The translations under genes and the position numbers were made by a program. A stretch of 64,000 nt of DNA from Peromyscus leucopus (lineage: Eukaryota > Chordata > Mammalia > Rodentia > Cricetidae): the NCBI RefSeq assembly GCF_004664715.2, contig NC_051069.1:78204647-78268646 (forward strand), in the 5' to 3' direction. Below are positions 1 to 64,000 of the stretch, piece by piece. Under the pieces are notes generated by a model, which had not been told where the DNA came from, ran no database searches, and worked only from the letters and a program-made list of their open reading frames with translations. Each line of letters begins with the position of its first letter. Positions within the stretch are counted from its first letter, which is position 1.

Positions 1-189
1 GAAAAACCTGAGGACACCGCAGGAGGGTCAGACACAAGCCAGCCTTTGTGTGAGGACAGATGCAGGGATCCTAATAAAAATGTCAAAACCCAAACCCATC
101 GGGGAGGCTGCTTCTCAGGACCAGTAATAGATGGTGGATTTGACAGTCAAAACTCTAATTACTGATGATCATCTTAAAAAGATTTAAGG

Positions 190-545
190 AGAAGATGAGT
201 GATCACTTCAATATATGCAGAAAAGGCATTTGGTAAAGTGTGTCATCTATCTTAAAAAACACATTTAGAAAACTAGAAATAAAAATCCATTATTTTGATT
301 TTTAAGTGTTTTTTTTTTATTTTAAATTAAACCCTGGGCCCCAATAATTAGAGAATCTGTATTCTCTTGAAGTATACACAGCTTTACTTAATGCTGGCCT
401 TTAAAACAAGACTCAATAAATCAGGAAGAATTGAAATTATACTAAATGTACTATCTGATCACAGAAAAAAAATTCTACTATTTGGAAATTAAACATAAAA
501 CAGAGACCCTTCTAAATAACCCAATTTTGAAATTTAGCATGTGCT
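190..545 (+). mobile_element. Old L1 ORF2 fragments
   Basis: Two diverged pieces of LINE-1 ORF2 in sense orientation. Bases 190-250 resemble the part of the reverse transcriptase region that reads 'atgcagaaaaggcatttg'. Bases 337-545 resemble the stretch just after the endonuclease domain, with 'gaattgaaattatacta' and 'tttggaaattaaac' as landmarks. The two pieces are in the wrong order for an intact element, so the copy is rearranged or there are two copies. No open frame remains. Confidence 0.6.
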
Positions 546-599
546 TGAATCGAGTTATAATTTTTTAAATGGCATCAGAACTTATGATATGCAGATAAA

Positions 600-780
600 A
601 TAATTCTTAAAGGAAACCAGTACTGTGGTTGTATATATAAACTGTATATATACATTGAATTATAATTATATAATGTAATTGTATACATAAAAATAGTATA
701 TGTACATACGTATTTCTATAAGTGTCCTGCTTTTTTATCTTTTACCATTTCCTTGTGTTAAGGTCATTTTTTTAAAGTGT
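600..780. repeat. AT-rich segment repeated at 2095-2180
   Basis: AT-rich DNA. Its right half (about 690-770) reappears in the same orientation at 2110-2180, sharing blocks such as 'ttttaccatttccttgtg', at roughly three bases in four. The parent repeat family is not recognised. Confidence 0.45.
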
Positions 781-1724
781 CTATAAGAGGTTACAGTAGT
801 GACTGGGTCTCTCCATGGAGGGTGGAAACACACTGGGATTGGCTTCTGCTATCGCTGCTCTCTAAAACTTCCTCAGGAGGCTCTAAGCAAGAACCAAGAG
901 AAGAAAATGAAGGCAGTAAAACGGAAGGTAACAATGGGCTTACTCACACATAGGATGATCACATCAAAAAAATGATTGATGACAATTAGAGCTTACTGCT
1001 CTCACATGGTTGCTGTGTGGGAGAATGAGTTCTGAACAGTTAGATGGGTGCTTCTCGCTCAGGATGTCTTGAGGCTGTGGCCACAGGAACGGTAGACTAC
1101 AGACAAAGGACCAGCTTCCCAAGCAGCTCACTACATGCCTGGCTGGCCAGGCAGTCTGTTGCAAACGACCAGGGGCCTCAGTTCATCACTTATCAGTAGT
1201 CCAGCAGAGTTACTTGAATATGCCCATGGGCAGCAGCTGTCTTTCCCCGAGCATGAGATCCAGGAGAGAGCAAAGAGAAGGCCTCTATGCTGTTTGTGAT
1301 CTAGTCTTAAGTACTCTTAATTGACTAAGCCTGTACACTCAAAGAGGGATATTAAAGAACACGAGGAAGGTACCACCTTCTAAAGGGTGAGTAAAGACTA
1401 TGTGGACCGGTTTTAATACCGCAGTAATAGATGTCAATTTTATTATTCTCTCCAAAAAAAAAAAAAAAGAGTGTGAGCTTTTTTGATTCTACTGTGGTTT
1501 TGTGTCCTGTTAACTCTATTTTTTTTTTTCTACTTTCTTTGAAGTTAACTTGTGTTCTTTTATTTAATGTCTTGAGCTGGCTACACATAGCACTGGCAAA
1601 TCCATTTTGGCTTGTGATGCACAAAACCACAATGCTGATTTCCTCTAAGGATGGTTTAATCTGTGTCTCATAAGTTCTGATGCCATTTTAAAAATCATAA
1701 CTTGATTCAAATATACACTACATT
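781..1724. other. No recognised gene or repeat
   Basis: Only short A and T runs near 1455-1467 and 1521-1530 are evident. The 80- and 92-codon frames here overlap each other on opposite strands and resemble no known protein. Confidence 0.5.
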
Positions 1725-1960
1725 TCATAATTGGGTTACTTAGAAGGTTCTTTGTTTTATGTTTAATTTCCAAATAGAAATTTTTCTGTGATCAAATTAT
1801 ATATTTAGTATAATTTCAGTTCTTTCTGACTGGTTGCATCTTGTTTTAGAGCCTAGCATTAAGTAAAGTGGTATATGCTTCAAGAGAATGCATATTCTTT
1901 AATTGTCAGGGTCCATTGTTTGATAGACATAGATTAGATAAAACTTAATTGTTACTTAAT

Positions 1961-1962
<2 letters not shown>
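1725..1962 (-). mobile_element. Old L1 ORF2 fragment, antisense
   Basis: This is the reverse complement of the ORF2 segment found at 337-545, about four bases in five identical by eye. It continues further into ORF2 toward 1960. It contains multiple breaks and no open frame. Confidence 0.6.

Positions 1963-2014
<52 letters not shown>
1963..2014 (-). repeat. Poly(T)52 with flanking direct repeats
   Basis: A pure run of 52 T. It is flanked by 'gttacttaattc' at 1951-1962 and 'gttatcttaattc' at 2015-2027, which match except for one inserted base. This is the form expected when an L1-mediated insertion delivers only a poly(A) tail, read here on the opposite strand. Confidence 0.7.
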
Positions 2015-2015
<1 letters not shown>

Positions 2016-2034
2016 TTATCTTAATTCTTATATA

Positions 2035-2090
2035 TAAGCTTGCCAGACATAGCAAATAAAAATAAAAGATGCCCAGTTTAAACTGAACAG
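2035..2090. repeat. Fragment of an old mammalian L1-type 3' end
   Basis: The words 'agcaaataaaaataaaag' and 'gatgcccagttta' are typical of an old, widespread mammalian repeat, probably an L1M 3' end. The fragment is short, so the family is tentative. Confidence 0.35.
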
Positions 2091-2282
2091 CATATAGACA
2101 GAAAATTGTATATATACATATGTATTAATATAAATGTTCTGCTTTATATTTTACCATTTTCTTGTGTTAAAATCTACATTGCTTTACATACTCATACCAC
2201 TATAAAAAAATTATGGTCTTCATGAATGTACAGCAAGTATCTTAAAGGCTGAGCTGTTTCTCTATGCTCCCCTAAGATGGTT

Positions 2283-2284
<2 letters not shown>

Positions 2285-2360
<76 letters not shown>
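2285..2360 (-). repeat. Poly(T)76 with flanking direct repeats
   Basis: A pure run of 76 T, flanked by 'atggttcc' plus Ts at 2277-2284 and by 'atggttcctttt' at 2366-2377. Only 'attaa' separates the tract from the right repeat, so the insertion carries essentially no body sequence. Confidence 0.7.
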
Positions 2361-2362
<2 letters not shown>

Positions 2363-2554
2363 TAAATGGTTCCTTTTATTAACATAAAGCAATTATGCAA
2401 AGCAATGGATTTAACTATGGAATTGTCACATATATACATAAGGTACTATGATCATGTTTACTGCTACAGCATGCACTGGAGGGCTGAAGTGCACAAAAAG
2501 GCCTACTTGTTCCTTGATTTGCAATCCATTTATACTGAGTGTTTATCCCATTCA

Positions 2555-2680
2555 CAAAGGCAGAATCCCCATGACTGAATCACTTCTCAAAAGGCCATAC
2601 CTTCCCACTGCATCTCGAGGGTTAAGTTTCAATAAACATTTTGGAAGGGCCCCAAACCTTAATATACATTGTTCTCTAAG
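2555..2680 (-). mobile_element. MaLR LTR fragment (MLT1/MST-like)
   Basis: The run 'ccccatgactgaatcac...ccttcccactgc...tttggaagggcccc' follows the antisense 5' part of MLT1/MST-type LTRs. Both ends of the element are missing. Confidence 0.5.
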
Positions 2681-2924
2681 TCGACAATTGGTACAGGTGC
2701 AGTGGGGGATGGTTTGTCCTTGTGACCTCTGAGTCTTCAACTATCTAGAGAATGGCTAGAGGCTTGACTTGTGTTGTATAGCTGGGAAATCAGCTTTGGC
2801 AATCAATTGCTCCAAGCGGCCATCCCCTCATGCTTAACAGGAACTGGCCTTTCAGAAGTTGAACATCTTATATAAAAGCTGCATTCTAAGTAAAAAAATG
2901 AGAGCCACAAGACATATTCATCTG
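2681..2924. other. No recognised feature
   Basis: Mixed-composition DNA without a recognisable gene or repeat. Confidence 0.4.
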
Positions 2925-3335
2925 TTGTTGAATGCAGACATGTTTATAACCACTGTGTATTCTGATAGGTTGACCCCTTCATCATTTAAATGTTCATTTG
3001 TCTCTAGTAATATCTTCTTCAAAGTCTGTTGTGCCTGAGCCTAGAGTCAATTCATCTCTCTTTCAGTACCTGTTTGTGTCATATACAGATATATACGGTT
3101 TTACTTTTTTGTGTTATTGGATTTAAAGTATATTTTTCTCTGAGGAGGATAAAATTGGATTGTGTTTATCAATCTATTCTGTCAATATCTTCTTTTAGGC
3201 TAGAACATTTAATTCATTCATACCAATGGAAAAGGTAAAATTTAGACTTATCATTTTAGTATTTTTTTAAATATGTCTGCTATTCTTTTTGTTTCCCTGT
3301 TCCTTCATTTTACCTGGCTTCTTTTGTGCTAAAAG
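2925..3335 (-). mobile_element. Old L1 fragment, antisense
   Basis: T-rich sequence that follows the antisense of an L1 internal region. Landmarks are 'ttgaccccttcatcatt', 'tctattctgtcaatatctt' and 'catttaattcattcatacc'. It is heavily diverged with no open frame, and may belong to the same old insertion as 1725-1962. Confidence 0.65.
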
Positions 3336-3864
3336 GATAGTTTCCCAGGGTTGAGGGTGAATAATAACCAAAATATGTTGTGTAGAATTCTCAAAGAAAT
3401 AATAAAAACATTTCAAAAGTTTCTAGAGTCTCACTATTATTCTTGTCGCCCTTACTATCCAGTTGGATGATTTCCCTACCCACCAAGGTACTCCAAAGCA
3501 CAGGGGCTCAAGATTTCAGTAATGGGTCCATGACCTATTGGATGTTTCTGAGGTGTCCTTTCATATGGAATCATGCAGTTTTCAATACTAAGTTGGGAGA
3601 AAAATATGTATTCAAACTCCCTCCATTTTCCTTTCCAAGTCTAGGAAGAATCTCACCTTAAGAACCCCCAAACAGGAAGGAATGTGATCACATAACCATG
3701 TAAGTCCAGAAGAACTCAAGCAAAAACTCAGGCCTTGTGACTTCCCCAAAGTTTAGCTCAGTGAATGGTGATTTCCATTCATTAGCTCTGCATCACTTCA
3801 ACAACTATCTGAAATAATTAGCTTATAAAGACAGGGAATTTAAGTTGGTTTACAGATGATTATT
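3336..3864. other. No recognised feature
   Basis: No gene, RNA gene or repeat was recognised in this stretch. Confidence 0.4.
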
Positions 3865-3948
3865 GGCTTATGCATTACTGGGAATAGTACCCAGGGCTTC
3901 CCTCATGCAAGACAAATGTTCTACTACTGAGCTACATTACTGGCCTCT
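3865..3948 (-). mobile_element. ID/B4-type tRNA-derived SINE fragment
   Basis: On the minus strand it reads 'atgtagctcagtagtagaac' and later 'ccctgggtactattccc', the A-box and B-box halves of the ID-type SINE head. It is diverged, with no clear tail. Confidence 0.65.
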
Positions 3949-4735
3949 TCATTCATTTTGGAGGGACTAGTCCATGATCAGTTGGCCCCTTTCTTTTGGG
4001 GCCTGGGGGGAGGCAGCACATAATAATATGAGGCACATGGCAGAGCAAAACTGCTCACCTCATAGCCAAGATATGAAAAGGACAGGGAGAAGAAGATACT
4101 GAGATCTCATAGACCACTTCAAGGCCCTCAACATTCTGCAGAGCCCCCATGAGTCCCTATATCTTAAAGTTTCTACCATCTCTCAGTGATGGTAGCACCA
4201 TCGAACCACATTGCTTCCAGAACTGAGGCTCCAGAGGATGAGGCAGAGTTCTCATCCTCAGGTTGTCTCCTCTATTTCTTTATTCTTTGCTCTACACTTG
4301 GGGGGGGTTGGTGAGCTTACTTGCTGAATTTCTCAGGCTCCAAATGTCCTAAACTAATGACAATAAATAATGAGAGACTAGAGAGTAGGACCACGGGGGA
4401 AACAGAGTATTTCTCTCCTACGTCCTCTGATTCAGGTGGTGTTTTTACTCTCTGGTCCCAAATTCCACCAGACTGGCCTTCCTAAGCTCTGTTAGCACTC
4501 TTTGTCCATCCAGCCTGAAAACATGAATGATGCTGGTTTCACCTCACTGTTCTCCTAGCTCTTCGCCAACTATAACCACTTATCTGCATTCAACTCATCC
4601 CACCATACCCTGATCTTAGTCTAATATTCAATCACATGTCTTATGAAACAAAAATATTACAACACACATGTGATACCTCAGTAAAACCCCCCACTCTATC
4701 CCCTACAGACAAAGAGAAGCTTAAACCAGGATTCC
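3949..4735. other. No recognised feature
   Basis: Mixed-composition DNA. The 70-codon frame at 4636-4848 runs into the LTR fragment that follows and resembles no known protein. Confidence 0.4.
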
Positions 4736-5030
4736 TAAGTGTAGATAAGAACTTAGACCCCTTTTCCCCAGGTGGCTGTATCTGCTACAGGGACTTTGGA
4801 AAAGAGTCAGGATATTCGACCAAAAGACTAAAAAGGGAGGTGGGTTAAAATAAATTATATGGTCTGTGCCTTTAAGAACTAGCCTCATAAAGAAAGGGGA
4901 GGCTCCTTCTCCCCACCTCCCTGCTGTGAGTGAGAGATTTGGAAGAGCCTCCTGGAGACTTAGAAAACACCTTACTTTTGCATTCTGTACCTAAAGTATT
5001 CAGTGGCTGCTTTGGGGACTGTGATCCAGG
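4736..5030 (+). mobile_element. Retroviral-type LTR fragment, copy 1 (diverged)
   Basis: This stretch parallels the LTR at 5048-5441. It shows 'agagtcaggatattcg', then 'cctttaagaactagcctc' where copy 2 has 'gcctataaaaactaactt'. It then has 'acttttgcattctg' and 'tgctttggggactgtgatcc' where copy 2 has 'gctgttgcattctgg' and 'tctttgggggtcac'. The TATA-like motif has decayed. Confidence 0.45.
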
Positions 5031-5047
5031 CCAGGCCAGTTTCAAGT

Positions 5048-5441
5048 CCCAGAAATGATGGCGCCAGCCCCAGGAACAAAAGAACAGAGTCAGGATGTCT
5101 GATGGTAACCAATTAACCACGAGATGCCCTCTCCAGAGATAACAAGACCAGACCCCGGAGATGAGTGTAAAACTCCTGACAGGGCAAACAATAAGATAAA
5201 ATAAGGTAAAGTCCAGGCCGGGAAAAACTTGACCAATCAAGATGGACCCGTACTAACCCCTCCCCTCTAAGAAATTTTATGGTTTTGCCTATAAAAACTA
5301 ACTTCCCAAGAAAGAGGCACTCCTCCTGCCTCACTGTATTGGGTGTAGGATGAGTCCTGTCTAGACTTGTATCTGCAGAATAAACCTTGCTGTTGCATTC
5401 TGGATATACAAAGGTCTACGGTGGTCTCTTTGGGGGTCACA
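5048..5441 (+). mobile_element. Retroviral-type (class I, gamma-like) LTR, copy 2
   Basis: Promoter-like order typical of a gamma-type LTR: CCAAT near 5233, a TATA motif 'ctataaaa' near 5289-5296, then AATAAA at 5379-5384. The U5-like end is 'ggtctctttgggggtca'. No coding part follows; an (AC)n tract begins just downstream. Class I is inferred from layout and U5 style. Confidence 0.6.
5289..5296 (+). promoter_or_regulatory. TATA-like motif of the LTR
   Basis: 'ctataaaa', about 50 bases after a CCAAT motif and about 85 bases before AATAAA, the spacing of a retroviral U3-R. Activity cannot be judged. Confidence 0.4.
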
Positions 5442-5450
5442 ATCTGGCAT

Positions 5451-5451
<1 letters not shown>

Positions 5452-5499
<48 letters not shown>
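5452..5499 (+). repeat. (AC)n microsatellite
   Basis: About 24 uninterrupted AC units immediately after the LTR end. Confidence 0.95.
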
Positions 5500-5505
<6 letters not shown>

Positions 5506-6060
5506 TGCCTCAGATGCACACATATTTTGTTTACAGCTTCAGGATGCTGCCAGACTCCTTGCAGTCCTCTAGCCATTGAATTAAGATCATACACTCTGCT
5601 CTGTACATTGGTAAACCATGAGTTTTAAGGTGCATTTTTCCAAATTGATAACTTACTCAGTCACGTGTATTCTTACATTGTTCCCTGTTGACATCAAAAG
5701 CTCAGATCTACCTCTAACTGGCTCACCCCACTGAGTCAGCCACAGTCCTAGAACCAGATTCCTTTCAGTTCAGATGCAAATTAGAGGAATGACCTTTGCA
5801 AATGAGCCTCTCCAATCAAACCTTTAGGCTAGAACATTGGGATGCTGCCAGGTAGCCTTTTGACCTGGATGTTGCCAGCAAAATATCCCTGGAAAAATAA
5901 TCACTGTTTATTTAGAGAGTGAAGCATTTATTCTCTGTACAGGAAAAGCATTCACCTTGCTATGAAGCATCACTGCTCCTTCAGGTGGAAGAAACTTCTG
6001 ATCCCTCCCACTCTCCTAGATCTGAGTTGTTGAGTGCGACTGTGACCTAAAGAATGAACT
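5500..6060. other. No recognised feature
   Basis: No gene or repeat was recognised. Confidence 0.4.
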
Positions 6061-6062
6061 CC

Positions 6063-6174
6063 TGGATCAGGTGTGGTGGTGCATGTTTTCAGTTCCAGCA
6101 CTTGGGAGGTTGAGGCAGGGGTCAGGAATAAGTTTGAGGCCAGTTTGACTGACATAAGACCTTTTTTTTTTTTT
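6063..6174 (+). mobile_element. B1 SINE, old copy
   Basis: Reads 'tcaggtgtggtggtgcatg', 'cagcacttgggaggttgagg' and 'gtttgaggccagtttgac', the body of a B1 element. It ends in a T run rather than an A tail. It is clearly diverged from young B1 copies. Confidence 0.75.
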
Positions 6175-6390
6175 GAAGAGAGAGAGAGTCCTTGCTCATC
6201 CTACTCAGTCTTGTAGCTTGGCTAGAAAAACTTGTGAAATATTTTGAAAGTACCATACTGGTGTTTTATCCTTCCTATCAGTTAAAGTTTCCTGGAAGCC
6301 ATCCCACCATCAAAGGTCCAAGGAAAGAGGAGAAGAAATATCCCCTATAAAGCATATGATGTAGGAGCTGTCTGTATGAGCCAGAAAGAA

Positions 6391-6735
6391 TGTATTAGTT
6401 TTCCATCACTATAACAAAATACCTGAGACAGGCTAGATATACTGGAGAGATGGTTATTTATCTTGCTGCTTTGGAGGTTTAAGGACATAGTGCTGGCAGC
6501 AGTTCAGTTCTGGATTCTAACACATAGACACTCACCACAAATAACCACAGCAAAGAGAAAGTAGAAAGGCCATCCATAACCTCCAAAATACTGTGCATGG
6601 AAGGAGGCAGTGAGCAATGGAAAAGTAGGTAGGGAAACACATGTCCCAACTGTCCCAGCTGAAGTGAAGAGTTAACAGTTTCTTTTCTCAAGACTTCCTC
6701 TGACCATATAGTATCCAGTATATCCTGGAGACCCC
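6391..6735 (-). mobile_element. MaLR-like LTR, antisense
   Basis: Begins 'tgtattagttttccatc' and 'aaaatacctgagac', the reverse complement of the 3' end of MaLR-type LTRs (MST/THE1 style). The homology weakens rightwards. Confidence 0.55.
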
Positions 6736-7620
6736 CAGAAGATCACAGAATTAGCTAACAGTATCAACTGGGAGGTTAAGAGGGCATAAAACTAGCTGTT
6801 TTGTGGCAATGGAATGCTGCAGCTGTGTGTCATATAGCAGACCATCCTGGCCAAGAATCTCTGGGCAACATAGTTCAAGCTTGGAAGACATATAACTACA
6901 GAGAGAGCTGAGCTGAAATAAATAGAGCATGACTTCTGCACCTAGACAAAACCAAGAGGCCAGGCTGTGGCTTCTCACACCAGAGGCTTCTGTCAATCAG
7001 GCACCATTACAGAGTCTGGAAGATCTGAGGAACCAAAGAGTAGCCTGTGTGATGCTGAGGTATCGGCCATCATCTGAGGTCATACAAACTGCCTCTTCCA
7101 TCCTCCAGATGCCACCTTGGACATGAGCAAGATGGAAAGGCATATGAAATACTTGGCCAGAAGAAGCTAGATTCTCTGAGACTATTGAAGATTATTAAGT
7201 CAGATTGTTCCCTTGTATCAGTTGTTTCTTTGGTAATATGTCTGTCACTTGCAAACTTTCATTCCTGATGTGAATTGATAATAGAGAATGGGATTGGGTC
7301 TGAGTCAGTTGTCCTTAAGCCATTCCCCGGAAGATGTCAGATACTGCATTTATGGAAGAGAGTTTCCCTCAGTGAGAGGTTAACAGGCCTGGCTGGAGAT
7401 AACTCTCACAGAGTTCTCTCCCGAGAAAATTATTGAGAAGCATGAAAGGTGTCTTTTCACAATCACACAAACTCCTTTCCCTCCACAGGGGGATTGGGAA
7501 GGAGATGCTATGAGCCCAAACTGGCTCTAGCTGGATGGGGAGAGCTATAAACTCTTCTAAACTTTTCAGCTATCAATTGTAGATCAGAACACATCTCACA
7601 TGGCCAAGTAAATAGCTGAC
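6736..7620. other. No recognised feature
   Basis: No gene or repeat family was recognised. Confidence 0.4.
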
Positions 7621-7646
7621 AGAAAAAAAAAAAAAAAAAAAAAAAA
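7621..7646 (+). repeat. Poly(A) tract
   Basis: About 25 consecutive A with no recognisable SINE or LINE body attached on its left. Confidence 0.85.
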
Positions 7647-8165
7647 CAGAAAAGCAGACAAATCCAAGTCCTTTGACCATTCTGTGCTTTCATATGTCTT
7701 CCCTGTCCTTAAGGTCATGAGTTGAGGCTCAGTTCTGGCCTGGGGCAAGACAGAAGTCACTCACTTGGGTCAGACCCTTGTTGGAGTTCTTGAGACAAAT
7801 CAGGCATAAGATCTATGCCCAAGGAGCTTCTGAACCAGTGTTATCCAGTCCCACAACCTCATGCTTGTCTCTTTCCCCTTTGATACTGGTGAGTAAACCT
7901 CTCCTTAGTAGAAAGGGCTTGGATACAGAATCTTATACCTAGAATGAGTGAGCCAAATGCCCGGGATAGTTGGTTCATGCACTATTCAGTGAGCATATCG
8001 AGTAAGGTCTAGAGAAACTACTGTGCTGCCTTGCTATAGCTTTGCACAGTGGGCTTTGGTAGCTGGTATGGATCAATTAATGCTGCTCTATGTGGGTGGA
8101 GGACGGAGGAGTGAGCACAGTATAGCTCAAGGTTGAGGCAGTCTGTAGTCACAAATATCTTCTTT
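7647..8165. other. No recognised feature
   Basis: No gene or repeat family was recognised. Confidence 0.4.
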
Positions 8166-8372
8166 GAGGGAGGCTATAATTTTTTTTCTTAAGGCCTTCA
8201 GCTAATTGAACACACGTTATGGAGAATCATCTGTTTCCCAAAAAGTCCACTGGTTAAAATGTTAACTTCATCTAGAAAATACCTTCACAGAAACATCCAG
8301 ACTATGTTTCACCAAATATTTGGGTCTTGTGGCCCAGCCAAGTTGACACATAAACTTAAGTGACACAAAGGA
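8166..8372 (-). mobile_element. Old mammalian LTR, antisense
   Basis: Contains 'ccttcagctaattgaacac', 'catctagaaaatacc', 'ttcacagaaacatccag' and the terminal words 'cccagccaagttgacacat'. On the minus strand this is an LTR that opens with 'atgtgtcaacttggctgg'. The same family recurs at 37775-37975. I assign it to the ERVL/MaLR class only loosely. Confidence 0.6.
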
Positions 8373-8392
8373 ATGAAGGCTCCGCTGGTGTA

Positions 8393-8400
8393 TGACGTCA
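8393..8400. promoter_or_regulatory. Perfect CRE-type palindrome
   Basis: TGACGTCA, the full cAMP-response-element octamer, within an 80-base patch that has five CpGs (8380-8455). A single motif of this length may occur by chance. Confidence 0.25.
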
Positions 8401-11045
8401 TGGTGAGCCCAAACCACTAGTCCGCACTAGGATATTAGTGACGGGCAGCAACGGAACATTCTCTAACCTCCCCTGACTATTCCATAAGGACTCAATCAGG
8501 TGAGAGATACCTTTTGGAGGTTAATCACAAAGAAAGCCTTTCTGGAACACAGTGGGAAAGATTCAGGGAACTGAAGCCTAAACTGGACAGACATGAAGAA
8601 AACGTCTGGCTATGTATATGAACTCAGCAGTGTATAAACTTAGATAAGTTTCCAGGCTCTGCCAGGCTGCAGAACCCACCAGGGGAAGTGAGAGAGTGAA
8701 GAAAGGACAGATCCAGAAAAGCTGGGGTCAGGTGGTCTGGGTTCTCTGATGGAGAAGCCACAGTACCCCCCAAAGCCCAGCATGCTAATATATACAGTTG
8801 ACTAAGGAGAAAAAGAATTATTAATACAAATAAACAAGGAGGAGGGATTATTATGTATAGTTGAACAAAGTGTAGCTTATCTCAGTAGGAGCAGTCTCTG
8901 TGTAGGAAAAATTTTCAAGATGTAACCAACCAGGGGAGAGAGGGGAATTTTCTGCACATAGTCAACATTTGTGTGCGGACACAAAGAAGGCTTTGCTATT
9001 GTTCTGAGCTTCTTCCATATTAAACAATACATATTCACTCAGAACTTTACTCCCACCCTACAGTGAGTGGAGCAAGGACAGGCTGCCCCTCACTTTCTGG
9101 CTGCCCCTCACTTTCTGCCTCCTTGAAGTGAAACTCTGTGTCGCAACTCCCACCCATTGGGCAAAGTAGCTCTGGTTGGTAGAGAAAGTAAATGGACATA
9201 AAGAAATAGTCTAACCCTTGCACTATCCTTGTCTTTGAGATGGAAATGTTGGTTAGATATTAGCAGGCTTGGAGGACATTGGGGCTGGAACCCCTCCTTC
9301 TGAATCAACAGTCTGTAAAGCTGAGGACTAAAGCTGGCACACTAATTACTGCCCCGAAGAATGGAACCTGAGGTCATATCTCTGACCCTAGGAGGAGATG
9401 TGGTATCCTGAATTGCCCAGAAAGTCATTAAGAGATAATTATCTGAACCTGTTTCCAGGGGCCTTAAACCTCCTAAGATGATTATCTAGCAGGAGAACAA
9501 GGACATACCGTTGCCCTTGTTGTAAGAGTAGATCTAAATGGACCTGACAGCCACCTGGATAGGACACTGTCCCTCAGAAATAAACTTGCCTCTTTTAGAG
9601 CCTTCAGACACAGCATAGAGCCTACATAAAATGTGGGTTTGTACAGTGGCCCCCTTGGCCACTATCCACTTGGTCCCCTCAAGAATGTGCCCTGCTTTAC
9701 CTAACAAATTATTCTCAACTTCTGCCCTTTACTTTGTAGTCTTCTCCCCTCAAACTCCCTGCACCCCAAATCTTGTTACAAGTGATCACAAGCACAAGGA
9801 GCCAATGGATTCCAGAACAAGATCCTGTAACATATCTAGCAGGCAGGATAGATGGTAGGTTGGAGGTTTTGTGGCTCGGTTGGTGAAATTATCTATTCTA
9901 TTGTATTCCATAATTAACAACAGAGAGTAGACTATGCCAGTAGATGAGCATGGGGTGTTGTGAATATCTAAGGAAAGAGACAAAGGAAAGTGACACGAAG
10001 AGGGAAGAGACAGAGGGTAATTCATGGTCAGACTTCTCAGGAGGAGTTCATGGGAGAGGGTAAGTGTGTGCTCTAATAAGAGAAGTGGAACTATTCCAGT
10101 CACGGCTCTCTTCCCTACACCCTTCTCCCTTTTCCTTATTTTCTTTCTCTTTCTAAGGTACAGAGAAAAAAATGCTCATATTTCAAGGACACGTTTACTA
10201 AATCAGTGTTCTATTTGGGCTCTGAGAATCTACAGATGACCTTTTGTTTTTTGGTTGATTCTTATAATCTAAATTCTTTATATAAGTCTTCAAATCTCTG
10301 CATCAATATGCATTCCCTTTCCTCCCTGTTTCTCTGCTCCAACTCCAGGACTGCCAAGACCATAATTTGTCTCTGGGACACAAATACCAAGAAGGACATA
10401 CAAGGAGTGCTCATCCAAAGTGTCTGAAGCCAGGTGTGGATGTGGCTGGCTAGGAGAAATGGGTCCTGAAGATCTGGATATTCAGAATGACCTCTGTACA
10501 GACTCTTGTAAAATGAGGGCTGGTTTCCCTACCTCAGGCTCTAAGCTGAGCCTCAGGAACAAGGTCTATTACTGGACATACACCAGCAACTCTGTGCAAG
10601 ACAGTGTGTGGCCTTGATGCCTTCACCAAATCAGCTCCAAGGTTCCCTGTGAAACATGTGAAAATATCAATGATTGTGTCTGAGGTCACATTGCTGGGGA
10701 ATGGCAGAATGCACTTCAACCAGGGTCTAGATGACACAAAAGAGGAAGATAAGGACAGAGTTCAGCAAAGGTTCTGCCTTACCTGGTGCCTGAGCCATAA
10801 TGGTGAGGAGTAGCATGATGGCCACAGCATGGAGGGTCTCCTCAGAACAGACCCAGGAGGAGGGCTTGGGAGAAAAAAGGAAGCTGCCTTCCAAGACCCA
10901 TGTCATTATGGTAGAGTAGGTTCCTGGTTGCCCCGGGGGGAAAGCACATTTATTATAGGGCTAGTGTGGTTAATGGGTGCACTCAGGCCCTTCACTGGCC
11001 TTGGTTTTCATATAATTGTTCTCCAAGGGAATATCAGTAATCCCA
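8401..11045. other. 2.6 kb without recognised gene or repeat
   Basis: Mixed-composition DNA. A short direct duplication, 'ggctgcccctcactttct' twice near 9080-9117, is the only local structure noted. The frames of up to 105 codons have no familiar domain. Confidence 0.4.
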
Positions 11046-11048
11046 GAT

Positions 11049-11830
11049 GCTATCGGTTGAATTTTGTGTCCCCCAAACATACTGAAGTTCAAACTTGCTG
11101 TGACTGTGAGTACAAACTTATTTAGGACTAGAATCTACTGTGGCCTGGTATCCCCTCCCCCAAACCATGTTGAAATTTATCATAGCAGTACTAAGCAGTC
11201 GGATGGTTAAGAGACTGAGAAGGCACTCCCACTGGGATGGACAAAAGGGAGTTATAACAGGTGCAGGTTAGCTTTCTCAGGATTGAGTTCCTGATAAGAG
11301 TGAGTTCAACCTCGGTTTTCTTTCTCTCACACATAAACTGCCATATAACACCATTCACATTGCTATGATACAGCTTCTCAAGGAGACCATTTCCAGGTGC
11401 CAAGAACTTGCTCTTGATGTTCCCAACCTCTGGATATATATGAAATAAATCTTTATTCTTTATAAATTACTCAGTCTTGGGATTTCCATTGTAGCTACTC
11501 AAACCAGACCAAGACAGGCTTTTTGTAGATTCTCACATCAGGACAAGGCCATTAGAGTGGGCCCTACTACAATATGGCTGCCTTTATAAGGGGGGAGATA
11601 TCTGGACACAGGAAGAGACAAATATGGGAGACATGTTGATTGAGAATACCATATGAAGATAAAGACTGACATCAAACTGTTGTAGCCACAAGTCAAGAAG
11701 TACCCAAGACTGTGGACAGCTAAGCAGAAATTAGAAAAGAGCCATGAACAGATTCCTTGTCATAGTCCCTGAAGGACCCAACCTGAAGACACCTTGATTT
11801 CAGTTTTCTAGACTCTAGATTGATGAGGCA
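11049..11830 (+). mobile_element. MLT1-type MaLR LTR, interrupted
   Basis: The left piece (11049-11127) opens 'gaattttgtgtcccccaaa' and continues 'gctgtgactgtgagtac', as in MLT1 LTRs. The right piece (11521-11830) resumes with 'gtgggccctactacaatatg', 'gcctttataagg' and 'acaccttgatttcag'. The gap between them is filled by the LTR at 11128-11516. Confidence 0.7.
11128..11516 (+). mobile_element. MST-like MaLR LTR nested in the MLT1 LTR
   Basis: Starts 'tactgtggcctgg...ccccaaaccatgttgaaatt'. Carries AATAAA ('gaaataaatctttattc') and ends 'aaattactcagtcttgg...accaagaca', the 5' start and 3' end of a MaLR LTR. It splits an older MLT1 copy, so it inserted later. Confidence 0.65.
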
Positions 11831-11892
11831 AAAGTTATATGGTATGGAAGGCCACACGAGCTGATGTGCTTTGTTTTGGTTGTGTTATTGGT

Positions 11893-12130
11893 GTTTTTTA
11901 ATAAAGTTATTTATTTATTATTTTACATACCAGTCACAGTTTCCCATCCCTCCTCTCAGTCTCTCTCCCCATTTCCACCCCTTGTTTCCATTCCCCACCC
12001 ACCAATCCACTCCTCCATTTCTTTTTAGGAAAAGGCAGGTCTCCCATGAGTATCAACAAAACATGGCATATCAAGTTGTAGTAAGACAAAGCACCTCCCC
12101 ATGTATTAAGGCTGAGCAAGGTGACCCATT
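11893..12130 (-). mobile_element. L1 3' end, antisense
   Basis: An A-rich tail read as 'taaagttatttatttatt' is followed by 'ccagtcacagtttccc', 'ggaaaaggcaggtctccc' and 'atggcatatcaagtt'. This matches the sequence at 18216-18590, an L1 3'-terminal segment common in rodents. Confidence 0.65.
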
Positions 12131-12897
12131 ATAAGAAGTAGTTATCAAAGTCCCAGAAAAAGAATACAGCAGAGCTCTGGGTTACACATTCCCATCCTAG
12201 CCCTTTATCTGGACCTGAACTGAGAAACTCCAAGAAGCCCTGGTACTACCACCTGATTGAAAACACCCAGCAGTTATATGTTGGGTCAAGGAGGCCAGGA
12301 AGCATGTGTGCATGCCCCAGGACTGCATCCCTGCAGTGCTAAATATGTATATACAACAATTTACCTTCTAAGTAGTAAGGACCTGCCTTGAAGGGGACCC
12401 CTTCCTACAAAGAGCCAGACTGAAGTCTGATTGTACACTCCAGCTATTGTACATCCATAAATGGATGTTATTTATGTTCTGTGCTGCTCCAGTAGCAATT
12501 AGCATCAGGAGATTAGCTTCATGATGGCCCATTCATTTTCTCTACTTCATCCCTGGTGTTTGGTGGAGAACAGAAATTGTTAATCCCCCATTCACCTCTA
12601 ATGCTCTAAGGGAATATGCATTGAACTATTTTGACAGCTTGGAAGTTTTGTTGCATATTCTTGATGACTTCACATGTCAAGATCAATTTGCATCCTTGTT
12701 TGTTTAGCTGCTTAAGTCCCATCCAATTTTCTTAAGCCAGAATTTCAGAGAATCTAATATCTTCCATCTGTACCCTAGAAGGGCAAGAAGGCTGGGATGG
12801 TCCTAGTAAGTGTGGGTTTGGGGTATGTCATTCAGAATCATTGAATATTCTGTGAGTCTTCTGATTTTTGCTGAAAGAAAAATGATCTCTTTATTTT
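12131..12897. other. No recognised feature
   Basis: No gene or repeat family was recognised up to the microsatellite. Confidence 0.4.
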
Positions 12898-12908
12898 CAC
12901 ACACACAT

Positions 12909-12959
<51 letters not shown>
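12898..12959 (+). repeat. (AC)n microsatellite
   Basis: About 30 AC units with one early interruption ('catgc'). Confidence 0.95.
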
Positions 12960-12961
<2 letters not shown>

Positions 12962-13445
12962 CTTACCTTAGAAACTCTCCAGCTGATAAATGAGAACACA
13001 CATACATCTCTCATTGATCTTAGCCACAGGTTAAAGACAAAGGTAAAAGGCTAAATGATAAGCATGTGGAAGGATTGTCTTACCCATCCATATACTTCCT
13101 CAGCTCTTCCTGCTCACTAGCTATAGGACCTTGATTCAGTTTCTTATACAGGACCCTCCTTTACTGAGGCTTCGTGTTTCATGAGTTTAGATTTTAGGAT
13201 CAACCAGTACTGCCTCAGCTCAATGTTACCCTGTTCCTCGGTTGTGACAAGGTCAGTAGCAGCTCAGTGCTGTGCCACCTCGCTTCACCTCATCACAAAG
13301 GCATCTTAAAATAGCACATCATCACAAGAAGGTTGAGTACGGTATAAGATATTTCAAGGGAGGGACCACATGCATATCACTTTAATTTCAAAGTATTGTA
13401 ACAATCATTCTCATTATTATTAGCTGCTTTGTTAACCTCTTGTGG
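12960..13445. other. No recognised feature
   Basis: No gene or repeat family was recognised. Confidence 0.4.
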
Positions 13446-13447
13446 TG

Positions 13448-13757
13448 TTTAGTTTTTATTTATTTGTGGAAATGCATTCTACTTTGTTTTGTTCTTTTTT
13501 AGACAAGTTTTTAGATTAGCACACAAAGCAATAGGTTCCACTGTGTTGTCATCATACACAAATGTCATTATACTTTGTTCCCATTCATCCTTCTTTCCTG
13601 CTCCCATCTCGAGTTCCTCTTTTTCTTCAGTTAATCTCATCCCTGCTTTTCTAATACATGATCCCATTACCCTTTCGATTTCACACTTCCCTTAAGAGAT
13701 CTTTGTCCTCTCTCCTAATCCCAATTCTAGTTTCCTGACTTACAGGTAAACAACTAT

Positions 13758-13811
<54 letters not shown>

Positions 13812-15000
13812 ACGCACACGCACACGCACACACATGCACACACACAATAACACACTTATTATATTCTTGCATGTATAATTTAATCTAGGTTCCACATATG
13901 AGATACAACATGGGGTAATTATCTTTGTAAGTCCAACTTATTTCATAAACGTAATGATTTTCAGTTGCATCCATTATCCTACAAAGGGTGTGATTTTATT
14001 TTCCTATAGAGCTGAATAGAATTATGCTTTGTATGTGTGTGACAATTTTCCTTATCTATTAATCTATCCTAATCTAGGCTGGTTCTCTTTCCTAGCTCTT
14101 GTGAATATTGCAGCTATCAACACAAATGTGCAAGTATTTCTATGATATGTGGAGTTAGAGTTGTTTGGGTATATACTCAAAAGTGGTATAGCTGATTCTA
14201 TAATGCTCCTTACAGCTGTTTAGGGAACTTGTATACTGATTTCCATAGTGGCTACACCAGTTTACATTCCCTCCATCAGTAAAGGAGGGTTCCTCTTCCC
14301 TCACATCTTTGCCAACATTTATTGTCATTTGTTTTCTTTATGACAAACATTCTGACTGGGGTGAGGTAGAATCGCAAAGCAGTTTTAATTTTCCATCTAT
14401 GGTAATGAAGAATGTTGAACACTTTTCTTCAAGTATTTATTGAATACTTGATTACAAAACTGTCTATTCAGTTCATTAGCCCATTTACTGATAAGATGTT
14501 TTGGCTATTTAATTTTTGCAATTCTTTGTGTATTCTGAATATTAATCCTCTGTGTGATATATAGCTGGAAAATAAAATTCCCCCATTCTGTATGCAGTCT
14601 ATCCACTCTAGTGACTATTTCCTTTGCTCTTCAGCAACTTCTAAACTTCATATATCTCCATTTGTCAATTCATAGGGTTATTTCCTGGACAACTAGAGTT
14701 CTGTTCAGAAAACCCCTTGCCTAAATGCTGTAGCATTTATCTACATTTTCCTGTAGCAGTTTGAGTTTTTGGTCTCATATTAAAATTTTTGACCCATTTT
14801 GAATTGAATCATTATACAAGGTAAGAGATATGGATATAGTTTTCTTCTTTGACACAGAGATTTACTTTACTCAGAACCATTTGTTAAGGATTCTGTACTT
14901 TCTCTGATATATTTCTTGGCTGTGTCTAGTTTACAAATTGAATGCTGTCAAGAATACTTATGTACAGGGGGAAATTCTATGTGTGTATTGACTTTGGTAG
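13448..15000 (-). mobile_element. LINE-1 (3' half), antisense
   Basis: About 1.5 kb that reads as the antisense of L1 ORF2 and 3' UTR. The left part is the 3' UTR (words such as 'ttcccattcatccttctt'), interrupted by the microsatellite at 13760-13848. Next comes the ORF2 C-terminal region with 'cagctcttgtgaatattg'-type words, 'gtatactgatttccatag', 'ccatttgtcaattcatagg' and 'gacccattttgaattgaatc'. L1 ORF2 encodes endonuclease and reverse transcriptase, but only the C-terminal part is present and many stops break it. Divergence suggests an old copy. Confidence 0.85.
13760..13848 (+). repeat. (AC)n/(ACGC)n microsatellite inside the L1
   Basis: Pure AC units change at about 13800 into CG-bearing units ('cgcacacgcacacg'). 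Confidence 0.95.
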
Positions 15001-16813
15001 TATTCAAAACTTTAAAGGGTGTCTATTGGGAGTCTTCGAACCTATTCCTTTGGTGAATGGGATGACTAAGTTTCTTCATCAGTAATAGAGAGACGTAACA
15101 GAAATGTTAAGGTGACCTGTGAAGGTTAAGTGGAGTACTATACATAGAAGTTCTTTGATCAGTACTTGGAGTATAGCAAATGTGAAAAGAACATTAACAT
15201 CCCAAGAGGGTTAAACACAAATTGGCTTCTTTGACCTCCCTTTTCCTCCTTCATCTCCTCCTTTTTCTACCATGTTCTTCCTCTTCAGTCAGAGAAAGTC
15301 TGTAGTGATAACAGAAATACAGTGTGAGACGGTTAGAATTTTACATGTTCTAACTAGACTTTGAAAAGTAAAAAGATGAAAGCAAAATTAACTTTAATGG
15401 CAGGCTTTGTGTAAAGCAATATATAAAATGTATGATCATTTGAACATGAAATTAATGTGAAAATTAGGAAGGAGATGTGTCACATTCTACTTCTACCCCT
15501 CTGTACTTCAGGATGTGTATTCACTAACAGCACATCTCCTGTCAAGATGGTTGCATTTCCAGTGCTCAAGCAGCCATGTGAGGCCAGTGGCCATGATGCT
15601 TACTTGCAGCACTCTGGATTTTGCTAAGTTTGGGAATCTCCCTGAAGATGCCCCCCATACCACAAACCATCTGGTTACCCAGACTTTTCTTACTCAGTTC
15701 TTTCTGGTTGTAGCCTAAAGGCCCTTACTACAGGCTCTGAAGCACAAGAGTCAGTCTGGGGCAGAAGGGCACCTGAAATCTCATGGGCTGCAGTGGGGAT
15801 ATGGTTACAGGGAAAGGGCACTTATAGCTAAGCCTCATTCTGTTAATTCCCCTGACAAGTACCTAGGCTTTGACCACTGGGCTCCCACGCTGTCTCTTGT
15901 GTCACTCTTTGATCTTCCAAGTGTCTTTTATGGTTCTGAGTCCAGAACTGGGCAGCCTCCTTCTGGGTTCAATTCTCTGACCTGAGCCTGGGCATCATCA
16001 TTTTCCCTACAGACAGACAAGATCAGTGTCCCCTGTGACTACAGAATTTTTTCCCAGGTACTCTTATCCTCTCTCTGGGAAGAGCCTTGCCTTGCCTTGC
16101 CTATCCTTACCAAATCAGACTGTTACTTGTCTCACTTTAGTGGGTGGTCTTTTGACATAGGAGACCCCCAGAGGTCATATTGCCTATTCTTGACTAGGAC
16201 CATGCTCAGAGTCAAGGAAGAGTTCTTTCCATCATACCTAATAATAGGGGCCCATTCTGATCTTGCCCAACTGTAAGAAGCCTGAGGGATGTGGGCACAT
16301 GTGCAGTTATGCTCATGTTTTCCATTCCTCCAGTCCCAGGATGTTCTAAAATTTAGAATCCTGTAATTTCCTGTTCAAATAACTGGGACTTCTTTGCCAG
16401 ATCTGCCACAGCCTTTTCTCAGTGTCCATCCTCTGAAGGTTTGTGTGTCTTCTTAGACCCAATAGTGGCTAGGGGGAAGACATTAGTACAGAGTACAATC
16501 AAACTTCAGATGCTCAGGATGCATTTCTATAGCTGTGTGTCCAAGAACCCCCAACCCCCATAGTGTAGAGCAGGGTCAAGGGCAGAAAGAAAAGGTATAT
16601 AATGAGGCCATCTCTCCCAAAGTGCAGAATTCCAATAAGTCCAGGAATTCTGTATCTGAATTCAGCTTTCCCAGCATATTGGAAGGATTGCTTGTTCAGA
16701 TAGGGATGGAGTGTGCTGAATTAGCTCTTTGTTATCCAGCTTTATAGCCTTTAAATATTTAGTATGTGTATGGCTCTATGTTTGTTCTCTTGTTCTGGGA
16801 TTCATTCAAGTTA
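15001..16813. other. 1.8 kb without recognised gene or repeat
   Basis: Only a small 'ccttgccttgcctt' stutter near 16088 was noted. Confidence 0.4.
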
Positions 16814-17209
16814 ATGGTGTGCTGTGGATATCGTTCTATATAAATAAAACACTGATGGCCAGTGACCAGGCAGGAAGTAGGTGGCCAGGCAGGAAGTAGG
16901 TGGGACAAGGAGAGAGGAGAATTCTGGGAAGCGGAAGGCTGAGGAGGGAGACACTGCAGCCACCGCCAGGACAAGCAGCATGTGAAGACTCTGGTAAGCC
17001 ACCAGCCACGTGGCAAGGTATAGATTTATAAAAATGGGTTAATTTAAGCTATAAGAACAGTTAGCAAGAAGCCTGCCACAGCCATACAGTTTGTAAGCAA
17101 TATAAGTCTCTGTGTTTACTTGGTTGGGTCTGAGCGGCTGTGGGACTGGCGGGTGACAGAGATTTGTCCTAACTGTGGGCAAGGCAGGAAAACTCTAGCT
17201 ACAATGGTG
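16814..17209 (+). mobile_element. Solo LTR, cricetid type X, with 6-bp target duplications
   Basis: The LTR runs 16820-17203, starting TGCTGTGG and ending CTAGCTACA. It is flanked by ATGGTG at 16814-16819 and 17204-17209, an exact 6-bp duplication as left by class II (betaretrovirus-like) integrases. Landmarks are 'gagaattctgggaagcgg', 'gttaatttaagctataag' and 'acttggttgggtctgagc'. The 19-base unit 'gccaggcaggaagtaggtg' is duplicated near 16868-16906. No internal sequence is present, so this is a recombined solo LTR. The family name is not assigned. Confidence 0.85.
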
Positions 17210-18214
17210 GGCTGTATCTCACTCTAGTGAACAGATTTTCTCCTGCCATGACCCTTGCCATCCATATCCACACATGTTAGAAATCTAGTGTCATCCCTGC
17301 TGTAAGTTAGATAGGCTATTGTGCTCCATGTCTGTTCACCTTGTAGAATGAGCATTAGAGATGGAGCTGGCCTGTGGACTCCATGGCTTAATTTCTCTTC
17401 AGGTACCAAATGACTGTGAGTTGTCCCTCTCAGAGATGATTCAATAGGTCAGTGGCCTAATAGTGTTAGTACTTGGCTAAACTGCACTCACTTTTTCTCA
17501 CCGTCAACCCAATCTCCTGGCCACTCTGGGCTGGACTGATCAAGCACATACCTCACTCTAAGATGTGTGTGAAGCTGAGAAACCATAGGCTTTGCTCTGG
17601 AGCGTTTTCCAAAGCAGGAAGTGCTGCTCCCTCTACAGTCCATCATCCACCCACGTCAAATTGCATGTGCACACTTAGAATGAACATTCCAACTAGGTTT
17701 GTGGAGCGAGAGATGAATAAGAACTTCCTAATGAATTCATAGCTTAGTGGGTGGTGTTTCTGTAAACTGATGACTGTCCATTTCAATAGGTGCTGTGAAA
17801 AAGATTTCTTCAAAGTGCACAGAAAACTTGTAAAATGGATGACTCACTGAGCGACAAAGTTTAAAATGTAAATCTTACACATAATCATGGATAGTGCTTA
17901 AGATTCTCTTGGTTGCTAGAAATAGAAACCACAAGCCAGCTTAAGCCCAAAGGTGATTGTATTACCCAAAGAATGTAGGGAGATTATGCAAGTCAGGACT
18001 CATACATCACAGTTGTGCTTCATGGAAAGACCAAAACAGCATAAAAACTCAGGCAGGTTTTTCTTAGGAATTCTTCTCAATTCCGTGTTTTTCTCTTTCT
18101 GCTGTCCAACTTTCTACTTGCCAGTTCACATGAAGAAAACTTCATCACCAGTAAAAATTCCAGAATATATCACTTAACCACAGAACAATCAGGCTAATGT
18201 TTCATTTTTAAAAA
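17210..18214. other. No recognised gene; possible old repeat at 17905-18060
   Basis: 'ttggttgctagaaatagaaa' followed by 'ccagcttaagcccaaagg' recalls a widespread old mammalian repeat, but I cannot name it. Nothing else was recognised. Confidence 0.35.
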
Positions 18215-18215
18215 A

Positions 18216-18863
18216 ATTAAATGTATTTATTGATTTATTTTATATCCTAGCCACAGTTTCCCCTCCTTCCTCTCCTCCTAGTCCCTTTCCCCCACCCCAC
18301 CCTTATTCCCACCCTTGAATCCACTGGCCCTCCATTTATGTTCAGGAAAGGGCAGGTCTCCCCATGAGTATCAACAAAACACGGCATATCAAGTTTCAGT
18401 AAGACTAAGCACCTCCCCATGCATTCAGACTGGAGAGTCTGGCCTGTAGATTTCATGGCTTGGTTTCTTTTCAGGCACCAGTATGAGGAGTAGGATCCCA
18501 AAGGCCAGTTAAAGAGACAGAGACAGACCCTGTTCCCACTGTTAGGAGTCCCACAAGACGACCAAGCTACACAACTGTAACACATATGCATCTCCTGTGA
18601 TCAGATTGGTGCCTACACCAATTGTCATCAGAGAGGCTTCATCCAGCAACTGATGGAAATAGATGCAGACTCACAGCCAAACATTAGGCTGAGTTTGGAG
18701 AATCCTGCAGAAGAAGAGGTAGAGCAAGGATTGTAGGAGGCAGAGGGATCAAGGAAACCACACGAAAACCCACAGAATCAACTGACCTGGGCCTATAGAG
18801 ACTCACAGAGTCTGAGCAGACAGCTGGGGAACCTGTGTGAGACTGACCTAGGCACTCTGTAGA
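18216..18863 (-). mobile_element. L1 3' end with 5' inversion
   Basis: 18216-18590 is the L1 3'-terminal segment in antisense ('ccacagtttcccctcc', 'ggcatatcaagtttcag', 'gtcccacaagacgacc'). From 18592 to 18863 the adjoining upstream part of the same consensus appears in the opposite direction ('caattgtcatcagagagg', 'cagccaaacattaggc'). This is the layout produced by twin priming during L1 insertion. Similar words flank both ends ('atgtttcatttttaa' and 'atatttcaatttcttaa'), possibly a decayed target duplication. Confidence 0.7.
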
Positions 18864-21035
18864 TATTTCAATTTCTTAATGCCAATTTAAAATGTGTAAG
18901 AAAGGACTAGTACCTTCAGCCAAGTCAGGTTTCTGCTGGCCTTGCTTAATAAAAGAGACACATATTTTCTACATTCTTCTCTACCAGTTCCAGAATAGTT
19001 CTCCAATCTTGCACCATAGAGGCACAAGAAGTAACTGAAGTGTGCTACAATCCTGCCATTTTAGCATTGAGTAGAGACCCAGTAGAACACAGGCAACAAT
19101 TTTCCTGATTATGTCATTAGGCCAGCACAAAGACTGCCATTTTCACAAAGCTGGGGGAGATAAAAGCAAGTTCTTATTTTCCTTTTGACCATGTTCATTT
19201 GCTCTGACATTCTGATAATTGAAAATCTCAACTTCTAGAAGCAACTTCTGCATCAGTTAGGTTCAAGTTAGCCAAGAATAACAGAAATGGCAGATGGATA
19301 ACTTCAGAAGGACATTGGCTGACAGATAAAGGCAAGTAAGTAATATTGAGGAGTCCAAGGAAAAATTGAATAGTTTTCATACTTTGAGATGAGCTGGGTG
19401 TTGGTGAGCACAGCACTCTTGACAGTGTTTATGACCCTTGGTTCGAAAGGCCTCTAAGATATCTGAGATTAGGGTGACACTGTATATCTCTCCATTCAAG
19501 ACTCAGATTTCTGGAAGAGATAATCTAATGGTTTAGCCTGAGTCGCATACCTCCTTTGTTGTCCCAGAAGCAGAAGTACAGGATGTAGACATAGCTAGGA
19601 GGATCTTCCCATGTGTATCAGGTACAGTTTCTGTTGACAAGCAATTGTGATGACCCATGCAGGGATCCCCCCAGGAAATCTGTATACCCTAGAGTTAGTT
19701 GAGTCTCTGGTAGCTCTTACTATTTTATTATTTTTATTTTTATTTATTATTTTTACTTTTTTATTATTATTTTTCTGATGTACCTTTATCAGAAATTGCT
19801 TGGCTTTGCCCTTTATTTTTGTAGTGTTCATAAAAAATATAAATATAATTCAATTTATAATTTCAAATTTACTTCTAATTTCCTTAATACCTCTCCATTC
19901 ACTTTATTTGATTGATCTGTTTGTCAAATGAATTTTTTTTTAACCAGAAAGAAATCTAAGTCATGGGCGTATGTGTTTATCTATGATATCATTCACTGCC
20001 TTCTTGTATTTAAAACAATGTATTTAAATATCTTTTCTCCCTAAAGAGCAACTCTACAAAAATCCACTGCCTTTTGCAATTTAATGTTGTAAAAGAAAAC
20101 CCTGAATCAGCCAATTTTCCTTTCTACAGGAAAAAAAAAAATTCCCATTATCTTTGCAGTCAATTCTGTTGTTGTTGGAAAACACATTTCTAAAATAGTA
20201 TGCAGAAAAAAGTCCCAGCCAACAGCTCCTCTATATCCACTGGGCCATGTGTAAGAATGTGTGCATGCAGATCAGGGGAAGGAAGGAATATAGTAGGTCT
20301 GCAGGTCTCCTCTCCCATCCTCAGGGTGGGCTGTGGCATCCCAGGTTTATAAGCAATTATCTGTATTGCTTATGAGGTAATGATGGTAGCCAAAGCCTTG
20401 GTACCACACTCTGGTCAAATGGGCTGACATCTCTGACCTCAGCAGCCATGGTGCCTTTGGCCTTGGTGGTGCTCAGCTGCAACACAGCATCTTTTCAGAG
20501 GACCTCAGAGGTACAGCAACATCTTCCTCCTGACCTTATCAGTGGCATGCACCTGCTTCTAAGACAAAGAAGACATCGTTTCTTAGTGAGGCTCCAGTTA
20601 GATTCTTTAATCCTAAAGTCAGAGAAAAGTTAAGGCACTGAGAAGTATTCAAATGCTTCCCTGTTCTTTTACCACCTGCTGGAAACTGCAGTTGCAGAGC
20701 AGCATTTGGTGATCATCCCACCATTTTCAGCCCCTTCTTAAAGGCAGAGTCTCTCTATATGTGTGTTCAAGCTGAGACCCTGGCCAGTCACTATTGAGTC
20801 AGCTTATCTAAGATCCAAGGGCCTGGTCACAGGGAGGAGAGCTTTACTTAGCTCAGCCTGGACTCCTCATTCTCTCCTACAGACTAGATAGTGGGTTATG
20901 GGAGTGAGGACCATTATTATAATGTACTTGAGAAGAATTTCTTGTCTAAGAGGAGGCGGCTTACTCTGTTTTTGTTTTGTTTTTTGTTTTTGTTGCTGTT
21001 GCTGTTTGCTTGTTTTTGTTTTCAACATATCATTT
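18864..21035. other. 2.2 kb without recognised gene or repeat
   Basis: Includes a (TTTA)/(TTA)-rich patch at 19722-19775 and a T/G-rich patch at 20965-21025. No family was recognised. Confidence 0.4.
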
Positions 21036-21038
21036 TCA

Positions 21039-21064
21039 CTTAATCGTGAAAATTCACGATTAAG
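21039..21064. repeat. Perfect 12-bp inverted repeat with 2-base loop
   Basis: CTTAATCGTGAA, two A, then TTCACGATTAAG: both arms match perfectly. Each arm holds a CpG, which is unusual in this AT-rich setting. Confidence 0.85.
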
Positions 21065-22325
21065 AACAAAAGACATACAAGGTAGGCAAGGAAGTTACAA
21101 CACCTCCTTAAGACTCAGAAATCGAATGACCGTGAAGCAGAGAGTAGGAGGTGTGGTTGAAGTTGAGCATATTTCTGAGGGCCTCCAAATGGGCGGGATC
21201 AGTGCAGCCCCAGGTGGACATGCTGCAGCTGCATGGAGGCCCAGGCCTTGCTGGAAGACACCCGCACAGCCGTGGCTGCTTTTCTTACCATAACCTCACG
21301 GTTGCTGCAGTCACGGTCGCGCCCCTGGATGGTGGCATATGGTTGGTTATTATCTGTAATGTCCCTGCTGTTGTGAGTTTGCTCCTTTTCATCTTTTTTA
21401 TGAGTATTTTAATGGGAAGCTGGGGGAGGGTGCGAGAGGCTGAATCTGAAGATGGGTAATTTTAAGACTATTCCCTGGAGGTGGAAGCTGTGTTGGAAGA
21501 GCAGGGCCTCGCATATCTCACAGCAACGGCGTCAGACAGGAGGCACTGCTCCTGGTTTGGGATTGGAAATCAAGTGGAAGACAGGAAAAGATGTCGGGGT
21601 ATGAAGTGTCATCAGGGAGCTCTCCTGACCAGATTAGGCGCACAGAGAGGGAAGGTCATTTATTTCTCAAAACTGCCCCATCCTAAGAAAGAATGGATAT
21701 CAGAGCTTAATTCTGTTTAAACGTTCACAGTGTGTGGTTGGGCTGATCTGAACAGTAGTAACACAGACCTATCTCCTGCAGCCCAAAGGGCCTTACATTT
21801 GTTTTAATGTGCAGCTACTGCCTTCTTAAGAGTCCTAGTAAGTTTTAAACAAGTCTCAAAGTTTTGATCTTGTCCTGAGCCCTGCAAATTATGTACCCAG
21901 TCATATATAAAATGCTTATATTTGATTAATATTTTGATGATCTTGTCTATGTGTCTAAACGTACTAACACCTTCATGTATATACATTCTTAGGTAAAGAT
22001 GTAACCGGGTTGGGGAGCAGTGCAGGATTCCATTGCTGAGACATCTAAAGATTCTGAGGGAGAAAGAGAGCAGCAAATACTGTTCTGGCAAGCTCTGTTG
22101 TCTGGTCAGCTAGAACAGCGTATCTGGCGGTATAATTTAAACATGGTGTTGCATGAATATCAAGGGAGCACACCATAACAGACTGGCCCAATTAATAAAT
22201 GCTTTCGTTATTTTGCTCCTTTCCACTCCATGCACAGATGCAAAAGTGAAGTTTGCATACCTGTAATCTGATTACCAGAGCTATCTGTGACCTGACCCTC
22301 AGCTAAGCACTCTTACTCCACTATA
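21065..22325. other. No recognised gene; small CpG-rich patch
   Basis: 21185-21335 is richer in G, C and CpG than its surroundings ('cacggtcgcgcccc'). A 102-codon frame crosses it (21151-21459) with one hydrophobic stretch near residues 63-88, but it has no known domain. I do not call it a gene. Confidence 0.35.
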
Positions 22326-22329
22326 TTGT

Positions 22330-22900
22330 TTCCGTAGAATTTTCTGAGGACAGCATCCTTCCTAGACATGATCTCACACAAACAGAATTTATCACTTTGT
22401 GAACAAGCATTTTTATGACTTTGACAGACATTAAGGTATAGCCTCTGTATCGTGTTCCACAGAAACCTTGTTGAGGACAGAAAGATGAACTATGACCCTC
22501 AGCAATTCTTCCACAGAAATTAGAACTGGCTAAGTCAGTAAGCATTTTGTTTCCTTTTTTTCCCTTTGACTCCTAAGAAGAAATTTCCTGAAGAGAGATG
22601 GCTGGGTCAAAAGAAGTCAAGCACTTTAATGGCTTTAATCACAAGTTGTCGAAATGGTTTTCGATTTGTAGTCTTTCGAGCAATGCACAAATGTACCTGT
22701 TTCACTGAGATCTTGCCAAAAGTGAATATTATCATTAAAAAAAAAATCTCCCTGATTTAATAGGTGTAAATATGAGTTGCTTTAATTTGCATGTCATTCT
22801 TTCAAAACCCCATTTCAAGTCTCAGTAATTGTGTATCTCTTGACACTTCACTTGATCTTTGTGGAGCTTTTTTTCTTCCTGCAATAGCACTGTGAAACTT
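22330..22900 (-). mobile_element. Ancient L1 (L1M-type), antisense
   Basis: Landmarks are 'gatggctgggtcaaaag', 'tttcactgagatcttgcc', 'gtgaatattatcatt' and 'gctttaatttgcatgtc'. These match the order of an old L1 3' region read in antisense. No open frame remains. Confidence 0.65.
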
Positions 22901-23344
22901 ATCCTTATTTTCTTTCATAGAATATTCAGTGCAACCTAATAAACATTTTATACCATGCAAAATCATCCCTTAAATAGAAATCCCACTCCCCACCCACCCA
23001 AAAAACTGTGCTTTCTAGGACATCAACTCTTTATCTCTACCCTGAAGTAGATTCACTCCAAACACAGTCTGATTTTATCAGCATCTTCAAGCATCCAAGT
23101 ATTGTAGCTCTCACTTTATGATCAGTCCCAACTCTGTTTCTACATTGAGGTCAGATGGGAACAATACTACGTTCAGTTTCTTCTCTCTGACTACCAAGTC
23201 CTTCCAGCAGACACATGAGTACTACTCTACCTCCTGTAGCAGAAGCCTGCTGACTCCTTCGGACAGACACAATCATATGTCCTACTCTTTGAACAGATGG
23301 TCCACTGGGTAGACATGTGACTTGGCTGGGTCCACTGTAGCCCT
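22901..23344. other. No recognised feature
   Basis: No gene or repeat family was recognised. Confidence 0.4.
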
Positions 23345-23346
23345 CC

Positions 23347-24134
23347 CTTGAGATTTTTTTGATTTTTTTCATTTTTTAAATTTATTTATTAAATTTAATT
23401 TTACATATGAGCCACGGATTCCCTTGTTCTTCCCCTCCCACCCCCCACCCCCGCCTTCCCCCCAGCCCACCCCCCATTCTCATCTCCTCCAGGGCAAAGA
23501 CTCCCCCGAGGAGAGGATTGAGTTCAACCTGGTAGATTCAGTCCAGGCAGGTCCAGTCCCCTCCTCCCAGGCTGAGCCAAGTGTCCCTGTATAAGCCCCA
23601 GGTTCCAAACTGCCAATTCATGCACTGAGGACAGGACCTGGTCCACTGTCTGGATGCCTCCCAAGCAGATCAAGCTGATCAACTGTCTTATTTATCTGGA
23701 GGGCCTGATCCAGTTGGGGGCTCCTCAGCTATTGGTTCATAGTTCATGTGTTTCCATTCCTTTGTATATTTGTCCCTATGCTTTTTCCAACCTTGGCCTC
23801 AACAATTCTCGCTCATACAAACCCTCCTCTTTCTCACCAGTTGGACTCCTGGAGCTCCACCTGGGGCCTGACTGTGGATCTCTGCATCCGGCTCCCTCAG
23901 TCATTGGATGGGGTTTCTAGCATGACAATTAGGATGTTTGGCCAGGTGGCCTTCGAATACTTCAGAGATCTATTCAGAGGGCCTGATCCAGTTGGGGGCC
24001 CCTCAGCCTTTGGTTCATAGTTCATGTGTTTCCATTCCTTTGGCTATTTGTCCCTGTGCTTTATCCAACCTTGGTTTCAACAATTCTCACTCATATAAAC
24101 CCTTCTCTTTCTCACTAATTGGACTCCCCGAGTG
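23347..24134 (-). mobile_element. L1 3' UTR, antisense, with internal duplication
   Basis: Starts with a T-rich tail ('aaatttatttattaaattt'). A C-rich polypyrimidine stretch follows, then a block typical of cricetid L1 3' ends ('gagggcctgatccagttgg', 'ggttcatagttcatgtg'). A segment of about 155 bp occurs twice in the same direction, at 23699-23854 and 23977-24132. Confidence 0.65.
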
Positions 24135-24975
24135 ATTTTTCTGATTTTAAGTGGGTAATGAGAAGACTCTTTTCTTTTTGGTCCTGGATTTTTGGAGCTA
24201 TGAATGTGGAACTTCCAACTGCCGGGCTTTGCCCCCTTCCCTGCTCCCAGCTCAGGATCCAGGAGCAGAGCTAGAAATAGAAGGCAAGAGTGTGGAGAAT
24301 GGTTCCTGAAGGCATTCATTTGCTAGGTTGGGCTATCCAAAGGCAGAGTATAGCTTTCATTTTCCAGATTTTTTCACTGTAAAAATCACACACACACACA
24401 TACTCCATACACGCATCAAATTCTGTGCTTGTTCTCTTGCTACTGCTGAAACATAATAGAGGGCATCAGGAAGTCCTGTTAAATGCTACTAAGTATGGCT
24501 AAGGTCACTCTGAATGTTAATGACAGGTTTTATTACCAGTACTCCTTCTGATGTCTATTTTTCTTGCAAATCACCTAAACTATTGAGGGACAAGACCTTG
24601 TCCAAGTTTTCTTATTTCCTGGATGCTTTAAGTGAGCACTGTTGGTCCATGATGAAACCTATTGCTTCTCCATCGGAACATAAGCCATTCCTTTGTTCAT
24701 TGTGTCCATGCTGTATACACTACCCATCTGTTTGTTGCTCAGGAGTTCTGTTAGTTATCTAATCAGCCATTGTAGCTCAGTGTTTATATTTTATTAACCC
24801 TTATTTGACTTACAGTGATCCCAAAGAGCAAGAGTAGTGATGTTTGATTGATGTAATCATTCTATTTTATTGTTATAATTGATTGTTCAATTTTGATTAT
24901 TGTAATTGTTCTATTTTACTATCAGTTATTGCTGTTAATCTCTTTCTGTGATTAATTTATAAGTTACATTTTATT
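24135..24975. other. No recognised gene
   Basis: Contains a short (CA)n run at about 24388-24400 and AT-rich DNA from 24780. No repeat family was recognised. Confidence 0.4.
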
Positions 24976-24980
24976 ATAAA

Positions 24981-24993
24981 ATCTCTCTGTCTC

Positions 24994-25081
<88 letters not shown>

Positions 25082-25090
25082 TGTGTGTGT
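24981..25090 (+). repeat. Compound (CTGT)n (CT)n (GT)n microsatellite
   Basis: TCTG units change to CT and then to GT units within 110 bases. Confidence 0.95.
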
Positions 25091-25217
25091 AGGGAAACAA
25101 TATATATAAAGTTTTCACTATCCACAATTCAGCTGTCCCTTGGATTGTCTTGAAACATATCATCCCCGTTAGGGCAGACCGTTAGTCTCAGTCAAGCATA
25201 GTGGCATTGGTTGCTCT

Positions 25218-25392
25218 TTTTTTTTTTTTTTTTTTTTTTTTGGTTTTTTGAGACAGGGTTTCTCTGTGTAGCTTTGTGCCTTTCTGGGATTCACTTGGTA
25301 GCCCAGGCTGGCCTCGAACTCACTGAGATCTGCCTGGCTCTGCCTCCCGAGTGCTGGGATTAAAGGCATGCGCCACCACGGGTTGCTCTTTC
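25218..25392 (-). mobile_element. B1 SINE with target duplications
   Basis: Reads as antisense B1: a long T tail, 'gagacagggtttctctgtg', 'caggctggcctcgaactc' and 'gagtgctgggattaaagg'. It is flanked by 'ggttgctctt' on both sides (about 25209 and 25381), so it is a fairly recent, near full-length insertion. Confidence 0.9.
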
Positions 25393-26580
25393 TGTGTAGA
25401 TAGATTTCCATATTGAAAACTCCCGTTGAGTGGTTTGGTGCATGAAATCTCTCACCTAGCATGTATCATGTCTCTTTTACAATCAGTTCTAGGTACAATT
25501 CCTGCAAACTGGAGCTCCCCCTGCCCATCCAAGCTATTAGCCACCCGAATGAACTCTCCGAGTCATAAAGCATCAAACTGGAAATGAACATTATTCTTTG
25601 CTTTCTCCTTTCTTATTCATTTAAGGTGAAGAAGCCAGCACTCAGGAGTTGGGACTAGATCTGCCTGCCATTTCTGGGCTGGAAATTTGTGATGTCTACT
25701 ATAGATGATAAACACCTAGGGAAGGAGCCTGGGTGAAGATGGATAGAAGATAACTCTATTCTTTGTATAGTTCTTCTATCAGAAATGAGCATTTGGTACT
25801 GTGGATATATTTTTAGCAGTTACTGTGTTTCACATAAGCACCCTATATCTTTGTCAAAGGCCTCATTTCCTGATTTCTCTGGAGTCATCTGCTACTGTTT
25901 CCACACTCTCCTTCACACATTATTCAGAGGTGTAAATATCAGCTGCTGGATTGCGACAGCTTCTAGCTTCCTCCAAAGCAGTGTTGGGGGTGGGGCTTAG
26001 GCCACTCTTTCATGTATCTTTGTGGTGTAGTTGAAGGAGCACACTGCAGTTCACCCCAGAAGGCCTCTGGTCCCCTTCCTGTAGGAAAGGAAGCAAGCAT
26101 CAGTCATCTTTCCAGGACTGAGGTTTGTACATGGAACAAATGAAAAAGGAAACACAAATATGCTGAGAAAGCAAAGCCTCATACAATCGGTAATTGGTCT
26201 CTTCTCTAGGGAAGATCCCTTCTCTCTGTGAGAAGACAGGCTCTTAGAGAAATGGGGTTAAGAGCTGGACTGTATGCGGATGCCATGCCAATTGGGATAT
26301 TTACCTCTATCCAGAATTATGTCCACTTTGAGTCACTGGACATTTGCACTGGCATGAGAATAAAGATGAGGTGTGCAGCCTGAGAACCAGACTCGGAGCA
26401 CTTGGTAAATGTGCGAGGACTTTGACCCCTTTTGTTGTCCCTCAATAGGCGTTGGAAACAAAAAACCCGGAGGCTTGTTTTGGATGGTGGCAGAGAAGAG
26501 GGTTCACAGGGACCACTCTCAAACCTAGATCCAGAAATAAGATAGTAGTAAACAAATTATTTCACGTGGTCCTTTAGCAG
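25393..26580. other. 1.2 kb without recognised gene or repeat
   Basis: Mixed-composition DNA. A short (CAA)n run follows at 26579-26600. Confidence 0.4.
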
Positions 26581-26635
26581 CAACAACAACAACAACAAAA
26601 AAAATGCTGACAAGCCTTAAGGAAAATGACAAACA

Positions 26636-26823
26636 TTTTTATTGTTTTGATTTTATGTGCCTTCATGTATGTAAGCTTATTGCATGTAAGCAATGTATGC
26701 AGAGGCCAATGCTTCAGATCCCCTGGAATGTGACTTACAGACAGCTGTAACTTCCATGTGGGTGCTGGGAACTAAACCCAGGTCCTCTGCAAACTCTTAA
26801 CAGTTGAGTCATCTCTCCAGCAC
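26636..26823 (-). mobile_element. B3 SINE
   Basis: Antisense of the tRNA-derived B3 body: 'gcagaggccaatgcttcag', 'cagacagctgtaacttcc', 'gtgggtgctgggaac' and the head 'gtcatctctccagcacc'. Confidence 0.8.
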
Positions 26824-27109
26824 CTTATCTCACTTTTGAAAGACATGCTCTCTCAGAGAACCTTCCCAGCCACCACAGCACCTTATGACAAAGTTTTCTC
26901 TGGATACCAATTGACAGCTTGTTATTTGCATCCAGTACAGTTGCTTTTGGCTAAAAACAAGCAAAGGCACAGAAAATTGAACAATAATTAATTTGAAGTT
27001 TAGAAAAGAGTGTTATCACATTCACCTGCATTCTCCAAGCTGTCCGAGTATATGTGTAATTGGTAAATTGTCGTCATGAGATCTTTAAACTTGTTGAAAG
27101 TAGACTTTA

Positions 27110-27312
27110 GGATTAAGCTTACACAGATCTTGTACATACTGTCACAACCACGTGGGTGGCCACAATTTGGACTTAATGGGTTGGGAAAAAAATGAGAACA
27201 TGAAGTTGTGTGAACAAGGGAGAGTGGGTATATATGGTAGGACTTGGGTGAGTATCATCAAAATATGATGTACTGAATTTTCAAATAATTAATAAGATTA
27301 TTTTAAAAGCTT
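27110..27312 (+). mobile_element. L1 3' UTR fragment
   Basis: 'acacagatcttgtacatac', 'gccacaatttggacttaatg' and 'gagaacatgaagttgtg' match the 3' end of older rodent L1 copies, which also appears at 61700-62105. Confidence 0.6.
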
Positions 27313-30300
27313 TATTCTAGGAGAGAGGAAGACCATCTTGTCCCAGACTCCAGCTTGCTTATTTGAAATGTTCTCTAAAACACCTTTACCTAGGAGTAGA
27401 ATTGGCCCCTAACTCTCCAACATGGAGGGAAGAGAGCAGCAACAGCCCAAGATTTAAAATACTGTGTCCTTGAGAATCACTAGAAAGTACACCATTTCCA
27501 ACAGATGTTACTGTTTATTCCATGATATAAAAACATCCACAGTAAAAAGAGGAAGCTAGTAGTCCATCCATGGAAGCTCAGCATGGAGAAAAATCTCAAC
27601 TGGCAACTCAGACGACTTCTTTAGTTTCCCCAGTCGATTTCTGCTGCATGTGCGTATTTCCCCGATTTGATGATGTTACCTTTGCTTGTTATTGAAATCA
27701 GGCTACTCCAGTCATCTCACGGATGCTGTGAACTCCTGATTTGAGCATGTTTTGCTTTCTATCTGCTGCGTCTCTCTATCTGCTACTTGCTATTTATTCT
27801 TTCTTCTTTGCTTGCTATGGACTCAACTCACTCATTCATAAAAGAAAGCACAGCTATTGTGTGTAGATCATTCTTCAAATCATACAGCACAAGTGCACCT
27901 AAACATCCATCCAACATAGGCATCTAAACTAGGCATCAGTACATCTAATCTTGCTTTTACATAGCAGTGGTGGCTTTTTTAGGAATGACTAGAATTAAGC
28001 ATTGTGATGCTGTAACTTAAGGCTTATTACCTTATGGTTTATTTATTTTCATAATTCTACAACCTCTATGGTCTTCACTAATTTATTATCTATTATAGGA
28101 GGAAGTAGAAAATTGACCTGACTTTCCCAAGAACTAAAGACAAGGTACACAAGTGATGAGCTACTAATAGACCCAAGGGTCCTTCCCTCAGTAAATGATT
28201 ATTGAGTGTTTATTCTTGAGTAAATAGTATTGATCAGAGGTGAATCTGTTGTGTTGGTGGAAAGGAGAGTAGGAAGGTTAGTCAAGAGAAATGAAATCAA
28301 TTAATGAGCTTGTGTCTGAAGCTAATGTGGAAACTGGCCAGGTCCTGTTGAGAACAGCAGTGTAAGATTTTGTTCTTGGGGCTTCAAACGTAAGAGGCAC
28401 ATTGGATGTTCCAACAAGCAGAGCTCGGGCTTTGGGAGCAGCTGGAATGGGCATATGTCATGGTCAGTGACCCTGGCAGTGGAACTCCTCCTCATATTGT
28501 TTTTTGAAAAAGCAACTTGGAAATTCATTGACAGGGAATGGTGACGTGACATGCCTGCTTAGCTTCACCTCAGGCAGATCTGTAGTTGGGAATTTGTGGT
28601 GCTATATGTATCAAGTTCTTTGCTTCCACGTTTCCTCTCTTACTCCAACCAACCCTATGTGGATAGAGTTGAGGGGAGAACAGTCCTGCCCTCCTGTGAG
28701 TGGACAAGTGTTGGCAGCATGTCGCTTAAACTGCCTTCTCCTTCTGTTTCCAGTCCCTAGAGAGGTTGGTTCTTCCTAGAGAAGGAGAAACAGGGTCTAC
28801 TTGTAGCTCAAGGGACATGCCTTTGCTCCCTCATGAAAAAAAAAATCACAGGGACTTTTTCAAAAGCACAAATGTCCAAGAGAAATGACATCAGCAGCAA
28901 CATCTGAGGTGCTGAAAATTCCCTGTAAAAGGGGTGACTCCACAGAAGACTGGAGGTCCATTTTCTAGACATAGTAAAACTAAGTGTTTGGACCATAGTG
29001 CGAGTGAGCTGACTTGAAGAACTCTGGGGATGGGAGAGGTGACGAAATAGAAGCCCTCAGTTCCCAGGAGCTGGAAGTGTGGCCTTCACCATCTAGCCGG
29101 GTACTAGAAGACCCTCCCTGAGTGATCTGACGGACTAAGCATAATGATACAAAAAGGTTGGGCAGTGGGGTCATCCTGCCAAATCCAATAACCAGAGTGT
29201 TTAAGGTGAAACTCACTCCAGGAAAACACTGCCACTTTAGTAAGTGGTAAGATTTTCATTGTCCCACTTTAAAATAGAAAAAGTGGAAAACCAGGAAATA
29301 CCAAATACCACAATAAACATTCTAACATGAAATAGACTTCTAACATGAAATAGACTTAAAAAAAAAAAACTAAAAAACCAAGAAAAAGAAGAATATTAGA
29401 AAACTAGAGGAAACATTTGCTGTAGTACGAGGGAGCCTGCAGTTCTCTGGCCTTAACAGAGAAGACACTGTGGCCACTAAGTGAGAAGAGTTGTGATGGT
29501 GAGGAGCAGGGAGACCTGGAATTCAGGGAATGCAGGGGAAAGATAATAAAGAGATTCCTTAGAAGATGGTGAAGAGTGATGATAAGAGCGAGTCCAGAGT
29601 CCAGACTATCACCAGGAGTTCTTTCAAGGAGAAAAAGTGATGAATCTGGAGGGTCTAAATGCACTGAAAATTTTTACACCATTTCGGATTGCTGTGGTAA
29701 TAAAAAAACAGAAAAAAAAAGTTAGGAAGAAAAGTTAAATATGAACTTCAAGCAAGACAGAATATTTTCCAGGAAAGATTGGATCTGAGCAGCACTTATG
29801 TTGTTGTATATCAACACTGAGTATTGAACTAAACTAAGTTGCCACAATACTGTATAGACCTGGGAAGGACACTCACAGGGAGGGCTACAGAAAGTGTAAG
29901 AATGGGAGAGAGTTCATTCTCATTTTCCACAGTGGGATGTTCACAGATTAGCCTGGAAGTAGAAAGCTAAGAGTAAATAAGTATACTATTTAGAAGCACC
30001 AATGCAAAGCTAGTTGAATTAAAACAACATGCTCTGGGGAGTTGAAAACTATAAACCAAAGCCTGCTGCTTTATAGTAACTTTACAAGTTACGAATTTAA
30101 TTCTCTCAGCCTATGGATCGACAAAGCTTGGGGGCAGGGAATAGTTTAAAGATGAAAAGACAAAAGACGAAAGAACAGAGATATGTGGGTGTTGTTTAAG
30201 GAGTGTCAGAATGACAGATCCTGGAGTGGAAGAGGAATAAGAAAGGGAAGAAAATCAGATGAGTAAGGAAAAGTGATATAATCCAGAACAGAAAAAAATG

Positions 30301-30525
30301 GTGTTAGAAACATTGTATCAGGCAGAGAACAGCCTGGGAGGAGTCTCAATGGCTTCCTTCTCTGGCCAGGTTCCTTCTTTTTTCAATTAATTTTATTTAT
30401 GATTTTAATTATTATTGGAAATAAAGTTAGGGTTATCTCTGGTCAGTTTTCATGTGCCCCATTCTATGCCTTTGGATTCCATCTTGTTCATGGTCTTACT
30501 TTGTGATTGCCTACCCTGTGGGCTT
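27313..30525. other. 3.2 kb without recognised gene or repeat
   Basis: Only a short exact duplication ('taacatgaaatagactt' twice near 29322-29358) and A-rich runs were noted. The 91-codon frame at 28504-28779 has no familiar domain. Confidence 0.4.
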
Positions 30526-30529
30526 CCAA

Positions 30530-30705
30530 TAGCAGTGTATATATATTTAGTGTTTGGTGCCCAAGAAAGTCAAAAGAGGACATCAGATCCTCTGAGCTGG
30601 AGTTATAGACGGTTGTGAGCATCATGTGGATGCTGGGAATTAAATGCTACTCCTCTGGAAGAGTAACAAGTGCTCTAAACCGCTCAGGCATCTATCCAGC
30701 CTGCA
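30530..30705 (-). mobile_element. B3 SINE
   Basis: 'agaggacatcagatcctctg', 'gagttatagacggttgtg', 'atgctgggaattaaatgc' and 'gaagagtaacaagtgctc' follow B3 in antisense. Confidence 0.8.
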
Positions 30706-31444
30706 CATTTGTTTCTTAAATGCTCCAGTTTCTCTGTTTGTGAAAGCAACAATGCACCAATTTAACAGAAAAGCATCAGCAAAAACCAATCATGAGATAG
30801 AAAACATAATTTTAATAATTGTAGTTGTAAACATAAGAGTAGTATACTAAAATAAGCAAGAAAACTATAAAACTTTACTGAAAGGCACAAACAATTATCA
30901 GAATGAAGAGTTAGCATTCCATGGATTTCAAAACCCCCAGGATATAAATTTTCTTTCCTTAACCTATATTTTAAACTCATTCTCAATTAATAATTATTGC
31001 TTACACTTATCACTCACTTACATATCAGACACTCTCAGAAGGATTTTTAATTAATATACAAGACTAATTTCAAAACTTACATAGAACATTAAATCTAAGT
31101 CATCAGTCATGCCAAGTTTGTAAATGAACAGAGGGAGAAGAATTAGTTCCCTAGTTCTCAATATGTATCATAGAGCTATGAAAGTAAAGTGTTTGTGTCT
31201 GAATAAACAGATAAAGCAATAGAACAAAACAGACACGTTTTGAAGTTTAATGACAAAGAGAATCACCTGTGACCCATGCCTTCAGCATTTCTGGAAAACA
31301 AAGAATACCATGAGTCCCAAGTGATCTGCAGGCAGAGTGATAAACATGAGGTCCCTGGAGTTTTTCCAAGGCAAGAACAAATCCAAGAGTGTGCAGAACA
31401 GGGTGGGCCAAAGAGTGAGTGGAGGACACACCCTAAGACAGGGC
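30706..31444. other. No recognised feature
   Basis: No gene or repeat family was recognised. Confidence 0.4.
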
Positions 31445-31494
31445 GGAAGTGGGGCACAATGGTAGACCACTGGCTTACCACATGCAAAGCCCTG

Positions 31495-31498
<4 letters not shown>
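31445..31498 (+). mobile_element. ID-like SINE head
   Basis: 'ggggcacaatggtagaccac' and 'gcaaagccctgatttac' resemble an ID-type head, followed directly by (AC)n. Confidence 0.5.

Positions 31499-31540
<42 letters not shown>
31499..31540 (+). repeat. (AC)n microsatellite
   Basis: About 21 AC units that probably grew from the tail of the preceding SINE. Confidence 0.95.
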
Positions 31541-31544
<4 letters not shown>

Positions 31545-32090
31545 GGAGAGAAAGCTCAATTAAGTGTCAGTGCTGATCCTGAACAAGCACAGTTCTGGGA
31601 CATGTTGGCATGTGACACCATCTGGAGGGAGAGAGGACAAAGCACTCAGGAACAAACAAGGACGGTGCAGGGAAGCCATGCTCAGACATACTGAGAAGGG
31701 GTGAAGCTCCTCAGAGGTGTGGCCATGAATGGAAAGAAAGAAGAGAGAGATCAAAGCTTCTAGCAGCATGAGAGACACCAACCCTCTTCACCCCACCAAG
31801 TCTTCTATAAAGAACTGTATTTCTCCTCTGTCGGAGAAGGCCTTGGAGCTGGGCATTTCTTCCTTAAGATGTCTGATTATTTCAAAAACTCAAACTAATT
31901 CTGAATGGAATTCCTATGTTAACAAAACAAAAATATAAAGCCTGTGTTTACAACTGATGAGCATTCTCTGAGAACCAGAAAACCACATAAAATTATAGTG
32001 TAGCTCAGTTTAGAGTGAAGTGAATATCTTCCAAGTAGTTTTTGAAGGTGCTAAAAGGACACTTAGAAATTCAAGGACTAAGGGCAGTAG
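31541..32090. other. No recognised feature
   Basis: No gene or repeat family was recognised. Confidence 0.4.
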
Positions 32091-32093
32091 AAA

Positions 32094-32182
32094 GAGGGGA
32101 GGGGGGGAAGGAAGGAGGGAGGGAGGGAGGAAGGGAGAGAGGGAGGGAGGGAGAGAGGAGGAGGAAGGGGAAGGGACGAGAG
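32094..32182 (+). repeat. G-rich purine tract
   Basis: About 90 bases of nearly pure purine made of GGGA and GGAA units, with many runs of three or more G. Confidence 0.9.
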
Positions 32183-33125
32183 GGGTAGTAGAGAATAGGG
32201 TAGGAAGCGAATAAGAAAACAAAATAATCTCACATCAAAAAAAGTAAGTCTCAGGATGCCCAAGGCAAAAGGAAATCCAATGGAATTTTAATAAGGGATA
32301 TTGAAGATGGGCAGGAAAACAGCCAAGAAAATGAAATTGAGTTAAAGAAAGAAGTCAAAAGGGGTCAGACAGTGCTTGGAATGGAGGCAATATAATAGAC
32401 GTACAGCTTAAGTGCCCTAGGAGGAAAACACGGCCATGAAAATGAGTTACTGCTCAAAACTGCAACCCAAGAAACTTCAGAGGCGTTGGAAGCAAACTGA
32501 GAGGTAAGTGGGGACCCTGCACACTTTGGAAGATTCGCCTGGAACAGCCAACTCCAGGATGTAAACTCGTGGGACAGTTAGACTTCAAATGCCTAGGAAA
32601 ATATTCTTGAGGAATCAAGACAGAAGGAACAACATGTTAATGAGGGTGGGGAAATTAAGCAAACACAAAGAAGGCATTTTAGATTCAGCCTGCCTGTTAG
32701 GGTCATAAGAGGACAGGCTTGGATGTGCACAGTGTTAGGGAACACCACATACAGGTGTCCTTCTGGGGGAAAGTCACGCTTGGTCAGATAACTGCAAGGA
32801 TTTTATCACAGCTGCCAATGAGTAGGAAGTAAACCAAATGGACAGAGGAATCAAATGAACCAGAGTGTGTTTTAACCCTATATAACTGGGGGTGTAGGTA
32901 GCTTTTAATTATGAATCTGTGGTTGGATAGCCTCAGCCTAGACAAACTTTAGATTTACACACAAGGCCTGAACACTTCTGACACATACCTGCACACATTT
33001 TGTACATGTATAGTTCCCTAGAGATTTGGTTTAAAATTTTTAAAACTAAATTATGTGTATTGTGGCAGTGTACACATGAAGATGTGTTTGTTTCTTGAAA
33101 TTACTATAATTGTGTAGAATCATAG
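32183..33125. other. No recognised feature
   Basis: No gene or repeat family was recognised. Confidence 0.4.
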
Positions 33126-33129
33126 TGTT

Positions 33130-33475
33130 ATTCTTATGAAATGTACTTTGAAGTACTAAGGGACTAAAGGGTAGGTTCCTGAAACCTGCAAGAAAACGTT
33201 TAAAACAAATATTATAAGAAGGTTTCATGTTCCCAAAAATATCACTGAGGAAAAGGTAACCCAGATGAAAAAACTCACATTCACACAACAAATTAGGGGA
33301 AAATATACATGAATAAATAATCAACTGGTTTATATTAATGGAATATAAATTAAAACAAGGAGATACCAACCTTTAATCTACACCCTGGCAAAACTGAGTT
33401 TGGAAATCTAAAACATAGACATTTAAATAGAAAATAGTATGGTCACTTTTGAAAAGAAACGCCCCATGACCCTTA
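33130..33475 (+). mobile_element. Ancient L1 (L1M-type) fragment
   Basis: 'ggaatataaattaaaac', 'ggagataccaacctttaatc' and 'ctggcaaaactgag' match the A-rich sense strand of an old L1 ORF2 3' region. It is diverged and not open. Confidence 0.55.
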
Positions 33476-33544
33476 GGTGTACTCAGATTGGCCTCTCGGC
33501 ATGTCCTTGAGGCATTTTCTTAATTGCTAAGTGATGTGAGAGGG

Positions 33545-33905
33545 CCTAGCCCACTATGGTGGACTGAAAGAAAATGGCTCCCAAAGGGAGTGGTACTATT
33601 AGGAGGTATGGCTTTGCTGGAGTGGATGTGACATTGTTAGAGGAAGTGTGTCACTGTGGAGGCAGGGCTTTGAGGTCTCATATATGCTCAGGCCACACCC
33701 AGTGAGACAGTTCACTGCTTTCACCTGCAAGCTGTAAAACCCTCCACTACCTCTCTAGCACTATGTCTGCCTCCATGCTGCCATGTCTCACTCTATTGAT
33801 AGTGGACAGAACCTCTGAACTGCAAACACCCAGTTAAATGTTTTTCTTTGTAAGAGTTGCTGTGGTCATGGTGTCTCTTTATAGCAATAGAAACCCTAAC
33901 TAAGA
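33545..33905 (+). mobile_element. Rodent MaLR-like LTR
   Basis: 'gaggaagtgtgtcactgtgg', 'gcagggctttgaggtctc', 'acctctgaactgcaaac' and the terminal 'atagaaaccctaactaagac' define a common rodent LTR. The AATAAA equivalent has decayed to 'gttaaatg'. Copies recur at 37282 and 40006. Confidence 0.7.
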
Positions 33906-34155
33906 CACACATTGTGAGTGGTACCATATTTGGGCAGGTTCCCTGAGCTGTATAAGAAAGGTAGCTGAGCAAGCTAGGAGGAGCAGGACCTTAAGCAGCA
34001 TTCTTCTGTGGTTCCTGCTTCACTTCCTGCCTCTCAGTTTCCGCCCCAAATTCCTTTGATGATGAATTATAAAGTATGAAATGAAATAAACCACCCCTAA
34101 GTTGCTTTTGGTCAGGAATTTATCACAGCAACAGAAAGCAAACTGCAACAAACAG
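33906..34155 (+). mobile_element. Second rodent LTR-like fragment in tandem
   Basis: 'gagctgtataagaaagg', 'ttccttgcctctc'-type words, 'gaaataaaccacccctaag' and 'ttatcacagcaacagaaagc' form the 3' part of a related LTR in the same orientation as its left neighbour. Confidence 0.55.
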
Positions 34156-34283
34156 GAGTATATGTAGAAATATAAATGGAAACAGTGACTTCATAGAGTG
34201 AAAAGACAGGTTGTATATTATTTTTGTATATTATACAGGCAATTATTAGTGTACCTAAATGTCACTGATAGTAAATGTCTTAA

Positions 34284-34432
34284 GCCAGGCATCACAAACC
34301 TATATTGTATTTGAGAGGCTGAGTCAGGAGAATTACTCCATTGCCATGAGTTAAGGACATGCCTAGGCTATATAGTGATTTCAAAGCCAGCTTAGTGAAC
34401 ATAGTGAGACTTTGTCTCAATTTCTTTTACTT
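34284..34432 (+). mobile_element. Old B1-like (7SL-derived) SINE
   Basis: 'agccaggcatcacaaacc', 'gagaggctgagtcaggag' and 'gtgagactttgtctcaa' follow the order of a proto-B1 element. It is strongly diverged. Confidence 0.6.
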
Positions 34433-35284
34433 TACTAAACAGCATAATCTAATTGTATCAGTCTCTGTAATGCTATACCTAAATTATGCAAGAGTGAGAA
34501 AAACATTCTTACAGACCAGCACCAGGGAAGATGAGCTTGCTCAAATGGCTTCAGTCAGAAATGTAGTCTTATTTTCTGAAAAGCAAGTGCATTCCTATAG
34601 TGTCTGTGCAACTAATGAATGTATGTGTAATTAAAGATTTCATATATGATGAGGCACTAATTTTAAAAATGTGAGCATCAGATCTTATCACCCTAAGGCC
34701 ATCTATAAATAATTTTATTTTCTGTCATCTCAGATCAGTTGCTGTCAGCCTAATGACAGAGGGCCACTCACTGGGTGATGGCTTCCTCTGGCCTCTGGCC
34801 TCTGTTTTTGCTAATCTCCTGCCCCTCTGGGCATTTGATTTAATCTGTAATAGCACAATCTGTAAAATAAATCCAGGCAATCACAAAAGTGATGTGCCTG
34901 TGAACTTAAGGAGCTCAAGTGTTTACCTTTTTCTTGTTCAAGCACGTGAATCAAAGCTTATTCTGTCTAACATGGTAAGGAGATTGGTGAGAGGCATCAA
35001 CAGCATATTGCTGGTAAACAGAAGCTGCATGAGTAAACACAAAGGCAATGCATTGTGAAATAATTACATATCTCTTCCCCTGCCTGATGACTAGAAAATC
35101 TGTGTCTCACATGAGACAAGTTGCCTTAAGAATATATGTAATGCATAGCTCTTGGATGGTTGTATCTTGATCCTCCAACTTGCCAAGGAGTGAGGGAAAT
35201 GATCCTCAGCCCTCACTTGCTCACTGATTGCCACTTTCCTATGCATTCTGAATGAAAACTTTGCGAACGGGAAAATTGCAACCA
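34433..35284. other. No recognised feature
   Basis: No gene or repeat family was recognised. The 101-codon frame at 34753-35058 has no familiar domain. Confidence 0.4.
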
Positions 35285-35350
35285 CATATGTTAGTTACTT
35301 TTTCTGCTGCAGTGACAAATCACCTGACAAAATCAACTTAAGGAAGGTGT

Positions 35351-35655
35351 TGTGGGAAATTTGTTTGCGTTGTTATTCCAAGACTGCCAATGGAGTTGGA
35401 CCTTGGTTCGAAGGACAGAGTCCACATTCAGCTGACTGGAGTGGACCATAGAGTTTTCTGTCCAACTTAGAGGAAGATAGAGGGACACACAGGAGGAATG
35501 AGTGGGGCTCAGAAAGATGTACAGGCATTTTTGATGAGGGAAGGGGGAGAAGAGAACAGTTTCCTCCATTACTCCATGGGTCTTTCAGGTTTATTTCCTA
35601 ATATCTGACTCCCGAGATTTATTTTTTAATAAAACAATAAAAGAAGACACAATAT
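35351..35655 (+). mobile_element. Class II-type LTR inserted in an older repeat
   Basis: Starts TGTGGGAAAT and contains 'ccaagactgccaatgg', 'ccatgggtctttcagg', 'ctgactcccgag' and 'aataaaacaataaaag' near its end. It is directly followed by a primer-binding-site-like sequence at 35657. No retroviral internal region follows; after 76 bases of tRNA-like sequence the host repeat resumes. Confidence 0.7.
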
Positions 35656-35656
35656 C

Positions 35657-35732
35657 TGGCACACAACATGGGGCCCAAACCCTCGATCCTGAGATTATGA
35701 CTCTTGTACTCTTCTGACTGAGTAAGACAGAC
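35657..35732 (-). pseudogene. tRNA-Lys-like sequence, antisense, fused to the LTR
   Basis: Bases 35657-35674 read TGGCACACAACATGGGGC, a diverged form of the 18-base primer binding site for tRNA-Lys(1,2). The match does not stop there. The next 58 bases continue as the reverse complement of tRNA-Lys(CTT) up to its 5' end. My hand alignment gives 57 of 76 positions identical without a gap. The anticodon position reads ATG where AAG is expected in antisense. Because it starts with the complement of CCA and abuts an LTR, it looks like a reverse transcript of the primer tRNA. It is not a working tRNA gene. Confidence 0.75.
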
Positions 35733-36234
35733 TTATTTTGAAGTCACAGTTGGAGGATGCCATAATTCATGATGGAGAAAGCACCACATGGTGGCAAGAA
35801 TATGAAGAGGCCATTGGTCATATTGTAACAACAGTCATGAAGCAGAGATGTACTGATACTCAGCTTACTTTTTCCTTTTTATTAATCTTGAATTCCAAAC
35901 CATAGAATGGTGCTCCTCACAGTTAGGGTAGGTCTTTCCACCTCAATTCATCTAATCCAGAAACTCTTTCTCAGACATGCCCAAACTTTCACTTCCAAGG
36001 TGATTCTAGCTCCTATCAAGTTGATAATCAGCATTAATCATCACACCACTGGTTCAGGTTTGATGTGATAATAAAAGAAAAGAAAGTGCAGTCTCATAGC
36101 TAACTTCTTCCACAAGAGTAACAGTGCAGATACCAGGATGGGGAATGCAGCTGGTTGCTGGCTGCTGTCAGTATATTTAGTTAAAAGAGTGTGGTTGGGC
36201 TTCTGAGGACACTGGCCTGGTGTGACAATGCAGT

Positions 36235-36400
36235 GAAGTATATGGTCTGAGATCAGACAGACCAGTGTTTTGACATTTACTGACAGATGTGATATTTACT
36301 TATTGTTCACTGCAGTTTCCTGATCTATGGAATGGTGATTGCACCAGAGTCACTGTCAGTTATTAGAGTGAAGGATGATGAGCAGAATGAAAGAGACCCC
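36235..36400 (+). repeat. MIR SINE (diverged)
   Basis: 'gaagtatatggtctgagatc' and 'cagtttcctgatctatgg' follow MIR order (head, then the core motif near the 'cctcatctgtaaaatgg' site). Confidence 0.45.
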
Positions 36401-36529
36401 AAACTGACCTTGCAGAATCAGTTTCTCAATAAATAATGTGGGTCAGTCACTTATATAAATAATGTTGTGCATAAGGTGCTAAGAAAGCAGTTAGAACAAG
36501 TTGCAGTGTTGAATCCATCAAGAGAGCTC

Positions 36530-36665
36530 AGGCTTTAAATTTGGCTTGTTGATTCTACTGTGCCATTACTTAGTTATGTGATCCTGAGAAAATTCCTGCC
36601 TTTTCTGAGAATACTAATTGAAAAATGGGAACTAAGAACCAGTCTTGCACACGGTGAGAGTCTTA
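36530..36665 (+). repeat. MIR SINE (diverged)
   Basis: 'cttagttatgtgatcctgag' and 'ttttctgagaatac...aaaaatggg' follow the MIR core. Confidence 0.55.
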
Positions 36666-36774
36666 CTATGGTTACATGTAAAGAGAAAATTTTCAGAACA
36701 GGAGAGGAGGCTTCATGTTTCCTCTGCAAAGATCAACAATCTAGGATCAACACCCTCACCCCCACCTTTCTTCT

Positions 36775-36948
36775 TTTTCAGGCTGATCAAAATAGTCTGA
36801 TATTCCTCTTGCTATCTCCTAAGTGCTGGACTTACAGACATGTGACACTACTCCCAGAGTATGGGGTTCTAGAAATTGAACCAAGAACCTTGTGCCTGCT
36901 GGGTAAGCACTCTACCAATGGTGCTACACTCCCATCCAAACAGTTGCC
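36775..36948 (-). mobile_element. B4 SINE
   Basis: The B1-like half ('gtgctggacttacagacatg') is followed by the ID-like half ('gaaattgaaccaagaacc', 'gtaagcactctacca', 'gtgctacactcccatcc'). This is the composite order of B4 in antisense. Confidence 0.75.
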
Positions 36949-37280
36949 ATCATTGACAATAAACTATACAAGACTGTCAGCCTGGCATGGGTGAGTTGAA
37001 GGAAATTGGGCAGGAGGCAAAGAGAGGACTTATAGAAGAGAGGAATTGTAGAAGCGCTCTGTGAAGTTTCTCCAAAGAACTGGAGCTGGTGAGGATCATG
37101 CACATTTATTGTGAAAAATGGCCAACTTCACATATACAATCTAATCAGTCCCAAGAGAAGCAGCAAATGATCTGAACACTCAGGAAAGCTGACAATGGAT
37201 TTCTAGAGTCAAAAATCTCAAGAACCAGAAGCACTGGCGATGTAAGTTGGCTTGTTCCAAATCCAAATCCAAGCAGAGGC
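36949..37280. other. No recognised feature
   Basis: No gene or repeat family was recognised. Confidence 0.4.
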
Positions 37281-37281
37281 A

Positions 37282-37674
37282 GTGTGATGGTTTGAATGAA
37301 AATGGCCCCATAGATTCATAGATTTAAAAATTTGGTTACCAAAGAGTGGCACATTTGAGAAGATTAGGAAGTGTGGTCTTGTTGGAGTAGGTGTGGCCCT
37401 GTTGGAAGAAGTATACCACTGGTGTGGGGAAGTAGTGGTGGGTTTTGAGTTTCAAAAGCCCAAGCCAGGCCCAATGGCTCTCTCTTCCTGCTGCCTACAG
37501 ACCTGGATGTAGAACTCTAAGTACCATGTTGCCCTGAATGCCACCTTGCTCATCACTGCAATGACAATGGACTAAACCTCTGAAACCATAGGGAAGTCCC
37601 AATTAAATGCTTTCCTTTATAAGAGTTGCCCTGGTCACGGTGTCTCTTCATAGCAATTGGAACACTAAGACAGG
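37282..37674 (+). mobile_element. Rodent MaLR-like LTR
   Basis: A well-preserved copy: 'gtgatggtttgaatgaaaat' start, 'tttcaaaagcccaagcc', 'cctgctgcctacagacctgg', 'taaacctctgaaacc' and the end 'atagcaattggaacactaag'. The same family is at 33545 and 40006. Confidence 0.8.
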
Positions 37675-37774
37675 CAACATTTCCAACTGACACAAGACTA
37701 AAAAGAGGAAAAGACTCATGGCTAAAGCATTGAAGCCTGAAGACTTCCTTGAAACTTACTGATGGGAAGGTCAG

Positions 37775-37975
37775 CCTTTTGGTTTCATCCAAACTTACAA
37801 CTTATTGAATGAGGTCCACCCAGACCAAGGAAAACAATCTTCTTCATCTAGTCTACACCTTCTAAAGTTCATCTTATCCAGAAACAATCTCATAGACACA
37901 CCTAGATTAATGTCTGATCAAATGTCTGTGCAACCCTAACCCCCTCAAGTTGCCAAATACACTAGCCATATCAAG
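37775..37975 (-). mobile_element. Old mammalian LTR, antisense
   Basis: 'gaatgaggtccacccagac', 'catcttatccagaaac', 'tcatagacacacctag' and 'gatcaaatgtctgtg' match the family also present at 8166-8372. Confidence 0.6.
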
Positions 37976-38680
37976 AATTTATTCTCCTCACCCAAAGGTT
38001 CCATGGGTAGTGGGTTGACTTGTTTGCCACCTGTAGGTCTTGGTCTGTGAGTCAGTTATGTCTACATTTTAGGAACAGAGATTTAGATTCAATATAAGAA
38101 AGACTTTTCTAATATTCAGGACAAGTATGAATACAAAAAAGATCCTTCAGGAGTATATTCTTGAGTTAGAACTGTATGCATTGAAGCCAAACCACCCCTT
38201 ACATAGAAGAGTTTCAAAGCAGCTCAAGTGTCTGTGTGAAGGTCTTGGCCAGAGATTTTCTTCAAACACATAAGTCTATGATTTTGTGATTTTGCAGAAA
38301 GCTCTATACATGCAGGTATTTTATTAAATCATGTGTAACTGGGCACTTGAGATATGCTGCCCAAGAAACTCAGTCATTTTCTTTCTGAGTACTCATGTGA
38401 TGATACTCTGATGCAACAATTATCAGGTGTTCCCATCACTGAACAATACTAAGAGTCATTAGTCTAAACACTGTCCAACTAGTCTGTCTACTACCTTCCA
38501 AACAGACCCTTAGTGCAAGCCCAGGACATGCCTTAGATGGTCAAAGACTGTTAAGTTCTGGTCATCCCAAAGGGTATTCAGTGAATACCTCAAGACTATA
38601 CAATGCAATTTTCCTGCTAGTGCCCTAGACACAATGCTCTGGCCCTACACCAGCACATATCACATTTAATTGCTATTGCC
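37976..38680. other. No recognised feature
   Basis: No gene or repeat family was recognised. Confidence 0.4.
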
Positions 38681-38689
38681 TAGTTTTTT

Positions 38690-39020
38690 GGCTCTATGAA
38701 GAATAAGACCAAGTGTACCAAGTTCCTTTGGGGCAAGGGCCATGCTATTTGCCTATTGTGCCCACACACTGAACTCAGTGCCTTGTACATGGTAACACAT
38801 TGAGCTCATATACTGACAATATTTAACACATGTTTCTTCCATTCACAATCTTCTATTCTGGGTTCTTGCAGGGCTTTAATCCTATCTGAATAATGCATTA
38901 ATCCACTCACTTGTTTATCCAACTGAAACAGAATATTTTCTAGGTACAAAGCCCTACACTTTGGGGATAGATATGGGAATATGACAGAGTCTTGCCTTTT
39001 AGGAAGCTTACAGTCTAATT
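38690..39020. repeat. L2/MIR-type old repeat fragments
   Basis: 'gggcaagggccatgctattt' with 'agtgccttgtacatggtaac' resembles an L2 3' end. 'tttctaggtacaaagcc', 'ggaagcttacagtctaatt' resembles another ancient mammalian repeat fragment. Confidence 0.5.
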
Positions 39021-40004
39021 GGCAATTCAGAAAGGAGAGGGGATGATCAGACACTCCAGTGGAGTCATCTTAATCATCCCTAGACAGAAGGCTACTGGTA
39101 AACAGGGCCTCTCCAGTGTTACTTGTCTCTGAGCAAGAGAATAGAGCATAATTGCTGATTGTGCTAATAATTGGGCCTGTTCTTCCCAGATAACTAAACT
39201 ATTGAACTGTTAGACATTTTCAGTTTTTAGAAACAAACAAACAAACAAAAAACTCTTCAGGTCAAAGAGTCTAATCCATTACCTACTGTTTTATTTCATT
39301 TTATAATTGGTTTTGAAGAGACAAGAATGAGGAGACAAGTACTTTTATATACAGAAGCAACACATGGAAAAGGATGATTTTAAAATTACTATTTAGATGT
39401 GGTAGAGATGGAGATTTAAAAGCTATGCATTCTAAGGAAGTCTATGTTCTGAATGCTGGCACATCTATTGTCATGGTGCCCATTCTGTACTACTACAGAT
39501 AATGTGACACACAGGTCCCATCCTGCTTTAGCAAACATTATGAAAAACTGAAACTTTTGCCTGCTAAAACAATTCTCTAGTCTATAATTCCTTATCCACA
39601 CAACAATACTAATAAGTGATTGTGGATAGTTTGTTGAAAGTCACCGTGGTCTTATATATCTCAGAATTAAAACTACTTTAATTGGGTGCATGTGACAATT
39701 CTTGCAAGTTCCTTTGGATTAGGTGGCCATGCAAGCTGGTAACAGATAAAAGGGAAATATTTAATGCATTCACTATGAATATGCTCAACTTCTAAAAGCT
39801 CTTCAGACCACTTTGACCACTATACTATTGAGAATAAGTTGCAAACATTCTAGATATAATGAATATCATCAATTTTTAAAACATTCATTAGTTTCTGTAC
39901 TACTGCTCAATATCTTGTTCCCAACAGCAGAGTCAGCACAATAGATTATCATATGTGGTGTGGTTGAATTTTCAAATGGCAGAGGCCATTCTCTCACTAC
40001 CTCT
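39021..40004. other. No recognised gene
   Basis: Includes an (AAAC)n run near 39228-39248. No other feature was recognised. Confidence 0.4.
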
Positions 40005-40005
40005 T

Positions 40006-40382
40006 ATGTTAGTTTGAATGTAATTGGACCCCATAATCTCATATGTACCTCATAATTTCATAATCTCATGGCAAGAGGTGTGGCTTCATTGGAGTGGGTA
40101 TGGCCTTGCTGGAGGAAGTGTGTCACTGTGGGTGCAGGCTTTGAGGTTTCCTATGCTTCGGATACTACCCAGTGTCTCAGTCAACTTCTTGTTGCCTGCA
40201 AGATGTAGGACTCTCAGCTACTTCAGCTCCACATCTGCCTGCATGCTGTCATGCTCACCATCATGATGATAATGGACTGAACCTCTGAGCTGTAAGCGAC
40301 ACACCCTGATTAAATGTTTCATTTGTAAGAGTAGCCATGCTCACAGTGTCTCTTCACAGCAATAGAAACCCTAACTACAACA
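40006..40382 (+). mobile_element. Rodent MaLR-like LTR
   Basis: Starts 'gttagtttgaatgtaattgg', contains 'gaggaagtgtgtcactgtgg' and 'atgataatggactgaacc', and ends 'atagaaaccctaactacaac'. It is nearly full length. Confidence 0.8.
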
Positions 40383-41540
40383 CCTCCTATTCAGCGATAA
40401 GTGAGACTCTGCAGCCCTGGCACCATGAGAGCCTGGAAATCTCTATGAACTTATGGAGTTTTTGTTTTAAATAACTACATGACAAAGGCACTCATTCTAT
40501 TACTCTTGATAAGGACAAAGACAAATGACATGAATTAGGCTTTGAGTATTCAGAGAACACCAACTCATTTTATGCCCTTAAAACTAAGCTTGTCAACATC
40601 TGGTAAGGACAAGGATTGAATCTATAGAAGCCATGCTTATCATATTGATTAGGATGGGGAAGATTCATGTTGAAGCCCTGGAGACACAAATATAAGATGA
40701 CACAGTGTGTCTCTTTTCCTTATGAGCTATGTCACCTCAGGCTGTAGGCTTCACCTTCCTTTCTGCATCCCAGGCAAACAAGCTGTGAAAAGGAAAGCAT
40801 CACATCTGCCACTCAAGGGCACTGGAAGAGGTAAGATTGTGCATCTGAAGCAATCCAGGGAGCACCTGACACAGGCTCAGGAAATGGATCTTTCTTCCCC
40901 CTCGGGAGCACTCTGACCACATGCTCTTGTGAAGTCTAGGAAAGTCTGAGGGTTCTGTTCAGGGATCTGTAAAAGAAAGGAATCATCTGACTGGCTGGGG
41001 GAGTGACTGATCAGCTCAAAGCACTGTGATTCATTATGAAGGCCAGGAGAGAGATCGCTGTGATGAATTGTTTGACTTCTTTCTACCTTTACAGTTTGTT
41101 TTTTTTTTTTTTATTTGTCAGCACAGGAAGAAACAAACAGAGAAGCTCCTGTGTGAGAAGGGACCTCTCTTAAGTTTTGGTTCAGCAGGATGTTCTCCTT
41201 GAGAGAATGGAGAGAGATGATTTCAGTTTGGGTCTGAGTGTGAGGACAGTCTTGCCATAGTGAAAGAGGATAATGGCTACGGTAGCCTCAGGGTTTTGTC
41301 TCTCCGTCTTCAGACTCTTAATTCTTCCTTCTCTTAAAGCAGGGTGACAGGAAGAAAAGAGAGGAGGGGGGAAATAAATGAAATAATATTTCACTGTTGA
41401 ACTGTGGTCTAGGTTGTGACTTGGTGTTGTCACTCAACACTCCTGCCCCTCCACTCCTGCGCTGTTAGGCACTTTCCTCACTCTCCTCTCACCAAGGAAC
41501 CCTTTCTATCACCAAATCTCAGCAGCAAACTCTCTATGTT
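40383..41540. other. No recognised gene
   Basis: A T run at 41100-41112 is the only simple feature noted. Confidence 0.4.
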
Positions 41541-41544
41541 GCTC

Positions 41545-41650
41545 TCAGTAAGGTAACATTCTAAGCCCGTATTCATCACCGTCCTCTGAAATACTGTCAT
41601 TTTTGTCAGCCCATTTTACAGGTGAGAAAGCAAAGGCTGAACTCACATAT
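41545..41650 (-). repeat. MIR core fragment
   Basis: 'cagcccattttacaggtgag' with 'aaagcaaaggctgaact' matches the antisense MIR core. The fragment is short. Confidence 0.4.
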
Positions 41651-42655
41651 TGTGAGATTGGAGCCATCTGGGATTCCTACCAGGCCTTTGAGAATCAGAA
41701 GTCTTGTTTTTGTCTACTCTGCTTGCTTTATGGCTATTCAAATTTAATTCCAATTTGATTTCTGAGAGGCCAGGACAAAGTTTTCTTCCCATTTTAAAAA
41801 GCCATGCATGAATCTGGCAAAGGCTTTCAGGAATGATGTGTCTAGTCTGGAGAGGGTTTACTATGTACATTTATTGGTCACTCATTCACCCATTTTTTTT
41901 AAAAAAAATGCTAATTCTGTATTTCCTGTAGAAGATGGATTCCTTAAAGGCCCAGTGTCTTACCCTCAGTGACTAAAGCATAGTGATGTCTCTTACTTCC
42001 CCCAAGTTCATCCTTGTCATCTGTATCCCTGTCTGATCCAGAGTTCATTATCATAAGGTTCCCAGGGTGCTTTTCCTCTCTTCTCTGTTGGCCACAGGAA
42101 GATACTTCTCAGAGCTGCACAGAAATACCCTTGTGTTCAGAGATCTGAAGTCACATCATGGACAGCCAGACTTCAAAAGCCTCAGCACAGCTGTCTGTCA
42201 TTGGTAACCAGGCTGTTCATGACAACGATGTATGTCAAAGGGATACACTTGCACTGCAGCTGCATGTCCTAGTAAGTACATGTCTATCCCACACACAGAT
42301 GTACAGACACATTTATACACACATACACACATAGTCACTCATTTATTCACACTTCTCTTACAATGTTCTGACAGCTATACACTTACACACAAATTTATAT
42401 GCAGTCAATATACGTGAAAAGAAACATACCCTAATGCACACGAACACACACTCACATACAGCCACATCTACTCACAAATATCTTACACAGAATTGTGCAG
42501 TTTCACTCATGGTTTTCAAATTCATGGGTAGAATCACTGACCATAGCGGGAGAAGAGAAACACATGGCTCCCTAACTCCCTAGGGAGGCGGTGTCCTGAC
42601 CCCTCCCTCCACCTTCATGTCAAGGGAACAGAGTAGACAGACTTTGGGATCAGTA
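41651..42655. other. No recognised gene
   Basis: A degenerate CA-rich patch lies at 42290-42480. No other feature was recognised. Confidence 0.4.
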
Positions 42656-42659
42656 GATG

Positions 42660-42800
42660 CCATTCTGATTCCCTCCTAACTTCCTGGCTTTGAGATTTGG
42701 GCCAGCCTCTCCTCCTTTTCTGATTTCAAATTTCCTCACCTGTAAAATGAGCTCATTCCCATCTGAGGTTAGTAAACAATGAGGTAAGGGATGGAGGAAT
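42660..42800 (+). repeat. MIR SINE fragment
   Basis: 'tttcctcacctgtaaaatg' is the MIR core in sense, with 'cttcctggctttgagatttg' before it. Confidence 0.6.
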
Positions 42801-43011
42801 GCCAACTCCAAGACATAGGACTTCATCAGCTCTGAGCACACCCTCTCCTTTCCTTCTTCAGCCTTGTTAAGTCTTCCGTCCAGGTAGCCCGCTCCTGGGC
42901 CTGGGTCCCTCTCATCTGTCAATCAACCTCCCCTTCAAGACACAGGCTTTCTCTCGACAGGTTTGCACCCCTTGACCTAAAATTTGACTGTACTAAAACT
43001 TTACTTCTTAA

Positions 43012-43172
43012 GCCAGTCAATGGTGGCACACACCTTTAATCCCAGCACTTGGGAAGCAGAAGCAGGATGATCTCTGCGAGTTCGAGGCCAGCCTGGTCTA
43101 CAGAGCGAGATCCAGGACAGGCACCAAAACTACACAGAGAACCCCTGTCTTGAAAAGAAAAAAAAAAAAAAA
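43012..43172 (+). mobile_element. B1 SINE with target duplication
   Basis: Near-complete B1: 'gtggcacacacctttaatcc', 'gagttcgaggccagcctgg' and 'gagatccaggacagg', then a poly(A) tail. It is flanked by 'aaaactttacttcttaa' at 42995-43011 and by 'aaaactttactttt' at 43173-43186. Confidence 0.9.
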
Positions 43173-43186
43173 AAAACTTTACTTTT

Positions 43187-43277
43187 TTTTTTTTTTTTTT
43201 TTTTTTGGTTTTTCGAGACAGGGTTTCTCTGTGTAGCTTTGCACCTTTCCTGGAACTCACTCTTTAGCCCAGGCTGG
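43187..43277 (-). mobile_element. Truncated B1 SINE, opposite orientation
   Basis: A T tail, 'gagacagggtttctctgtg' and 'cctggaactcactctttagc', then an abrupt stop in 'caggctgg'. Only the 3' half of a B1 is present. It is followed by a third copy of the target sequence at 43278-43294. Confidence 0.9.
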
Positions 43278-43559
43278 AAAACTTTACTTCTTAAACATGC
43301 CTCCCTGACAACACTCCTCTCAGCTATTCACCCTCTTTCTTTCGTTTATAATATTCACACAGTGTTTACATTGTCACTCTTCATCTCCTCTCCCTAATTC
43401 CTCCTCCTTTGTCCTCTGAGACCAGACTTCCACATCCAGGACCTCCAGCACTGAGTGGCATTCACTCCTGACGTGTGTGGGGTCTTCATGCCCATTCCAG
43501 TGACAAGGTCTCAGTACTGCCACAGATCTGGCTCCACAGATCTGCCTGGTCCCTCAGGC

Positions 43560-43745
43560 AGTGGAATAACGGGTGTGGGGCCAGAGGCAGAGAGCCTGCT
43601 TCAAGACCTCAGCTACTCCCAGCCAGACAACCTTGGGCATCTCACTCTCTATAATATGAGACTAGGAGGAGTACTCACTTTTCCTGGGGTGGGTGAGGAC
43701 TGAATGAGATAATGCACGTTAAGCTTTGCCATGTGTGTGGGGCTT
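43560..43745 (+). repeat. MIR SINE
   Basis: 'acaaccttgggcatctcac' with 'gaggactgaatgagataatg' follows MIR order over about 170 bases. Confidence 0.65.
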
Positions 43746-44330
43746 AATAACCATGACTTCTCAGTTCAGTCCATATATTCTTCTCCCCTCCCTAATCCTG
43801 AGGACCCAACATTCTTTGCTATGCTTCCTGGCACTCACGCATGGTGTTTCTCCAGAGCTCTGTCCTCGGGCTTTAGAGATGCTCTAAAAAAATCTTACCA
43901 GTTGCCTAGCACAACGGCCTCTTGTACAAGACAACCCCACCTCCATGCCCTTCCCCAGTGCTTCCCCAAGGTCTTCATTTGTACTGTGGTGGGACTTCTG
44001 AGCATTTCTCTGTGGACAGGGATTCCCACTTCTGAGCATCTCTCTGTGGAGAGGTGTTGAATGGCCCAGATGTTCTCCAGTAAGAGGAGGCAGCAAGGGC
44101 GGCGAGCCACAAGCTAACAAGAAGACACCTACCAGCAGAGCAAAGGCTAGGGGAGCTGTCCCTGAGCATGTCTTGTTAGATCTAGAGGTCATTCTGTAAG
44201 GCATGAACCTGATGCCCAACAGAAGGGATGGAGAATAACCTGCCTGCACATCCTCAGTCCACCTGTCTCACCGCTCCTGAGATAGAATCTCTTCTCAGGA
44301 GGCTTCCCTGCAGACACTGTGCCAATTTCC
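43746..44330. other. No recognised feature
   Basis: A local direct duplication ('cttctgagcatctctctgtgg'-like) occurs twice near 43997-44048. Frames of up to 121 codons overlap on both strands without a known domain. Confidence 0.4.
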
Positions 44331-44405
44331 TCACCATGTTAATCTTTCTAGTGACCTCAGCCTGGAGTCATTCCCATTTTACAGGTAAGTAAACTGATCT
44401 TCGAT
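44331..44405 (-). repeat. MIR core fragment
   Basis: 'cattcccattttacaggtaa' resembles the antisense MIR core. Confidence 0.4.
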
Positions 44406-45145
44406 GAGCTTCTCCAAGTGTGGCTAAGTTTGATTCAGTTCAACAGATGACACGAAATACCTTGTCTGATGGCCGAGCTCTCTTTGCTTCCTTCCCCCCC
44501 TCCCTTTGTCCCTGACACATTTCCGACAGACACAAAATAACTGAGTTCTGAAGAGTCTGGTTTCTTGGAATAGGGAACAAGCCAGGGACAATCGCCCATT
44601 GGTAGTCCTGCTGAGAAACTGATGGAGAAACTAAGTCCACAAGAGGCACCTTTAACACCAAGGCTCCATGAGAAAACTAGATTTCCAGGCTACATTATTT
44701 TTAGGACTATCCCAAGAACTCTTCGGTCCAAAAGGCAGCTCCCAGTTTTATAAGCTAGTGTGAGGTGTCATGCTTTAGTGAAATCCTCCACAGATAATAA
44801 AAGATAGGTTCTGAAGAATGTTCTTTGTTTATGAATCACATACTGCCTGGATTCCTCTAAGCAACAAGGCTTCTGCTTCCATAGAAATAGCGGAAACAAT
44901 GAAGAGGTTAACGCAGGGAGCTCAGGTTTGCTTCTGATAAATGTGAGTGACTTTCAGCATAAGCATTGCACCCAGAAACGTCAGATTTGGGTAAATTGGA
45001 AACAAATGGTTGAGAAGAAAAAATGCTATACCAGAAAAAAAAAAAAACAGCCTGAAAATAAAGCCCTTTTGCACACACTGAATGAACAATCCTCTGTAGA
45101 ATAAGAGTGACACTAATTTTCCGTAGTTCCTGAGGACACATTAAA
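44406..45145. other. No recognised feature
   Basis: No gene or repeat family was recognised. Confidence 0.4.
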
Positions 45146-45149
45146 ACAC

Positions 45150-45450
45150 TCTGAATTTTTTCCTAATAATATTTTTGGGAGGACTACTTCACACAGTCAC
45201 ATAATTCAAACATGAAATTATATACAGTGAAAACATTTCTTGCCCCTTTATTTCCATGTATAATTCCCATCTTTCCAGTAAGATTAATCTCTCTGGTTTG
45301 TTCTTTTATAGATGTGCTATGTCTTCTGGTAACGAGGCACTGGTATACTAACACCATCCACCCCTTTGTCTTTATATAAACTGTAGCACACTAGACATGA
45401 TTTCTGTACTTGGCTTTTTTTTTTTTTTTTAACAATAACACTGCTAAGTC
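45150..45450 (-). mobile_element. Probable ancient L1 (L1M-type) fragment, antisense
   Basis: 'tttgtctttatataaactg', 'tgtagcacactagacatg' and a T tract followed by 'aacaataac' resemble the antisense 3' part of old L1. Divergence is high. Confidence 0.4.
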
Positions 45451-45907
45451 CTTCAAGTGGTGCACAAATGGGAGAAACTATTCTACTGTTAAAAAGTTTC
45501 AATAATGTAGAATAGTAATTATGATGATTAAGTCTTTTTTTCTTAAAATTTATTTAAAAAAGAGGAAAGACTTTGATACAGAACACTTTGGTTGCTTTAA
45601 TGAAAAAGATGCTATAGAATCCAAACTTTTCAAAGTTTAATTTAAACAATTCTTAAGTCATGAATAGTTAATTAGTGAATACAACTCATAAGCAAAGGCT
45701 ACTTTTCCATTCCATCCTTCAGCTGAACAAAGCTGTCTTGAATCCACCATGTCTCTGGAACTACACACATATTCTTTTTTAAGCTTTCTTTTTATTTATT
45801 ATTTGTGTCTTTTACATCATGCATCTTGATCCCATTTATCTCCCTCTCCTCCCATATCCACCTTCTACCCTTGCAACTCCCCCAAAATAAAATAAAAATT
45901 GAGAGAA

Positions 45908-45910
45908 AAT

Positions 45911-45942
<32 letters not shown>

Positions 45943-45955
45943 AAAGAGAAAGAAA

Positions 45956-46024
<69 letters not shown>

Positions 46025-46060
46025 AATATGGAAGGAAGGAAAAAAGGGAGGAAAGATCTC
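45908..46060 (+). repeat. (GAAA)n purine tract
   Basis: About 120 bases of GAAA units (45913-46026) with a few AAGA slips, extending into a purine-rich run to 46055. Confidence 0.95.
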
Positions 46061-46235
46061 ATCATGGAAAGCTGTAGTGGGACACAGTGTGTCACACAGT
46101 ATATCCTTTTGTCTATGTATATCTTTACTTGCAAGTGTTAATTGCAAAGAGTCATTGGTCTGGTTTGAGGCCTTTGGTTTCTGCTGCACTATCAATACTG
46201 GGCCTTCACTGGGGCTTCTCTTGGATACCCTGTTG

Positions 46236-46306
46236 TTCTCTCCCTCTCCCTCTCCCTCTCCCTCTCCCTCTCCCTCTCCCTCTCCCTCTCCCTCTCCCTC
46301 TCCTCT

Positions 46307-46338
<32 letters not shown>

Positions 46339-46347
46339 CCCTCCCCT

Positions 46348-46391
<44 letters not shown>
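46236..46391 (+). repeat. (CCCTCT)n - poly(C) - (CT)n pyrimidine tract
   Basis: About 65 bases of TCCCTC units, then a run of 29 C at 46307-46335, CCCCT units, and (CT)n to about 46391. Almost pure pyrimidine on this strand. The other strand is G-rich with strong quadruplex potential. Confidence 0.95.
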
Positions 46392-46394
<3 letters not shown>

Positions 46395-47845
46395 GCTACC
46401 CCATACTTTTGCTCACCATAATAGTGCTGGACTGCCCAGTGCCAATCTCCTCAGGTGCCTAGAGTGGACTGCTCCTTGTCCTGCTCAATCCATGATGGTG
46501 CTGAGCAGGGCCATTCTTTCTCCTTAATGCCTGAGTACACACACATTCTAATATGTACTTTCCTGACTCTTCTTTTGGGTGCCTTGATTATTTTCTTTTT
46601 GTATTTGATAACAATTGAGCCCTAAAGAAAAAACATAAAAACCTATCTCTTTTCCCCCTACATTTTAATTTCCATAGCAAATTGGCCCCAAGAATGCAAT
46701 GCTAGTTTCATGTATGGATTTATTAAAAGAAGACACATCCATTTTCAAGCATTAGAATCAGCAAGTCCCAACATCTTCTGTGGTACCCAGAGCCCTCTTT
46801 CCAGCCTCTAGCCTGTTGGTTTTCAATCCCGAGTGTACATCGGCATGTTGGCAGGGAGGGTCTTGAAAAATACAGATTTTGTATAGGACCATAATCCCAG
46901 AACAGGGCAGAACACAGCTTAATACTTTGTATTTCAAATACATTTCCAAGTGAGGCTCACACAGTGTTAAGATTGTGAGTACTCAGGTGCCAGGAGCACA
47001 GGGGGCTGAATCGATGAGATGCTCCCTCAGAACTGCCCACAGCTAAGGACAGCATTCTCTTCCAAAGTCATGGCCCTCCTGAGGACAAACTGCTTCTGAA
47101 GACATTCCCTACAGAGGTATGAAGGCCCTCAAATCTTGCTTCAAAGCTGAACAAGGCCTCTTGGAATGGGGTGAAATGTGGCTGCCAATTATCTTGGTTC
47201 AAAACTCCACGTCTTGCCCAGTCTAACTTCTTTTCCTCTCTAGGTTGAATATCCTGAGAACTCCCCAGTAAAATCCTGTAAGCAAATGTCGATCCATTGT
47301 TTTGTTTTCTTGAGAACCTAGCCTAAGATATGTTCTCAGATTTAAACATTTACCCCTGAAAATACATAGAGAGCCTTGAAAACAGCCATGTAAGGTGGCT
47401 TTTAGATTTAGTGTTGTCCTTGTGTAAAGGACTATTTTAAATCGTGTTTGTGTCGTTTTTTTATGGCACACGGAAAAGGCCCTAGATAACACGCAGAAGT
47501 TTGTGCATTAGTCCATGGAGCAGTCTCATCTTACATTGATAGGCTTTCCTAGTGAGCAGCATTATCTTTTCAACAGTGACATTCATTTTCACCTTAAAAA
47601 AATTAAGTAACAGAAATTACCTTCCTTTCAATAGACATTCATTGAAGGTCACTGGCCCTAGTTGTATGCTGTGTGATGAAGTCATGAACCATACTTACAA
47701 ATAAGCAAGAAAATTCGTATCAAAGTTTCTAAAAATTCACTAACACAAGTGATGGAATGTTAGGTGATGCCTGGGCTTGAACTGATTTTGATATCCAGGA
47801 ATGTCCCTGAGGAGGTGACATGATGATGGCTCCATTTTAGATGAG
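46392..47845. other. 1.4 kb without recognised gene or repeat
   Basis: Mixed-composition DNA. No repeat family or domain-bearing frame was recognised. Confidence 0.4.
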
Positions 47846-47849
47846 TGTA

Positions 47850-48019
47850 GGCCAGGTGGTGGTGGCGTACACCTTTGATCCCAGTACTCGGGAGGCAGAA
47901 CCAGGCAGATCTCTGTGAGTTTGAAGCCAGCCTGGTCTACAGAGCAAGATCCAGGACAGGCACCCAGGCACCAAAACTACCCAGGGAAACCCTGCCCTGA
48001 AAAACTAAAAAAAAAAAAA
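47850..48019 (+). mobile_element. B1 SINE
   Basis: 'ggtggtggtggcgtacacc', 'cagtactcgggaggcag' and 'gaagccagcctggtctac', with an A tail. A 10-base stutter ('aggcacccaggcaccaa') near 47958 departs from the consensus. Confidence 0.9.
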
Positions 48020-48399
48020 GAACAAGAGTGTGATATGTCAGATACCAACTATGGGAGTTCTAAAGGGTAACACATACACAGTACCCTAGAAATAGAAAGG
48101 TAAGGGATTAAGAGAGACATGAGAGAGCCTGGCTGGACTTGCAGACTTTAATATAATGGAATGGGGCCCATTATAGGGTGAGGTCATCAGGTGTCATCAG
48201 GGTAAGGTGAACCCTGATTTCTGGGTGAAAAATGAACTGTAGGGGTAATGGAAAAGCAGAGACATAGAGAGGTTGTTGCAGCAATTCTGGTGGAAGATTT
48301 TAGGTTTTCATTGTGAAATAGCAAGTTTGTTGCTTGTTTCTCCTTCTGACTATAAGCAAATATGGACTCATTTATATTATATAGTAACATATATCTGCT
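48020..48399. other. No recognised feature
   Basis: No gene or repeat family was recognised. Confidence 0.4.
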
Positions 48400-48405
48400 G
48401 TGGGA

Positions 48406-48793
48406 TGTAGCTAGAGTTTTCCTGCCTTGCCCACAGTCAGGACAAATCTTTGTCACCCACCAGTCCCACAGCCACTCAGACCCAACCAAGTAAACACAGA
48501 GACTTATATTGCTTACAAACTGTATGGCTGTGGCAGGCTTCTTGCTAACTGTTCTTATAGCTTAAATTTATCCATTTCCATACATCTATACCTTGCCACA
48601 TGGCTGGTGGCTTACTGGCGTCTTCACATGCTTCTTGTCATGGCGGCGGCTGGCAGTGTCTCCCTCCACCTTCTTGTTCTTTCTTTTCTCCTCTCTGTTA
48701 GTCCCGCCTATACTTCCTGCCTAGCCACTGGCCAATCAGTGTTTTATTTATTGACCAATCAGAGCAATTTGACATACAGACCATCCCACAACA
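48406..48793 (-). mobile_element. 3' LTR (type X) of a minus-strand provirus
   Basis: The reverse complement of the solo LTRs at 16820 and 49595: it runs TGTAGCTAGAG to CCCACAACA on this strand, 388 bp. A polypurine tract abuts its 5' side on the minus strand (48794-48809), so it sits in the 3' LTR position. The flank at 48400-48405 is GTGGGA, close to GTGGTA at 50582-50587 beyond the other LTR. Confidence 0.8.
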
Positions 48794-48809
48794 CTTCCTT
48801 TTCTTTTTT
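48794..48809 (-). other. Retroviral polypurine tract
   Basis: On the minus strand AAAAAAGAAAAGGAAG lies directly before the LTR start TGTTGTGGGATGG, where plus-strand DNA synthesis is primed. Confidence 0.6.
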
Positions 48810-49588
48810 AAAAAAGGAAGGCTTTAACTTTTACACATCTCCAAAGGCAGCTTGGTATATTTGGGAATTTGGGCGTAGCTTCTCTTACTACTTCCTGCTG
48901 GAGAGGGGTGCTGTATCTTATGGGGACACAAAGAAAATTTTAGGATTATGGAGTAGTCCATGAGGGTGTATCATCTGAGCCAGTTGCCTTGAAACATTTC
49001 TGTATGTTGGATCATCTGGGCCATGGTGTCATCAGAGACCTTTCAGGTGGTCTTGGCTGGTCAAACCTGGTGTATCTTAATCTGGAATAAATCCATAGCC
49101 TCTGGCTTTCTGTGGAGACAAAAGCAGAGCCTCCTTTCCAAAGCAACATATCCTTACATCCAAATTTTGAAGTCAAGGAACCTTTAAAATATACATTTTG
49201 GCATAACTCAACAGCTTTTGCAATCAAATATTTTTCTTCAGTTACGAATATCAAAGAGAACATAATCCAGATTCTCTTTGTGGTAGCCATCTTTACGTGG
49301 CTTATTTTTTATATTACCTTGAGCCTATTGCTTTAAATTGTAGCTTTCTAAGCCTGAAACGGCCTTGTGGCTGCTGGCTCCACCCACTTCAGCTTCCCAA
49401 CATGGCAGAGGTACATTTTCTGCCAGCTCTGGGAGCCATCAACTCTCAGAAATAGTGGGTCTATGCTTCTACCAAAGCAGCGTGTAGCCCAGAAACCTCT
49501 TTTTTTGTTTTGTACTAGCAAAGGCTAAATTCACGACACAGCTTAATGTGCCACTTGCAGAGGCCTCATTCCCGCCATACTGCAGGTC
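48810..49588 (-). mobile_element. Internal remnant of the class II provirus
   Basis: Non-coding or decayed retroviral sequence between the polypurine tract and the nested LTR. It includes the integrase C-terminal remnant at 49042-49152. Parts are similar to the element at 54.4-57.7 kb, for example 'tgcttttgt.tccacag'. The gag and most of the pol length are absent. Confidence 0.6.
49042..49152 (-). pseudogene. Retroviral integrase C-terminal remnant
   Basis: Within a 92-codon minus-strand frame (49012-49290), residues 47-83 read DMLLWKGGSAFVSTES, then an RLWIYSRLR-like stretch ending in QPRPPE. This resembles the C-terminal DNA-binding domain of betaretrovirus-like integrases (W-G-RG, then a 'W-P-RL' motif). 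The usual P of the W-x-P-x-R-L signature is not seen. The zinc-binding and catalytic D,D-35-E domains are missing, so no function is expected. Confidence 0.55.
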
Positions 49589-49990
49589 CAGCGCTGCTGT
49601 GGGATGGTCTGTATGTCAAATTGCTCTGATTGGTCAATAAATAAAACACTGATTGGCCAGTGGCCAGGCAGAAAGTAGGTGGGACAAGGAGAGAGGAGAA
49701 TTCTGGGAAGCGGAAGGCTGAGGGAAGGAGACACTGCCAGCCGCTGCCATGACCAGCAGCATGTGAAGATGCCAGTAAGCCACAAGCCATGTGGCAAGGT
49801 ATAGATTTATGGAAATGGATTAATTTAAGCTATAAGAACAGTTAGCAAGAAGCCTGCCATGGCCATACAGTTTATATGCAATATAAGTCTCTGTGTTTAC
49901 TTGGTTGGGTCTGAGCAGCTGTGGGATTGGCGAGTGACAAAGATTTGTCCTGACTGTGGGCAAGGCAGGAAAACTCTAGCTACACAGCGC
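49589..49990 (+). mobile_element. Solo LTR (type X) nested in the provirus, exact 6-bp duplication
   Basis: The LTR is 49595-49984, TGCTGTGGGATGG to CTAGCTACA. CAGCGC stands at 49589-49594 and again at 49985-49990. It is the same family as 16820-17203 and 48406-48793, but in opposite orientation to the surrounding provirus, so it inserted later and lost its body by LTR recombination. Confidence 0.9.
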
Positions 49991-50116
49991 ACACGCCAGG
50001 AACGCGCCATCGTAGCTTAAACATGCAGGCTGCCACTAGCTTGAAAGAGACAACTAGAAACTGTTTTTAGCTCTATTTTAGAATCTCTTTTCTCAGGTTT
50101 TAGGTGGAAACTCTTG
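49991..50116 (-). mobile_element. Leader region of the minus-strand provirus
   Basis: The sequence after the primer binding site on the minus strand, 'ggcaagagtttccacc' then 'acctgagaaaagaga'. It resembles the corresponding stretch after 54405. Confidence 0.5.
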
Positions 50117-50134
50117 CCAACACATTGGGCGCCA
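50117..50134 (-). other. Primer binding site for tRNA-Lys(1,2)
   Basis: On the minus strand TGGCGCCCAATGTGTTGG, two bases after an LTR end (CTACA). The first ten bases match the standard Lys(1,2) site exactly. It marks the element as class II (betaretrovirus-like). Confidence 0.75.
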
Positions 50135-50136
50135 GA

Positions 50137-50581
50137 TGTAGATGTAACCAACCATCTTATTAAATAAAAAACACAGAACCGATGTAAAAGAGAAAGCTGA
50201 GAGGTCGGAGCTCAGAGCTAAAATCTTACCCTTCCTCCTGCAGTGCTCCTAGCTTCCCGAAAGAGACCTACTTCCTGTGTGTATGTCTTTAAATAGTTTT
50301 TCTGTTTTGCCTTCTCATTGGTTATAAACCCAAATACATGACTGCCTCGTCACTGCCTGTAAGTACAGCCCTCCAAGTCTTAAAGGCGTATGTTTCCAAT
50401 GCTGGCTGTATCCCTGAACACACAGAGACCTACCTAGCTCTTCTACCAAGTGCTGGGATTAAAGGCGTGTGCCACCACCGCCACACTCTTGCTATGGCTC
50501 TAATAGCTCTGACCCCCGGGCAACTTTATTTATTAACATACAATAAAAATCACATTTCAGTACAATTAGAATACCACCACA
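50137..50581 (-). mobile_element. 5' LTR (type Y) containing SINE-like sequence
   Basis: 445 bp, TGTAGATG to CACCACA on this strand, directly before the primer binding site on the minus strand. It is unrelated to the type X LTR at the other end of the provirus. Within it, 50440-50485 reads 'agtgctgggattaaaggcg' and 'tgtgccaccaccgcc', a B1-like piece held inside U3. Confidence 0.75.
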
Positions 50582-50596
50582 GTGGTACGTTCTGTA

Positions 50597-50952
50597 TGCT
50601 GTGAATCTATGTTGCTCTGATTGGTTGATAAATAGAATGCTGATTAGCCAGTAGCCAGGCAGAAAGTATAGGTGGACTAAGCAGACAAGGAGAATTCTGG
50701 GAAGAAGAAGGGTGAGTCAGGAAATGCCAGCCCACTGTCTAGGGAGCAGCATGTAATGGCACACAGGTAAAATCACGGAACATGTGGCAATATATAGATT
50801 AACAGAAATGGGCTGAGTTTGAGTGTAGGAGCTAGTCAGCAGTAGGCCTGAGCTAATGGCTGAGCAGTTTTAATTAATATAAGTCTCTGTATGTTAACTT
50901 GGGTCTGAGCAGCTTTGGGACCAGGCAGGACACAGGAAAACTTACAGCTACA
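50597..50952 (+). mobile_element. Diverged LTR related to type X
   Basis: Starts TGCTGTGAATC and ends 'cttacagctaca'. It shares 'gctctgattggttgataaa', 'gagaattctgggaag' and 'taatataagtctctgt' with type X but is clearly older. It lies 15 bases beyond the type Y LTR. Confidence 0.7.
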
Positions 50953-51300
50953 TATATCAAATCTTTATTTATACTCTCCTTGGTGTCATGCTTAGGAAAG
51001 TCCCTTTTATTTGATTATATTTTTTTCTAGCACTATAAGTTTTCTATAGTCAACACTGAATTCTTTAGCCTGCCTAGAATTCATTTTGGTGTTACTGTAA
51101 GGCAATATTCCAGTTTTCACAAATGGTTAGTCAACTGTGTTAACAATTTACTAGATAATCCAACCTTTCCCGAGGCATAAAAGCCGACTTTATATACCTA
51201 AATTTAAATGTAATTATACCTATATTTTGGCTCTATTTTGTTCAAATAAATTGTCCAGGATAAGAAAATTACTCTGAGTCCCAAAATACTGACTTTCAAA
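50953..51300 (-). mobile_element. Ancient L1 (L1M-type), antisense
   Basis: 'agaattcattttggtgtt', 'ggcaatattccagtttt', 'aatggttagtcaactgtg' and 'ataatccaacctttcc' match the antisense of an old L1 ORF2 C-terminal region. Confidence 0.65.
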
Positions 51301-51538
51301 CTACTTGTTAAAGTAAATGTACTCAAATAGAAATAGTATGGGATTTAGAGGCAAAGAACATCAGAGAGCACGTGACATTCAACTACTCGTCTCAGTGTCT
51401 TCAGTAACAAAACAGAAAAAGTGGCATTTCACTATTGCTGACGTATCCTTCAAGCTCTCTACTCCAGGCTGTCTGAACTTCTTTGTACTTGGCTTTCTTA
51501 TACAGCTGTTCATGTATTGGCATGTTTCCTTTGTGTTT
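51301..51538. other. No recognised feature
   Basis: No gene or repeat family was recognised. Confidence 0.35.
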
Positions 51539-51885
51539 TAGTCAGTTTCCTTTAGCTAAAGCAAACTACTTGAGATAATCATGTTTGAGAGAAGAAAGGT
51601 TTATTCTAGGTCATAGTTTCAAAAGTTTAAGTCTGTGATTGATTGGCCACCATTTGGGCCTGTTGCAAACACAGGGCAGGAGTACAGGGCAGGGTCCTTG
51701 CCAAAACTCATCACCTCATGACCAGGATGTGAAAGAGAGATGAAGAGTTCAGCAACCAATATCTGCTCCAAGGGCAATAGCCAGCTAACCTAACTTCCTC
51801 ACACTGGGCCTTGCTTCTTAATGGTAATTACCACCTCCCAGTAGTGACCAAGACTTTGAGGGATACTTACCAAAACAAGAGCACT
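51539..51885 (-). mobile_element. Rodent LTR-like repeat, antisense
   Basis: 'agtcagtttcctttagc', 'gagaagaaaggtttattcta', 'catgaccaggatgtgaaag' and 'ttaccacctcccagtag' follow the antisense of a rodent MaLR-like repeat, as at 35288. Confidence 0.5.
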
Positions 51886-51914
51886 CAGCTTGGATAGTGT
51901 TTTCATTTTGACAT

Positions 51915-52185
51915 TTTGGCAAACTCTTGTTCATTCTTCAGGACAGATACCAATGTCATTTCCTCTTAGTTGGGTCTCCCAGACTCACAGACTCTTCTCT
52001 TCCAATGGCCTGTGTTCATGTTTCATTGTGCTATAGTTATTCATTTGTGACTCTTTCTCTTGTGGTTGACTTTAAGCTTCCTGAAGATAAATCTTTTATT
52101 CCATTGTTTTTCTCCAATCACTTGCACCAGATGAGTGAACAGGCAGGTGAATGGCTAACCAGATGGAGGACTGAGTGAATTGTTC
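51915..52185 (+). repeat. L2 (LINE-2) 3' end
   Basis: 'cattcttcaggacagatacc', 'aatgtcatttcctctt', 'gactttaagcttcctgaag' and 'atgagtgaacaggcaggtg' fit the classic L2 3' region in order. Confidence 0.65.
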
Positions 52186-52640
52186 AGCAAGTTCAGCATT
52201 CCATCCTGCCCTGGGCAAGTATACCCCAAGATATGTTGCCCCTGTGGTCTAGTTACCTATATTCTTTTTGGGTCCCTGATATTGTGATCCCAATGTCAGA
52301 GCCTATCCATGTGGGATCCCTGACTCCTGTACCGGGTTCCTGGAAGGCTAGTTCAAGTTCTCCCAGTAACTGTCTACTTCTTTTTCAGTATTCTGCTCTC
52401 TGACTTCTCTGCAGACATGAGGTTTTTGTGCCCTCTGGACTTATACTTTCAGACATCAGGTGGGTCAGTCCATGGCCTTTCAGCTTTAAAGATCATGTTT
52501 TCTGGTGCTTCTTGCTGTTGGCTCCTAACTCGGCCTTTAGGCCCCACAACTGGGCTCTCAGTCTCCCTTCTGTCCATTCCAACCCTTCAAATTAGAGAAA
52601 GGCATCAACATTGGTTGATTAATTAAGAGTCAGGTGCTTT
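52186..52640. other. No recognised feature
   Basis: No gene or repeat family was recognised. Confidence 0.4.
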
Positions 52641-52644
52641 CTGT

Positions 52645-52790
52645 GTGACTGTATTTAATCCTCTCAACATCTTATGAGGACTGAGTTATTTCCATTTATA
52701 GAAACCCAGAGAGGATAAGACTTGTTCATATTTAGACAGAAAATGGCAGATGGCGGTAATCAACCTTGAACCTGTCTGATTCTAAGCACT
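52645..52790 (-). repeat. MIR SINE
   Basis: 'taatcctctcaacatcttat', 'gaggactgagttatttcc' and 'cagagaggataagacttg' match MIR in antisense. Confidence 0.65.
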
Positions 52791-53400
52791 ACAAACCTTC
52801 TTCATCTTCCTATGAATGCTGGATTCAGTTTCCTGGTAACTATTGACAAACGCCATCCATCCATTCAGCTTTCCCTGACAGCCTCACACCCCACTGAGAC
52901 TACAAAGGGCAGAACTAGCCTGGAGTCTGGCTGTCTGACCTGTGTATTTCTCATTTTCTTCTTTCTGAAGTTTTGCTACACAGGGTGTTCCAAGTCCTCC
53001 CAGAGACAGTCAGTTTCTAGGCATAGTAAATAATTTATCTATGAGTATAGTTTTCAAAAGTGAAAGTCATCCAGAGCCCAAATGCCCACCACCCCATTTA
53101 TCAGTTTCTCATACTCTTAGTTATTCAACATGTATCTATAGCTAAGTACCACACTATAGAACATTTGAACTTGCCAATCCTAAGCCTTCCTACTCTTCCT
53201 TGCCATTCCTTCCCTTGGAGTTATGATAAAGCCTCTTGACCAAGGTTGTCTTTCTCGTCCTTCACCTGGGGCCAACTCCCCATGACCAGGTTCTTCACAG
53301 GACCTCCCTCCCCTCAAGCATAGCAAATCCCTTCTCTTGAACACTGTTTTCTAAGTGGCAATCACCTCCTTGACTGTTGGCCATACGGCTCAAACTGTCT
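52791..53400. other. No recognised feature
   Basis: No gene or repeat family was recognised. Confidence 0.4.
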
Positions 53401-53404
53401 AGTA

Positions 53405-53575
53405 CATTTTAAGACAGGATCTGAATCCAAATTTCAAGTTACCAGTTATATAACCTTAGACACATCTTTGAGCTTCTGTCTACTAAACAATAAAGGTGGT
53501 GTTATTCTATGTAGACTGATTATAAGGATTAAGAAATAGAATTCCTGGATATATGCTTAGTGTTCAAAGACTAAC
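53405..53575 (+). repeat. MIR SINE
   Basis: 'gacaggatctgaatccaaat', 'ataaccttagacacatctt' and 'attataaggattaagaaat' match MIR in sense from head to tail. Confidence 0.65.
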
Positions 53576-54387
53576 TGCTGGTGTAATTGGCACTGCTGAG
53601 AATCCGTATTCATTAAGTTCCCACTGTGGTGGCACAAGTCACAGTGGACAGAAAATGATCTTGATTTGAACAATGACAATCAATTTTCAGTGACCCTGGG
53701 ATTCTGAGATATAAATTTATTCAGGGAAGGCAAGAAGTAGATATTTGCCAATCTTAGGACCTGGAAACATAGTTGTACTAAATAGTTTGCGGTAACAAAC
53801 CAATGCAGATGCAATGTTTAACCTTCACCAATCAGATTGAATAGATTGGAGAGACACTTAGAGGTTGGTGAAGCACAATGCCCAGCGTGTCTGTGAGGGT
53901 GTTTCAAGAAACAAATTATAAGGGCACAGACTTAACACTTTAATACACTGATTTGTTAAAAAACTAAAAATAAAAACAATCTGAATAGTGTTGCCTAACC
54001 ACATATTGCTGGGCCTCCAAGTTTACTTCTAAAGATTTTAAAAATTAGTAGCTCTAGGGTGACATTAGCCAACCAGCACTGTACCCTCCTCTCTTTCTCC
54101 CTAAAGAAAACTGCTTCCCTTCCTATCAGGCTCATTCCCTGTGTTGTGTTCCTTGAATGGAGAATTTGTTTCCACACTGTAGACATCGGACTTGGCTCTA
54201 TGATTTGGCTTTGCCATGAGATGTGAATACATGGACTGTGTGCCAAGAACCAGCATGTACTTCTGCCATCTTTTCTCCTCTGCTGTAATGAAGCCAGCAT
54301 GTCCTAGACACGGGCTGTTTATTCAGCTTGGGTCCAGTATGAAGAGATGGAATTGAACTGTATTTGATCACAAAGAACATGCCAGCT
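53576..54387. other. No recognised feature
   Basis: No gene or repeat family was recognised. In particular no 5' LTR was found ahead of the possible primer binding site at 54388. Confidence 0.4.
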
Positions 54388-55118
54388 TGGCATCCAATGT
54401 GGGGGCACATATTTCCACATAGAGCCTGAGAAAGTGGTCTCTTGGGTAGGCTTGGCATCCTGAGGCATGGCTCTTTTAGGAGGCCCTGCTGCTAAGAACT
54501 TTAATGGGGGTTATGAGCAGCAAGCTACTGGTAGGGTGAGACTAGGTAGAATGCCTACTGGAGCTGGGGCAGATAGACAGGCTTCAGGCCTGAAGCAGGC
54601 TCTGCTCTCACTGACCATAGGAGGGAGGAGCCAGCCTCAGACCATGCGCTCAATGGAGCCATGTGGCAGAGGGCCTAGCCACCACTTAGCAGTTTAAGAT
54701 TTGTCTCGCACAGTCAGAGAAGACTGAAGACATGCCAAAAGTCAGGTCCAGGCAGAGAAAACCTCTAAACAGGTATAGCATGATTTAAAATGTGCTTAGA
54801 TGCTGAAGAAAGAAAAGAAAATGGGTATAGACTATCATAGAAAAATGAGTAGTTTAAAAATAATAAAGTGAAGTCTTCAAAGAAATAGTAAAGTAATATT
54901 AAAAGGAAAAAGTTACCTAAGGATAGAAAATACTATAACACAGGGAGTTTGACCGTTACATAGTGTTTTTTTTTTTTTTGAATTTTTTGAATGCTAATGA
55001 ACAGAAAAATGGCAACTGCATTTGGATACATTGGTTTATGGAAGGGGCTGCTGAATTAAACTAGCCTATATACTTTAAGAATGTCTTAACTTTAGCATGG
55101 AAGTCAAAAAATGTATTG

Positions 55119-55226
55119 CATTTGGGGAGAGGTTATGCTTTTGTTTCCACAGGAAACATAAAGTTATGGTTCTTTTCAAAATTAATAAAGAATAGACTTG
55201 ATTGGGTAAGACCTCCTGAAAATCTT
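55119..55226 (+). pseudogene. Retroviral integrase C-terminal remnant
   Basis: Translates as HLGRGYAFVSTGN, then KLWFFSKL, then a WVRPPENL-like end, open over 36 codons. It has the GRG and VST block and the final RPPE seen in the minus-strand remnant at 49042-49152 and in betaretrovirus-like integrase C termini. No catalytic domain precedes it. Confidence 0.6.
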
Positions 55227-56057
55227 GGCTACAGACATTAAGAAAGAAGCCAAGAAAGACTACAGGACAGGTGACATATATACTAATTCCTCTACTATGG
55301 GAACATCTCTGAGACTGGATGAGACATGATAAATCTTGTTGGCTACAGAATTCTCATGATGTATTATCACATAAGACACTTTCATATGGCATGGACAGAA
55401 GTTTGATTATATAGTCCAATGGACTTAAAAAGTTGACAGATGACTTTTACCTGTTCAAACATAAAACAAAAAAAAATCATCTTTAGCTGACTTGCACATA
55501 TTACACATTACATACTTGTGTTAATACAAATATATATTTTACCTTTAAAAGTTTATGTGTTTTCAGACAAAAAGAACCAGACACCAATAAAGACAAGGAG
55601 CCCAGGTGATCCAGCCTCTCAGAATGCCTCTTGTTACAGTTTCCTTAAAACTTTGCATCCAAAACAACATCAAAGCTGCTAGCTGAGATGGTCCAGCCTA
55701 ACAGACTACTCCAGCCAGACTTAAGATAAGCCCTACATTTTCCAGCAACACTGAAACTAGACAACAACTAGCTCTCCCAGGACTTGACCATTGACCCAAT
55801 TTTCTCAGGGTTCCTTAAAGATGTCATCACCCCCAGACAACAGGAAGTAGTCTAGAAAACATGACACCCACATTCCCAAGATGTAAAGTTGGTGGATTTT
55901 GGGCTTTTAGTGAATTATGGATGTTTGTATTTAGGGGGATTGGTTACAAATTGTTGTTGATCATGGTCATGGAGAAAGCTGAACAAAGGAGATTATATTC
56001 AGGGATCTCATTCATCAAAGAAAAAAGGGGATATAGGAATGATAGGATAAAAGGGTA

Positions 56058-56340
56058 GATTTATTGAATCTACTTTAAACTAAAAAGCAAGTATTAATTT
56101 CAAATACTTTACATTGGTATGGACTTCTGTATACTGATACAAATTTAAGGTTATTTTTGATAGATTATTGAATCTACTTTCAATCGAAAACAGCAACTAC
56201 CAGTCTCAAATAGTTTACATTAGCATGAATTTTTGTATATTGATACAAATTTAAGGTTATTTTTGTTATACTGTATTATGTTTCTACTCTTGTTTAAGAC
56301 ATTTTTGCATATTGATGCAAGTTTAAGGTTATTTTATTAT
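56058..56340 (+). repeat. Tandem repeat of about 105 bp (2.5 copies)
   Basis: Two copies start with 'attgaatctacttt' (near 56063 and 56168) and end with 'aaatttaaggttattttt'. A third, partial copy ends with 'aagtttaaggttatttta' at about 56336. Confidence 0.75.
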
Positions 56341-56699
56341 AATATGTGTGTGTGTATGTTTCTATTCTTGTTTAAGGTATTATATATATGAAGCTCATTT
56401 AAAAATGTAATGTAAAGTTTTAGCTCTTGAAAGCTATTTAGGATAATAAAGAAAGACAGGTTAATAGTCATGTATAACAATCAAACTTATAGTCATCTTA
56501 GGTATGTTTTCAAGGTCAAACTGAGATTATATTTTAAATAGATAAATGGTCTTCAAACACTTCAAAGACCTATGGAATGTTACATTTAAAATGTTTTAAT
56601 AACATAAGGTTTTTCATGACAATGAGACACCTCTGCTCCTGGCAACACCAATTTACTTCAAAAAAGATGATGGGTATCAAAGAACCTCCATACAGAGTT

Positions 56700-56753
56700 T
56701 GCTTTCACTGTGGCAAAGCTAACCATTTGGTCAAGAAACTGCCCTTGCCTTGA
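56700..56753 (+). pseudogene. Gag-like CCHC zinc-knuckle remnant
   Basis: Reads CFHCGKANHLVKKLPLP and then a stop. The spacing C-x2-C-x4-H-x4 is exact, but the fourth ligand is L instead of C, so it could not bind zinc normally. This is the nucleocapsid signature of retroviral gag. The upstream residues MMGIKEPPYRV are also open. Confidence 0.5.
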
Positions 56754-57337
56754 CTGCTGACAGTATGCTGTCCAAAGCTGGACAAGCAAGATACAAAAGA
56801 AGGTGAGTGCTGAACTTTGCCAAGACAAGGCAGAATAGTCCCTCAAAATTCCTGATTCACAGAAAAGTCTGTCAGATATTCTAGGCCTGTAGGCCAAAGA
56901 TGGATGCTCCAACATTGTACAGGCGTCTAAGGTCTTTGTCATTTCTTAGTTTTGGAAGTTGCTTGCTCTGCACTTCCTGTAGACTCAGGTAGTATTATAT
57001 CCTTCTTGGTCTCTGATGTGAACTGAAGACTAAATAGGTACCTCATTACCAAATTCAAAAAAAAAACAACCTCACAAAATGGGTGTAAAATACATAGGGT
57101 TGAGAGACATAAAAGTTTGTTATTTATCTAAAAAAATGTTTTGGGATCTGAAAAGATAACTTTGTATTGGTAATACAAGTTAAGATAAAAAATAAATTAG
57201 GTACAAAACACTGGACTCACCAAGTTATGATAGATAATGGAATATTTTCTCTGAATTGCCAAATGGATTAATGGAGTGGACATTGTGAATGTATTTCTTA
57301 CTTGATAATTGTTCTTATTGTATATGGATTGTTCAAA

Positions 57338-57670
57338 TGTGGAATATTTGAACACTGTATGAAGGTGCATTCTGTGACTGGTGTAATAAAAAGCTGAGCA
57401 TCCAATAGCTAAGCAGGAGGTATTGGCAGGACTTCTGGGCAGAGAGAGAAAGGAGGAGGAAATGAATCTATGCATGCGAGAGACACCAGGAGGCACAGAA
57501 GAAGCTGGATGGGCAGTACATGACAGAATGTAGATTAGTAGAAATGGGTTAATTTAAGTTATAAGAGCTAATTAAAAACAAGGCTAAGCTAAGGCTAAGC
57601 TTTCATAATTAATAGTAAGTCTTTGTGTCATTATTTGTGAGCTGACGGCCCAAAGGCAAATTCAGCTACA
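57338..57670 (+). mobile_element. LTR (type Z) ending the retroelement
   Basis: Starts about TGTGGAATATTTG and ends 'aaattcagctaca'. 'gaaatgggttaatttaag' and 'ttataagagctaatta' are shared with type X. 'aataaaaagctgagc' and 'gcaggacttctgggcag' are its own. The flanks show no clear duplication, as expected if the 5' end was lost. Confidence 0.7.
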
Positions 57671-58615
57671 CCAGGTTAGTCATAAATACATCTTTATTGT
57701 AATAAGCAACTAAGATATTGTGACTGTGTGTGTGAGCAAGATAGAATGACTTTTCCATATAAGACTTCTCAAGGGAAGTGATACTGATGCTGAGGAGATT
57801 CTTAATGGCAAATACTGGGTACACACATGACAGTATACAGTATGATCAATGCACCAAAAACACCAAAATGAAGAGTTTGGAAGCTGCTGGTAGGAAACAA
57901 TCACTGACTTACAGGATGAATAGAATTGACAATAATGTACTGTGTATCTCAAAATAGAGTGAAAGGATGATTTTGAATGTACTCACCATACAGAAACAAT
58001 AAGGATTTAAGTAGTAGATATGCTAATTACCCTGATTTGATTATTACACTATATATACAAGTCAAAATATGTTATATTCCACAAATATGCACAGTTATTA
58101 TAAATTAATAAAAGTACAAACACAGAAAGTCATCACGTAGGAGCCCAAAGAAAGAAAACTCAACATGACATGTCATAAAGCACTAGATGTTGCTTCTTCT
58201 AATGTCTTCATCAATAAATAAATCAATATTTGTCCATTCCTCAAATCCCAAACACCAGAGACATCCTTAATGGATTTTCATTTCCTTCCTACCCTCAAGT
58301 GTAGTTGGCTGTGTCTGCAAATATATGTTCAGATCCACTGCCTCACCCATGTCCCAGGTTACTGTAAATCTGCCTGTTGTTGCCCTGGATTCCGTCACTC
58401 CAGTCCTCATGCTGAAGGCAAGGTGATCTGCTAACAATATGTAAATGATGCCACATCCCTGCTAGCAACCTTCAAATTTTCCACTCACAATTAAAGTTAC
58501 ATTTGAACTCTAAGAATCTAACCCCCACATTCCTTAGTTTAATTCACTAAGTTCAAGCTACCCTGAGCTACCCCAGTCTTCCTGCTTATTTATGGACATT
58601 TGCACTGTAAATGCT
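57671..58615. other. No recognised feature
   Basis: No gene or repeat family was recognised. Confidence 0.4.
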
Positions 58616-58619
58616 CTTC

Positions 58620-58850
58620 TTTAGTTGTTCACACAACATTGCCTCTAGGAGGCTTTCCCTGGCCTCTCTAAATTGATTTCTCTCACATCATTTCATTTCT
58701 TTCATTTCATTGTACCTATTGATGATTGAAATTATGTAGCTTCATTGATTTATTGTTGTCTGAATACCCATTAGCACTAAAGTTATGAGAGGACAGATGA
58801 AAAACGCCATTCCTTATATCACTGGTATACTGAGTAAACTCTTACGAGGC
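58620..58850 (+). repeat. L2 (LINE-2) 3' end, diverged
   Basis: 'ggctttccctggcctctc', 'cacatcatttcatttc' and 'gttatgagaggacagatg' follow the L2 3' region loosely. Confidence 0.45.
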
Positions 58851-59594
58851 ATCTGGTATATACAAGACTGATGGATCTGAAAGCACCAGAGGCAACATTT
58901 CATCAACAAGCCATTGTTTTGAATATGCTGTTTGTTCAATAAAAGCAATTGATGAAGTTCATAAACGAACAAGTCAAATGTCAGGGGAAAGATTTGAACT
59001 AGAAAGAAGTATGTAGGTCCAGTGTACATTGTTAATGATGAAAGTGAGCTGTATTAAAAAAGCAACCAAATGCTAATTAAACTGGTAGAGACATGTAGAT
59101 CAAACATGGTTGACAGAAAATGAGCTAGAAACAGCTCCTTCTTGGGACTCTTGAAATTATACAAGAATCTTTAAAATGTAGAACATGACTCTGAGTAACC
59201 AGCGTGAAAATGCCATGTCTACTTCTTTATTAGTGTAGTGACCACTCGGGCATATAGGCATAATTTATTAAGTGCTTTCCATGATAAATGGAAGGAAACT
59301 GTATTTGTAATAACCACACTTGCACTGCTGCTTCTAACGATAATTTTATGTGCAGGAGTTGATGAATCTTTTAGGAATTTTAATTAAACCACAATGAGCT
59401 AGAGCCCATGTTCAGATTCACAGAGGCTGTTTATCAGGGACATCCTTCCATGGGCTGAATGCAGGGCTCTGTTCTGTCCAGAAACTCACAGTCTTTCTGT
59501 TTTCGAGTTCTAATTTATTTTTCAACACTATAATGTTACTTTCTTACTTATTGTTTTGTGGGGAGGTTGATGCTGTTGTGATATGGTTTTACTT
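58851..59594. other. No recognised feature
   Basis: No gene or repeat family was recognised. Confidence 0.4.
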
Positions 59595-59595
59595 T

Positions 59596-59742
59596 TGGGT
59601 TTGGTTTGGTTTTGGATTGAAATAGGGTCTCAATTGTGGTTGGCTTGGCACTCACTTTATAGGACAGTACCTCCAACTCATGACAGTCATACTGCTCAGG
59701 GTTCTAAGTAGTGGAATTATAAACGTGTGCCAACATGCCATG
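59596..59742 (-). mobile_element. Old B1-like SINE, antisense
   Basis: 'gaaatagggtctcaattgtg', 'ctccaactcatgacagtc' and 'gtggaattataaacgtgtgc' match an old B1 in antisense. It is strongly diverged. Confidence 0.65.
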
Positions 59743-60795
59743 CTATGTGTACCTTTTGTCCCTTCTTGACATCACAAGGACTAAGAAAGATATAAATAAA
59801 GTTCAAGTACAGCAATACCTCAATGATTCATGTTCATGTTAGAAAAACACCAGTGGGAGGTTACAAAGCCTGAATTCTAGAGAACTAGGAAGTGATATGT
59901 GCTTTTCCAAAAAGTACATTCAATAATGTAAAGTAAATTAACCAAGTATTGACTTTTGCTTGTACTTGGATAGAAGAAGCTAAATTAGTAATAGATTAAA
60001 ATGCCTTACAGGAGCATATTGCATATTGATTTGTCTCTTAGAGAAGACAGACATTTATTTTCCTACAAGATACCTTACATATTTTTTAATTCACTTTTTC
60101 GGAGCACTTAGAAAAATATCAACCCAGATGCAGTCCAATTAAATGAGAACTTTGAGTTGATACATTTGATTTAATATTTTATTAATTTTTAGTATTTTAT
60201 TGATTTTATTTAATAGTTTATTGAAAAACTAAAATGTATTCCTTACATGCCATTTTTCCTAGCTTTTCTTAGAGATTTCTGTTTAGATATGAAAATATTA
60301 ATTACTTCTTCAAGTGTACTGTGACTCATACTTAAACTAATCACTCTTCTTTAATGACTCAAGCAGGGAAGCCAGTGACATTTGAGAACAATAGAGGGGG
60401 GAGAAAACGAACCAGATACATTTCCTCCCCATCCCCCAAAACATCATTTCACAAGTGAGACATGTGCTGAGGCTGCTGACCAAGTCAGGGGTCACTCACT
60501 TACTTCAGAGTTGAGGAATACTTTAAAGGTTGAAGTTGTGTTTACATGGGGAAAGAGTAAGCCAACAGAGCAGAATAAAAGTCCAGAAAGCCATATAATC
60601 AGTAGCTTTACATTAAGGAGGAAAGATAGTATTTCTAATAAGTGACTCCAGTTAATGGATAGTAAAATGTTTAAAAAAAAAAAAAAAAAACAACCAATTC
60701 TTAATCCCCCACCTCATATCAGTTACAAATAAGAATTACAAAGAAAACACAGATATAATACAAATTTGATAAACTATGAGGGGAAAATGAGTATG
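59743..60795. other. No recognised gene
   Basis: Very AT-rich at 60150-60260, with an A run at 60673-60690. The 87-codon frame at 60382-60645 has no familiar domain. Confidence 0.4.
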
Positions 60796-61257
60796 TGTGG
60801 TGATATATTGTGTACCCTAATAAAATTTACCTGAAGATCAGAGAGACAAAGGAACAAGCCGCCTCTTGCTTCTAGGACTCCTCAGCCTAAAAAACCTCAG
60901 CCTATAGGCCTCTAGCCAAATGAGCTTCTTCAACTGAAAAGGTTTCTAGTTCCTGTCTCCTCATGCCTTATATACCTTTCTCCACCCAACCATTAAAGGT
61001 GTGTGTGTGCTTCCCAAGTACTGGGATTAAAGGTATGTGCCAACACTGCCTGGCTCTGTTTCTCTCTTAGACTGAGTCAATCTAATGTAATCCAGGGTGG
61101 CTTTGAACTCACAGAGATCCAGACAGATCTCTACCTCACAAATGCTAGGATTAAAGGTGTATGCCACCACTGCCTAGCATCTATGTTTAATCTAGTGGCT
61201 TGTTCTGTTCTCTGATCTTCAGGCAAATTTTATCAAGGTACACAATATATCACCACA
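60796..61257 (-). mobile_element. LTR-like element with 48-bp terminal inverted repeats
   Basis: The left arm at 60796-60843 (TGTGGTGATATATTGTG...) is repeated in inverted form at 61210-61257 with three mismatches in 48 bases. The ends are TG and CA. On the minus strand a TATA motif ('ggtatataaggc') lies in the middle. Two B1-like pieces sit in the U3-like half ('gctaggattaaaggtgt' near 61144, 'ctgggattaaaggtatg' near 61021). TA flanks both ends. It opens like the type Y LTR (TGTGGTG) and likewise carries SINE pieces, so I favour a non-autonomous LTR over a DNA transposon. Confidence 0.7.
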
Positions 61258-61390
61258 TAATGTCTAAAATCATTGGGATACCCTGGAGAAAAATAAACCC
61301 AATAATCCATGAGTAGAAGAAGCTGAGATAAACACACAAAAAGAACTCAGAATCTATCCAATGAATTATAGATTAAACCTTTCCAAATCT
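61258..61390. other. No recognised feature
   Basis: Short stretch without a recognised feature. Confidence 0.35.
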
Positions 61391-61392
61391 AG

Positions 61393-61618
61393 TGATGGGA
61401 ATATAGTTCAGTTAGTTACACTCTTGCCTAGAATACAGGAGGCTCTGGACTAGATCTCCAGACAAACTAGATGTAATTGTATAGTTTGGTGGTTGGAGAC
61501 CAGAGAATCATAAATTCAAGGACATTATCAGAATACACAGCAAGTCAAAGGGCAGCCTCTGCTACACAAGACCCATCTCAAAAAAAAAAAAAAAAAAAAA
61601 AAAAAAGAAAGAAAGAAA
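61393..61618 (+). mobile_element. B4 SINE with long poly(A)
   Basis: The ID-like half ('atatagttcagttagttac', 'gaggctctggactagatctc') is followed by a B1-like half ('gcagcctctgctacacaag', 'acccatctcaaaa'). A run of about 28 A then passes into GAAA units. Confidence 0.75.
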
Positions 61619-61699
61619 GGCAAGAAGAAGGAAGAAGAGAGGGCACAGGAGGAAGCTCATGGATCATTGCAGGAGAGCAAAGGAAAGCTTTTAAGAGCC

Positions 61700-62105
61700 A
61701 GACATGAATATGATGAATGACTAAAAAGAAACTTTTTTCCAGACATTCATATGAACTCAGCAGTTATGACAGCATTCACAAGACCTGTACAAGCTCAAGC
61801 CAGACAGAATCCCAGGATGAAGTCCCAATTCTAGCTAAGGAGCTGTTAGCAATTGATAGCTGTTGAGAGAGGAAGTCAGTTTTCTTTAAGGGAGTGGTCC
61901 CTGGTAGATTAACCAAGCTCAATGGAAAGCCTCACATCTAAGAATGCATGGGCATCACAAATTGGACTTGATGGGATTTATAAAAAGGACAAAGCTGGGT
62001 GGGTAGGGAGGTAAGGGTGGGTCTAGGAGGAGTTGGGGAAGGGGATGAATTTTATGAAAATATAATGTATGAAATTATCAAAGAGCTAAAGACAGAAAAA
62101 GTAAA
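61700..62105 (+). mobile_element. L1 3' UTR, sense
   Basis: 'cacaagacctgtacaagctc', 'caattgatagctgttgagag', 'ttttctttaagggagtgg' and 'ggtctaggaggagttgg' follow the rodent L1 3' UTR in order. It ends 'aatgtatgaaattatcaaag'. Confidence 0.8.
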
Positions 62106-62194
62106 ACCAGGATACACCAAGAAGATCATGCACTATGGAATGCTGTTTGATTCTACATGCACAAACCATTAAGTAAAATACTTCAGTACACTTA

Positions 62195-62870
62195 AAAATA
62201 GAAATCAAATGATCATCTCAATAAAGACAAAAGGCTTTTGATAAAGTTCAACATCCTTTCACAACAAAAGTCCTGAATAAACCAGGAATAGGAGCATGCA
62301 TCAACATGACAATAAAGACTATGTATCACAAGCCTACAGCCAATATTATATTAAATGAAGAATTACTGAGAACATTTTATCTAAAATCTGGAATAGTACC
62401 CACTCTCACTACTTTCAGTCAATATCATTCTTTAAAAAAAATTTTTTTTTACAGGAAATTGGATGTAACTGAAGATCATTGCTTTAAGTGAATGAAGCCA
62501 GACTCAGACAAGTATGGCATTTTTTCTTACATGTGGACTCTTACTTAAAATCATATATATATGATATATGATATGTGTGTGTCATGAAATTAGAAAGGTG
62601 ATCAAGAGAGGAGGAGAAGACCTTATGGGAGTGGGGGAGGAAGAGTTAATAGAATACATGTGACATGAAAGTAGAAGAGTGGACTAGATGGCAATATGCA
62701 AAACAGCCTGAGAGGAGCAAGGCACACCAAAGAGGATAATTGGAAAAGGAATAATGGGAACGCACTCCAATGACATCCAAGGATTAAAGTGTCATAGTGA
62801 AACCTACTGCTCTATATGCTATCATAAAAATTAATTTAATTCTTATATCATTAAAAAATATATGTAAAGG
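62195..62870 (+). mobile_element. L1 with internal deletion
   Basis: 62195-62430 is part of ORF2 reverse transcriptase ('gatcatctcaataaagac', 'acaagcctacagccaatat'). From 62455 the sequence jumps to the ORF2 end and 3' UTR ('ggatgtaactgaagatcatt', 'ccagactcagacaagtatgg', 'gtcatgaaattagaaagg'). It ends near 62870. The coding part is broken by stops. Confidence 0.75.
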
Positions 62871-62944
62871 AACACTTCACAAGACAGGATATCCATTGGG
62901 CTAATAAACACAAAAATCAACAAATTCCATTATCAAACAGGAAA

Positions 62945-63272
62945 ATGCTAATTTATTTCATTGTGTGCCCATGTACATGTGTGTCACAGTCCACATGCAA
63001 AGGTCAGAAGACAACCTCAGATGACAGTCTAATCTTCCACCTTGTATGAGGCAGGGTGTTTGTTGTTTACCACCGTGCTGTATCCACCAGGCTAGCTGAC
63101 CTGTGAGCTTCCGGGGATTTACCTGTCTCTAGTCCCATCTCACCATAGGAGGAGTGGGACTGATTACATATGCTTTCTACCATGCACAGCTTTACATTAG
63201 TTCTGGGAAATTGAATTCATGTCCTCAGGTTTGGCAGCTAGTATTTTATCCACTGAACCATCTCTCCAGCCT
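62945..63272 (-). mobile_element. Composite tRNA-derived SINE (B-type), antisense
   Basis: Left part 'caaaggtcagaagacaacc', middle B1-like part 'gaggcagggtgtttgttg', and right head 'ctgaaccatctctccagcc'. This is a common rodent tRNA-SINE with an internal extra block. Confidence 0.65.
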
Positions 63273-64000
63273 GGAAATGATATTTTGAAAACAGTGCTAC
63301 GTCACTGAACACTCAACACTAGGCCTTGTTCGGAAGGATGTGGAAATTGAGCCTTCATATACAAAAACAGGAACAGGGCATATTTGCAGAACTGTATTTA
63401 GAAAGCCTTCACCACTAACCTAGCATTTAAGCGTCTCTCATAACCCAGAAGTCATGTGTTACAGAAAGGGTACATCAAGAATATTCATAACCCCAAGCCC
63501 TTTCCCCCAGGAGCACCAATATGTATCTCTTTCCCCGAAATAAAATTTTCTGTAGTATAACACACAGCATGTATTGACTGGGCATTCCAATTGACCATAG
63601 TACTCTTGCAGGTTAGACCTAAATATCCGTTCATTAGTAGAAAGAATAAATGAATGGTGATGTATTCATGAGCTTGTGAAACAACAGGGAACTGTGGAGA
63701 TAGTGCACAGCAACATAATCAAGTGATTGATGGTGCTTTTTCTGTAAGGTTTTAGTGGGACTAAGAGCAAGAAGGGGACTTGGTTGCTCACATATTTTGA
63801 TTTTTACTTCGGAATCATTCAATTTGAGAAAAAAATCAAGATGGACAGTTTGTAACATGTTCATAAACCCGAACCCTATAATTTATGGATAAAATAAAAT
63901 CTCATTACAAGTTACTGCATATTTTCCATTTATTTTGATTACATTTGGAGAGGCAGATTTTACATGATAGCTTCGAACCAACATTAACCAAATTTTACAC
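63273..64000. other. No recognised feature
   Basis: No gene or repeat family was recognised before the window ends. Confidence 0.4.

Follow-up and report, generated by a model that had tools for sequence, protein, structure and literature searches.

Long terminal repeats joined to antisense copies of the tRNA-Lys(CTT) primer in the genome of Peromyscus leucopus

The stop at the methylated base m1A58 of the tRNA primer is a textbook step of retroviral replication that has been studied mainly in vitro and with HIV-1. Events in which the tRNA is retained are known from retroviral circles and integrations, namely from cloned circles with tRNA sequence between the LTRs and from aberrant avian retrovirus integrations carrying the primer tRNA.

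In one study, m1A58 is given as the normal stop of plus-strand strong-stop synthesis, and with HIV-1 in vitro the full copy (P1) is formed when the tRNA is unmodified, transfer being limited to products that stop at 58, 55 or 54 (PMC13191261). Reverse transcriptases misincorporate at m1A, according to another (PMC9021294). For genomic LTR-tRNA insertions, no description was found among the listed titles and abstract openings of the open-licence PMC literature.

An LTR followed by antisense tRNA-Lys(CTT) in the window

The window, by which we mean the whole analysed stretch of 64,000 nucleotides of P. leucopus DNA, contains an LTR that is unlike an ordinary solo LTR: a primer binding site (PBS) and a tRNA body, not host DNA, follow its end. 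The features of the locus are as follows.

35348..35654, + strand: LTR (family A), TGTTGTG...CACAATA, both ends read in the sequence; 39 other scored genomic copies
35655..35656, + strand: spacer TC, 2 nt from LTR end to PBS, read in the sequence; LTR-B loci likewise have CCAATA+TC+TGG
35657..35674, + strand: PBS for tRNA-Lys(CTT), 15/18, from the tRNA alignment
35675..35675, + strand: base opposite tRNA A58 (m1A58), C for T; substituted in 34/40 loci (window counted) and in 33/39
35675..35732, + strand: antisense tRNA-Lys(CTT) positions 58 to 1, 42/58; last ~8 nt perhaps host sequence or a decayed target duplication
35291..35347, + strand: left flank, an older host interspersed repeat (the target), from repeat comparison; left limit approximate
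35733..35812, + strand: right flank, the same host repeat resuming, TTATTTTG...TCACAGTT; right limit is the end of the compared piece
33900..34143, - strand: uninterrupted paralogue of the target repeat at the insertion point (empty-site paralogue), from repeat comparison

A first-pass annotation, made from the letters of the window, had aligned 35657-35732 with antisense tRNA-Lys(CTT), 57 of 76 positions being identical without a gap, and this match was reproduced. For the stretch 3' of the PBS (nt 19-76), with its 42 matches in 58 positions, 200 shuffles gave a mean of 14.4 and a maximum of 23; chance alignment is thereby rejected, and the proviso of the annotation that the match might be no better than shuffled sequence falls away. 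The runner-up position for the whole 76 nt inside the 64-kb window reached 35 matches, and at 35657 other tRNAs scored lower (tRNA-Lys(TTT) 49, tRNA-Phe 41). The query is identical (73/73) to a tRNA-Lys(CTT) gene of the same genome. Among the 19 mismatches of the window copy are 12 transitions, 5 assigned to CpG decay and one at the m1A58 position (35675, T to C). Neither the window as a whole nor the site gave a tRNA match in Rfam, whose tRNA model misses the decayed copy, and the PBS with its extension had no match in the viral and prokaryote contig collections, where one viral contig matched the bare 18-nt PBS. Antisense tRNA-Ala matches, probably derived from SINEs, were also seen in the window at 3867 (46/75) and 36858 (40/75).

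The LTR had been annotated from 35351 with the tRNA copy directly after it; the LTR is present, but it starts at 35348, the base at which the alignment begins in 31 of 39 genomic relatives, and the 2-nt TC precedes the PBS. Its end CACAATA is a 6/7 inverted repeat of TGTTGTG, the terminal CA reading TA in the window copy, and an AATAAA-rich stretch lies close to the 3' end (~35627-35642). A genome search with this LTR gave 351 first-look candidates; 40 were scored, and the 39 places besides the window were fetched. No tRNA body follows the LTR in any of these 39 copies (7 to 23 of 58 vs 42), and seven of them have a PBS-like match (11-15/18) at the exact place. Six of the seven run into one shared, ordinary and unrelated leader; the window is therefore not an ordinary leader aligning by chance, an alternative raised by the annotation, and the body match in all seven PBS-keeping relatives is 16-23/58. 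The window LTR is a multicopy ERV LTR with a tRNA-Lys(CTT) primer, the PBS being found just downstream in relatives.

For the target repeat 33 matches were listed, two of them the window itself, and 12 copies were fetched. Most uninterrupted copies resemble AACTTAAGGAAGG(A..)TTTATTTTGGCTCACAGTT, hence few or no host bases were lost at the window. A further copy of the repeat at 33543-34143 appears by eye to be broken by a different repeat. The annotation had the copy reach the tRNA 5' end, where the host repeat resumes. The 57/76 match is indeed continuous, but its final ~8 nt (AGACAGAC) can be assigned about equally well to the tRNA end or to decayed host or duplication sequence, so that the 3' end of the copy is uncertain by ~8 nt; an AGAC ending is also present in the tRNA copies of L090 and L101. 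No target duplication is found immediately at the tRNA end of the window, a plausible place (GGAAGG vs GACAGA) giving 3/6, and the best score, 4/6, lies at a distant offset. Two readings of the locus fit this: the whole tRNA was copied and no duplication is visible, or copying went as far as about tRNA nt 9 and the duplication has decayed. It is an old, simple member of the class of LTR-tRNA fusions described below, without clear target duplication; with a single locus from an old LTR family, the path has to be read from the class.

LTR-tRNA fusions elsewhere in the genome and the base opposite m1A58

With 35640-35732 as query, 40 loci (window counted) were scored among 74 candidates and all 40 were read; we call them the first set. 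The tRNA copy follows an LTR of family B (TGTAGTGGG...CCAATA+TC, ~300-350 bp, a few 5'-incomplete) in 33 of the 40; L081 follows a distant relative of LTR-B, of LTR-B no more than the final 31 nt are left in L085, and other sequence precedes the copy in L049 (the window), L079, L080, L082 and L097. When the host tRNA-Lys(CTT) gene served as query (second set), 40 of 1249 first-look candidates were scored and their 40-nt flanks fetched. They comprise one true tRNA gene (L136, 73/73, without CCA) and 39 antisense copies on LTR-like ends, all beginning with the complement of CCA (38 TGG, 1 CGG). The ends are LTR-B or close variants in 27 cases, ACAAA (family D) in five and of the ACATC/ATATC type (family E) in five, with L137 and L145 in addition. 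There is no overlap between the 39 first-set loci besides the window and the 39 fused loci of the second set.

Seven upstream regions, three of family E, three of family D and L182 (the region of L137), were read further. The E loci have ~420 nt in common, 79-86% identical and ending at the PBS; this stretch opens with TG in two of the three, the third having TATGG there. With the D-type sequence of L080, L176 shares ~346 nt, L178 ~200 nt and L181 only the last 44 nt. The L182 region matched none of the other regions read. Fusions are carried by no fewer than four LTR families (A, B, D, E), with a fifth end as a candidate.

A third sample was drawn by LTR-B similarity alone (42 matches, 3243 candidates, 40 scored, 20 ends fetched). 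Thirteen ends reach the spacer; six of these have a PBS of 18/18 with a tRNA extension (33-57/58; two of the six are also in the second set), two an ordinary leader and five neither. Seven ends stop at the LTR end, and none has a PBS there (5-11/18 nearby). Two query-based samples and a small LTR-based one from a single genome are no census, and candidate counts are not counts of confirmed loci; the pairs L072/L113, L137/L145, L153/L155 and L161/L162, which share downstream sequence, are perhaps not independent. Similar sequence just after the tRNA copy was seen in L146/L172 (GGCGGAATGGCGGAGATGG) and in L167/L174 (TGCGGCGGTGAGA.CGCCGA), looking as if one acceptor had been used repeatedly. In ordinary LTR-B leaders (L107, L114, L080) the PBS is imperfect, lacking one base relative to the tRNA complement, and this might favour failed strand transfer. 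All four fused copies given to a tRNA gene finder (L139, L148, L149, L152) were called tRNA-Lys genes with encoded CCA, a warning that such programs count fused copies as genes.

Rodents have tRNA-Lys-derived SINEs and tailless tRNA retropseudogenes, any of which could have landed beside an LTR by chance. To this coincidence we assign a negligible probability: in the window and most sister loci only a 2-nt spacer separates the complement of CCA from the LTR end, and the substitution opposite m1A58 would be left unexplained. An origin as SINE or retropseudogene, inserted independently of an LTR, is refuted by the recurrence at the same LTR-CCA junction.

The base opposite A58, position 19 of the copy, is expected to be T. 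In the first set it is A in 24, C in 10 and T in 6 of the 40 loci, window counted, and in the second set A in 28, C in 5 and T in 6 of 39; the correct base thus stands at only 12 of 79 loci. At all other positions 4-76 of the second set 15 of 2808 cells are substituted, and in the first set, from which L083 was omitted for this count (39 loci), 44 of 1365 cells differ at non-CpG positions between 20 and 60. The chance of 34/40 at one site is P ~6e-45. Position 5, with G-to-A in 30/39 loci of the first set vs 1/39 of the second, differs between the sets and therefore probably reflects ascertainment, the first set having been found with the window sequence, together with CpG decay; the signal at position 19 occurs in the two sets alike. 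An unfused tRNA copy with altered position 58 was not found among the 40 scored matches to the tRNA gene (of 1249 candidates). The change at position 19 is the error expected of a reverse transcriptase copying through m1A, and the error at position 58 indicates a methylated base that was bypassed. The C at 35675 in the window fits such a bypass; as one site in one old locus, it proves little by itself.

An LTR tree was built from 33 first-set loci, the other seven of the 40 having no full LTR-B; on it the position-19 state changes 9 times vs 9.5 in shuffles, i.e. it is not clustered and therefore behaves as a separate event in each insertion. This independence from the tree bears on whether the copies descend in the ordinary way from a master element whose leader contained the 76-nt tRNA complement. 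Such inheritance would suit the many near-perfect LTR-B copies, the one junction of L072 and L113 and the three other pairs with common downstream sequence, yet the sequence after the tRNA differs at most loci, the L072 junction was seen at two places among 40 scored, each of them on contig C4, and the fusions extend over at least four LTR families. We regard an inherited extended PBS as very improbable.

Sequences joined to the tRNA copy

A viral body and a second, direct LTR follow the tRNA copy in seven first-set loci (L053, L065, L072, L077, L078, L089, L090), of which L090 has an additional rearrangement ahead of its second LTR; L076 has a partial direct LTR. An inverted LTR, whole or in part, is present in 11 loci (L057, L064, L067, L073, L084, L085, L087, L088, L092, L096, L099), and cellular RNA pieces or host DNA are further sequences seen downstream of the copy. 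The second LTR is closest to the first LTR of its own locus (among 33) in 7/8 loci of the direct class and in only 3/10 of the inverted class, which means that inverted parts need not stem from the same molecule.

When second ends were surveyed at the 40 first-set loci, the LTR start could not be recognised at 8, no candidate was found at 11, and 21 offered one or more. A target duplication of 5/6 or 6/6 was found in 15 of the 21, that of L067 within a simple repeat, at a chance rate of 0.46% per comparison, ten of the 21 loci offering two or three candidates. The other six (L070, L071, L083, L087, L088, L096) scored 4/6 or less, L088 being 6/6 by eye, and the duplication of L083 is ~44 nt long instead of 6; therefore not all ends were joined in one way. 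Among the 16 loci without a second LTR (window counted), five have a duplication of at least 5/6 near the tRNA end (permutation p 0.0125): in L094, L098 and L101 exactly at the tRNA end, in L070 4 nt inside and in L075 in a simple repeat. For the class, integration is supported by this fixed-length 6-bp target duplication, the window locus itself reaching 4/6 at best.

The three loci in which an immediate duplication of 5/6-6/6 follows LTR-tRNA, and the body-less structure of the window, would also be explained if the primer tRNA had been left on the right end of the provirus and copied beyond the 3' LTR, later LTR-LTR recombination leaving LTR and tRNA. This course has the read-through step in common with the explanation that we prefer, but it cannot yield LTR-tRNA-body-LTR (7 loci) or LTR-tRNA-inverted LTR (11 loci). 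The order LTR-body-LTR-tRNA was seen nowhere, which is hardly a test, upstream regions having been read at a minority of loci. On balance, we consider retention of the primer unlikely.

The start of the viral body, measured on the L077 piece as nt before the 3' LTR, lies at ~487 in L078, 484 in L091, ~486 in L065 (counted after its tRNA copy ends), 477 in L089, 444 in L161/L162, 433 in L053 and 700 in L072; for L077 the join is at 1356 nt. L077 and L089 have truncated tRNA copies. Most of the joins differ, but the bodies of L065, L078 and L091 begin no more than a few nt from a single viral position that directly follows TCTGTCAG, and the joins of L089, L161/L162 and L053 lie within ~55 nt of it. 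TCTGTCAG looks like a 3' splice site; with the joins clustering after it, some minus strands may therefore come from spliced or chimeric (gene-virus) RNAs and not from broken ones. L072 has an extra antisense viral-body piece that is common only to L113 among the 40 scored places.

Cellular sequence sits between the tRNA copy and the viral body in L078 and L091. The 392-nt filler of L078 (L078:2106-2499) is in sense orientation and codes for BANF1 (Pfam SAM_BAF; PDB match with E 5.5e-42). Its other matches in the genome are one uninterrupted copy (90%) and three places where its pieces lie apart (best 93%, on C1), and its source is therefore a spliced mRNA or the transcript of a processed copy. 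The filler of L091 (L091:5408-5991) is GC-rich and has a PP1-inhibitor reading frame, presumably PPP1R14B-like. L099 continues with 46 nt of antisense tRNA-Asp (score 60 vs a maximum of 22 in 300 shuffles) and then an inverted LTR, L092 with an antisense SINE that opens with poly(T) and that we take to be B2-like, and L085 with 27 T and then an inverted LTR, as if the acceptor had been the poly(A) tail of the viral RNA itself. In L080 the tRNA copy of another LTR is joined into an LTR-B.

The first-pass annotation had foreseen a distinct class of insertion, and this class exists in the genome from which the window comes, most of its members belonging to other LTR families. Its suggestion that reverse transcriptase read through the modified base gains support from a feature that it had not anticipated, the misincorporation signature at m1A58. 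Its remark that no retroviral body is present holds for the window, where LTR-tRNA adjoins host DNA, but many members of the class carry further sequence after the tRNA copy. For an integrated LTR-tRNA product the sister loci provide target duplications, and the window none that is clear.

Proposed mechanism and comparison with known systems

Primer read-through to the tRNA 5' end, often with template jumping, and subsequent integration is the best model and, in our judgement, very probably correct. Read-through, run-off and a jump to another 3' end make up the simplest course that the loci could have in common. The reverse transcriptase of an ERV would make plus-strand strong-stop DNA from U3-R-U5 and then from the tRNA primer still on the minus strand. 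After 18 nt, synthesis would pass m1A58 instead of halting there, in most cases misincorporating a base, and would run off at or near the tRNA 5' end. The resulting LTR-tRNA copy would be unable to make the normal second-strand transfer, and in many sister loci its run-off end may have jumped onto another nucleic-acid end. One putative target is a minus strand without the viral 5' part, in some cases extended by an mRNA copy; another is plus-strand LTR DNA, giving an inverted LTR; poly(A) tails or other tRNAs may have served as well. Integration of the product would follow, in many cases duplicating 6 bp of the target; in the window, host DNA would have been joined straight to the LTR-tRNA DNA. 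To the observed structure, m1A58 signature, recurrence in several LTR families and target duplications at sister loci, this model adds a step order, an end-to-end jump and a joining of the right end of the window that we infer. Sense mRNA pieces beside the tRNA would be expected if minus-strand synthesis had run along an mRNA part to its 5' end, and poly(T) and antisense tRNA-Asp if the jump goes to an RNA 3' end.

A wider reading, for and against which we see even odds, is that read-through and end-to-end jump amount to a PBS-independent second-strand transfer rescuing transcripts without a viral 5' end, chimeric ones included, that this gave rise to a large germline class from several LTR families in this rodent, and that each insertion records the choice of reverse transcriptase opposite a methylated tRNA base. 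On the best model, the genome preserves many natural failures of the m1A58 stop together with their fates, i.e. template jumping, capture of cellular RNA and integration, and with them a record of miscoding opposite m1A in which A is commoner than C or T. LTR-tRNA fusion would also be a source of internally deleted and mRNA-carrying proviruses.

Like the primer tRNA in cloned circles and aberrant avian integrations, the tRNA sequence is here carried into viral DNA at the U5 end; those are laboratory products, whereas the present loci form a class of natural germline insertions, with an error specific to a modified base and with RNAs that were captured. As in the HIV-1 P1 product, the copy passes the 18-nt PBS to the tRNA 5' end and is joined to the LTR, but that product is made on unmodified tRNA and does not transfer (PMC13191261), while the copies described here are integrated in the germline and bear an error at position 58. 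The primer over-extension sequence of lentiviruses and spumaviruses is likewise tRNA complement beyond 18 nt next to the PBS; it is genome-encoded and helps the transfer of products reaching Psi55 (PMC13191261), whereas in P. leucopus up to all 58 remaining nt are present and, on the evidence of the loci, newly copied. With the LTR-mediated retrocopies made by template switching (PMC5408686), the BANF1 piece of L078 has in common that a cellular mRNA lies inside an LTR element; here, the plus-strand side joins via a complete tRNA copy and not via PBS and leader.
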